38,534 bases of DNA. Source: a virus. This document shows, piece by piece, positions 1 to 38,534 of the stretch. The DNA lies in the IMG/VR virus record IMGVR_UViG_3300037628_000369, positions 1 through 38,534 of that record, one strand, 5' to 3'. The translations under genes were made by a program, and so were the position numbers. The notes beneath the pieces are model-generated. The model was given only the letters and a program-made list of their open reading frames with translations, did not search any database and was not told where the DNA came from. The stretch's first letter is position 1. The number at the start of each line of letters is the position of its first letter.

Positions 1-185
1 ATCATAAGTTAATCAATTAGTTACACATATCCAAACAAAAAAAATGCGGCCTCAACGATCAGCGAAAAACTGCACTAGAATAAACTTTATGTTAAATAGA
101 ATTTGCCGCATACCCTATTCAGCTTAATTAAATGTAATGTGTTATCTTGTCAGTACTTACAAAATATATTAACATATCTATACAA
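1..185. other. Non-coding gap before the rightward operon
   Basis: AT-rich stretch upstream of the rightward operon. If the window is a circle, it lies between that operon and the leftward gene that runs off the right edge, so it would be a divergent control region. I see no good TTTG-N19-TAnnTTTG match on the plus strand. On the minus strand there is a TTTGG followed after about 20 bases by TAACTTAT, a weak promoter-like match very close to positions 3-5. No RNA gene is evident. Confidence 0.4.
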
Positions 186-821
186 ATGCAAAAAATCACA
201 GTACTAAACATTAAGGGCCGGGAACATGAATTTAATGAACTTTGCAAACATGCCGGGAATCAGGAAAATTTAAAAATACTACCCTGTGCTTTTTATAGGG
301 AATTTGATAAAGATATAGTAAGGCTATTCATGCACGTAAACGCTCTGTATACTCTACCAACGACTGAGCTAATTGAATTTTTATTTCATCAAATATCTGG
401 TAAGGAAGCCATAGAAATAGGGTGTGGTTCAGGACATATCGCCAATTCCCTTAAAATCCCCGCAACTGATTTAAAAGTACAGGAAGCACAGGAAATTCGT
501 TTTATGTACACATTGAATGGGCAGCCTTTAATTGTTTACCCTGATCATGTGGAAAAGTTAGAGGCAATGGAGGCTATAAACAAGTATAGACCGGAAATAG
601 TTATAGGTTCATACATAACCAAACAATTTGATGGAACAGACGGAAATATGTACGCACCAGATGAAACGGCTATTATCAGAAAAACAGGCACTTACATACA
701 CATTGGAGATTTAAACACACATTCAGATAAGCCTCTTATGAAGCATAAACATGAGATTGTGCAACCGGATTGGCTAATAGTGCGTGGTAAACGTGGTTTT
801 ATAGGAATATGGAATGATTAA
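186..821 (+). CDS. SAM-dependent methyltransferase-like protein
   Basis: Protein of 211 residues. Residues 75-86 read AIEIGCGSGHIA, the glycine-rich motif I that binds S-adenosylmethionine in class I methyltransferases. The rest has no recognisable substrate motif, no DPPY/NPPY-type DNA methylase motif and no clear target domain. I therefore call it methyltransferase-like and leave the substrate open (DNA, protein or small molecule). An upstream TTG at 147 is in frame, but the ATG at 186 (MQKITVL) is preferred because it begins the ordered part of the protein. It is the first gene of the rightward operon and overlaps the next gene by 8 bases, so the two are probably translationally coupled. 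The SAM fold is seen in the sequence; the role is inference. Confidence 0.65.
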   Translation: MQKITVLNIKGREHEFNELCKHAGNQENLKILPCAFYREFDKDIVRLFMHVNALYTLPTTELIEFLFHQISGKEAIEIGCGSGHIANSLKIPATDLKVQEAQEIRFMYTLNGQPLIVYPDHVEKLEAMEAINKYRPEIVIGSYITKQFDGTDGNMYAPDETAIIRKTGTYIHIGDLNTHSDKPLMKHKHEIVQPDWLIVRGKRGFIGIWND

Positions 822-1038
822 ACAAGTAATTTTATATCAGGTATTTTGTGATATGTGCGGCAAGCTATTTGATGACGGGAAACCGCCATTGCGGAATAAT
901 GAGGGCCATTTCTACACTTCAGTTAGACGCGCTGAAATTGGCATACAGATTTTTGGTTGGGTTGTAATGCATAATATTAAAGAATTGCAGCCACGCATTG
1001 TTTGCCCGCGCTGCGCTAAAGAAGCTGAAAAATTATGA
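814..1038 (+). CDS. Small zinc-ribbon-like protein
   Basis: Protein of 74 residues with two Cys pairs, CDMC near residue 12 and CPRC near residue 64. Their spacing suits a treble-clef or zinc-ribbon fold that binds one zinc ion. Such small phage proteins often contact nucleic acid or protein partners, but nothing here fixes a function. The start lies inside the end of the methyltransferase-like gene (ATGATTAA overlap), so expression is likely coupled to it. The next gene follows after three bases. Confidence 0.6.
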   Translation: MIKQVILYQVFCDMCGKLFDDGKPPLRNNEGHFYTSVRRAEIGIQIFGWVVMHNIKELQPRIVCPRCAKEAEKL

Positions 1039-1041
1039 AAA

Positions 1042-1236
1042 ATGATAACCAAAAAACAATTGCAAATTGAATGCGATCAGGTAACGGATTTACTAACTGA
1101 ACATGGGTTTGATCTTGGTGGTCAAATTGGCCGGTATGATCGGTTCAAAAAAGAAGATACGTTTCTACTTGGCAGACAATTCCAACTACTAAAATTAATA
1201 GCACAATGGCAAAGAAAAGAACAATTGATCCGGTGA
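1042..1236 (+). CDS. Hypothetical protein
   Basis: Charged protein of 64 residues, mostly predicted helix, with no family I recognise. It follows the zinc-ribbon-like gene by three bases and its 3' end overlaps the next gene by 31 bases, which argues that it is a real member of the operon. The overlapping leftward reading frame is a shadow. No signal peptide or membrane segment. Confidence 0.5.
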   Translation: MITKKQLQIECDQVTDLLTEHGFDLGGQIGRYDRFKKEDTFLLGRQFQLLKLIAQWQRKEQLIR

Positions 1237-1544
1237 ACCCGGTGGTTTATCTGACTATCGGGGAATTCAAAAAAATCCTTCATGATGAGGTCACGAAAAT
1301 CGTGAGAGAACACGTTAAACCGATCCCCCCGTTTGAAGTAATGACTACAAGCGAAGCGGCTAAATTATTAAGGACGCAGGCACAGACGCTCAGACTATGG
1401 GCTGACCGGGGATTGATAGAATCATTCAATATCGGAAACCGCAGAATGTTTACAATGGTAGCAATCCAGGAATTTGTCAATAGGAAAGGATCATCTGACA
1501 AGACAAATCCTTATCGCGTATATCGAAGAGTCTCTAAACAGTAA
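1206..1544 (+). CDS. Helix-turn-helix DNA-binding protein (MerR/excisionase type)
   Basis: Protein of 112 residues. Residues 46-92 form a typical HTH_17/MerR-like winged-helix domain: TSEAAKLL, then a turn, TLRLWADRGLIESFNIGNRR, then a final helix ending in EFVN. This family includes excisionases and small transcription regulators. No integrase is visible here, so a recombination directionality role has no partner, and a role as a regulator of the plasmid-lytic switch or of a neighbouring operon is more likely. It is the only recognisable DNA-binding protein of the rightward operon. The N-terminal 45 residues are charged and helical and may mediate dimerisation. Confidence 0.75.
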   Translation: MAKKRTIDPVNPVVYLTIGEFKKILHDEVTKIVREHVKPIPPFEVMTTSEAAKLLRTQAQTLRLWADRGLIESFNIGNRRMFTMVAIQEFVNRKGSSDKTNPYRVYRRVSKQ

Positions 1545-1556
1545 CTACATAGCAAA

Positions 1557-1781
1557 ATGGTAAAACAAAAAGGTGGTTTAGAAATGCGCAAAGTAGGCGA
1601 AATGATCAGTAAAGAAATTCCGGGTTTGGGATTTGCTTTAATTGTATTTCCGTTTGGAGGTGATACAAGAATGACTAATTATATTTCAAATGCTCAACGC
1701 GCGGATATGATTAAAGCATTGGAAGAAACTTTGCATAGATGGAAAAATAATGAAGATTTCCCCACCCCTGAAACTAATTAA
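1557..1781 (+). CDS. Small conserved-type phage protein, function unknown
   Basis: Up to 74 residues. A hydrophobic core, GLGFALIVFPFGG, is followed by a short helix with NAQRADMIKALEE. I associate this sequence type with small hypothetical proteins of Bacteroidota phages, but I know no function. There are two possible starts: the ATG at 1557, or the in-frame ATG at 1584 (MRKVGEMI), which has AGGTGG about ten bases upstream and may be the real one. It lies in the rightward operon, four bases before the next gene. Confidence 0.55.
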   Translation: MVKQKGGLEMRKVGEMISKEIPGLGFALIVFPFGGDTRMTNYISNAQRADMIKALEETLHRWKNNEDFPTPETN

Positions 1782-1784
1782 ATT

Positions 1785-1994
1785 ATGGCGATGTTTAAAA
1801 CATTAGTATTCGTAAATTCTGAAGATAAAGTACTTGGAAATTACGCCTTACCGTTTAAGGGTTGTTTTGGCGGTTGTGATATTCCTGAACTTATGACAAT
1901 GGACGCAACGATTGATAAATTGAAATATTTATTCCCTGATTTGGATTTTTCTTTGGTTAAGCTGATCACTCTAAGAGTATTTGAAACAGGTTAA
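1785..1994 (+). CDS. Hypothetical protein
   Basis: Protein of 69 residues without a family I recognise. It looks like a small alpha/beta protein with a CFGGC pair near residues 27-31. Its stop codon is followed immediately by the ATG of the next gene, so the two are co-translated. Confidence 0.5.
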   Translation: MAMFKTLVFVNSEDKVLGNYALPFKGCFGGCDIPELMTMDATIDKLKYLFPDLDFSLVKLITLRVFETG

Positions 1995-2261
1995 ATGGCC
2001 TCTTTTGAACCGAAACCGGGTGTTTTTCAAATGGGCCGTTGCATGGTTATGGTTACCATAGATGCGGGCCGCTGGCATATGAGTATAAGCACGCCCAATT
2101 GTTCACCGTCTTATAAGGAAATCAAACAGGCCCGTTATAAGTATTGCCCGGATAATATTACAATGGCACAACTATTTCCACCACAGGCAGACTTTGTGAA
2201 TTATCACCCCTATTGCCACCATTTATGGCAGGTAATTGGCGTTGAACATGAACCACAATAA
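1995..2261 (+). CDS. Small phage protein resembling the DUF7694 type
   Basis: Protein of 88 residues. The segment from about residue 25 to the end resembles a family of small phage and bacterial proteins with a pattern like WHxSxS, EIKQARY, PDNITMAQLFPP, ADFVNYHPxCxHLWQ. I believe this is the DUF7694 type, recalled from memory and not checked. The function of that family is unknown to me. It starts directly after the preceding stop codon. Confidence 0.55.
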   Translation: MASFEPKPGVFQMGRCMVMVTIDAGRWHMSISTPNCSPSYKEIKQARYKYCPDNITMAQLFPPQADFVNYHPYCHHLWQVIGVEHEPQ

Positions 2262-2272
2262 AAATCAAATCT

Positions 2273-2497
2273 ATGTTAAAAGCATTCTCAAATCAAGGTA
2301 TAATTTTGGGCCTCAGTGCCGAAAATATCAAACGTTTAACTAATTATCAACCTATTAAATTTAATCTGACTGAATTAAACGGCCCGCATGACGGCCCAAC
2401 TTTGCCCGATGTTGATATTTTCATAATTTTCGGTGAAACTGAAAAAGAAATAGCCAACGACCTTTTGAAAGCACACGCAACCCGGCGCGTTGAATAA
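2273..2497 (+). CDS. Hypothetical protein, last gene of the rightward operon
   Basis: Protein of 74 residues, no family recognised. It shows a beta-rich centre (VDIFIIFGE) and a C-terminal helix. It ends the rightward operon and is followed by a structured non-coding gap that separates it from the leftward late operon. Confidence 0.5.
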   Translation: MLKAFSNQGIILGLSAENIKRLTNYQPIKFNLTELNGPHDGPTLPDVDIFIIFGETEKEIANDLLKAHATRRVE

Positions 2498-2700
2498 AAT
2501 CCTATCTATACCCGTTTTAAATGCCAATTATGCAGAAATCCTGCAAATTTCAGGGTTGCAACGGATAATTCCCCGGTTTTATCAGCATATATAAAGAAAA
2601 GGCTGTAAAAAAACCGGGCACATCAGGTGAGAAAATTTCAAGCCTTGGAATTTAACCCGTTCAGTGCCCGGTAACAATTAGACAAATGCAAGTTACGAAA
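2498..2700. other. Structured non-coding gap between convergent operons
   Basis: No gene is visible. ACCGGGCAC at 2613-2621 is the exact reverse complement of GTGCCCGGT at 2664-2672. AAGGCT at 2599-2604 pairs with AGCCTT at 2641-2646. The two helices interlock (first strand, second strand, first partner, second partner), which is the topology of a pseudoknot if they form in one RNA. TGCAA/TTGCA and TGCAG/CTGCA pairs lie just before. It may terminate the rightward operon or be a small structured RNA. Confidence 0.4.
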
Positions 2701-2713
2701 TAATAATTTATTG

Positions 2714-2734
2714 ATTGTTCAGCTTATGAACAAT
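2714..2734 (-). terminator. Hairpin after the leftward late operon
   Basis: ATTGTTCA and TGAACAAT form a perfect 8-bp stem with a 5-base loop. It lies 27 bases beyond the stop codon of the last leftward gene and is followed by AT-rich sequence without a clean U-tract, so termination is plausible but not certain. Confidence 0.5.
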
Positions 2735-2738
2735 ACGT

Positions 2739-2773
2739 ATTACTGTATGAATGCCGTGAATTACTGTATGAAT
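2739..2773. repeat. Two direct copies of a 14-bp sequence
   Basis: ATTACTGTATGAAT occurs at 2739-2752 and again at 2760-2773, exactly 21 bases apart. The second copy covers the stop codon of the last leftward gene. Confidence 0.75.
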
Positions 2774-3135
2774 AGCCTAATTGCGATCAAATCGGCTGCC
2801 GGTGGTATGTTTATGCCAATCTCCTTTAATTCGGGCAATTTCAGCTTTGTTTGCCCGTTCAAATCCACTTCAATGGCTTTCAGCTTGTCATACTCCTTTT
2901 GAAACTGTGAAATTTTAGCAGGTTGAACAATATATTGCTGTGAATTTTTCGGATCAGGCTTGCCGTACTTTTTGGCAAGTGCTTCCTCCTGTTCATGAAA
3001 CCGGGCTGCAATCGGTGCCAATTCTACCAACCAGTTACCAAAATCCCATGCCATAAGAACAGGTATATCATTGGCTTTTTGAATGGCCACCAATGAATTG
3101 TGTGCATTAGCAACTTCAAATAAATTTGCTTTCAT
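2761..3135 (-). CDS. Small protein after the tail fibre, function unknown
   Basis: Protein of 124 residues starting MKANLFEVANAH. An upstream in-frame start at 3192 would overlap the fibre gene, so the ATG at 3135 is preferred. It is mostly helical, with an N-terminal half of the style seen in DUF1617-like phage proteins (a hydrophobic repeat, then a charged EEALAKKYG segment), but I cannot assign a family firmly. Its position as the last late gene, directly after a fibre, fits a fibre-assembly chaperone or a small virion protein. Confidence 0.6.
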   Translation of the reverse strand: MKANLFEVANAHNSLVAIQKANDIPVLMAWDFGNWLVELAPIAARFHEQEEALAKKYGKPDPKNSQQYIVQPAKISQFQKEYDKLKAIEVDLNGQTKLKLPELKEIGINIPPAADLIAIRLFIQ

Positions 3136-3145
3136 ATTTGATAGT

Positions 3146-5236
3146 TTAATTGTAAGTGACAAGTCCGGTAGTAGGATTATATCTGAGGGCATGTGTCCCT
3201 GCTGCCTCAGTTATATTCCCCATGTAAATAAGTCCCCCATTACTAATCGAAAAGTCCGCGCTTGATAATGAGGCGAAGCCTGTCCCTGAATGGATTTGAA
3301 AACAGGTTTGACCATAGACATAGCCTAGCGTCCAAATAGTGGTAGAACCCTGTACTAAGTGAATCTTTACATCCTCATCTGAATCCTTTGTCTGAAACCA
3401 AAACTTCCCTATTGCATCCATCTTAAAGGGTGTCCGGTAATCGGTTGTGGTTGAGCCGCGCAACATGAAATTCATTCTACTTGCCAATCCGGTACCCTCC
3501 GATTGAACCGCTATAACTCCGTAACTTGAATTGCCTGAACTGCCACGGGCCATTAAATAAATTGCTGTATAATCATTTGACCCATAATTTGCGGCTGCGC
3601 GGTTAACGGCAATACCTCTGTTTGCTGGGAGTGTAGTTGGAAAATCTGACCATGCTAAATATGAAAGATCGTTTTCCAAGGTTAAAATTTGGGTACCTGT
3701 GCTGTAAGGTGTATTTATACCTACATGACCTAATATCGTTAATGGTGTACCTATTGAACCTGCCACTGTGGTGAATGAGCTTTGGCCGGTGGCTGAATCT
3801 TTGCCATCCGGCCTAAAATAACAACTACCTGTAGAAATTGGGCTAACCATTACGGTAGTTGTGCTACTGCGTAAATGCGTATTGGCCCAAATATCCCCGG
3901 CCACGTGTAATTTTGTGCCGGGCGAATCCGTTCCAATTCCTAAATTTCCATCCTGTGTTAATATTAATTTTAATTGACCTGATCCATTTAGAAATCCAAA
4001 ACCTGTTGCGCCTACGCTTGTATAACCGATATACCATTTCCCGACCGTTGCATTTTGAAATTGCAGATATGTATTCGCAGCACCTGTATCTAATATTTGA
4101 ACCGTGGCATTCCCAACTGATTTAATGTGTAATATTTCAGCGGGTGTTTCCGTTCCGATCCCGATTCGTCCACTTGAATCAAGTGTCATGCCAAGAAGAG
4201 AGGTGACATTAAAATAGAAAAATCGCAATCCGTGCCGTGTACTTGCTGTTTCCCGCTTACCGGAAATTTCTGCATAACGGCCTGCCGCATCAGACTCAAA
4301 ACGAATGTAACCTGTTCTTATTTGACTTGTACCGACATTCCGCTTTATCAATATCCCAATGTCCTCAGTCGCATCATAAACCACAAATTTATCTGCCGGG
4401 TTAACAATTCCGATCCCGACATGACCCTCATCTGTAATTATCATTTTTCGGCCAAAATTCCCAAACTGATCAGCGCAATAAAATTGCAGATTTCCAGCAT
4501 CGGGGTCGGTTGCGTTATTACCATAGATACCAGCTATTCGCTTACCGGACGCGGAAGATGCAAGGTTTGTGAATATTACTTGTCCGACTGCATTTTGATC
4601 AGTCCGATTACCTCCCAAATATAAAACACCAAAACCATTTGTTGTGGTTGTTGCAATCTGAATCCTGTATGTACCGCCTACATTAACAAAAGTTGATTGA
4701 TTACCGAAAATTCCATTCCCTTGGATGTGCAATTCTGCGTTTGCTGTTGCTGAATAATTTACCGCTAACTTATTATTAAAATAACTCTCACCGCTTGCCT
4801 TTAAAACAAGGTTTGCATTTGCCGATGATGGAGACAAGCCATTTGTTACGAAAAGTAAATAACCCAGCGTAGTGCTACACGTTATATAATTTGCTCCGGC
4901 GCGGTCAAAATCTAATATTTGACCATTGAGCTTTATTGTATACCCACCTGTTATTGATTCAAATGTCCCGGCCACGATGGAATTACCGGTTACATTAATA
5001 CCGCCTGCATTTACGATAATACCGGCCTCAAAAATTCCCTGATTGTTCCAAGTTTTTACGCCGTTAACGGTTTCATTACCTGTGAGTTTGACATATAATA
5101 CATCCGTTTGCGCTTTGTCCAGCAAATTGTCAGTGTCATATTTTAAAGCCTCCGATAACCCGGCCTCATCCACTGCAATATATTTTCCGCTTTTATCGCT
5201 GGTTTCCACCAACTCATGTATGCGCTTATCTGCCAT
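3146..5236 (-). CDS. Tail fibre / receptor-binding protein
   Basis: Protein of 696 residues with the low-complexity, beta-rich, Gly/Thr/Ser/Asn-rich composition of trimeric fibres. Residues 1-60 carry a short attachment-like domain. The motif GxGIGTxxPxxxLHI/V recurs at about residues 272-282, 357-371 and 431-446, a spacer found in many tail fibres and surface fibres of Bacteroidota phages. I see no C-terminal S74 intramolecular chaperone (no Ser-Lys-Asp maturation signature), so the protein probably folds without self-cleavage. The gene lies downstream of the baseplate genes, as expected for the host-recognition device. Confidence 0.85.
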   Translation of the reverse strand: MADKRIHELVETSDKSGKYIAVDEAGLSEALKYDTDNLLDKAQTDVLYVKLTGNETVNGVKTWNNQGIFEAGIIVNAGGINVTGNSIVAGTFESITGGYTIKLNGQILDFDRAGANYITCSTTLGYLLFVTNGLSPSSANANLVLKASGESYFNNKLAVNYSATANAELHIQGNGIFGNQSTFVNVGGTYRIQIATTTTNGFGVLYLGGNRTDQNAVGQVIFTNLASSASGKRIAGIYGNNATDPDAGNLQFYCADQFGNFGRKMIITDEGHVGIGIVNPADKFVVYDATEDIGILIKRNVGTSQIRTGYIRFESDAAGRYAEISGKRETASTRHGLRFFYFNVTSLLGMTLDSSGRIGIGTETPAEILHIKSVGNATVQILDTGAANTYLQFQNATVGKWYIGYTSVGATGFGFLNGSGQLKLILTQDGNLGIGTDSPGTKLHVAGDIWANTHLRSSTTTVMVSPISTGSCYFRPDGKDSATGQSSFTTVAGSIGTPLTILGHVGINTPYSTGTQILTLENDLSYLAWSDFPTTLPANRGIAVNRAAANYGSNDYTAIYLMARGSSGNSSYGVIAVQSEGTGLASRMNFMLRGSTTTDYRTPFKMDAIGKFWFQTKDSDEDVKIHLVQGSTTIWTLGYVYGQTCFQIHSGTGFASLSSADFSISNGGLIYMGNITEAAGTHALRYNPTTGLVTYN

Positions 5237-5238
5237 GA

Positions 5239-5532
5239 TTATTTGTATTTAATTTTTATGTTCAACTGCGCAATCAGATTATCAGTCGAATTTGCAAGTA
5301 AAAATTCTGTGGCCTCAACGCCTGCATTGTTGTAAATAAAATCACGCTCAACCAAAAATTCAATTACAGAAGTATCACCGCGCCCGCCCTCAATATTAAA
5401 TTCTGTACCCACGATTGGCAATTCATCCAATAAAAACCCGTTGGAAGTGGCAAAATAAACCAATTCATCCAACGTGCCATATGCTTGCAATGCGGCATCC
5501 ATAATATTTTGCGTATCTGTTATTACCGGCAT
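5239..5532 (-). CDS. Small baseplate-region protein, unknown
   Basis: Protein of 97 residues starting MPVITDTQNIMDAALQAYG. It is mixed alpha/beta and has no family I recognise. It sits between the W/gp25-like baseplate gene and the fibre, with stop and start two bases apart on either side, so a structural role at the baseplate or as a fibre adaptor is the best inference. Confidence 0.6.
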   Translation of the reverse strand: MPVITDTQNIMDAALQAYGTLDELVYFATSNGFLLDELPIVGTEFNIEGGRGDTSVIEFLVERDFIYNNAGVEATEFLLANSTDNLIAQLNIKIKYK

Positions 5533-5533
5533 A

Positions 5534-5836
5534 TCATCTAATTTTTACCGCGTCAATATCAACCGTAAACCCATCTGCACCGGCGGTGAAATCATACTGT
5601 GTTAATTCGTACCCATCTTTACCAAATTCAGCAATCACCCGCGCACGCAATAACTGCAACCGGATCGGTGCGTTTAAATTATCACGTATATCAACACCCA
5701 ATGTTGGCGAAGCATAAAATTGGCCCGGCGCATTGAAAAGCAATGTTTGTTGGTTTTGTACATTGCTATCCTGCACATCAAAATCACCCGTGCGCGGGTC
5801 AAACGGATTAGTTACAATTATATCATCAACCTGCAT
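5534..5836 (-). CDS. Baseplate wedge protein, GpW/gp25-like
   Basis: Protein of 100 residues, the usual length of the W/T4 gp25 family, which forms part of the baseplate wedge in contractile tails. The central pattern (VQDSNVQNQQTLLFNAPGQFYASPTLGVDI) followed by a helix and a beta C-terminus matches the Bacteroidota type of this family. The start overlaps the stop of the preceding baseplate V-like gene by one base. Gene order late control D, V, W is that of P2 and Mu. Confidence 0.8.
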   Translation of the reverse strand: MQVDDIIVTNPFDPRTGDFDVQDSNVQNQQTLLFNAPGQFYASPTLGVDIRDNLNAPIRLQLLRARVIAEFGKDGYELTQYDFTAGADGFTVDIDAVKIR

Positions 5837-6483
5837 TATTGTTTAATTTTTTCGTTTTCAAAATCCTCAACTTGTGAATCCGGTACTAATTCAAGTAAAA
5901 AGCTGCTTAAAAGCTGTGTTTTTAATGCTAAACCGCCGTCATTTACCACCGGCACCCATGTATTAAAATCCATTTGCAATTTGTTCCATAATGATTCCAA
6001 TTCATTCAACCGGTCTGTTAATTCCTGAATTTTTACCAACCCTAACAAGTTACCACCATTGAACAAAATTTCCAATTCTGAAACCTCAATTGTTGTGCTT
6101 TCTTCCTCATCTGAATCCGGCCATGAAATCAACAATTTTTCATTTATTATGTCAATTGTTACGCCGGCTGTTTCATCAGTGGTTTGAAATACAACTTTTA
6201 ATTGCTCCAATTCGCCCATTTTAGCTACATACGCCTCATTTCGCTCATAATATGATATGGTAACCACACTGCCAACTTTGGGTACCGGAAAAACGCCGTA
6301 TAACGCGCCGCGGTATGCGTTTATTATCACGCTGAAAATTTCACTTTTATCATTCAGCGTTTTAACGGTGCATGTATTTGTTTCAAGATCAACGGCCGTT
6401 ACCCGCGCACGCTCAGAATAAAATGATTGTTCACCCAAAACACGGGTAATAAAATCGCGCATGATATCGGGTAAAGTTTTCAT
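5836..6483 (-). CDS. Baseplate assembly protein V / Mu gp45-like
   Basis: Protein of 215 residues. Residues about 20-100 look like the OB-fold of gpV-type spike proteins (beta strands RVTAVDLETNTCTVKTLND and GVFPVPKVGSVVTISYYERNEAYV). The C-terminal part has a coiled, charged helix (LVKIQELTDRLNELESLWNKL) that may trimerise. Family knowledge: V forms the membrane-piercing spike at the tip of contractile tails. It overlaps the late-control-D gene by four bases. Confidence 0.75.
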   Translation of the reverse strand: MKTLPDIMRDFITRVLGEQSFYSERARVTAVDLETNTCTVKTLNDKSEIFSVIINAYRGALYGVFPVPKVGSVVTISYYERNEAYVAKMGELEQLKVVFQTTDETAGVTIDIINEKLLISWPDSDEEESTTIEVSELEILFNGGNLLGLVKIQELTDRLNELESLWNKLQMDFNTWVPVVNDGGLALKTQLLSSFLLELVPDSQVEDFENEKIKQ

Positions 6484-7502
6484 CCTGTTTTACGTGCTAA
6501 TTCAATATCCTGTTTATACCCGTTGCCCACTCCTAATTTTACTGATACGCCTTTAATCCTGTAACGGCCCTCCATGCTTTTACGCTCCTTATTGATTATC
6601 TGACAATCATCATTTACGTCCACGATTGGTTCACCAAAGGTTAAAAAACTGCCGGTGTAACCTGTAAAATTTAGATTTTCTAACCGGGCTTCAGTGAGTG
6701 CTTTTAATTCATCAAATGTTTGATACGGAATTTTAAACGTATTCATATTTCCTTGCAAATGCGGGTCAACTTCCGCACTTTGAATTTTGCCGGTAGCATC
6801 ATAAAAACTCCAAACCTCAACCGGGTCAATTGGCGTTGCGTCATCTTCATTTAATTCTGCCTGTTCACTCACACCGTAAACAATTTGGCTAAATTCAGCG
6901 GCTTCCTGAAAATCCAAACTTTGCGTATCAATCAAATTTTTATTGAAATCAAAAACGCCGGTAACCGGTGAAATCTCATTGAATTGGGAATTGATAACTA
7001 AACCGCCGTCCAAATCCCAATTGGCCGTAATGCCAAACGTGGTGCGCAGGGTGTCCAGCACGCGCATGAATGTTGTGTATTTGACCACGCGCCAATCACC
7101 AATTTTTGTATCAGGCAGGCCAATTTTTGTAATTTTCCCGGTATAAGTTGCTTTAATAAATTTTTCAAGTGTGGTATCTTCCTGCGTTACCGGATCAACA
7201 AAACGTTGTTTATATTGCCAACTTTCATCCTCACAAAATACCTGCAATGGGCTGTTTGGTTCCCGGCGTACTACATACCCGGCAAACCGCTTTTCAAGTT
7301 TTGGATAGTAACCCATTTGAATGGTCACCTTATCCCCTATTTTTATTTGTTCAAATATGCGCAGGTTGCGTTTATAGAATCTCACCGGCAAACTGAATTG
7401 TGCCGTGCGCGTGAAATTATCACGGTTCCAATCAATACTGCATTCATTCACGTATGTAAATTCCCAATTGCCAATCATTATTTTAATCTGTGGCCTCAAC
7501 AT
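6480..7502 (-). CDS. Tail hub protein, phage late control D / Mu gp44-like
   Basis: Protein of 340 residues. The beginning (PQIKIMIGNWEF, then a hydrophobic strand), the GDKVTIQMGYYP segment and the VVRREPNSPLQVFCEDES region match the D/gp27-like hub protein that links tail tube and spike. Length fits. It lies between tape measure and V, the standard place. A start at the internal MIGNWEF is possible. The long rightward frame over this gene is a shadow. Confidence 0.8.
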   Translation of the reverse strand: MLRPQIKIMIGNWEFTYVNECSIDWNRDNFTRTAQFSLPVRFYKRNLRIFEQIKIGDKVTIQMGYYPKLEKRFAGYVVRREPNSPLQVFCEDESWQYKQRFVDPVTQEDTTLEKFIKATYTGKITKIGLPDTKIGDWRVVKYTTFMRVLDTLRTTFGITANWDLDGGLVINSQFNEISPVTGVFDFNKNLIDTQSLDFQEAAEFSQIVYGVSEQAELNEDDATPIDPVEVWSFYDATGKIQSAEVDPHLQGNMNTFKIPYQTFDELKALTEARLENLNFTGYTGSFLTFGEPIVDVNDDCQIINKERKSMEGRYRIKGVSVKLGVGNGYKQDIELARKTG

Positions 7503-7504
7503 CG

Positions 7505-9208
7505 TTATTGCGTTATTGGTTCAACGTCTGCCAATGCTTCACCCATTGCGCGGGTAATTGCCATTTTAACCTCAAATGCGCTTTCTTCCAAATTCGTGGT
7601 GTTTATTTCTTGCGTTTCAATCAATTTTTCAATATTGATATTAAACGTTTTTGGTGCTGCGCCGGTTATAGTGGCAATCTGTTTTGCGGCTTCCGGTGCT
7701 GCATCCAATTTTGCAAATTCAATTTCTTCACCCGGCGGTACAAAACCGGTTATGGTTTCAAATAATTTTTGCAATTGGTCGGGGCTTTCCATTTTAAGTA
7801 TTTCACTGTTTATCTTCGCTAATTCACCCCGCCGCCTTTTAAGCCAATCCCTATCCAATAATTTTTCCATTGGCTTTTTAATGCCAAATACCTGTGCCGC
7901 ATCTTTGACGGTATATTGTATAAACCCGCGTTTTTTTATCACTTTTTCAATGCCGCCTGCTTCCGCAATCCGTTTAGTATTCCACTCAATTTCCTGTTGT
8001 AATTTCCAATATTCTTTGTCAAGTGCTTTACGCAAATCTTTCATTTCAGTTACACCGGAATCTTTCAAACGCTGCATCAATGCGGCCATTTCTTCATCAA
8101 CTGCCTGCGTTTCCAATCCTTTTTCACCCAACGCCGCCAATGATAAACCCTCTGCAAATTGAGTTGCAAGTTTTATGGCACCCCGGAAAACATTTGTTAT
8201 TTCACCCTCACCCTTATTAAGATTTAATACAAAACCCTCCCACGCTGAATTTAAACCCAAAATATCACTTTTCAGATTATCGGTATTTACGCGGGCCTGT
8301 TCGTATGCAATGTTTGTGCCGGTCATTGCAACGGTTAAATCTTCATACTTTTCACGGCTTTTAATTAATGTTTGCGCGGCCAATACATTTTGACGGCCAA
8401 ACATTTTTGTTAGTTCGGTAACGTTATCTTGAATTGGTGCCAAATTTTCAAGTGCTTTGCCCAATCCAACAATTGACGGGTTAATATTTCTGTCAGTGCT
8501 GCCGCCCAATTTCAATAGAACGTTACGCAACTGAATACCGGCCCGCGCACCTTTCAAATTCTTTGCGCTCAATGTTTCAACGGCTGCCGCGCTTTCCTCC
8601 AATGTAATGCCCAATGATGCGGCCACGCCTCCAAATTCATCTAATGACGCGGCCAATTCAGGTATTTCGGCAGCGGCAAACTTTGAACCGGCCGCCAATA
8701 CGTTTATCACGCGGCTGCTTTGATCCGCTGCCAAATCAAATTGATTCAATGCGCTGGTTAATGATTTGGCGGCCGCGGGTACATCTAACCCGCTGGCCTC
8801 ACTTAATGCAATGGCTTCTTTGGTTGTGGCGGCCAATGCAGCGGCATTACCCAATAATTCAGGTTTTGCGCTGGCAATGAGTTTAAAACCCTCTAATGCC
8901 TCTATTGAACTTTTTGTTGTGGCACTACCTAATTCAATGGCTTTACGTTTCAGAAAATCCAAATCATCACCCGTGGCACCTGTGATTGCTGAAACATTGC
9001 TGGCTACTTCTTCAAAATCGGCCATTGTACTGACCATTTTCCCAATGCCACGCGCTACACCGGCCACGGCTGCCATACCTAAAAACCGTTTGCCTAAACC
9101 CATCATTTGCTGATCAAGGGTTTTAGTAGCTTTGGACATACCACGCAATTTGCGTGTCATATTATCACGCAAACCAATGATATATTCAACCCTATCAGTT
9201 ACCGGCAT
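7505..9208 (-). CDS. Tail tape measure protein (TP901 type)
   Basis: Protein of 567 residues, Ala-rich and helical. It has an N-terminal region typical of TP901-core tape measure proteins (TMADFEEVASNVSAITGA, then KRKAIELGSATTKS and further alternating helices to about residue 320). Family knowledge: tape measure length sets tail length, so this tail should be fairly short. A hydrophobic Gly/Ala-rich segment lies near residues 40-60. Its start overlaps the end of the -1 frameshift product of the upstream tail chaperone by 14 bases, an arrangement common to tailed phages. Confidence 0.9.
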   Translation of the reverse strand: MPVTDRVEYIIGLRDNMTRKLRGMSKATKTLDQQMMGLGKRFLGMAAVAGVARGIGKMVSTMADFEEVASNVSAITGATGDDLDFLKRKAIELGSATTKSSIEALEGFKLIASAKPELLGNAAALAATTKEAIALSEASGLDVPAAAKSLTSALNQFDLAADQSSRVINVLAAGSKFAAAEIPELAASLDEFGGVAASLGITLEESAAAVETLSAKNLKGARAGIQLRNVLLKLGGSTDRNINPSIVGLGKALENLAPIQDNVTELTKMFGRQNVLAAQTLIKSREKYEDLTVAMTGTNIAYEQARVNTDNLKSDILGLNSAWEGFVLNLNKGEGEITNVFRGAIKLATQFAEGLSLAALGEKGLETQAVDEEMAALMQRLKDSGVTEMKDLRKALDKEYWKLQQEIEWNTKRIAEAGGIEKVIKKRGFIQYTVKDAAQVFGIKKPMEKLLDRDWLKRRRGELAKINSEILKMESPDQLQKLFETITGFVPPGEEIEFAKLDAAPEAAKQIATITGAAPKTFNINIEKLIETQEINTTNLEESAFEVKMAITRAMGEALADVEPITQ

Positions 9209-9688
9209 TCAAATTTATTTTAATATCTATTACCCCCACTTCACCCAAAAATTCCAATTCCCGTGTTAATTGTGCATACAAATCAGCGTTTAAATCTGCC
9301 GGGTTCAGCTTATAAAAAAATCGGATCAGTGCAACAAAATGCCCATGCCCGATTTTTCCCGCATCCAATTTATACTGATCTAATTTTTTTTTATCTCAGC
9401 ATCAACAGGTGCAACATATTCGTTAAACAATTCAACACAAACGGCAATTAATAGCCGGGCATTTTCTTCAATGTATTCATCAAACTCAATGCAGCATAAT
9501 TCCCAAATTGATTTACCCGCGCCTGCCATATCCAACTTTCTACCAAAACCAACTGATACACTCAACGCAGCGCTTAATTGCTCAAATGACGGTTGTTGAA
9601 TTTTGTATTTATAATCTTTACCCTCATGCGTAACAGTAAATGAATCAAAACCGGCATTGGTGCGGGCAATTATGGTTTTCTTTTTCAT
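9195..9688 (-). CDS. Tail assembly chaperone, -1 frameshift product
   Basis: The zero-frame chaperone ends ATA AAA AAA AAT TAG with nine A in a row (minus strand of 9384-9392). A -1 slip there continues the reading frame for 62 more codons to a TGA at 9195-9197 and gives a protein of about 164 residues. The extension begins LDQYKLDAGKIGHGHF and has a regular helical amphipathic composition, as expected for coding sequence. It fills the 170-base gap before the tape measure, which would otherwise be empty. Family knowledge: most tailed phages make such a G/GT-type fusion. Frameshift efficiency is not known from sequence. Confidence 0.75.
9380..9688 (-). CDS. Tail assembly chaperone, short form
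   Basis: Protein of 102 residues, acidic and helical in its second half. It lies between tail tube and tape measure, the position of lambda G, Mu gp41 and P2 E. These proteins coat the tape measure during tail assembly. It ends with an A9 slippery run directly before its stop codon, which produces the longer fusion listed separately. The short form would be the major product. Confidence 0.75.
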   Translation of the reverse strand: MKKKTIIARTNAGFDSFTVTHEGKDYKYKIQQPSFEQLSAALSVSVGFGRKLDMAGAGKSIWELCCIEFDEYIEENARLLIAVCVELFNEYVAPVDAEIKKN

Positions 9689-9691
9689 GGG

Positions 9692-10108
9692 TTACCTGTA
9701 TTGTACATGAGAGGCAACGAATGCAAAAACGCGGTTTATGCTGGTATCACCCTGCGTGGTTTCAACGCCGTCATCAATGAATTCAACATTTTTTACAACG
9801 TGTGTTTGTGGTGCCTGTACATTTCCAAAAACAATGACAATATCAAACATGCCAATGTCAAGTAAATTGCCCAACGGTGCCACTTCGCGCAATGCCTCAA
9901 CTTCATTCATTGACAAACCTAAACTGCCGCTTGTATCACGTGCAGCGCGGCCGCGGCTGGTTGGAAATGCGCCGGTGCCAAAATTGTTGGCTTTTTCCTG
10001 TTCCTGCGTATAGTTGATTTCGGTCACACCGTTAATTTCAGCACCCAAAATGCTTAACTGAATGTCAACATAATCATACGCCCGGCCATTTATTAATGGT
10101 TGTGCCAT
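9692..10108 (-). CDS. Tail tube protein
   Basis: Protein of 138 residues, beta-rich, in the standard position between sheath and chaperone. It begins with MAQPLINGRAYDYVDIQLSI and contains strands such as FDIVIVFGN and THVVKNVEFIDD. Similar proteins in Bacteroidota contractile phages are tail tube subunits. Assignment rests on size, composition and gene order rather than on a motif. Confidence 0.7.
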   Translation of the reverse strand: MAQPLINGRAYDYVDIQLSILGAEINGVTEINYTQEQEKANNFGTGAFPTSRGRAARDTSGSLGLSMNEVEALREVAPLGNLLDIGMFDIVIVFGNVQAPQTHVVKNVEFIDDGVETTQGDTSINRVFAFVASHVQYR

Positions 10109-10129
10109 AATTAACTGATTTAAAGGTTA

Positions 10130-10471
10130 TTAATCAATTTGCTGCTCTGCACCTGCCTGTACAAAATTGGTACCGTCAAAAATGAACAGTGCGCAAATAG
10201 TTTTGCCTGCTGTACCGGTAATTGTCGCGCCCAACATGCCGGTGCCAAAAATGGTTGTTTCGGCTGCATTGCTTTTGACCATTACAAAAAGCTGTGCGCC
10301 AAGTGGCATGCCCGCATCAATGGTTAAATTCAGCGTGCGGTTGTTTGTGGCTGCCTCAACGGTTACGCCGTCAACAACTGTATAGGATTTATCAATTGTC
10401 AATGCCTGTGCAGCATCAACCGATAATACCGGGTTTCCGATTTCTCCAAATGGGTGTTTGATAACTGTCAT
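10130..10471 (-). CDS. Small beta-rich structural protein
   Basis: Protein of 113 residues made mostly of short beta strands with Thr/Gly/Ala (NRTLNLTIDAGMPLGAQLFVMVKS and GMLGATITGTAGKT). It lies between sheath and tube genes. The beta-sandwich composition suits a head decoration or tail-associated protein. I cannot name a family. Confidence 0.6.
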   Translation of the reverse strand: MTVIKHPFGEIGNPVLSVDAAQALTIDKSYTVVDGVTVEAATNNRTLNLTIDAGMPLGAQLFVMVKSNAAETTIFGTGMLGATITGTAGKTICALFIFDGTNFVQAGAEQQID

Positions 10472-10483
10472 GTTTTCAAATTT

Positions 10484-11986
10484 TTATGTTTGTAATGAAA
10501 CTACGTAACCGATGTTGACCACAATGGTGCGTGCAACGCCCACGGGTACCAGCTTAATGGTTAGTTCTACTCTGCTGGTAGTGAGGACGTTCTGATCCGG
10601 ATCAATGATTACTTCATAACCTGATAATTCACCGTCAACCAACATTTGTTCTAATGGAATGCTGGCAGCATTTTTGAAATTGCTAACGGTCAATTCAGTC
10701 ATTTTCCCGGTGTCCGGGTCAACAAAAAGAGGTGAATTGATAAAGTTGGTTAATGCTACGTTTACCCCGCGCACCGCTTTATCAATTGTGCGGCCATTTT
10801 CCAAATAGGCATAATCACCGGTTGCCGGTGTGGTCGTTGCGCTGTCATTCCAAAAACTACCTGCCTTACCGGTATATTTTTTGGCGAAAATCCACCCGCG
10901 GTTTTCAAGTAAATCCTGTGTGGCCGTGGAAATTGCTTTGTATGAATCACCGGTGGTAAAACTCAAAACATCCAAATCAACTGATGCCAAATTGAATTTT
11001 GAAACCCAACCAACATTTTCCGAAACGCTTGCAAGTGCCGTTGTACCCAATAAGGCCCCCAATGCTGGCATAGATCGGTCAAGTACATCAACCAACCGCC
11101 AACCCTCACCGCCGCCGTCCTGACCTGCGCACGCGCTTACACGGTCATTTGTTAAGCCGCGCAAATCATCCAACCCGGTAATCAAATCGCTCAATTGATC
11201 AGCGGCGTATAAACCCTGCGTGTTTTTAAATTCAACCTGCATTGCCTCAATGGCCGCCTGAATCACTGCCAAATCAGCGGTTACAAAAGAGGTTTTTAAC
11301 AGGATGGCCATTTGCCTAATTTCACCGTCTGCAAAATCCTGTATGTCCTTGATGTCCTGACCATCAAGCCCCCCCGCCTCATCATAAATGCCTATCCATA
11401 AAAAGCCCTGTGGTTGCATCCTGAAAAATTCCGAAACGGTGTAATGCAATGCGCTATTATCAGCACCAACGCCGGCAGAAAATTGTACAATTGTAGTGGT
11501 ACCTGCTCCGGTCGATGAAACTGCGATCCCTACGCCGTTGAATGCTGCACCCCAATCAGGTGCCATTACAAGGGAAACAACGCCAATGGCTGCCGTTGCT
11601 GTGAATCCATGTACATTTGTGCGGGCATTAATTGCGGCTGCAAACCGATCACCCAACGTTGTGGTTGTTTCAGATGCCGCTTCAATTACGGTGCATAATT
11701 CAATGGCCGGGTTTCGCGTGCTGGTAATTGAAATTACATATGTATCACCGGCAGCACCAACACCCGCTACGGTAATTTCACCACCGGTTGCAACTGTTTC
11801 ACCAACACCGGGCAAAATTCCAAGTTCTTCCGCGTCCTGTAAACTGCCAACAAACTTAATTGGATCACCTGCGCCAAAACCCGACGGGTAAACGTCTGTA
11901 TCAAACAACAACCCGCTATAATAGTCTTTGCCCGGCAGTGCGCGGCCTAAACCGCCCTGACCAATATTAAATTCTATTTTGCCCAT
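10484..11986 (-). CDS. Contractile tail sheath protein (DUF2586-like)
   Basis: Protein of 500 residues. Composition and order of segments match the DUF2586-type sheath of Bacteroidota myophages: an N-terminal region with GLLFDTDVYPSGFGAGDPIKF, a central RDEAGGLDGQDIKDIQDFAD-like region, and a C-terminal TVSNFKNAASIPLEQMLVDGEL plus beta strands ending in GVARTIVVNIGYVV. The sheath contracts to push the tube through the envelope, so this phage has a myovirus tail. It starts within the stop codon of the preceding gene (TAATG). Long rightward frames over it are shadows. Confidence 0.85.
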   Translation of the reverse strand: MGKIEFNIGQGGLGRALPGKDYYSGLLFDTDVYPSGFGAGDPIKFVGSLQDAEELGILPGVGETVATGGEITVAGVGAAGDTYVISITSTRNPAIELCTVIEAASETTTTLGDRFAAAINARTNVHGFTATAAIGVVSLVMAPDWGAAFNGVGIAVSSTGAGTTTIVQFSAGVGADNSALHYTVSEFFRMQPQGFLWIGIYDEAGGLDGQDIKDIQDFADGEIRQMAILLKTSFVTADLAVIQAAIEAMQVEFKNTQGLYAADQLSDLITGLDDLRGLTNDRVSACAGQDGGGEGWRLVDVLDRSMPALGALLGTTALASVSENVGWVSKFNLASVDLDVLSFTTGDSYKAISTATQDLLENRGWIFAKKYTGKAGSFWNDSATTTPATGDYAYLENGRTIDKAVRGVNVALTNFINSPLFVDPDTGKMTELTVSNFKNAASIPLEQMLVDGELSGYEVIIDPDQNVLTTSRVELTIKLVPVGVARTIVVNIGYVVSLQT

Positions 11987-12333
11987 TATTTTTCAGTTTT
12001 AGCGTTTTTATCTCCGTTCCCGTTGGATTTCCCAGCCGGCCGGCCGGCCTTTTTCTTTGGCGGCGGCACCGTTTTGGCTTCCGCTTTCAATTCCGGTTTT
12101 GCCGGTTCATCAGCTTTGGCCTTTGGTGCTGGTTTTTCTTCCGGTTTGGGTAGCTGCGCACGGGTAATGCGAAATAGCTTTAACCTGTGTTGCTTACAGT
12201 GGTAATTTGAGGCACTTACAGAATGAAAATATTGGCCGTCCTCACTCACAAAAATTTCATTTATGCCGCGGTTTGCATTAAACAATTCCACGCTACCACC
12301 GATAAGATTTTTGTCTTTGCAGTCGAATACCAT
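11986..12333 (-). CDS. Small protein with Lys/Pro/Ala-rich tail
   Basis: Protein of 115 residues. The first 55 residues form a small folded part (VFDCKDKNLIGGSVELF, then YFHSVSASNYHCK). The remainder is a flexible Lys/Pro/Ala-rich tail with a KKKAGRPAGK segment that resembles an AT-hook. It lies between capsid and sheath genes. A head-completion or DNA-contacting capsid accessory role is possible, but not shown. Confidence 0.6.
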   Translation of the reverse strand: MVFDCKDKNLIGGSVELFNANRGINEIFVSEDGQYFHSVSASNYHCKQHRLKLFRITRAQLPKPEEKPAPKAKADEPAKPELKAEAKTVPPPKKKAGRPAGKSNGNGDKNAKTEK

Positions 12334-12344
12334 AGTGTTGAATT

Positions 12345-13274
12345 TTAACCCGCGGTTTCGACAAGTGCAATAATTCCAACCTCATCCTTGCGGTTGTAAG
12401 TTGCTCCAAATCTTACCTTTGAGTTGATTACGGTGCCAAGATATTCCGGCTTATCGCGATCTATATACGTCTTATTATGCCCCTCCGCATGCCGCACTAA
12501 ACGCTCATGCCATATAATTCCTGCTGCATTATCGGTTGAAACAACCGCGGCACCCAATGCTTTTTTAAGCGGTGTGGCTGTATTGTCGTAAAACACCCCT
12601 GCGTGGCCCAACTGAGAATTGACTCGCATCATAAAACTGATGCCGAAAATGATACCAATTTCACCCGTTCTGATCAATGCAAGTTGGGTTTTGTCGGCAT
12701 CGGTCAATTTGTCAAGTAGGAAAATATCACTAACCATACCAGCGGTTAACAATCCGTACCATTTTCCAACCGGCGCATTCATTTCGTTCATTACGGTGTT
12801 TATATTCACCAAATCATCGTATTTAATGCGTTTGCGGTTTCCGGTGGCCCCCACAATTGTAGTGGCACGCACGGCGGTGTCTGTGGTGCGTACAATATTG
12901 AGATTTGACCCCCATTCGGTTGCTGCAATGTCAGCGGCTTTGGAATTTATGGCCATGCCCATTGCACGCTGCATGTCCTGCCTTTTGTTGTAATTCGTCA
13001 CTATCTCATTTTCATCCGTGACCAACTGAGGCTCAAGCATATAGAGTTGCTGAACCGCATAACTTTTTATGTCATCGGTTCGTTCAGTAATTGTGAGTGG
13101 TAAAGTACCGGGAACACCAACGCCAACATCACCGGCGGCGGCTGCCTGTGGAATTTGCACCGTTTCAACGTCAATACCTACGCCGGTTTCTGAAATGCTT
13201 TTTTTGTAAAAGGCATTATCAGGGAAAAGTTCACGCTGCAATTCCTGCGAAAATTTAATGGGCCGAATTTCCAT
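12345..13274 (-). CDS. Major capsid protein
   Basis: Protein of 309 residues directly after the protease-scaffold gene, the standard place for the capsid in Mu-like heads. The segments AAAAGDVGVGVPGTLPLTITERTDDIKSY, then EIVTNYNKRQDMQRAMG and NIVRTTDTAVRATT fit an HK97-fold capsid of the Mu gpT-like or Bacteroidota type. The C-terminus RFGATYNRKDEVGIIALVETA is typical of capsid proteins. No delta-domain is apparent, consistent with scaffolding by the preceding protein. Confidence 0.8.
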   Translation of the reverse strand: MEIRPIKFSQELQRELFPDNAFYKKSISETGVGIDVETVQIPQAAAAGDVGVGVPGTLPLTITERTDDIKSYAVQQLYMLEPQLVTDENEIVTNYNKRQDMQRAMGMAINSKAADIAATEWGSNLNIVRTTDTAVRATTIVGATGNRKRIKYDDLVNINTVMNEMNAPVGKWYGLLTAGMVSDIFLLDKLTDADKTQLALIRTGEIGIIFGISFMMRVNSQLGHAGVFYDNTATPLKKALGAAVVSTDNAAGIIWHERLVRHAEGHNKTYIDRDKPEYLGTVINSKVRFGATYNRKDEVGIIALVETAG

Positions 13275-13300
13275 GTTATTGAATTTTAGTTAGTTACAAA

Positions 13301-14731
13301 TTATTTTACGGGTATTGTTTCATCCCAATACGCGGTATAAAGCCGGTCAAATTCTGTTTTGTTGGTATGTTCCAAGTTTTGCAGCGCGGCCGGGTCATTT
13401 TTTTGGTACCAATCCCAATCTTTTTTGACCGTTTCGCCTTTTTCGTTTTTGAAACTATTTTCGCCTGCGAATGCAGCACTTTGGATTTGTTCCAATACGC
13501 TGGCATGCGGTGCGGGTATTGTACCAACCATTGTGTTGAACATTGCAAGGTTTTCGGTTGCCTGCGTGGTCAGAGTATCACGGTTTTCTTCAGGGAATTT
13601 TCCGCAATCAATGGCAGCATCAACGGCCAATTTTATATTGGCTGCATGGGTTATACCCAACTTGTCATTGGCAGCTTTCAAATCCACTTTTGCCGCGGCA
13701 AGTTCATCCTGCGTGGTTTTGAGTGTATCACGCATGGTTTTAGCTTCATTGCTAATTGCCTCAACTGCGCTCACAATGCTGGTTTCATTGGCATCATTTT
13801 GCAGTTCCAAAAAATTACATAATTTGTCCATGTTTTCGTGTTTAACTATTTGTGTATCATATTTATCCAATGGAATAGCCGTGGCCGCTTCCGCATAATT
13901 CATTACTTCTAAAAGTGAAAGGTTTGCAGGTGCTTTTTTCACCCGGCTTTTGATGACATTATTGACTAAACCAAACTGCCGCTGCTCTGTGGCACTCATT
14001 ACAGTTTCGCGGGCCATTAATTCAGCTATTATGCTGTCCGGTTGCCCGGTTGCATCTTTGAGAATTTTAACTAAACTGTCTTTGATTTTGGTAAGGTTGG
14101 CCCGCTGGTTTTCATCTTCTAATTCATCCAATTTTTTGACACCAATCATCGGATCATGGATTAATGCGGTGCTAAAATCATATGCCCGGCGTACATCACC
14201 GGTTGCCAAAATAACGGCACCCATTGAGGCCGCAACACCCTCATTAATCGTTTCAATGGTGGCTGTGCTGCGCAGGTTTGCACTTACGATATTAAAACCG
14301 TCAATTACATCACCACCGGCAGAATTTATGCGCTCAATAATGCGGACTGCACCCTCAGAATTTAACCGGTCAATTTCTTCAGCAATGGCAATGCCTGAAA
14401 CATCAAAACCAATTACGCCACGGATGAATAATTCAAATACGCCTTTTGTGTGTGGTAATGGATTGCTGATTAAATCGCGTACATCTTCCAAAATCGGTGC
14501 GCTTTCAATACGCATGTACCGAATGTTGTTTTTTGCCAACCAATTGCGGCAATCTTTTAAACTGAATTGGCCTGAATCAAAATGATATGCGGTTGCACTA
14601 TTTTTATGGTTGCCTTTGAGTTGGCCCAATACGCATAAAATACCTTTGGCCACTTCAAAACTTCTAAATGTTTCTTGGATAAAAGCACCTTGTAAACGTA
14701 CCCGCGCAACGTGCTTATCTGTAATTTCCAT
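13301..14731 (-). CDS. Prohead protease (ClpP-like) fused to scaffold
   Basis: Protein of 476 residues. Residues about 95-260 are a ClpP/S49-like serine protease: RINSAGGDVIDGF near 134-146, the nucleophile Ser169 in GVAASMGA, and His192 in ALIHDPM. The N-terminal 90 residues hold a separate small domain (AYHFDSGQFSLKDCRNWL). The C-terminal 170 residues contain a coiled coil (about 320-360) and an unstructured end, as in a scaffold. A Met at residue 301 (13831) could start an internal scaffold product, as Mu gpZ starts inside gpI. The gene opens the capsid-tail transcription unit, 17 bases after a promoter element. Confidence 0.85.
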   Translation of the reverse strand: MEITDKHVARVRLQGAFIQETFRSFEVAKGILCVLGQLKGNHKNSATAYHFDSGQFSLKDCRNWLAKNNIRYMRIESAPILEDVRDLISNPLPHTKGVFELFIRGVIGFDVSGIAIAEEIDRLNSEGAVRIIERINSAGGDVIDGFNIVSANLRSTATIETINEGVAASMGAVILATGDVRRAYDFSTALIHDPMIGVKKLDELEDENQRANLTKIKDSLVKILKDATGQPDSIIAELMARETVMSATEQRQFGLVNNVIKSRVKKAPANLSLLEVMNYAEAATAIPLDKYDTQIVKHENMDKLCNFLELQNDANETSIVSAVEAISNEAKTMRDTLKTTQDELAAAKVDLKAANDKLGITHAANIKLAVDAAIDCGKFPEENRDTLTTQATENLAMFNTMVGTIPAPHASVLEQIQSAAFAGENSFKNEKGETVKKDWDWYQKNDPAALQNLEHTNKTEFDRLYTAYWDETIPVK

Positions 14732-14748
14732 GTATTAAAAGTACTGCC

Positions 14749-14797
14749 TGCGCGGCTCAGATAAAAGTATTTAAGTGCCTGAAAACAAAGGTGTCAG
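14749..14797 (-). promoter_or_regulatory. Candidate late promoter of the capsid-tail unit
   Basis: The 15-mer TGCGCGGCTCAGATA (plus-strand reading, 14749-14763) is identical to that at 23705-23719. Both have GTGTCAG 27-28 bp further upstream (here 14791-14797). On the minus strand this reads CTGACAC, then N27, then TATCTGAGCCGCGCA, ending 17 bases before the start codon at 14731. Two identical elements with the same spacing next to two transcription units suggest promoters read by a phage-specific factor. Confidence 0.6.
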
Positions 14798-14800
14798 CAA

Positions 14801-14827
14801 ACAAAAAACCCGCCTGTTTTGGCGGGT
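14801..14827 (-). terminator. Intrinsic terminator before the capsid unit
   Basis: ACCCGCC and GGCGGGT form a 7-bp GC stem with a 6-base loop. On the minus strand it is followed by TTTTTT. It separates the portal-head-completion unit and the small HTH gene from the protease-capsid unit, so that unit needs its own promoter. Confidence 0.85.
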
Positions 14828-14887
14828 CGTTGGTACTAAAGGAGTATAACTATTTTAGGATTTGCACTTTTTTTTCCGTGTTGTCAT

Positions 14888-14907
14888 CACCTCAACACAC
14901 CTCAACA
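14888..14907. repeat. Tandem 10-bp duplication
   Basis: CACCTCAACA occurs twice head to tail at 14888-14897 and 14898-14907, across the stop codon of the 50-residue HTH gene. Confidence 0.7.
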
Positions 14908-15054
14908 ATGCATATCACGGTAAACGGTGCGTTCAGAAATAAATAAATCGCGGGCAATGCGGCGCACTTCACTGCTAACACTCGTTGACCGATTTGTCAT
15001 ACGCTCCTGAATATATTGCCGGCGGCGGTCGATTGTTACACCTGTTTTTTTCAT
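14902..15054 (-). CDS. 50-residue helix-turn-helix protein
   Basis: Small gene encoding MKKTGVTIDRRRQY at the N-terminus and a clear HTH at the C-terminus: VRRIARDLFISERTVYRDM (helix, turn at FIS, recognition helix ERTVYRDM), then HC and stop. It is very basic. The position is isolated: 108 bases after the gp37-like gene and 171 bases before the protease gene, next to a terminator and the repeated GTGTCAG box. A role as late-gene transcription factor, comparable in position to small activators of other phages, is a reasonable guess. TATCTTTA about 30 bases upstream is a possible -7 element. Confidence 0.7.
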   Translation of the reverse strand: MKKTGVTIDRRRQYIQERMTNRSTSVSSEVRRIARDLFISERTVYRDMHC

Positions 15055-15144
15055 ATCGTTTATCTTACGTGCGCGGTTTAGTAAAGATAAACAATTGTGA
15101 CAGTAAAAACCAACTAATCAGTACAATTAACACTTTTTCGCGTT

Positions 15145-15160
15145 ATGGTGTCAGTGGTTT
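15145..15160. promoter_or_regulatory. 16-bp element shared with the rep leader
   Basis: ATGGTGTCAGTGGTTT here is found again, in the opposite orientation, at 29207-29222. GTGTCAG cores also occur at 14791, 23748 and 27971, all in gaps right after the stop codon of a leftward gene. The element probably binds a phage regulator. Confidence 0.5.
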
Positions 15161-15161
15161 T

Positions 15162-15710
15162 TTATGGGTTAACAACAATATTATATTTCAGTGTTACCGG
15201 CTGTGCATCCACCTTACCAAATGTAACAGGTGGTTCCTGCACCCAACTGCTATAAACCTGCCGCCAATGCCGTAAATTTTCAAACCGTGAATCATCAATA
15301 TCACGTATACGGCGCAGGCTGGAAAATTTACCCTCAACGGCCGGCAGGCTGCGCAAACCAATTAATGCCCGGTATGCCTTGTTTATTGTAGTTAAATGCT
15401 CAATATAGTTTTCACTATCTGTGCGTAAATCATGTATGAAAATATGAATTGTAAGTGTGGCCAATCCGTTTTGTTGCCGGCTTAAATCTGCACTTGGTTG
15501 ATCAAATCCGGTTTGCTGCCAATCAACGCTATTTATGGCAATGAATGCGGCCGGCGTGCGGTACGAAAATTCGTTTTCATTTTCCAATTCCGGTTCATTG
15601 TAATGGCCAATGAATTTAAAAAGCGGATCACTTGCAGGCCCGCCCTCCAATAACCCGGCCAACGCATTACGCACGGCCGTATACAAATCAATTTTAATTG
15701 AATCGCTCAT
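15162..15710 (-). CDS. Gp37/tail-terminator-like protein
   Basis: Protein of 182 residues. It follows the gpG-like gene with a four-base overlap, the order of Mu gpG and gp37. The pattern of an N-terminal helix (ALAGLLEG), a beta strand AAFIAINSVDWQQTGF and a LTIHIFIHDLRTDSENY segment fits tail-terminator proteins of the gp37/DUF1834-like group, which cap the tail. Confidence is moderate, since sequence similarity in this family is low. Confidence 0.6.
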   Translation of the reverse strand: MSDSIKIDLYTAVRNALAGLLEGGPASDPLFKFIGHYNEPELENENEFSYRTPAAFIAINSVDWQQTGFDQPSADLSRQQNGLATLTIHIFIHDLRTDSENYIEHLTTINKAYRALIGLRSLPAVEGKFSSLRRIRDIDDSRFENLRHWRQVYSSWVQEPPVTFGKVDAQPVTLKYNIVVNP

Positions 15711-16174
15711 GCTATTTTCTTAATTGTTAACGGCTTTCTCATTTCAATAACAACAATATTTTCGTTGGCCACTTCTAACGCTTTTGTTGGCCCTATAAAT
15801 TCACGTTTTGTCATCGTAAAATTACGGCGTGTTATCCTCAACCCCTCATTGTGTGCGGCTGCATATGGTATGCGTTTGGTGCCTATAACAATTAAATCAT
15901 TGGTTACCGTCTGCACATCAATATCACGCCACAAATCACCATCTTTTACCAATATTGCGCGGGTTGAATCTTCATCATTTTTGCGCCTTTTCCAACCGCT
16001 TTTGCTGGCATCGGTCATGTAACCACCTTTTTGGAAACCCTCTAAAAAATGGTTCAAACTTTCTTCCGCAATCAATTCCATTGTATCATGCCGTGCGTTG
16101 CGCATCATTTGAGCATTTACCACTTCAATGCCTAATTTGCCAATTTTCCGTACCAACTGTTTTTGTGCTGCCAT
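15707..16174 (-). CDS. Virion morphogenesis protein, Mu gpG / P2 gpS-like
   Basis: Protein of 155 residues. The segment RAILVKDGDLWRDI followed by IGTKRIPYAAAHNEG is diagnostic of the phage virion morphogenesis family, whose members complete the head-tail joint. The tail ends in ITRRNFTMTKREFIG, also typical. It lies between a DUF6046-like gene and the gp37-like gene. Confidence 0.85.
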   Translation of the reverse strand: MAAQKQLVRKIGKLGIEVVNAQMMRNARHDTMELIAEESLNHFLEGFQKGGYMTDASKSGWKRRKNDEDSTRAILVKDGDLWRDIDVQTVTNDLIVIGTKRIPYAAAHNEGLRITRRNFTMTKREFIGPTKALEVANENIVVIEMRKPLTIKKIA

Positions 16175-16176
16175 AA

Positions 16177-16842
16177 TTAACCATATTTTTCATCCGCTTC
16201 AGGGGAAACGTCATTAACTGCCGTAATAGTAAATGCCTGAACGTTTCGCATGCCCGGCGTTGTTATCAAATTCCAACTTTCAATTGTGATAAATTCAAAA
16301 CCTAAAGTGTCATTAATGAATTTTGAAACAACCCGGATTTGTTGCGGTACTTTCAAAATCCTTATTAATCTTTGTACTGCCACACGTGGATATGCAATAT
16401 TTAGACTATTAACCACCGCACCGCGCATTGTTATTGCTGTGTCATTGCTGGAAATATATTCTTTAATTGATCCATCACGCCCGGAAATTTGTGTTTTGAC
16501 AATATTTTTTTGTTGGCTGGCTTCAAATACTATTGTTTGTATTTCTATACCCTCATATGCCACAATTTCAGTTACGCCCTCAGTATTAATTACAGTATAA
16601 CGGCCCGCCGGCACAATTAAGCTATCAAAAACAAGTGTGCCAAATGGTGAAATGCCAATTGGTATATCATCAGCAAATTGAATACCACCCAAAAGTTCAG
16701 TGCCTACAAACCCAAATTTTTGCAGTAATTTAGCCGCCGTATTTTGGAATATTTCACCCTCCGGTGTGCCAACAAAACTTTTAGCTTTATCCAAAATGGG
16801 CAAATCAGTTTGTAGTGGTAATATCCAATTTTTAAAACCCAT
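16177..16842 (-). CDS. DUF6046-like structural protein
   Basis: Protein of 221 residues. The core RDGSIKEYISSNDTAITMRGAVVN, then AVQRLIRILKVPQQIRVVSKFIND and FIT-IESWNL, ending in NVQAFTITAVND, matches what I know of the DUF6046 family found in Bacteroidota phages and contractile injection clusters. The family is thought to be a baseplate or tail component; its role here is not proven. Stop and start codons with its neighbours are two to six bases apart. Confidence 0.7.
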   Translation of the reverse strand: MGFKNWILPLQTDLPILDKAKSFVGTPEGEIFQNTAAKLLQKFGFVGTELLGGIQFADDIPIGISPFGTLVFDSLIVPAGRYTVINTEGVTEIVAYEGIEIQTIVFEASQQKNIVKTQISGRDGSIKEYISSNDTAITMRGAVVNSLNIAYPRVAVQRLIRILKVPQQIRVVSKFINDTLGFEFITIESWNLITTPGMRNVQAFTITAVNDVSPEADEKYG

Positions 16843-16847
16843 AATTT

Positions 16848-17648
16848 CTATTTATACCCTAATCCATAATTATCATTTCCGGGTACCAAACCAGCCGCCC
16901 GCGTATCAACAAAATGTGACGCGGTTGCCTTTTTAAAAATGTACTTTGTTTTGGCCGGGTTGGTATCAAAAACATCACTGCTATTTTTCATATTTGACAC
17001 TAATGGTTCACCAATTTTTTCACGTTTCTTGTTAACTTTTATGCGCTGTTCATCCAAATCAGTTTCTACACCCTGCCGCAACCGTATCACCCGGCACCTA
17101 CAACCCCAATCTGCCGGCGGCATATGGGTGTCCCAAAATTCATCGTCAACCGGTTTAATTATACCGTTCCAATCCCTGTGTTCAGGCCGTACCCGGCCGT
17201 CACCAACGGTTTGATATTGCAGCATTGGAAACAGGTGTTTTTTGTCCTGCGTGCGCACCCATTGGTCTGCACTTTGGGCCTGTGCAAATGCTGTATTTTG
17301 TTCAGTTTTCAACCACCTCAAATTATATTCACTGTCAATTGCGCGGCCAATCTTTTTATACTCTTTAAACGATAATTTTGCGCCCGTTGGGCCTATGGCC
17401 GCTTCACTTAATGTTATAACCTCATTGGCCGTTTTTGCGCCGCTAAATTCATTTATATTTTTCCTAAAACCCTCCTCAATTTTGGCCGCATCAACTGAAA
17501 TACCGGCAACTTTATAACCGCTGTTTACCGCATCCATTAATTCACCAAACGTATGATCAAAAAGTGCTTCCGGTAGGTTAAATGCGCTGATCACACCACC
17601 GTAAACACCCTCAATTAATTTTGCCGCCTGTGCTTCAGTCCATGCCAT
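16848..17648 (-). CDS. Minor head protein, Mu F-like
   Basis: Protein of 266 residues. Residues 143-190 hold the family signature: YQTVGDGRVRPEHRDWNG, a PVDDEFW region, then PPADWGCRCRVI with the two Cys residues (C183, C185). Family knowledge: Mu gpF/SPP1 gp7 proteins are carried in the head beside the portal and act early in infection. It is shorter than Mu gpF itself. The stop codon of the upstream fibre-like gene overlaps its start by one base. Confidence 0.9.
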   Translation of the reverse strand: MAWTEAQAAKLIEGVYGGVISAFNLPEALFDHTFGELMDAVNSGYKVAGISVDAAKIEEGFRKNINEFSGAKTANEVITLSEAAIGPTGAKLSFKEYKKIGRAIDSEYNLRWLKTEQNTAFAQAQSADQWVRTQDKKHLFPMLQYQTVGDGRVRPEHRDWNGIIKPVDDEFWDTHMPPADWGCRCRVIRLRQGVETDLDEQRIKVNKKREKIGEPLVSNMKNSSDVFDTNPAKTKYIFKKATASHFVDTRAAGLVPGNDNYGLGYK

Positions 17649-18706
17649 TATGTAAACAAAAAGATGAGTAAAAACCCGCGGTTTATTACACCGTCATTAA
17701 AATCTACATCATCAAAATGCCCGGTATTACTACCACCGGTAGCTTCACGTTCTAAAATCACATGGGTATCATTCCAAGTGAACCACCCGCCATTGTTGTT
17801 TGAAAAACTGTAAAGTAAATCACCGGCATCATTGAAAATTGTTGCCTGCACTGACCGTATGGCCTCTTTATTTGCCTGACCATGTGCCACGCTGATTGTA
17901 GACGTTGCGTCCATATTCCACGGCCCCAAATCAATTTCAATTGGTGCGCCGGCCGGTACCAATGAAAGCCTAAAAAACTCTTTTATGGTACCCTGATCAT
18001 TGACATAAATCATAAAGGTTGGTTCAAAAATCGTGGTGATCAAAAACCCGCCCGTTGTGCGTATTTCATAGGTACCGTAACCGGTTCCGGGTGCATGATC
18101 CCAAAAATGCAGGAAAAACATTTCTGTTGATGCAATTTGCGTGGTGTCCGGTACGGTCATAATCCACGTATTACCCGCGCCGCTTATACCGCCTTTTATT
18201 ATTTCGTCACGCGCATCAATTGCAATACTTTGCGCGTCAAATTCCAGCAAATTACCCTCAATAATCTGCCTTATTTTATCGGGCATCCTGAAACCCTCCG
18301 CATCTAATACGGTATCAGGTAGCGGCGCACCGGTTCCGTTTGTCAATTTTCCGCGGTTAATCTGCCACGTTTGCCGGGCAACCAAATCATTATAAACCTT
18401 ATCACCATCAGGGTCATACGTGGTTTCTTTGGCATAAAAATATTGATCACTTGAAACATGCGGCGTTACCTGCGCCTCAACAAACATTACTTCGCCGTTT
18501 AACCATATGTAACCCTCTGTTATTGTGGCATCTACGCCCGGATCAACCACAATTTCACAACCAACAATAATATAATTCAGGTTTGTACCGATATTAAAGG
18601 CACCAAACATTGCATCATATGACCGGGTAACCGCTTCAACATTACGTTGCAGGTCATCAATATTTACGTCCGGTTCGCCGCCTGTAAACCATAATTTTCT
18701 GTTCAT
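17648..18706 (-). CDS. Collar/fibre-type tail protein
   Basis: Protein of 352 residues, beta-rich, Gly/Thr/Asp-rich, without internal repeats. The segment SIAIDARDEIIKGGIS and a C-terminal beta region (HVILEREATGG, NRGFLLIFLF) are fibre-like. It directly follows the tail protein I-like gene, the place of tail fibres in Mu and P2. It could be a baseplate-proximal fibre or a collar protein. No enzymatic motif seen. Confidence 0.6.
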   Translation of the reverse strand: MNRKLWFTGGEPDVNIDDLQRNVEAVTRSYDAMFGAFNIGTNLNYIIVGCEIVVDPGVDATITEGYIWLNGEVMFVEAQVTPHVSSDQYFYAKETTYDPDGDKVYNDLVARQTWQINRGKLTNGTGAPLPDTVLDAEGFRMPDKIRQIIEGNLLEFDAQSIAIDARDEIIKGGISGAGNTWIMTVPDTTQIASTEMFFLHFWDHAPGTGYGTYEIRTTGGFLITTIFEPTFMIYVNDQGTIKEFFRLSLVPAGAPIEIDLGPWNMDATSTISVAHGQANKEAIRSVQATIFNDAGDLLYSFSNNNGGWFTWNDTHVILEREATGGSNTGHFDDVDFNDGVINRGFLLIFLFT

Positions 18707-18708
18707 AG

Positions 18709-19245
18709 CTAAAAGAATATTATATCATACCGTTTACCAAGTGTCCTGTAACTATCAACAACACCACGAAAACGCGGAATGTCAATACTTAACGCGCTGG
18801 GTATATTTACTATAAAATCAAATTCGCCGGCACTTTCAGCACCGGTAAAAAAGGTTTTGGGTGACGGGTCAACTTCACCCTGTTTGTAAAAATCCAATGG
18901 ATTAGGGTTTGTTTCACCCTGCAAATAGAGAGAATAATTATAATTTGATAGGCCAAATGCATTTGATAGATAAATGCGCCTTGAAACACTGTCGAAATCA
19001 CTATTTAACACAATCTCCAAAACACCATGTTGCCCGGTACGGTAATACTTTTTTTGATTGTTAAATGCATTTTCAAAAAGCTGGTTGGTTAAATCTTCAA
19101 TGGCCTCCATGATACACCGCATCCAATTACGCATCCAAAACGGGTTTGTATTATCCGGGTCATATGCGGATAAATCACGCCAATACCACGGCAATAGATT
19201 GTCTGAAATATTAACCCACGTGATATTGAAAATTTGAATGCTCAT
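18709..19245 (-). CDS. Tail protein I / Mu gp48-like
   Basis: Protein of 178 residues directly after the baseplate J-like gene with an ATGA overlap, which is the fixed order J then I in Mu and P2. It starts with a Trp-rich region (ITWVNISDNLLPWYWRDL) and continues with helical and beta segments. The family varies strongly in sequence, so order and length carry the assignment. Confidence 0.65.
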   Translation of the reverse strand: MSIQIFNITWVNISDNLLPWYWRDLSAYDPDNTNPFWMRNWMRCIMEAIEDLTNQLFENAFNNQKKYYRTGQHGVLEIVLNSDFDSVSRRIYLSNAFGLSNYNYSLYLQGETNPNPLDFYKQGEVDPSPKTFFTGAESAGEFDFIVNIPSALSIDIPRFRGVVDSYRTLGKRYDIIFF

Positions 19246-20099
19246 GTTTGCGGTATGTAAGTTATTATTGTAGGAAAAGCCGGGTCTAACACCATATAAC
19301 CGGCAATTGTGGTATATCTTTGATCCGGGTCACCCAACACATCAATTACAACGCTATCATCATATTTCCGGGCAACAAACGTTGTTGGCACGGCATTAAA
19401 AACACCCTCTGTTGCCTGCACTACGTCTGTCATATCCATGATATTAAAAATGCCGCTGAAATTTTCCCGGCCAAAATCAATTAAATACTTTTCTATGGCC
19501 TCTTTTGCAGGCTGCCGCGAAGTATCGGTAAGCAATTCACCGTCTGAATTTAGCACGTTTGGATCATACACAATGCGGCCCTCAATTTGCAGTTTATCAC
19601 CCGGATCACTCAACACTGATAAATTGGTACCTGCAAACTTTTTTTGCTCCCAATAACCGGTTAAACCGTCTAATTCTGCAACGCTCAATGGTATCGGTGC
19701 GCCGGTGCCTGAATCAATTTTTGCCGCTTTAACAAACACCGCGCCGGTGCTGTCATCCTGCGCGGCTGATAATTGTGCAACTTGTTTATCCGGGTCAAAT
19801 ACTTGGTACCCAAAATTGCCGGTTGCCTCATCATAAACTAATTCATCACCAAATTGATATAACAGGGTTTGCGCTGCGTACCATGCGCGGGTGCCTGAAA
19901 TGGCCGCGGAGGCCGCCTGATCAACAATCTCTACGTGCCGGTCAAATAAATCTTCAACGATTTTAATGCCCGTGGCACATATTCTGAAAATCAACCGCCA
20001 CGCTGAAACCAAACTATTGCTGGTTAAGCCGTCCAATTCCGGTGTTGCCTCTTTTTGGACAACCATTTCACCCTCTATTTCTGTAATCGTGCGTGCCAT
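19242..20099 (-). CDS. Baseplate J-like protein
   Basis: Protein of 285 residues. The N-terminal helix, then DRHVEIVDQAASAAISGTRAWYAAQTLLYQFGDE and QRYTTIAGYMVLD, with the central beta region DKLQIEGRIVYDPNVL, fit the J/gp6-like wedge of contractile tails in its Bacteroidota form. It overlaps the portal gene by 25 bases. Its position upstream of the head-completion genes, away from V and W, is unusual and is listed as a finding. Confidence 0.7.
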   Translation of the reverse strand: MARTITEIEGEMVVQKEATPELDGLTSNSLVSAWRLIFRICATGIKIVEDLFDRHVEIVDQAASAAISGTRAWYAAQTLLYQFGDELVYDEATGNFGYQVFDPDKQVAQLSAAQDDSTGAVFVKAAKIDSGTGAPIPLSVAELDGLTGYWEQKKFAGTNLSVLSDPGDKLQIEGRIVYDPNVLNSDGELLTDTSRQPAKEAIEKYLIDFGRENFSGIFNIMDMTDVVQATEGVFNAVPTTFVARKYDDSVVIDVLGDPDQRYTTIAGYMVLDPAFPTIITYIPQT

Positions 20100-21436
20100 A
20101 ATGATTGATAATAATTTTGAGTTTCTTTATTGATTTCCTCAACTATTTTTTCAGGTGCATTTTTAGGTGGAAATTTCGGCGGTTCCGGTTCAGCTTTTTC
20201 CTCAACCTCAATATCAAAACGCTTGTTAATTTCTTCAATTGGAATTTTATAATGCGTGCTTAACGTATCAATCACCGTGGCCCAATCTAAAAGGCCCAAA
20301 TGTTCCTCAACGATCCACACCAAACCAAATGGTTGTTCAATTGGCAGCGCACCAATACGGCGCAACCGTGGCAATAAAACGTCCTCAAAATATTCCGATA
20401 AATCCAACCGGTCACCCATTACCAAATCCATCATTACGCGCTCATGCGTTTCAGCACTACCAACAAATGCTTTTTCATCTGTGGTGCCGGTCTGTGATAG
20501 GAAAATTTTGGTAATTGCATGATCACAACGACCAATCAACCGGTCATAAATATTATATGCATCGGTTTTGCTTGCCTCTATGTATTCAATTTCATCTTCA
20601 GGGTGAAATATGCCGTATGATGCGCCAACCATTTCTTCAAACATTTTACGCATTTGGCCCACACGTTCAGGATCAAAAATATCTGTTCGGCCCTCCCTAA
20701 ATGGTTGCCCAAAAATTTCTGCATGCTGTGACCATGCGCCAAAAATGTTTTTGTAAATCACATACGGCGTGGCCTTGTTTAACAATCCCAAATCTTTGGC
20801 ATTGCCCATTGGTAACAACCAGCGTGAAAATGGGCCTTTATCCATTGATATTACATTTTGCTCACTAAAACCGGCTTCCGCATCTTTTTTGATAAACCGG
20901 TACATCGGTAGCAAATTTTCATATGGTATTTTGGCACATGACGGCCGGCCCTCAACCATTCTAAATTGACCGTCAATAAATGCACCCAATTCAGCAACGG
21001 AAAACCCATAATATTTTGAATCCATTGCAATATTTAACCACCGTCTAAACCACGGCTTTTGTGTCCCATCAGCATTCAGGAAAAACGTCTTTACGGTTTC
21101 ATTTTCGCTACCGTCCTGATTGACAAACATAATTTTACTATTTATCACTTTGGCGTTGCGTTGCTGCATTGCGCTGGTAACGGCATAATCGTCAATAACA
21201 TCATTGTATATTTCTGATAAATCGTACAAATTTTGGCCGTGTACATCTTCAGCGTTATCAACGGCCCGTTGCCAATCGTCCAACGTCCACCGCATGCGGA
21301 ATAATTGGCGCGGGTCAATTTCATTGATTGTTGACGGGTGATTTATTTTGCGCATCATTTTTTGCAGCGTGGAAATAAACGTCTGTGCTTTAATCATTGG
21401 TATGTTGCGCGGCCTTATGCGGTCTAATATGCTCAT
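20075..21436 (-). CDS. Portal protein, Mu gp29-like (DUF935)
   Basis: Protein of 453 residues, the usual size of the DUF935 portal family. Diagnostic stretches are the FRMRWTLDDWQRAVDNAED region near residues 46-64, WFRRWLNIAMDSKYYGFSVAE near 128-148, and SQTGTTDEKAFVGSAETHERV near 310-330. The portal is the dodecameric ring through which DNA enters and leaves the head. The C-terminal 60 residues are charged and Pro-rich. It is two bases from the gp36-like gene and overlaps the J-like gene. Confidence 0.92.
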   Translation of the reverse strand: MSILDRIRPRNIPMIKAQTFISTLQKMMRKINHPSTINEIDPRQLFRMRWTLDDWQRAVDNAEDVHGQNLYDLSEIYNDVIDDYAVTSAMQQRNAKVINSKIMFVNQDGSENETVKTFFLNADGTQKPWFRRWLNIAMDSKYYGFSVAELGAFIDGQFRMVEGRPSCAKIPYENLLPMYRFIKKDAEAGFSEQNVISMDKGPFSRWLLPMGNAKDLGLLNKATPYVIYKNIFGAWSQHAEIFGQPFREGRTDIFDPERVGQMRKMFEEMVGASYGIFHPEDEIEYIEASKTDAYNIYDRLIGRCDHAITKIFLSQTGTTDEKAFVGSAETHERVMMDLVMGDRLDLSEYFEDVLLPRLRRIGALPIEQPFGLVWIVEEHLGLLDWATVIDTLSTHYKIPIEEINKRFDIEVEEKAEPEPPKFPPKNAPEKIVEEINKETQNYYQSLWHARLQK

Positions 21437-21437
21437 T

Positions 21438-22061
21438 TTAGTTTCCTGTTAAGTTGTCAAAACGATCAGTGCGCCGGCGGTCACCGTCCTGTGTTGATTT
21501 ACCCCAAATAACGCTTTGCCCGTCCTGTATTTCTTCGCCGTCCTCATCCAAAGAGGGTGTCAACGCGGGTGTTATGGTGCCTTTTTGCACCATGCTGCAC
21601 CACTTAACCGCGCTCATTGCTTTTTCAATATCACCGTCACCGTCATAACGCAAACGCCGGTGAATTGGGATATTGCGCGGGTTTAACCGGGTGTGCAGGT
21701 GATACAGGAAAACATCAACAACCACCTGCACCAATTTGCGGTTCCGGTCATCCTGTACAATAAAAAAATTGGTGTCTGGTAAACTTTCGCTTGTGGCATC
21801 AACGGTGCATAAATAAAGTATGCCGCTGGTACTCTGAAAAATGCGGTCATCTTTAGTTGCCGTTACGCCGTCATCACCGGCCACAACTTTAAATGCCCGC
21901 ATATCAAATTCAACATCAAAACGGTGCCGCAACCACTCTTTTACTTCTTCTTCAGATTGTTGCAAACAAACATCAATATTATTTTGATTCGTGGTAACCT
22001 GTGTTAATTGGTCATCCGTTATTAAAACGTCATAATCCTGTGGTAATATAAATGTTGCCAT
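21438..22061 (-). CDS. Head-tail connector, Mu gp36-like (DUF1320)
   Basis: Protein of 207 residues if started at MATFILPQDYDVL (22061). A longer frame begins upstream at 22136 but would overlap the spanin-like gene for no reason. The region LVQVVVDVFLYHLHTRLNPRNI and the following KAMSAVKWCSMVQKGTI match the DUF1320 connector family (Mu gp36), which joins head and tail. The C-terminal 40 residues are acidic and polar. The order gp36, portal is inverted relative to Mu. Confidence 0.8.
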   Translation of the reverse strand: MATFILPQDYDVLITDDQLTQVTTNQNNIDVCLQQSEEEVKEWLRHRFDVEFDMRAFKVVAGDDGVTATKDDRIFQSTSGILYLCTVDATSESLPDTNFFIVQDDRNRKLVQVVVDVFLYHLHTRLNPRNIPIHRRLRYDGDGDIEKAMSAVKWCSMVQKGTITPALTPSLDEDGEEIQDGQSVIWGKSTQDGDRRRTDRFDNLTGN

Positions 22062-22072
22062 AATAGTTGTAT

Positions 22073-22819
22073 TTAACCACCGCCCGCGGCCAATGCGGCC
22101 AATATCACAATAACCACGGCACCGGCAATTTGCCAAATGCGGCTTGATTTTTTCGTTTGCTCAATATGCGTGGCCTGCGCGTCAATCTGTTCAATTTGAT
22201 TCATTACAATGGTTTCCAACTGCATTTGCGTTTTGCGTAATTCATCTACCTGCAAAGTGCGGTTTTCAATAATTGTATCTTTCATTAAAAGCTGCTCATT
22301 TTGCTCATGCACGCGCTGTTTTAATGCATCATGCATGCCGCTTAAACTTGTATGCTCAACGTATGTTAAATGCATGCGGTTAATCTGCAATGCGCTAAAT
22401 GGCATGTTTTTTATGCCGGGCAAATTGTATGCGGTTTCGTTTAAATAGCTATAACTGCTATCAGCAGGTATTTTGGTAATTGAATCTGCTAAACCCTCAT
22501 ATCTGACATATAAACGGGTGTAATGGTCAACCAAATCATTTACACGGCCCTCACTGCGCCCAATGGCCGCTTCTAAATGCTCAATTGCCTCATCTTTGGC
22601 AATCAAAATTGAATCACGTGCGTTTACCTCATCCATCAGTGCCGCATTTTCAATATTCAATCCGGTGGTTAACCGGGTTAATTCTGCAAACTGTGCGCGG
22701 GTACATCCATTGCGTAAAACGCTGCCGCCAAATCCAACCAACAAAATGATCAAAACCACTGACCGCACCCGCGTAAAAAACTTTGCGATCTTGTCTAAAT
22801 CAGTTAAAAATTTGCTCAT
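22073..22819 (-). CDS. Two-TM coiled-coil protein, spanin-like
   Basis: Protein of 248 residues starting MSKFLTDLDK (22819). Another start at 22831 is in frame, but the ATG at 22819 overlaps the TGA of the upstream zinc-ribbon frame as ATGA, which favours it. TM1 is about residues 19-35 and TM2 about 228-245. Between them lies a long, largely coiled-coil region with repeated Leu/Glu heptads. It sits next to an endolysin and a holin-like gene. An elongated periplasmic bridge between two membrane anchors fits a unimolecular spanin, but both TM segments may lie in the inner membrane, so the assignment is an inference. Confidence 0.55.
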   Translation of the reverse strand: MSKFLTDLDKIAKFFTRVRSVVLIILLVGFGGSVLRNGCTRAQFAELTRLTTGLNIENAALMDEVNARDSILIAKDEAIEHLEAAIGRSEGRVNDLVDHYTRLYVRYEGLADSITKIPADSSYSYLNETAYNLPGIKNMPFSALQINRMHLTYVEHTSLSGMHDALKQRVHEQNEQLLMKDTIIENRTLQVDELRKTQMQLETIVMNQIEQIDAQATHIEQTKKSSRIWQIAGAVVIVILAALAAGGG

Positions 22820-22923
22820 ATCGTTACCCATTCATTTTTTAGAGGTTTGCCGCAAAAATTGCAGCATTTCGCATACGTCCAACCGGTAGCATCTTCACAC
22901 CGGCATGCGCTTACTTTTTTTTT
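22816..22923 (-). CDS. Zinc-ribbon extension of the holin-like protein, -1 frame
   Basis: The frame following the A9 run at 22915-22923 reads, after three Lys codons, VSACRCEDATGWTYAKCCNF, then CGKPLKNEWVTI and a TGA at 22816-22818. Four to five Cys in the pattern CxC, CCxxC make a small zinc ribbon. There is no ATG, GTG or TTG in this frame after the preceding stop codon, so it can be made only as a -1 frameshift fusion to the upstream three-TM protein, or the A-run has one more A than sequenced. The TGA overlaps the ATG of the next gene (ATGA), which supports translation of this frame. Confidence 0.6.
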   Translation of the reverse strand, partial: KKKVSACRCEDATGWTYAKCCNFCGKPLKNEWVTI

Positions 22924-23216
22924 CCGTTAAACAGTTTAGTTATGTATTTAAAAATCAATTCATGCAGTGCAAAACCAAGTGCATAGCTGAAAATTACCTG
23001 CACCCATCCGGTTTTTGTCCAAATCAAAAAAGGAATTGCCAACAACGTGGCCAATGCTAAAACAGTGTACACCGGTTGCCAATTGAACCGGGTCACTTTT
23101 TGCAGGATTACGCCAAAATATCTATTGCCAGCAAATGCAAGCAAAATGAATGTCAAAAAATATGGTATTGATATGTAATTTGCGACCTGTGACCAAACGC
23201 CGTTCATCCATTCCAT
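22911..23216 (-). CDS. Small membrane protein, holin candidate
   Basis: Protein of 101 residues with three hydrophobic segments near residues 15-33, 48-66 and 70-88 and a C-terminal basic end (NGKKK). This is the topology of class I holins, which form the lethal membrane hole. It lies between endolysin and spanin-like genes, in a lysis cassette order. It ends with GGA AAA AAA AAG TAA, so a run of nine A precedes the stop codon and allows a -1 frameshift into a zinc-ribbon sequence (listed separately). Confidence 0.65.
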   Translation of the reverse strand: MEWMNGVWSQVANYISIPYFLTFILLAFAGNRYFGVILQKVTRFNWQPVYTVLALATLLAIPFLIWTKTGWVQVIFSYALGFALHELIFKYITKLFNGKKK

Positions 23217-23227
23217 AATATTATTTT

Positions 23228-23689
23228 TTAGTCTGTATTTACGAAATTCAACCGCCTGAAACCCAATAACCGGTTAATTGGGTACGGTTTAATATTTACC
23301 CGGTTATCCTGATTACCGCCAAAACAATGGATTAAATCATTTTCAGAATCGTGGCCCATGTATAAACCAACGTGGCCTTTCCAGCTTGTGAGAGATTCAC
23401 GCCAAAAAACAACAACATCACCCGGTTCCGGGTTTGGAATATTACGCCCAACATTCAACCAGCTACGTGAATCTAATTTATTGCTGTATTCAACGCCGTT
23501 TATTTTTGCCAAAAAATTGATCCACGCACTGCACCACGCCGTTTCGTCCGTTTTTACGTACGTATGGCCAATCTCATTGAAAAAATTGAGTATGGTTAAA
23601 TTGTGCTGTTCGCCGGGAATTTCCTGCAATAGATAGTACGTTGTTGCGTCCAACAACATACATTGGCGTGGTATTAAATCTCTTTGCAT
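23228..23689 (-). CDS. Endolysin, NlpC/P60-like (TIGR02594 type)
   Basis: Protein of 153 residues. The motifs are AWCSAW with catalytic Cys53, GDVVVFWR near 90-97, GHVGLYMGHD with His106, and FGGNQDNRVNI near 123-133, followed by LLGFRRL. This set is the signature of the TIGR02594 group of cysteine amidases or endopeptidases that cut peptidoglycan. No signal peptide is visible, so release through the holin is expected. It is the first gene after a candidate late promoter. Confidence 0.85.
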   Translation of the reverse strand: MQRDLIPRQCMLLDATTYYLLQEIPGEQHNLTILNFFNEIGHTYVKTDETAWCSAWINFLAKINGVEYSNKLDSRSWLNVGRNIPNPEPGDVVVFWRESLTSWKGHVGLYMGHDSENDLIHCFGGNQDNRVNIKPYPINRLLGFRRLNFVNTD

Positions 23690-23704
23690 GGTATAAATTT
23701 ACCA

Positions 23705-23754
23705 TGCGCGGCTCAGATAGTCAAGGGAAAAGAGTTAAAAAACTACTGTGTCAG
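23705..23754 (-). promoter_or_regulatory. Candidate late promoter of the lysis-portal unit
   Basis: TGCGCGGCTCAGATA (plus-strand reading, 23705-23719) is identical to that at 14749-14763. GTGTCAG lies at 23748-23754, 28 bases from it. The element ends 15 bases before the endolysin start codon, so the transcript leader would be very short. Confidence 0.6.
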
Positions 23755-23760
23755 TGATAG

Positions 23761-24138
23761 TTAGTTTTTTCCAATCTTGGTGAGTTTCAGGGCCATTTCA
23801 ACTTGCGTTTTAATATCAGCAAATAAATGTTCCGGGTCACAATTAGCTTCTTTTTTCTGACATGAATCAGATTTATTACAATTTCCGCATACATCTTGCA
23901 AAATCTTATTTGATAAGAAATTCATAACCACATTTACAAGCAATTCAGCGGTTTCGCCGTTGGCCAACATGCAACTAACCATAAATTCAAGTAAATCCAT
24001 TTTGCCGCTGCCGGCATTTAGTGCAGCAGTTTCTAAATCTGCCATTACAAAAAAATCGTTTCCATTTTTCATGGCAATTCGTAATAATTGCAATAATGTT
24101 TCAATTTGGGCTTCTGATGGTGCTTTTTGGTATTTCAT
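23761..24138 (-). CDS. Hypothetical protein with a Cys-rich C-terminal part
   Basis: Protein of 125 residues, helical, with CGNCNKSDSC near residues 86-95 and another Cys at about 106, which could bind a metal ion. It follows the large terminase by nine bases. No family is recognised. It ends just before the candidate late promoter. Confidence 0.55.
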   Translation of the reverse strand: MKYQKAPSEAQIETLLQLLRIAMKNGNDFFVMADLETAALNAGSGKMDLLEFMVSCMLANGETAELLVNVVMNFLSNKILQDVCGNCNKSDSCQKKEANCDPEHLFADIKTQVEMALKLTKIGKN

Positions 24139-24147
24139 AATAATGAT

Positions 24148-25602
24148 TTAACGCCGGCCGCCGCGTGCCGGTTTGCCAATGATGCGCGGCATGTTTATAA
24201 CCTTACTTTGGTATTTCCTGTAACTCTCTTTAAACGCTTCCGCAATGAAATAACGCAGGGTGTCCGTAATATGTCCGTTTTGCTCATATGTCACCTTTGT
24301 AACGCTATCTTTCACCCGGATTTTTGCAACACCGCCGTCTGCCGCCTCTTTTGTTTCAACATAATCACCAATTGATTCTTTGCAGGTTTCATTAATGGTT
24401 ATCTGCAAGTTATCGAAATTGTTTTCAAATATCGCATTGACAAAATCACCTGATAACGCAACGGATGGGTTAATTTTTGGTAATCGCATGCGGGTATGGT
24501 AACCAATCTCAATTTCGCGCTGGAAAATACTAAAAAAGTTTTGGCCTTTTTCTAATTTCGTGTCCTCCTTTAAGCTGGTACGATCACCGTAAATTAAAAC
24601 TATATCTGTGAAATCACGTTCACGCAACCAGCGCACCAATGACCGGGCCAATTTTTTAACTGTGTTATTGGGTGCGCGGGCTAATATTTCACCAACTTGG
24701 TAAATCTGTTTTATGCCGCTTTCATGCTCCAAATCCATTTGCCAAATGGTCAACGTCACGTATGGTTGTACGTTTTCATCCAATGAAACATGCACCGGTT
24801 TCATGTAATCAAATGCGGCCGGCGCAACATGCTCATCTAATTCAAATGATTTTAGAAATTCCCCACCGGTTTTTAAACGAATATCCCAATTGCCATTCAC
24901 AAAAACTTCATATTCATATCTTGGTAAATCCTGCAAACTATCAATGTATGATTGTGGAATATATGGATTATCACGAATGTTGGCCGGTATGTAAATTTGG
25001 CCCGCTGGTAATGTGTTGTTTTTCCAGTGATCATACCAACGATCTTTCACCCAACCGCGGGTCGGGTTGCACGTAGCAAGTATCAGCGGCGGCGGTTGCT
25101 TACCGCCTTTTATAATGTAACTACCGGCACGCTCAATTGCCTTAAAATAAGCCATTTCCTGAAGTTCATTTATCTCTTCAAGTAGGAATCCATTACATTC
25201 AAGTCCACGCCAACGGTTAAACATTTTATCTTTGTCGTAATTTTCACCAAAGAAAATTATTTGGCTGCCGTTGGTAAATGTTACGGTTTGGGTTTCGTGG
25301 TTGTGGTTCCTGATATACGCAACCGGCTTTATTTTATCCCAGCTTGGTAATGTATTGCGTTTGATCGTTTGCAAATCTTTGCGAACCACAACCCAACGGC
25401 TGCGCGGGTAAGTAAATGACAAGATTATAAAGGCAGCCAAACCGCTGAACGTTTTGCCGCTGCGCACTGATCCACCATACAGGATAAAACGATAATCACC
25501 GCTTAAAACGCATTCAAGAAATATCTGTTGCCGGTCGAACGGCTCAAAAAGCGTTTCAGTGGTTTCCCAATCAATTTGGCTTGCCTTTTTTATCGTTGGC
25601 AT
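24148..25602 (-). CDS. terL: Terminase large subunit
   Basis: Protein of 484 residues. The ATPase domain has Walker A GGSVRSGKT at 43-51, Walker B GFLLEE at 138-143, and the coupling motif ILATCNPT at 174-181. The C-terminal half has the length and acidic clusters of the RNase H-like nuclease, including the ADLEHESG-like stretch near 285. The protein pumps DNA into the prohead and cuts it at the end of packaging. It overlaps the HNH gene by 32 bases, and the small subunit is about 2 kb upstream. Confidence 0.92.
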   Translation of the reverse strand: MPTIKKASQIDWETTETLFEPFDRQQIFLECVLSGDYRFILYGGSVRSGKTFSGLAAFIILSFTYPRSRWVVVRKDLQTIKRNTLPSWDKIKPVAYIRNHNHETQTVTFTNGSQIIFFGENYDKDKMFNRWRGLECNGFLLEEINELQEMAYFKAIERAGSYIIKGGKQPPPLILATCNPTRGWVKDRWYDHWKNNTLPAGQIYIPANIRDNPYIPQSYIDSLQDLPRYEYEVFVNGNWDIRLKTGGEFLKSFELDEHVAPAAFDYMKPVHVSLDENVQPYVTLTIWQMDLEHESGIKQIYQVGEILARAPNNTVKKLARSLVRWLRERDFTDIVLIYGDRTSLKEDTKLEKGQNFFSIFQREIEIGYHTRMRLPKINPSVALSGDFVNAIFENNFDNLQITINETCKESIGDYVETKEAADGGVAKIRVKDSVTKVTYEQNGHITDTLRYFIAEAFKESYRKYQSKVINMPRIIGKPARGGRR

Positions 25603-25993
25603 TTCCCTTATTTATTGCACGCCTGAATTTTTCCGCGGCATCATACCGCAAATGACATAATTGGCACATGTGTTTCAAACGTTCATCTTTTACCGCGTGG
25701 TTGGTTTCGTCATGGTCTAAATGCGCCACGGTTAACACAACTGTAACAATTTTCACGGCCTGCCGGTTTTCGCATTCCCGGTATGCATCATCCATATTTC
25801 TGAACCAAATGCGCCGCGTTTTATATCTAACCTTATAAAGTTTACCGTAATGTTCACGCATATCAAACGGAACACTATACACCCGTTTACCGTTTTTAAG
25901 GCCGCACACTTCACAGTGGTTTTTACTGCGTATGCGTATGCGCTCTACACGTTTCGTCCAATCTGCCGGGTATTTATCGTAATCAATGGGCAT
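25571..25993 (-). CDS. HNH endonuclease next to terminase
   Basis: Protein of 140 residues starting MPIDYDKYPADW. A TTG three codons upstream is less likely. Zinc pairs C27-x2-C30 (CEVC) and C110-x2-C113 (CQLC) flank the HNH core VAHLDHD (H91, D93, H94) and the final H114. Family knowledge: HNH proteins encoded beside terminases take part in genome packaging and cos cleavage in several phages. The gene overlaps terL and follows the structured element at 26010-26135. Confidence 0.85.
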   Translation of the reverse strand: MPIDYDKYPADWTKRVERIRIRSKNHCEVCGLKNGKRVYSVPFDMREHYGKLYKVRYKTRRIWFRNMDDAYRECENRQAVKIVTVVLTVAHLDHDETNHAVKDERLKHMCQLCHLRYDAAEKFRRAINKGNANDKKGKPN

Positions 25994-26009
25994 TATATTC
26001 AATTAAAAA

Positions 26010-26135
26010 CAGGGTTGCGCACGTTCCGCACCTCCGGTTGTATACATTCCATCAACGGCTGATGCCTAACCATGTCTTTGTGCATCATTTAACGGACGAC
26101 TGAAATCTACGTTATATCAGTTCTGGACAACCCTG
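26010..26135 (-). ncRNA. Structured RNA or terminator element upstream of the HNH gene
   Basis: CAGGGTTG (26010-26017) is the exact reverse complement of CAACCCTG (26128-26135). Inside this closing helix lie three local helices: 26034-26040 with 26053-26058 (one bulge), 26060-26065 with 26082-26087 (TGATGC/GCATCA), and 26099-26103 with 26117-26121 (ACTGA/TCAGT). The result is a cloverleaf-like shape of about 126 bases. On the minus strand the closing helix is followed directly by UUUUU. It could be a terminator, a cis element or a packaging-related RNA. No tRNA signature is present. Confidence 0.45.
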
Positions 26136-26137
26136 CA

Positions 26138-26557
26138 TTATTCATAAAAATGTACCATCTTTTGCGCTGCGCTGTCCTCAACATATGTGTAAAAATGGTA
26201 TGTACGTATAGCGTTTTGCCATTGGCCCGTGGGAATTAAAAGCGTATCAGGAATGTGGAATTTTGGCGGCATTTCATCAATCAACACAACATCAAATTGC
26301 ATGTTGGAAATATTACCGCTATAATCCTCAACCTCCAACGTAACAATTATATCACTACCGGCCTGCAACCGGGTGCCGGGTTCAGGTGTTTGCACATAGG
26401 CCATAACTTCACAATTATCTGAAACGGTCACTATTTCGGTATAATCCAGCAAATAAAACGTGCATGAATCATTGGCCAAATAAAATTGCGTTGATATTTG
26501 GGCCATTGTGCAACATCCGGTAAGAAATAAACATAGTAGCGCGGCTAAACTTTTCAT
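26138..26557 (-). CDS. Lipoprotein with HYR-like domain
   Basis: Protein of 139 residues with a lipoprotein signal: hydrophobic LAALLCLFLTGCC with the lipobox Cys at residue 15. The mature part shows a beta-sandwich pattern (ETIVTVSDNCEV-like segment, PEPGTRLQAGSDIIVTLEVEDYSGNIS) close to HYR domains, immunoglobulin-like folds common in Bacteroidota surface proteins. A phage lipoprotein may alter the host envelope or exclude other phages when expressed in the carrier state. It could also act as an outer-membrane spanin, but it lies far from the lysis genes. It overlaps the previous gene as ATGA. Confidence 0.65.
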   Translation of the reverse strand: MKSLAALLCLFLTGCCTMAQISTQFYLANDSCTFYLLDYTEIVTVSDNCEVMAYVQTPEPGTRLQAGSDIIVTLEVEDYSGNISNMQFDVVLIDEMPPKFHIPDTLLIPTGQWQNAIRTYHFYTYVEDSAAQKMVHFYE

Positions 26558-26799
26558 GATTTTTCTGCTTTTAGAATCCTTTCAAGTGCAAACCGCAGGA
26601 ATAATTCTCTAAATACCTCTGTACCCTCGTAGGCATGTTCCATTAAATTTACTAATTGTTCTGTCACGCCCACAATGCTTACAAATGCTTCTTTAGTTTC
26701 CGAATTACCAGAGATGACAATAAAAGGCTGTTTGTTTTCATAAGCGTTTTTCAAAAATTTAATCATCTTTTCAAAATCCTGTTCATCTTTTTTTTCCAT
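26554..26799 (-). CDS. Hypothetical protein
   Basis: Helical protein of 81 residues with a central beta strand (PFIVISGNSETKEAFVSIVG). No family is recognised. It shares an ATGA overlap with the lipoprotein gene. It lies among small genes between the two terminase subunits. Confidence 0.55.
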   Translation of the reverse strand: MEKKDEQDFEKMIKFLKNAYENKQPFIVISGNSETKEAFVSIVGVTEQLVNLMEHAYEGTEVFRELFLRFALERILKAEKS

Positions 26800-26890
26800 T
26801 TTGCTTTTTATTTAATAAATATTCACCACAGTGATAAGCACATAATCCGTATGCCATAATAAAAGACCTGCAACTCTTTTTTTGCAGATA

Positions 26891-27103
26891 TTACGTTTCA
26901 TTTGCTATTTTCAATATGGCCAATGCAAATTCTTTTGCCTCATGTATGGGCATACCCATCCAAACCACCGGCGTATTAAATTCAATTATCAAATTGCTTT
27001 TATCTTTGGTTTTGAAAATGGCAAATTGTAAACCGCCCTCATCAGTGTCAGATATTTTACCCTGTGGAAATTCACCCGTTTTACCTAATTGGATTTTTTT
27101 CAT
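26891..27103 (-). CDS. Hypothetical protein
   Basis: Protein of 70 residues, beta-rich with a C-terminal helix (MPIHEAKEFALAILKIA). No family is recognised. The start overlaps the 3' end of the 44-residue gene upstream by 23 bases. Confidence 0.55.
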   Translation of the reverse strand: MKKIQLGKTGEFPQGKISDTDEGGLQFAIFKTKDKSNLIIEFNTPVVWMGMPIHEAKEFALAILKIANET

Positions 27104-27215
27104 ACTTCAATTTTAAGAATAAGGTAAATAATTCATCTTTGGCTATGCCTAATTTTGTGGCTACTTCCCGCGTTTCATCAAAAAATTCAGCAAATTCATC
27201 CCTGATATTTTTCAT
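27081..27215 (-). CDS. 44-residue hypothetical protein
   Basis: Short frame encoding MKNIRDEFAEFFDETREVAT, then KLGIAKDELFTLFLKLKYEK and a short end. It is highly charged and clearly helical. It fills the gap between the 65-residue and 70-residue genes with overlaps of 20 and 23 bases, as expected for a compact phage operon. No family is recognised. Confidence 0.5.
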   Translation of the reverse strand: MKNIRDEFAEFFDETREVATKLGIAKDELFTLFLKLKYEKNPIR

Positions 27216-27393
27216 ATGCTGCAATTTTTTTCTTCAATTCCCTTACTTCACATTCTAATTTTGTAACCCGCTGTAACATGGTTGCCGGGCCGCGCTCACA
27301 AGTGCATGCGTATATGCCGTGTATTGTGGTACCCCAACAACCGGGAATTAAAACCCGGCCCGCTATTTTATCATGCACATAATGGCACCGCAT
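27196..27393 (-). CDS. Small Cys/His protein
   Basis: Protein of 65 residues. The first half has C and H residues (CHYVHD, GCWGTTIHGIYACTCERG) that may bind zinc. The second half is a short coiled coil (RVTKLECEVRELKKKIAAYEK). It starts directly at the stop codon of the small terminase gene. Small proteins of this style recur beside terminases in Bacteroidota phages, but I know no function. Confidence 0.6.
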   Translation of the reverse strand: MRCHYVHDKIAGRVLIPGCWGTTIHGIYACTCERGPATMLQRVTKLECEVRELKKKIAAYEKYQG

Positions 27394-27735
27394 TTAAAAT
27401 TCAATTACAACATCACCCAATTTAAAAACCTGCTTTTTTTCCGGTTCAATTTCCTGCGTTTCAAAACGCTCAACATAACCGCGGCTTTTTCCAAGTGTTG
27501 AAAGTGTGTATTTGATTGCCCACGGTTTTTTTGTGCGCAGGTTGGTAATTAGGCCACTTTCTGCCATATCAATGATTGATTCGCGTGCTTCCCATTTGAC
27601 CACCTGCAACGATTTATTACGCTGTATGCGCCGGTGCAATGCCGTGGCACTAATGCCCAAAATTTTGGCCGCATCGGAAACAATGCCTTTTTTTTGCTGC
27701 AACGCCTTTTTCACTTGTTTCATCGGTACTGCCAT
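27394..27735 (-). CDS. terS: Terminase small subunit
   Basis: Protein of 113 residues. Residues 17-40 form a Fis-type helix-turn-helix (GIVSDAAKILGISATALHRRI). It is followed by WEARESIIDMAESGLITN and AIKYTLSTLGKSRGY, the pattern common in small terminases that recognise the packaging site. The C-terminal end is short and acidic. It lies about 1.8 kb upstream of the large subunit. TATATTTG at 27801-27808 on the minus strand may be its -7 promoter element. Confidence 0.8.
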   Translation of the reverse strand: MAVPMKQVKKALQQKKGIVSDAAKILGISATALHRRIQRNKSLQVVKWEARESIIDMAESGLITNLRTKKPWAIKYTLSTLGKSRGYVERFETQEIEPEKKQVFKLGDVVIEF

Positions 27736-27989
27736 ATGACCAGCATTAACATTTTTAACCTTTTTTGAGCATTTTTAAATCGTTATGCTCACAATACAAT
27801 CAAATATACCCCTAAATAGCCTCTTTTCTGCTCATTTCTGCCCTTTTGTCGTCTTGTCAGTGGATGTTGCCAATGAGGTAAGAAAGTCCAAAAATGGGCC
27901 TAAAACACGCCCTATTTCGCGGCATAACCTCACTTTTGCCACAAAAAGCCGTTTGGATTGATAATAAAAAGTGTCAGTAATGTGCATAA
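27736..27989. other. Non-coding gap upstream of the small terminase
   Basis: No gene is seen. GAGCAT and ATGCTC (near 27769-27791) form a short inverted repeat close to the terS start. TATATTTG (minus strand, 27801-27808) is a good -7 element, though no TTTG stands 19 bases upstream of it. GTGTCAG occurs at 27971-27977 and TGTCAGTGG near 27858. This is probably the promoter region of the packaging unit and could also hold a packaging start site. Confidence 0.4.
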
Positions 27990-28307
27990 TCAGCGTTTTG
28001 GGAACGTTTCAAGTTTAGGCAAATTTGCGTTTGGCATCTTTGCCCGGTGGTGTTCAAACAGCAAATGAAATTGCCGTAACGTAATTTGGCCCTCAACATA
28101 TGGGCCGGCGTATTCCTGCATGAAACCGGTGTAAAACTTGGTAAAGCCTTTGCTCCACACGCATTTCATGGTATAAGTAAATTCAAATTTCATCAGCATC
28201 ATGTTATCAAAAACATTTTCCTGCCGTGGATTCATCAATAGTTTACTTAATTGTTTAACCTGCTGATTTTCAGAATCATATTTAAATATTGGCATTTCCT
28301 GTAACAT
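27990..28307 (-). CDS. Hypothetical protein downstream of the palindromes
   Basis: Protein of 105 residues with many aromatic residues (FEFTYTMKCVWSKGFTKFYTGF) and a basic C-terminus. It may start at MLQEMP or at MPIFKYD. No family is recognised. Its start codon lies 15 bases from the first 21-bp palindrome, so binding there could control it. It could be a replication or copy-control accessory protein. Confidence 0.5.
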   Translation of the reverse strand: MLQEMPIFKYDSENQQVKQLSKLLMNPRQENVFDNMMLMKFEFTYTMKCVWSKGFTKFYTGFMQEYAGPYVEGQITLRQFHLLFEHHRAKMPNANLPKLETFPKR

Positions 28308-28321
28308 AACTGCAATGTTTA

Positions 28322-28540
28322 GTGTACCGATAATCGGTACACTACGTTTTTTAGTGTACCGGTAATCGGTACAGCGTGTACCGATTACCGGTACGCCGGT
28401 GTACCGATAATCGGTAACGAACTATTATATTAACTGTTTCCCTAACTTTTTTCACCGGTAGATTTTTTAAAGTCATTAAAGGTTTTTATTCTCATTACCG
28501 TTTTTACTATTCCCGTCCGGTGTACCGATAATCGGTACAC
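28322..28540. repeat. Cluster of five 21-bp palindromes (iterons or parS)
   Basis: Copies lie at 28322-28342, 28354-28374, 28376-28396, 28399-28419 and 28520-28540. The first and last are perfect: arms GTGTACCGAT and ATCGGTACAC around a single A. The middle three differ by a few bases. Each is a two-fold site for a dimeric protein. The position beside rep and near parA suggests a replication origin or a centromere. The tight copies are spaced by 32, 22 and 23 bases. Confidence 0.9.
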
Positions 28541-28544
28541 TGTT

Positions 28545-29120
28545 TTAACGTGGCATAAAATACGCCTGTGCTTCTTTGTAAGCTGCTAAACTTTTATTTT
28601 TGTGTAATTGATATGCTGCATGGTGATAAAATTTTTCCTGAAATTCAAAAACCTGATCAGGTGTAACACCGCCCTCTTTTAATCCGTTCACCAATTGCGG
28701 CCATTCCATTTCGTAGCCTTTATTGTCTGCTTTATTGGTAACTATGTAAACATTTGCGCCGCGCTTGCCTATTTTCGGCAGTATCAAAATAAACCGGTGT
28801 AATTCTAATGCCTCACAGGCACGCTCAACGGTTTCAATGCTATTTGAACCAACCGCCGCGCCAATACTTCTGACCGCTGGCCAACAAACCTGTGATTGCC
28901 CGGCCCTAAATTTTAAGTGTATGTAAACCAATTTTGCCATTGGTGGAATTATCTTATTTGGCATTGCCAAAAATTCAACATTTGCCCATGCATGCGTTGG
29001 CGGTTCCTTACCTTTTTTAACAATCATGCGCGGTTTATCGTACCCCCTGTTGTTACCCTCAGTTTGGCCACTGCCGGTATTTTTCATATCTTTGGGTTTG
29101 GATTGTGGAGAACAATACAT
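28545..29120 (-). CDS. Replication initiator-like winged-helix protein
   Basis: Protein of about 191 residues if started at MYCSPQSK (29120), or 180 if started at MKNTGSG (29087). A longer TTG start at 29153 lies inside a terminator hairpin and is unlikely. The middle (MAKLVYIHLKFRAG, then CWPAVRSIGAAVGSNSIETV, then ALELHRFILILPK) is an HTH_36-type winged helix, frequent in plasmid Rep and phage replisome-organiser proteins. The five palindromes lie directly downstream. An alternative role is a transcription regulator that binds them. Confidence 0.65.
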   Translation of the reverse strand: MYCSPQSKPKDMKNTGSGQTEGNNRGYDKPRMIVKKGKEPPTHAWANVEFLAMPNKIIPPMAKLVYIHLKFRAGQSQVCWPAVRSIGAAVGSNSIETVERACEALELHRFILILPKIGKRGANVYIVTNKADNKGYEMEWPQLVNGLKEGGVTPDQVFEFQEKFYHHAAYQLHKNKSLAAYKEAQAYFMPR

Positions 29121-29133
29121 CTTTGGTAAAACT

Positions 29134-29170
29134 AAAATACCCTGCACGCTCAATGCAGGGTATTTTTTTT
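29134..29170. terminator. Bidirectional terminator in the rep leader
   Basis: AAAATACCCTGCA and TGCAGGGTATTTT form a 13-bp stem with a 7-base loop (stem 29134-29146 and 29154-29166). On the plus strand it is followed by TTTT, completing a run of eight T. On the minus strand it is followed by a U-rich stretch directly before the rep start, so it may act as an attenuator. Confidence 0.8.
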
Positions 29171-29209
29171 CTTACCGGGTTACTTTGATCTAAACCCGTA
29201 ACGATCAAA

Positions 29210-29230
29210 CCACTGACACCATGACAGTGG
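29210..29230. promoter_or_regulatory. Operator-like inverted repeat upstream of rep
   Basis: CCACTG at 29210-29215 is mirrored by CAGTGG at 29225-29230. The left half lies within the 16-bp element shared with 15145-15160. TTTGATC (29184-29190) and GATCAAA (29203-29209) make a second inverted repeat beside it. The arrangement suits a regulator site for rep. Confidence 0.5.
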
Positions 29231-29271
29231 ATAAAACGCCTAAAATGTGAGTAAAAAATGTTAACGCGGTT

Positions 29272-29390
29272 GTTGCGCCGTATGTGTAAAGTGCTATATT
29301 TGCCCATGTTAAACCGCTTTTGTGTTTCCAAACTGTAAGCGTTTTTAATCTCAAAAATTAACCGGTGCCACCACGCCGGTTATTTTTTTT
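29272..29390 (+). ncRNA. Candidate small antisense RNA gene upstream of rep
   Basis: On the plus strand GTTG (29272-29275), 19 bases, then TATATTTG (29295-29302) is a near-consensus Bacteroidota promoter. About 57 bases later a hairpin (TAACCGG 29359-29365 with CCGGTTA 29376-29382) is followed by eight T. The predicted transcript is about 80 bases, antisense to the leader of rep. It would resemble counter-transcribed RNAs that set plasmid copy number. It also contains a 10-codon frame (MLNRFCVSKL), which may be chance. Confidence 0.45.
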
Positions 29391-29444
29391 GCGCTGAACC
29401 TGCTAAGGTAATAATTCGCCCGCGCAATGTCAATAGTGACAGCA

Positions 29445-29756
29445 TTAAATTTTTGGGTGTACGCTGTCCAGCCACGTTTTTACTACCCTGTATAGCATTT
29501 TTGAAATGTCCTCATTGACAAGATCGCAAATAATTTTTAGCTTTTGATAGTCTGCATGCGGCATTTCCATACGTGGCCGCTTTATTTCCTGTGCTATTTT
29601 TCCGGGTACCGGTGGCAGTTCACCCGTTGGCAAATCATGGAGGATGTCACCTGCAAATAAATTGCGTGTTTGGGCCTCAACGGTTGCAATATCAATTACG
29701 CCTTTTTCACCGGTCTGCCCGGCTGCGTTGTTATCTGTTAATGGGTTTTTTTTCAT
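29445..29756 (-). CDS. Putative centromere-binding partner of ParA
   Basis: Protein of 103 residues. The N-terminal 60 residues look disordered. The C-terminal part (RPRMEMPHADYQKLKIICDL, then VNEDISKMLYRVVKTWL) has the strand-helix-helix pattern of ribbon-helix-helix proteins such as ParG-type partners or DUF3408-like proteins. It overlaps parA as ATGA, the usual arrangement of small partition partners. It is expected to bind palindromic centromere sites and stimulate ParA. The five 21-bp palindromes are candidate targets. Confidence 0.6.
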   Translation of the reverse strand: MKKNPLTDNNAAGQTGEKGVIDIATVEAQTRNLFAGDILHDLPTGELPPVPGKIAQEIKRPRMEMPHADYQKLKIICDLVNEDISKMLYRVVKTWLDSVHPKI

Positions 29757-30406
29757 GCTGTAACTATTTTTGTGGTTAATATTTCGTGTACTGCTTTTTG
29801 CAACATTTTAATTTCAAATTTTGCTTCATTATCATCACATTCACCAACGCCCAAACCGTATTTTGGTGAATTTTCAAATACTGTGCGCAGGCCAATTTTC
29901 CGGTTCATTATTGGAATATCATATTGTTCCAGCGCGTCTAAAACTTCACGGCCAATTACACTACGTTTGCGAACCGCGTTTAAAACTATGCGGCAATCAA
30001 TTTCTTTTAAGCTGCGTACATTTTTCAAGGTTGGTAGAAATTGCTCATTGAATGCCCAATAATCAAACGTGCTGGAACGGATTGGAAGTAATACCAAATC
30101 TGAAACCAGCATAATTGTGCCGGTCAATTCTGCCAATGCCGGCGTGCCGTCAATAATTACAATATCACAACTTGCATTTATTGGGTTTATATTATTGCGC
30201 AGTGCATCAGCATCGGACAAAGAAACCGTTACAATTTGCGCCTTATCCTGTGGCCTGATACCCGACCATTTCAGCGCGTTTTGATTGTTTGGGTCACTAT
30301 CTATTAATGTAACTTTTGCGCCGGTCTGTGCATAGGCAACGGCTAAATTAATGCTTAACGTTGTTTTCCCTGCGCCGCCTTTTAATGAAACTAATGAAAT
30401 AATCAT
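29753..30406 (-). CDS. parA: ParA-family partition ATPase
   Basis: Protein of 217 residues. The deviant Walker A KGGAGKTT at 9-16 carries the signature Lys9. VTLIDSDPN at 32-40 and DIVIIDGTP at 81-89 complete the ATP site. It lacks the N-terminal HTH of large P1-type ParA, so it belongs to the small type Ib-like group that works with a short partner protein. It moves plasmid copies to both daughter cells. Phages with parA usually persist as plasmids. A terminator precedes it at 30577-30609, so it has its own promoter. Confidence 0.9.
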   Translation of the reverse strand: MIISLVSLKGGAGKTTLSINLAVAYAQTGAKVTLIDSDPNNQNALKWSGIRPQDKAQIVTVSLSDADALRNNINPINASCDIVIIDGTPALAELTGTIMLVSDLVLLPIRSSTFDYWAFNEQFLPTLKNVRSLKEIDCRIVLNAVRKRSVIGREVLDALEQYDIPIMNRKIGLRTVFENSPKYGLGVGECDDNEAKFEIKMLQKAVHEILTTKIVTA

Positions 30407-30678
30407 GGTTTTTAATTGTTATTGTTCGCCGCTAAATTATTGTTATTGCTGCCTCAACAAAATATAGTTATTAACAATCATGTCAGCGAAACGGTATGGA
30501 GTTATAGAAATATGCAATTGTGCAAAACCGCGCACCCGCGCACCCGCGCACCTGCGCCAATCAGATGGAACAAAAAAATACCCGGCACCAAAACAGGGTA
30601 CCGGGTATTGCGCAAAGGCCGTGCGCACGGCCTAATGTAACTTCATTACTGATTTTGTATTCTTTAGACTCAACAAAG
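30407..30678. other. Leader region of the par operon with repeats
   Basis: No gene is seen. CGCGCACC is repeated three times in tandem at 30529-30552. AGGCCGTGC followed by GCACGGCCT at 30616-30633 is an 18-bp perfect palindrome. CAATAACAAT occurs twice just upstream of the parA start. TATATTTTG (minus strand, near 30455) may be a -7 element. The region could hold an operator or a centromere besides the promoter. Confidence 0.5.
30577..30609 (-). terminator. Intrinsic terminator upstream of the par operon
   Basis: AATACCCGG (30577-30585) pairs with CCGGGTATT (30601-30609) over a 15-base loop. On the minus strand the stem is followed by a run of T. It ends transcripts from the gene at 30933. 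Confidence 0.8.
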
Positions 30679-30933
30679 TTAAAAAATTTCGGGAGTTTCG
30701 CACGCCTGTACAACATCACCGGCTAAAACGGCTTCCGCAAATGGGTGTGCAACCGCATCACGTGCGGCCTGTGAGCATATTGCGCGTTGTTCTGCCGTTA
30801 CACACTGCACAAACTGCCTAAATTCACTTTCAGTGAAAATATAGTGCGGTTCAATGTTTAATGCTTTGTCATCAAACAATGCCTTTTGTGCTATGTTTGC
30901 GGCCCGGCCCATTATCAACTTGTTATACTCCAT
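30679..30933 (-). CDS. Hypothetical protein
   Basis: Protein of 84 residues starting MEYNKLIMG (30933). A longer in-frame start at 31002 would run through strong hairpins and is not supported. It is helical, with two Cys, and no family is recognised. TATCTTTA a few bases upstream of the start may be a -7 promoter element. It is followed by a terminator. Confidence 0.5.
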   Translation of the reverse strand: MEYNKLIMGRAANIAQKALFDDKALNIEPHYIFTESEFRQFVQCVTAEQRAICSQAARDAVAHPFAEAVLAGDVVQACETPEIF

Positions 30934-30952
30934 GCGGTAAAGATAAAAAAAT

Positions 30953-31076
30953 GTGGCCAACCCGCCGGCATTACCCTTTGAGTTGGCCACGCACCCCAAC
31001 AATATGCGGCCCTAAAACCCTCTAAGATAAAAGGGCCGCGGCGATTTGGCAACCGCCAACCCGGTACCAACCGGGT
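30953..31076. other. Row of four short hairpins
   Basis: GTGGCCAAC 30953-30961 pairs with GTTGGCCAC 30982-30990. GCGGCCCT 31006-31013 pairs with AGGGCCGC 31032-31039. TTGGC 31046-31050 pairs with GCCAA 31055-31059 around AACC. ACCCGGT 31059-31065 pairs with ACCGGGT 31070-31076 around four bases. All stems are perfect. The block lies between two small leftward genes and directly after a stop codon. Confidence 0.65.
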
Positions 31077-31077
31077 A

Positions 31078-31272
31078 TTAATTGCACCAATACGAATCAC
31101 ACATTAAACAGTAATACCCATTAAAACCGTGTTCACCATGTTCAGCAACAACCACAATATTGCGGCTTTCACAAATGCATTTTTGCGTGCTGTGGGAATG
31201 GTTTGGTTTGTAGTGTATCACGTGTTTTATGTATTTAACGTTATGGCCGTGTTTAGATTTCGCCGTGGGCAT
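31078..31272 (-). CDS. Small His/Cys-rich protein
   Basis: Protein of 64 residues with many His residues (HGHN, HVIHYKPNHSHS) and Cys pairs (CICE, CLMC, and a final C). It probably binds zinc or another metal ion. No family is recognised. It follows the gene at 31275 by two bases. Confidence 0.55.
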   Translation of the reverse strand: MPTAKSKHGHNVKYIKHVIHYKPNHSHSTQKCICESRNIVVVAEHGEHGFNGYYCLMCDSYWCN

Positions 31273-31274
31273 GG

Positions 31275-31820
31275 TTAACCCTCAACCGTGATTGTATTCT
31301 TTTTTTCGTTATCCGCTTCAGGAAATTTTTCATCAGCTTCCATTTTTGCCTTTAAATTTTCCAATTGCGTTAACGCTTGATTTTCTTCTTTCATGTAAAC
31401 AAATTCATACATCATGCGTTCATCATATTTGCGAAAATGCTTAATATGTAAATGCATCGTTGTAATGTTTGGCTTACTCAACAACGGAATGCCAAAATGC
31501 CTGAATAGTTTATTTATCAATGTCTCATCATTGAAATAATTGCCAATTCTCAATTCAAAGGCATCCTGCGTGCGTCCCGGCTTAATGTCAACAATAACAC
31601 CCTGCCCGCCAACATAGATCGAAATGCGCTTAATCTTTGGATCATTGGGGTAATACTTCTCAATAAACGCATTATTGAAAGCAGCGCGCCAATAGGGTGC
31701 GGTTTTCATTGCTGCCCCTGTCTTAAAGGCTTTTGAAGTAATGGTAATCATTGGTACTATGCTACTAGTACGCTTTTTCTTTTGTGGAATTTCCCACGGA
31801 ATTTGATCAATTTTGCTCAT
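31275..31820 (-). CDS. Hypothetical protein downstream of RecT
   Basis: Protein of 181 residues starting MSKIDQIPWEIPQKK (31820). An ATG at 31865 lies in the loop of a terminator hairpin and is rejected. The core ISIYVGGQGVIVDIKPGRTQDAFELRIG is beta-rich and the C-terminus is a charged helix. No family is recognised. Its position after the recombination genes suggests DNA metabolism, without proof. Confidence 0.55.
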   Translation of the reverse strand: MSKIDQIPWEIPQKKKRTSSIVPMITITSKAFKTGAAMKTAPYWRAAFNNAFIEKYYPNDPKIKRISIYVGGQGVIVDIKPGRTQDAFELRIGNYFNDETLINKLFRHFGIPLLSKPNITTMHLHIKHFRKYDERMMYEFVYMKEENQALTQLENLKAKMEADEKFPEADNEKKNTITVEG

Positions 31821-31848
31821 TTTAGATTGTGTATTTGGTTTGTAAAAA

Positions 31849-31878
31849 TTAGGGTTTGTCCTCATTTACAAACCCTAA
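31849..31878 (-). terminator. Intrinsic terminator after recT
   Basis: TTAGGGTTTGT (31849-31859) and ACAAACCCTAA (31868-31878) form a perfect 11-bp stem with an 8-base loop. On the minus strand it is followed by TTTTT. It lies between recT and the gene at 31820. Confidence 0.9.
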
Positions 31879-31899
31879 TGTATGAAATAATTGTATACG

Positions 31900-32886
31900 T
31901 TACCGCAATTGTGTCAGTAAATTTGATAATCCACCGCCTTTAATATCTGTGGATTTGATAATAGATTGGTTAACCTCATCACTTGGATTGAGTTTAACAA
32001 CTTTGATTTCAGGTGGTGTTTCTTCTTTAACCTGCTTTGGTTCATCAACCGGCTTTTTAGCCTCATTTTTGGGCTTTCTACCTGCTTTCTTTGGTGTTGT
32101 ATCACTTGGTACCTCAACGGGTTTTTTGTCCTCTAAAACAACCGGTTTAGTATCTGCAAAAATCTCACTTAAAACCGCCGCATCAACATCTTTTTCAGTA
32201 ATCATTGTTGTATCATTGCGGTACTCAATTGCAAGTCCTGCAATCAACTCATCAGACATTTCAGTTTTTGGCAGGTATTTGAATAATCTTTTAATTGCAC
32301 TTTTGCGCCACATTTGCGCAGGCCATTTTTCCCAAATCTGACCACGTGCGCCGGCCACTGCTTTAATTTCTGCAACGTCATCACCTGTTAAAATCTCTAT
32401 TTGCGGATCAGTGCCACGTAAATGCGCAATAGAGTAAACCGCAACCATTGCGCCACGGTTAACCAATGTTGGCACATGCTTAAACTTTGGAGTTAAACCA
32501 TACTCAATTTCATACTTATCATTTTCGTAAATTATATGCGCCTCAACTTTGGCAACGGTGCCGGCATCAGTAAGCATTTTAATCAATCCCATGTATGAAA
32601 TATCTAACGTTGCGTTCATTTCATTTGTTGCATGATCTTTGCGCGGTATCACATAACAATACTTCATTGCCGGTGATAGGGTTAACCCGGTTGAAACCAC
32701 ATTGGCCAACACTTTGCATTTAGATGCATCGGTACAATTGCGCAGCTTTGTATCACTGTGCAATAAACTGTTTAACCATGAAATTTCAATGTTGAAATAC
32801 CGGTCAATTGCTGCCTGATCGGTTTTTGCAAAACGGCTAACGTATGTATCACGTGCCGTAAATAATTGTTCCTGTAAATTTTTCAT
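31900..32886 (-). CDS. recT: RecT-type single-strand annealing protein
   Basis: Protein of 328 residues. Residues 1-240 match RecT: CKVLANVVSTGLTLSPAMKYCYVIPRKD, then TLDISYMGLIKMLTDAG, and GQIWEKWPAQMWRKSAIKRLFKYLP. The last 90 residues are a Lys/Pro/Glu-rich linker with AT-hook-like GRKPK and a short conserved end, a likely docking site for SSB or the nuclease partner. It anneals single strands made by the neighbouring RecE-like nuclease. The leader AACGATTAGA stands just before the ATG. Confidence 0.9.
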   Translation of the reverse strand: MKNLQEQLFTARDTYVSRFAKTDQAAIDRYFNIEISWLNSLLHSDTKLRNCTDASKCKVLANVVSTGLTLSPAMKYCYVIPRKDHATNEMNATLDISYMGLIKMLTDAGTVAKVEAHIIYENDKYEIEYGLTPKFKHVPTLVNRGAMVAVYSIAHLRGTDPQIEILTGDDVAEIKAVAGARGQIWEKWPAQMWRKSAIKRLFKYLPKTEMSDELIAGLAIEYRNDTTMITEKDVDAAVLSEIFADTKPVVLEDKKPVEVPSDTTPKKAGRKPKNEAKKPVDEPKQVKEETPPEIKVVKLNPSDEVNQSIIKSTDIKGGGLSNLLTQLR

Positions 32887-32933
32887 TTGTCTAATCGTTA
32901 AAAGTGAATAAATAAGTTTGCTAATATAGCGGT

Positions 32934-33788
32934 TTAAATGTTTAATTCGTAATCTGTTGCGTAATAATTAGGTATATCCAAGTCCAAAATACCATATGGA
33001 TCACTTGAAAATATTTCATAACTGCTTAATTCGCCGGTGCGCTTAACATGCGCGGCCAATTTCAGCAATTTGTCAACCTCAACATTACCTTTGCTAATCA
33101 TTGCCGGCGAAACCCGGTAAAGGCCGCTGTTATAGGGCGCAGTTTCTTCCTGTGCAATTATGAAAACCTCAAATGGCTTATTAAATTCTAATTCCGCTAA
33201 ACGCTTGTAAAAAGCCGCTGAAATGTGATAACCATATTTGCCGCATTCCCGGCCGAATCCATCAGGGTGCGCGTTAACCGTTTTTTTCAAGTCCCAGATT
33301 ACACCAACATTCAATTCGCTTATCAATCCATCAATGCGGCATTTAACGGCATATTCCCGGCCGTCAATCTCAATGGTTTGATAAATACTTTTTTCATGCA
33401 CTGAATTTTGTATCAATGTAGCAGCATTGGGATTGTTTAATTTAAGACGTTCGGCCATTGCCTGCAAAGTGCGGTAATTATCAATGCCAAACATTAACCG
33501 GCTACCGGCCTTTATTGTTTCAGCGGCGTGCCACTCTTTATACATTTTTGAACCGCGCACGTTTTTCAAACCCTCATCAATTCCTTTTTGTATTTGCTCA
33601 GTATCATCAAATACATAATATTGCTTTGCAAACAATTCCGGTTCTAAAATATAAGTGTGGAAAGCGGTGCCAAAATTCATGGCAACGGTGTCATTATTTT
33701 CAACGCTGCATTTTTTTAACTGCTTTAAAAAACTGGCATTGATCGCAGGGTCAACCGCGTAACTAGCAAAATTTTCTGTTTTAATCAT
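32934..33788 (-). CDS. RecE-like PD-(D/E)XK exonuclease
   Basis: Protein of 284 residues. The motifs of the RecE/exonuclease VIII family are present: NFGTAFHTYILEP with H44, CRIDGLI with D153, VIWDLKKT with D166 and K168, and YHISAAFY around 187-194. RecE degrades one strand of DNA ends from 5' and loads RecT. It lies 47 bases upstream of recT. The promoter at 33822-33852 and the AACGATTAGA leader drive both genes. Confidence 0.85.
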   Translation of the reverse strand: MIKTENFASYAVDPAINASFLKQLKKCSVENNDTVAMNFGTAFHTYILEPELFAKQYYVFDDTEQIQKGIDEGLKNVRGSKMYKEWHAAETIKAGSRLMFGIDNYRTLQAMAERLKLNNPNAATLIQNSVHEKSIYQTIEIDGREYAVKCRIDGLISELNVGVIWDLKKTVNAHPDGFGRECGKYGYHISAAFYKRLAELEFNKPFEVFIIAQEETAPYNSGLYRVSPAMISKGNVEVDKLLKLAAHVKRTGELSSYEIFSSDPYGILDLDIPNYYATDYELNI

Positions 33789-33821
33789 GGTGTCTAATCG
33801 TTTGTTTGTATTTTATACGTA

Positions 33822-33852
33822 CAAAGTTAATCATTTGATTCAAACCACCAAA
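33822..33852 (-). promoter_or_regulatory. Early promoter P1 (recombination genes)
   Basis: On the minus strand TTTG (33849-33852), exactly 19 bases, then TAACTTTG (33822-33829): a full match to the Bacteroidota TTTG-N19-TAnnTTTG promoter. A conserved TTTCAnCGG-type box lies just upstream. Confidence 0.85.
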
Positions 33853-33873
33853 CAATTAACCCGGTGAAATACA

Positions 33874-34107
33874 TTAAATTTCAATTGTGTATTCCACCGA
33901 TACGCGGGTTTCATCTAAAATTTTATCGCTGTAAATCTTGTTTTTATAGCGTATACCGGTGTAATTGCGCTCATATACCGGCATGAGTTGTTTGGCCTTG
34001 AATTTCTTATTGTTTGCGCTGGTAAAAGGCATGCGCCAATACGTGCCGCGGTCATCCTGTGCCAAACCCGGTACGCCCGTAAATTCAAACTCAATGTGTA
34101 TTTTCAT
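33874..34107 (-). CDS. Hypothetical protein
   Basis: Protein of 77 residues, beta-rich (HIEFEFTGV, then RVSVEYTIEI), with a Lys-rich centre. No family is recognised. It is transcribed between a terminator on its upstream side and promoter P1 on its downstream side. It lacks the AACGATTAGA leader of its neighbours. Confidence 0.5.
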   Translation of the reverse strand: MKIHIEFEFTGVPGLAQDDRGTYWRMPFTSANNKKFKAKQLMPVYERNYTGIRYKNKIYSDKILDETRVSVEYTIEI

Positions 34108-34123
34108 ATCTGTAAATTTAAAA

Positions 34124-34148
34124 ACCCGGCCGGGTATGCCGGCCGGGT
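34124..34148 (-). terminator. Intrinsic terminator after the DUF932 gene
   Basis: ACCCGGCCGG (34124-34133) and CCGGCCGGGT (34139-34148) form a perfect 10-bp GC stem with a 5-base loop. On the minus strand it is followed by TTTT and AT-rich sequence. Confidence 0.8.
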
Positions 34149-34156
34149 AGGGTTAA

Positions 34157-35227
34157 TTACTTCATTAAATCGCTGGCATACTCAATTAACTCATTGCGCC
34201 GCGTGGTGTTGTATTCGTTGGCAACGGCGGTTAAACCCTGCACAAATTTCCATTTGGTGTTTTCACCCTGTACACCGTCATCCGGGTTATTATTCAGCAA
34301 CTTTTGTGTAAGCATGGTTAATTCGTTTTCGCTGTAATGTTTGGTACGCTTTAAATCCTTAATACCGGTTTCAAAATCCATTGGTGTATCACTTGCATGC
34401 TGTATGCGCTCAACCTCTTTTTTCATGTTATCAGCGTTAAAAAGATGCTGCATTGAATCAGTTACTAAACTTGCCTGCGCGGCACTTTCTTTTTCATAAG
34501 TGGCCTCACTTAATACCAAGTTTTCAGGCAACCGGCCGCCGCGGTGTACCTCATTCAAAAATTTGGTGCCAATCATACCATTCAGGCAAACAACATTAAG
34601 CATGAACGTGCGCAGGTTTAACCGACCGTCACCGTAATCACTATTGCGCAATTCAGCACCAAAAACAACATCAATTTCACCGTTGCGCGGTGTTTCAATG
34701 GTATGTATTTCCGGTTGGATCACTTCAATAAAACTTTTGGTGTCATCAATGGCAGCATCATAAATTCGCGCATCAGTTTTTACGGCAGCTTCCATAAAGG
34801 CCATAAAAATCTGCATTGAATTAATCCGCTTGTAAGAATCTGAAAGCACGCCGCGCACAGTATCGCCAACACTGCGAACCAAAACCCGTTCCGGTTTGCG
34901 CTGCTTTGCGGTTTCATTGAGAATTTTAACGGCCAATTTACGGCCCCAATCGCTATCCATTAGCGTATTTATGTACGGCGTTGGTACCCCAAACCGGTTG
35001 GCGGTCTGTTTCGTGCTGTATGGGTTTAAAACGCGCTCATGTTGGCCATACTGCATAATGAGTTGGTTGCCCTCATTACCAAAACGCATTTCATTAGAGT
35101 TTACCAGCGTATCACCTAAAATGGTGTCCTCAGTTTCAATTTGCTTAATCACATCTTGAATACGTGGCATGTTGTTTTCTGCGCGGTCTAATACGCGGCT
35201 TTGTAGAATTTCAATTTTCTTTTTCAT
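34157..35227 (-). CDS. DUF932 phage/plasmid-like protein
   Basis: Protein of 356 residues. The central part (NPYSTKQTANRFGVPTPYI, then VRGVLSDSYKRINSMQIF, then FGAELRNSDYGDGRLNLRTF and NVVCLNGMI) matches the DUF932 / TIGR03299 family, common on plasmids and phages and often located near recombination genes. Its function is unknown; a role in DNA processing or in countering host defence has been suspected. The AACGATTAGA leader stands before its ATG. A GC hairpin precedes it. Confidence 0.75.
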   Translation of the reverse strand: MKKKIEILQSRVLDRAENNMPRIQDVIKQIETEDTILGDTLVNSNEMRFGNEGNQLIMQYGQHERVLNPYSTKQTANRFGVPTPYINTLMDSDWGRKLAVKILNETAKQRKPERVLVRSVGDTVRGVLSDSYKRINSMQIFMAFMEAAVKTDARIYDAAIDDTKSFIEVIQPEIHTIETPRNGEIDVVFGAELRNSDYGDGRLNLRTFMLNVVCLNGMIGTKFLNEVHRGGRLPENLVLSEATYEKESAAQASLVTDSMQHLFNADNMKKEVERIQHASDTPMDFETGIKDLKRTKHYSENELTMLTQKLLNNNPDDGVQGENTKWKFVQGLTAVANEYNTTRRNELIEYASDLMK

Positions 35228-35264
35228 GGTGTCTAATCGTTTTTGTTTATGAATTATTTGAGTA

Positions 35265-35283
35265 GCCCGGCAGTGCGCCGGGC
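35265..35283 (-). terminator. GC hairpin between genes, copy 1
   Basis: GCCCGGC and GCCGGGC form a 7-bp stem around AGTGC. The 23 bases starting at 35265 are identical to those starting at 36732. No U-tract follows, so the hairpin may pause, process or stabilise the transcript rather than end it. Confidence 0.6.
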
Positions 35284-35294
35284 CGGTGGTTTAT

Positions 35295-35594
35295 CTATAT
35301 AAAATCTGCATATTTTTTTAACTCAACTTGGTGATACGCTTTTGTCATGTTTCCAATTTTCCAACCATCACTGATAATAATTCCGTTTTCAATCATTTGC
35401 TCAAAAATTGCGCGGGCCTCATCCATACAGTGAACCCTTGCTAAATTTTTATTACGGTCAAGGTGTTTGCCTGTAAGTTCAATGAGATGAATTCCAGCAG
35501 TAGTATTACTCTCTTTATCTGTGACCGGATCAATAAAAGTTAGAATGCCTTTAATTCTCGCATCGGTTAACGGTTGCTCAGTACTTGTTTTCAT
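35295..35594 (-). CDS. Hypothetical protein behind promoter P2
   Basis: Protein of 99 residues starting MKTSTEQPLTDARIKG (35594). The frame stays open upstream to an ATG at 35660, but that would translate promoter P2 itself and is rejected. It is a small alpha/beta protein with one Cys (VHCMDEARAIFEQM). No family is recognised. Its leader is a variant, TCTAATGG in plus-strand reading. Confidence 0.6.
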   Translation of the reverse strand: MKTSTEQPLTDARIKGILTFIDPVTDKESNTTAGIHLIELTGKHLDRNKNLARVHCMDEARAIFEQMIENGIIISDGWKIGNMTKAYHQVELKKYADFI

Positions 35595-35626
35595 GTCTAA
35601 TGGTGTTTGTTTGTTTCTTATACGTA

Positions 35627-35657
35627 CAAAGATACAACAATGTTTCAGACTACCAAA
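35627..35657 (-). promoter_or_regulatory. Early promoter P2
   Basis: TTTG (35654-35657), 19 bases, TATCTTTG (35627-35634) on the minus strand. The spacer is almost the same as in P3, and a TTCACCGGTTCAAA box lies just upstream. Confidence 0.88.
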
Positions 35658-35679
35658 CATTTGAACCGGTGAAGTTGAA

Positions 35680-35910
35680 TTATTTTAAATCCAATGTGTA
35701 TTGTTCCACAAAATCAACGTCATGCGTGTACGCTTTAAAGCCGCGCCCGTTGGCGAAAATCTGAAATAATAACATTTTCCCGGTGTCATCATTCCATGCC
35801 TCTAATAAAAAACCGGCAAACTCAATGCGCCACAACATGAAGCCAATGAGTTTACCGGATTTTTTTTGCCATTCCGAAAATTGGATCAGGCTAATACTGA
35901 ATTTATCCAT
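35680..35910 (-). CDS. Hypothetical protein
   Basis: Protein of 76 residues rich in Phe and Trp (LWRIEFAGFLLEAWN) that alternates beta strands. No family is recognised. The start overlaps the end of the upstream gene by eight bases, which supports both. Confidence 0.5.
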   Translation of the reverse strand: MDKFSISLIQFSEWQKKSGKLIGFMLWRIEFAGFLLEAWNDDTGKMLLFQIFANGRGFKAYTHDVDFVEQYTLDLK

Positions 35911-36124
35911 CTATTTGGCCGTTTTCATAAATCGCAATTGATTTTTCAAACATTCGCACCAATCCATCAGTGCAAACATAATGTGATAGGGTTTTATTAC
36001 ACCAAATTATATAAAGTGTGCATTTTCCCGTTTCTGACCATGCCCGCGCATATTCACGCGCTGCAATTAAACTTTCTGCCGCTGTACCGGCTTTGAATTG
36101 TTTATTATTTTCAAGTTGATTCAT
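35903..36124 (-). CDS. Hypothetical protein
   Basis: Protein of 73 residues with an N-terminal helix (AAESLIAAREYARAW) and a short beta region (KCTLYIIWCNK). No family is recognised. It follows the one-TM gene by two bases. Confidence 0.5.
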   Translation of the reverse strand: MNQLENNKQFKAGTAAESLIAAREYARAWSETGKCTLYIIWCNKTLSHYVCTDGLVRMFEKSIAIYENGQIDG

Positions 36125-36126
36125 AA

Positions 36127-36312
36127 TTAAATGTTATTTGCTATGTAAACTAATAATCCTATCCCGGCCACGAATGACCAAAATAAAAGCAGGTTTGCTG
36201 TAAACCGCGTATGCTTTTCAATCTTTTTGAGATATAACCCGCGCAACTGTTCAGCGTTTGCGCTTTCTGTTAATTTCGCCTGTTGGCGTGTCTGTTTGAA
36301 TTTCTGTAACAT
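36127..36312 (-). CDS. Small one-TM protein
   Basis: Protein of 61 residues. Residues 1-35 are a charged helix. Residues about 40-58 (LLLFWSFVAGIGLLVYIA) are a membrane segment. The C-terminus is short. The AACGATTAGA leader is directly before the ATG. Function unknown; a membrane-bound early protein. Confidence 0.55.
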   Translation of the reverse strand: MLQKFKQTRQQAKLTESANAEQLRGLYLKKIEKHTRFTANLLLFWSFVAGIGLLVYIANNI

Positions 36313-36324
36313 GTCTAATCGTTT

Positions 36325-36516
36325 TTAAAGGTTTAACCATTCCATTTGTGTACCCACAAAATATTTGCGTGTGGGAGTACGCATAATTTTTAGCTTAAAT
36401 ATTGTAATGCCATAACTGTAATGATTGGCCCGGTCACTAAAATCATGCCCGGTTTTGAGCTTAAACAGCTTTTTTGCATCACGCAAATTTTCCGTGTATT
36501 TCCTGTTTTTGTTCAT
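36325..36516 (-). CDS. Small basic hypothetical protein
   Basis: Very basic protein of 63 residues (MNKNRKYTENLRDAKKLFKL), which could bind nucleic acid. No family is recognised. It has the AACGATTAGA leader four bases before the ATG. Confidence 0.5.
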   Translation of the reverse strand: MNKNRKYTENLRDAKKLFKLKTGHDFSDRANHYSYGITIFKLKIMRTPTRKYFVGTQMEWLNL

Positions 36517-36540
36517 GGTGTCTAATCGTTTATGTGAATA

Positions 36541-36717
36541 CTAAAATTTGATTTTAATTTCGCGTTTGTTGCCCGCGCCGGCAGGTTTTATTATGGCAAC
36601 CGTGGCACCATTATAAACCAAAATATATTGATTATCCCCGTACCAAAAATGTGATCCATTTGGCCAACCTGTGATAATTTTTCTGAGTTCAAAAACGTCA
36701 AAATCTTCTGCTTTCAT
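36541..36717 (-). CDS. 58-residue hypothetical protein
   Basis: Short gene starting MKAEDFDVFELRKIITGWPN, then GSHFWYGDNQYILVYNGATV and a basic end KREIKIKF. It is beta-rich. The AACGATTAGA leader ends one base before the ATG, the same arrangement as in its longer neighbours, which is the main reason to call it a gene. No family is recognised. Confidence 0.6.
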   Translation of the reverse strand: MKAEDFDVFELRKIITGWPNGSHFWYGDNQYILVYNGATVAIIKPAGAGNKREIKIKF

Positions 36718-36731
36718 ATCTAATCGTTAAG

Positions 36732-36750
36732 GCCCGGCAGTGCGCCGGGC
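36732..36750 (-). terminator. GC hairpin between genes, copy 2
   Basis: The same 7-bp stem and AGTGC loop as at 35265-35283, within 23 identical bases. It lies between the 111-residue gene and the 58-residue gene, directly before the leader motif. Confidence 0.6.
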
Positions 36751-36761
36751 CGGTTAATACT

Positions 36762-37097
36762 CTATGCAGTTAAATCGTTTAAATCAATACCCTCAAAAAA
36801 ATCCGGGAATTTATCTTTTGCCTCACGCAAATGCTGGTATTTTTTGAAACTTGGTAATTCGTCAAATGCCTCAAACTCTTCACGCTCATAAGCGTAATAA
36901 CCGTAATCTTGAAAACGTGTGCGAATCAATTTTGTGATTTGCGGAGGTTTCAAAATGTGTACTATTTCCGCATTTATAAGGCCCTCGGTTACCTGATACC
37001 ATAATTCTTTTGCGATAATATCACCGGTAACCGTGAATTTCACCTGAACGTGGCCGCATGGTTGGCCGGTTCCTTTAAAATAGTGTGTTGCTTTCAT
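36762..37097 (-). CDS. Hypothetical protein
   Basis: Protein of 111 residues, mixed alpha/beta, starting MKATHYFKGTGQPCGHVQVK. Tyr-rich centre (RFQDYGYYAYEREEFEAF) and acidic C-terminus. No family is recognised. It has the AACGATTAGA leader directly before the ATG, and a GC hairpin (37116-37131) upstream. Confidence 0.55.
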   Translation of the reverse strand: MKATHYFKGTGQPCGHVQVKFTVTGDIIAKELWYQVTEGLINAEIVHILKPPQITKLIRTRFQDYGYYAYEREEFEAFDELPSFKKYQHLREAKDKFPDFFEGIDLNDLTA

Positions 37098-37142
37098 GTC
37101 TAATCGTTTTAAATGGGCCGGCGCAACGGCCGGGACTGTGGT

Positions 37143-37301
37143 TTAAATTATACCTGCGTATTTTAATGTCCTCTTTAATGCGTTCAGTGCTTTGCGTTCA
37201 GTGTCATAATATCCGATGCAATCAAATTCATTGCTTAAAAAATAAGTTGCTTTTCCGTTGAATTGGATTGTGAAGCCGTTTTGTTCTGTGATTGTGGTCA
37301 T
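37143..37301 (-). CDS. 52-residue protein behind promoter P3
   Basis: Protein starting MTTITEQNGFTIQFNGKATY (37301). The frame is open up to 37364, but that part would translate promoter P3, just as in the gene behind P2, so it is rejected. The second half (ERKALNALKRTLKYAGII) is a helix. No family is recognised. It has the AACGATTAGA leader. Confidence 0.6.
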   Translation of the reverse strand: MTTITEQNGFTIQFNGKATYFLSNEFDCIGYYDTERKALNALKRTLKYAGII

Positions 37302-37330
37302 GGTGTCTAATCGTTTGTTTCTTATACGTA

Positions 37331-37361
37331 CAAAGATACGCAAATGTTTCAGACTACCAAA
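37331..37361 (-). promoter_or_regulatory. Early promoter P3
   Basis: TTTG (37358-37361), 19 bases, TATCTTTG (37331-37338) on the minus strand. The upstream box reads TTTCAACGGTTCATATG, and further upstream ACGTTTTTATTGAAAA in plus-strand reading is shared with P4. Confidence 0.9.
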
Positions 37362-37426
37362 CATATGAACCGTTGAAATACGTTTTTATTGAAAAAAAGT
37401 GCAAATATACGATAAAAACGGCCTGC

Positions 37427-37438
37427 CATACCGGTATG
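37427..37438. promoter_or_regulatory. 12-bp palindrome upstream of P3
   Basis: CATACCGGTATG is a perfect palindrome, followed closely by TAGGGTATG. It may be a regulator site for P3. Confidence 0.4.
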
Positions 37439-37486
37439 TAGGGTATGTATTTTTCAGGTAAAGATACCACAGGCATAAAAAAAGTG

Positions 37487-37555
37487 AGGTTAATTAACCT
37501 AACTGTGCCCGGAAACCCGCATGTTTAGGTTGAAAACGTGGGGTAAATTAACCTA
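37487..37555. promoter_or_regulatory. Operator-like cluster of three TTAACCTA sites
   Basis: AGGTTAATTAACCT (37487-37500) is a 14-bp palindrome. TTTAGGTTGA (37524 onward) and AATTAACCTA (37546-37555) are related half-sites in opposite orientations. All three lie within 69 bases between the 60-residue gene and promoter P3. Confidence 0.5.
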
Positions 37556-37588
37556 TGTTGGTTTAATAGGTGGCCAAAATAGGGTGTA

Positions 37589-37771
37589 TTAGCTGTTTTT
37601 CAGATAATAAACCGTTTCGCCGTATTCCTTTAGCATTTTAATATCAAAACCCTTTTTACGCAGCTTATAAAGGGCATTGTCAAGGCTTTTAGTGTGGGCA
37701 TATCCGTAAATGCGATAATTCCACCGTGGCACAAATAATCCTGCTTGTAAATCTTTTAATAATTTTCTCAT
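37589..37771 (-). CDS. Small basic hypothetical protein
   Basis: Basic protein of 60 residues (MRKLLKDLQAGLFVPRWNYR, then LDNALYKLRKKGFDIKML). Length and helix pattern could fit a small DNA-binding protein, and it lies next to the operator-like cluster. No family is recognised. It is preceded by a terminator. Confidence 0.5.
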   Translation of the reverse strand: MRKLLKDLQAGLFVPRWNYRIYGYAHTKSLDNALYKLRKKGFDIKMLKEYGETVYYLKNS

Positions 37772-37785
37772 AATATGACATAAAA

Positions 37786-37809
37786 AAACCCGGCTGCGTG
37801 GCCGGGTTT
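37786..37809 (-). terminator. Intrinsic terminator after the LPD29-like gene
   Basis: AAACCCGGC (37786-37794) and GCCGGGTTT (37801-37809) form a 9-bp stem with a 6-base loop. On the minus strand a run of seven T follows. Confidence 0.9.
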
Positions 37810-37817
37810 GATTGTTA

Positions 37818-38180
37818 TTATGCTACTAATTCAAATTGCTTATCCCATTTTCCAATTGAAATATCAATGTAATGTGAGCAATGGAAATAATCTGTTTGGC
37901 TGTCACTTTTATCAAAATAATCTTCAGTTTTGGCAATCGAATAAAGTTTTTCAATCACTTTCCATTGTTCAGCGGCGAAACTGTCAGTGTGGTATTGTAC
38001 CATTTGTAAATGATCGCGCTCAGTGTTTTCCAAAAAATCAATTGGTGCCCTCATAACGGCAACATGAACTTGACTGTAATCCCTGCATGTTACTGAAAAT
38101 TTCCAACCTTTTTTTGTGGGAAAATTGATTTTAATTTGGTTCCTGATCTCTTTAACTGTTTCTGTTGAAATGTAAGCCAT
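37818..38180 (-). CDS. LPD29-like early protein
   Basis: Protein of 120 residues. The order of segments EIRNQIKINFPTKKGWKFSV, then WKVIEKLYSIAKTEDYFDKSDSQTDYFHC and HYIDISIGKWDKQF resembles the LPD29 domain, a family known mostly as a part of large polyvalent proteins of phages and conjugative elements. Here it stands alone. Biochemical role unknown. It is driven by promoter P4 and has the AACGATTAGA leader. Confidence 0.65.
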   Translation of the reverse strand: MAYISTETVKEIRNQIKINFPTKKGWKFSVTCRDYSQVHVAVMRAPIDFLENTERDHLQMVQYHTDSFAAEQWKVIEKLYSIAKTEDYFDKSDSQTDYFHCSHYIDISIGKWDKQFELVA

Positions 38181-38216
38181 GTCTAATCGTTTTTTGTTTG
38201 TGCCTTATTGACACTA

Positions 38217-38247
38217 CAAATATACAACTAATAATTAGATTACCAAA
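38217..38247 (-). promoter_or_regulatory. Early promoter P4
   Basis: TTTG (38244-38247), 19 bases, TATATTTG (38217-38224) on the minus strand, with TTTCAGCGGTTCAATAG upstream. This is the fourth member of the same promoter set. Confidence 0.88.
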
Positions 38248-38284
38248 CTATTGAACCGCTGAAATACGTTTTTATTGAAAATAA

Positions 38285-38534
38285 TTACAAAAGTAACCGA
38301 TATTGAGCCGGGTGGTGTGCGCGTATTCGCCGCATTTCTTCCTCAACACCCTCTAAATTGCTGGAATGGTAAATGGTAAAACCCAATATACGCCCGCGGT
38401 TTTCCAATATAATTATGCGGTGCCCATCGGTATAAAATGACAAATCTGAAATGCCCGGTGTGATAACTGTGTTAACATACCGATAACCGACACGCTCAAT
38501 GCCGGTCAAAAATGCATCAACATCTCTATAAATC
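38285..38534 (-). CDS. Hypothetical protein, cut by the right edge
   Basis: The frame is open to the last base of the window. The part inside encodes YRDVDAFLTGIERVGYRYVN and on to AQYRLLL, about 83 residues. A TTG at 38509 gives a shorter version, but the frame clearly continues upstream. If base 38534 is followed by base 1, the next codons are ATG ATG CTT and then TAA, so the gene would start exactly at the joint. No family is recognised. Confidence 0.6.
   Translation of the reverse strand, partial: IYRDVDAFLTGIERVGYRYVNTVITPGISDLSFYTDGHRIIILENRGRILGFTIYHSSNLEGVEEEMRRIRAHHPAQYRLLL

Follow-up and report, generated by a model that had tools for sequence, protein, structure and literature searches.

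A conserved cysteine-rich frame without a start codon follows an A9 run in the lysis cassette of an uncultivated virus and is probably joined to a holin-like protein by slippage

Genes of the lysis cassette and the A-run

The window, i.e., the whole stretch of DNA analysed here, spans the 38,534 bases of a record from an uncultivated virus. It contains a Mu-type portal gene (PF06074) as well as tail sheath and tape measure genes, and all morphogenesis and lysis genes that we examined are on the minus strand. By portal and terminase, phages of Flavobacterium and Bacteroides are among the closest annotated relatives, so that the host of this phage is likely a member of Bacteroidota. The cassette is transcribed in the order lysin-like gene, holin-like ORF, cysteine ribbon frame and coiled-coil gene. 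The first of these (minus strand, 23228-23689) encodes an NlpC/P60-CHAP protein, which matched TIGR02594 above the cut-off and a PHROG tail lysozyme (7.8e-24), and lies upstream of the gene for a membrane protein of 101 amino acids (minus strand, 22911-23216); the last one (minus strand, 22073-22819) encodes a coiled-coil protein of 248 amino acids.

The membrane protein has three hydrophobic stretches and a positively charged C-terminal tail, the third stretch being below threshold in the copies of two related records, L009 and L003. No positive charge is present at its N terminus, and the charges of the first loop and of the C-terminal tail are +3 and +5. If all three helices are present, the positive charge in this loop and in the tail predicts the N-out/C-in orientation of a three-helix class I holin, which would put the ribbon-bearing C terminus in the cytoplasm. 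AlphaFold returned helices with a mean pLDDT of 58, and no significant match to a described holin family was found in Pfam, PHROGs or NCBIfam. We refer to the protein as 'holin-like' because of its topology and its adjacency to two unrelated types of endolysin (NlpC/P60-CHAP in the window and in L009, phrog_465 in L003); a function as a holin is plausible.

The zero frame of the holin-like gene ends with ...AAC GGA AAA AAA AAG TAA (NGKKK and stop) and includes a run of exactly nine A's (A9; minus strand, 22915-22923), which contains A_AAA_AAG, a slippery heptamer of the X_XXY_YYZ type in the zero frame. The -1 frame at this junction, taken from stop to stop (minus strand, 22816-22926), reads RKKKVSACRCEDATGWTYAKCCNFCGKPLKNEWVTI and has neither ATG nor GTG nor TTG; the part that would be read after a slip (22819-22914) is VSACRCEDATGWTYAKCCNFCGKPLKNEWVTI, followed by a stop. 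This stop, a TGA at 22818-22816, shares the tetranucleotide ATGA (minus strand, 22816-22819) with the start of the coiled-coil gene. The run of nine A's, the cysteine-rich frame devoid of start codons and the stop-start overlap had all been pointed out in a preliminary description of this DNA, and each is borne out by the sequence.

The cysteines of the -1 frame follow the pattern CxC-x11-CxxCGKP, i.e., two pairs, the second as CxxCG, both in the window and in its closest relative, and because of this pattern metal binding by the ribbon is plausible. No profile match of the ribbon was significant (the best Pfam hit, with an E value of 0.021, was below the cut-off), and a fold search, made with a query model of moderate confidence, gave no match with an E value below 3.9.

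Conservation of the startless frame

Relatives were sought in IMG/VR with the holin-like protein (as a single sequence and as an alignment), the coiled-coil protein, the terminase, the portal and the ribbon as queries, and in GTDB genomes with the holin and portal alignments. These searches gave no relatives beyond three IMG/VR records (L003, L009 and L010), and among GenBank phages and plasmids no relative of the holin-like protein, the ribbon or the coiled-coil protein was found. L009 and L010, found through the portal search, encode a portal 70% identical to that of the window; as they do not differ over 4,796 bases, they are probably one virus assembled twice.

The cassette of L009 and L010 has the gene order of the window. 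The holin-like protein of L009 is 63% identical to that of the window, and its gene ends with ATA AAA AAA AAA TAA, i.e., with a run of ten A's (A10), found at the same place in L010; the slippery heptamer here is A_AAA_AAA. After the run, the -1 frame reads IKPCNCKKDSGWTYVKACNFCGKPKKDSWVIL up to a stop and has likewise no ATG, GTG or TTG. Here too, the TGA that closes the ribbon frame overlaps the downstream ATG as ATGA (2397-2400 in L009).

Between the two ribbons, 17 of 29 residues are identical, among them all four cysteines and the motif GWTYxK. When the same substitutions were placed at random, 10.5 identities were retained on average, and 17 or more were reached in 0.025% of the trials (P = 0.00025). 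The substitutions are distributed over codon positions 1, 2 and 3 as 8, 8 and 15, with pN of 0.27 versus pS of 0.75. Because of this bias towards synonymous change and an identity far above that of random placement, we conclude from the sequence comparison that the ribbon is under selection as a protein in spite of having no start codon. The frame junction is thus conserved together with a -1 ORF under protein selection, in two distinct viruses only. The proposal made earlier, that the ribbon is translated exclusively in fusion with the membrane protein, gains from the conservation of a startless -1 ribbon in a relative; production solely as a fusion is very probable for this reason.

The third record, L003, is more distant, with a holin-like protein 60% identical to that of the window. 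In this genome, an unrelated endolysin (phrog_465) is followed by the homologous membrane protein and the coiled-coil gene, with no ribbon, and the stop of the holin-like gene itself forms ATGA with the next gene (at 3303).

Additionally, IMG/VR was scanned for A7 followed by the pattern CxC...CxxCG, which gave 54 loci. Most of them had no ribbon in frame, and ribbon-like sequences elsewhere had their own start codon; the family of the window, L009 and L010 was the only one among the 54 loci with a startless ribbon joined to an upstream ORF. A recurrent small phage protein with four cysteines (e.g., MKKKGQVFRFCCSCSRMTLMLEYDGCYFCGGKF) was encountered in several viral contigs (L023, L024, L026, L027, L049, L061 and L068), where its start codon stands directly beside an A9 run.

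Slippage on A-runs and its probable products

Runs of at least nine A or T are depleted in the window, with two observed versus approximately seven in first-order Markov simulations, and both of them sit at predicted -1 sites. The second A9 run (minus strand, 9384-9392) is located at the end of an ORF of 102 residues (minus strand, 9380-9688), just before the tape measure gene (minus strand, 7505-9208), and is accompanied by a -1 extension, an ORF of 66 codons (minus strand, 9195-9395). The product of this gene had no match in PHROG or Pfam. The L010 record carries an identical GAGATAAAAAAAAATTAGA site (A9) and a homologous -1 extension at this gene, and in the Flavobacterium phages pippi8-1 and FPSV-S1 the chaperone gene has A_AAA_AAG and a -1 extension. 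By its layout in sequence, the site at 9195-9688 is the G/GT arrangement of tail-assembly chaperones. That such genes undergo -1 recoding is firmly established (Xu, Hendrix and Duda 2004, cited by PMC4591317), and PMC5009743 describes it too. A9 stands at the chaperone site of both viruses and very probably functions as a -1 signal in the lineage.

We consider it likely that slippage on the A-run of the holin-like gene, by RNA polymerase, the ribosome or both, yields a minority of holin-ribbon fusions. Most ribosomes would stop at the TAA just past the run and produce the holin-like protein of 101 residues. A minority would enter the -1 frame, either on transcripts to which RNA polymerase has added an A or after backward slippage of tRNA-Lys on A_AAA_AAG, and would make a fusion of 133 residues with the four-cysteine ribbon on the predicted cytoplasmic C-terminal tail. 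We infer that this fusion is made and that it affects lysis: the minority form would probably join the same membrane oligomers and influence whether these open and at what time. Ribosomes reading the -1 frame would finish on the ATGA and could be handed over to the coiled-coil gene, and a role of the overlap in setting the expression of that gene, additional to that of the fusion, fits the same data. What the preliminary description had presented as a holin fused to a metal-binding ribbon is strengthened as far as the conserved, startless ribbon is concerned, the holin role and the binding of metal being plausible.

Between the two modes of slippage, which may both contribute, we lean slightly towards that of the transcript, because each of the four sites, i.e., both genes in either phage, has a run of nine or ten A's, because the efficient ribosomal heptamer A_AAA_AAG is found at one of the four only (the holin-like gene of the window) and because no downstream stem is conserved. 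The other three sites combine A9 or A10 with a heptamer weaker than A_AAA_AAG, and the runs at the holin-like genes, A9 in the window and A10 in L009, have the length of a transcriptional slippage site (nine or more A or T). A conserved RNA stimulator downstream of the run was looked for in the window and L009 and was not found: the z-score of the fold in the window was -2.6 for a stretch of 70 nt and only -0.6 for one of 58 nt, that in L009 was -1.1, and no Rfam match was obtained.

A more specific and rather unlikely reading casts the slipped product as an antiholin that carries a cytoplasmic Cys4 ribbon and senses metal or redox state. The ribbon form would hold the holin assembly closed until the metal or redox state changes, and the A-run would fix its dose, so that recoding would set the timing of lysis in the manner of tail assembly in this phage. 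We regard as distinctly unlikely that the slip serves mainly to pass ribosomes to the coiled-coil gene at the ATGA, its frequency setting the ratio of the proteins, with the ribbon being secondary. The overlap is indeed kept in all three viruses, through the ribbon frame in the window and L009 and straight from the holin-like frame in L003; however, mere passage to the ATGA needs none of the conserved ribbon residues, the four cysteines included.

Homopolymers are the commonest place for base-count errors, and if the true lengths were A10 (window) and A11 (L009), the arrangement would be a plain in-frame fusion. Such an error is very unlikely since the established G/GT site of the same genome has A9 too; moreover, each of three assemblies, representing two distinct viruses, is exactly one base short of the fusion, and the A10 named at the outset as the observation that would overturn the proposal was not seen in the window. 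The other such observation, a ribbon encoded separately and started by an ATG of its own, did not turn up among the relatives found. Translation of the ribbon as a separate small protein from a non-standard start codon would be in keeping with the many small Cys4 proteins of phages that are separate genes, including those beside A-runs in viral contigs that carry their own ATG. We think it highly improbable, as the codons before the first cysteine in the window are only CGG AAA AAA AAA GTA AGC GCA, and the ATT and ATA of L009 are not shared by the window. Least probable of all is a decaying remnant, i.e., a ribbon that was formerly an in-frame domain and was cut off by the loss of one base: L003 is wholly without a ribbon, but the change between the two diverged viruses is biased towards synonymous positions, and the four cysteines and GWTYxK are all kept. 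Slippage that yields a fusion of the holin-like protein with the ribbon is the reading that we prefer.

Known recoded and dual-form genes, and flanking features

As in the G/GT genes of lambda and many tailed phages, one start would give a short product and a minority -1 extension; unlike G/GT, the gene belongs to the lysis cassette and is extended by a cysteine ribbon of 32 residues and not by a domain binding the tail protein. For dnaX, a frameshift at A_AAA_AAG (E. coli) and transcript slippage on A9 have been described (PMC5009743). The run in the window is likewise nine A's long and contains A_AAA_AAG, whereas it has no conserved stem, and its shift leads to a longer product and not, as in dnaX, to a shorter one. 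The tail tube protein of SPP1, gp17.1/gp17.1*, is recoded by a +1 shift at CCCUAA (PMC6316719). This case resembles ours in that a minority of the copies receives a C-terminal domain, and differs in the direction of the shift and in that gp17.1* is a structural tail protein.

A membrane protein made in two forms, of which one would probably modulate the other, would also parallel the dual-start holins. In lambda, S105 and S107 are produced from dual starts, and the longer S107 modulates S105. Dual starts have been noted for the lysis genes of SPP1 as well (PMC6316719). In contrast to these, the forms proposed here would differ at the C terminus by recoding and not at the N terminus by a second start. 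Recoding in tailed phages has been documented mainly for tail genes, and in the open literature that pairs holins or antiholins with frameshifting we identified no recoded holin. Conserved slippage that provides a lysis membrane protein with an alternative cysteine-rich C terminus would, if true, be a new route to two forms of a holin. Startless extensions of this kind escape ordinary gene callers. Furthermore, A9 is apparently used in two unrelated genes of one phage, which points to a use of long A-runs as recoding signals in these genomes, where they are otherwise depleted.

The coiled-coil gene downstream is present in the window (22073-22819, minus strand), in L009 (2397-3140) and in L003 (3303-3998). 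In all three viruses both ends of the protein carry a hydrophobic stretch, the first of which is followed by Gly-Cys, and a canonical lipobox is absent at this conserved position. The L009 copy gave a weak match to the Rz-like phrog_8821 (E value of 0.029), and the protein may represent an unrecognised type of spanin without canonical lipobox.

Upstream of the lysin gene, CACTGACACAGT occurs in an inverted repeat in the window (approximately 23734-23766, minus strand) and in L009 (approximately 1466-1490). In the window the repeat is followed by a T-run and may therefore serve as terminator or operator. L009 additionally has a T-rich non-coding stretch upstream of this gene (984-1300, corresponding to 240-556 in L010), with diverged repeats that are approximately 60-77% alike.
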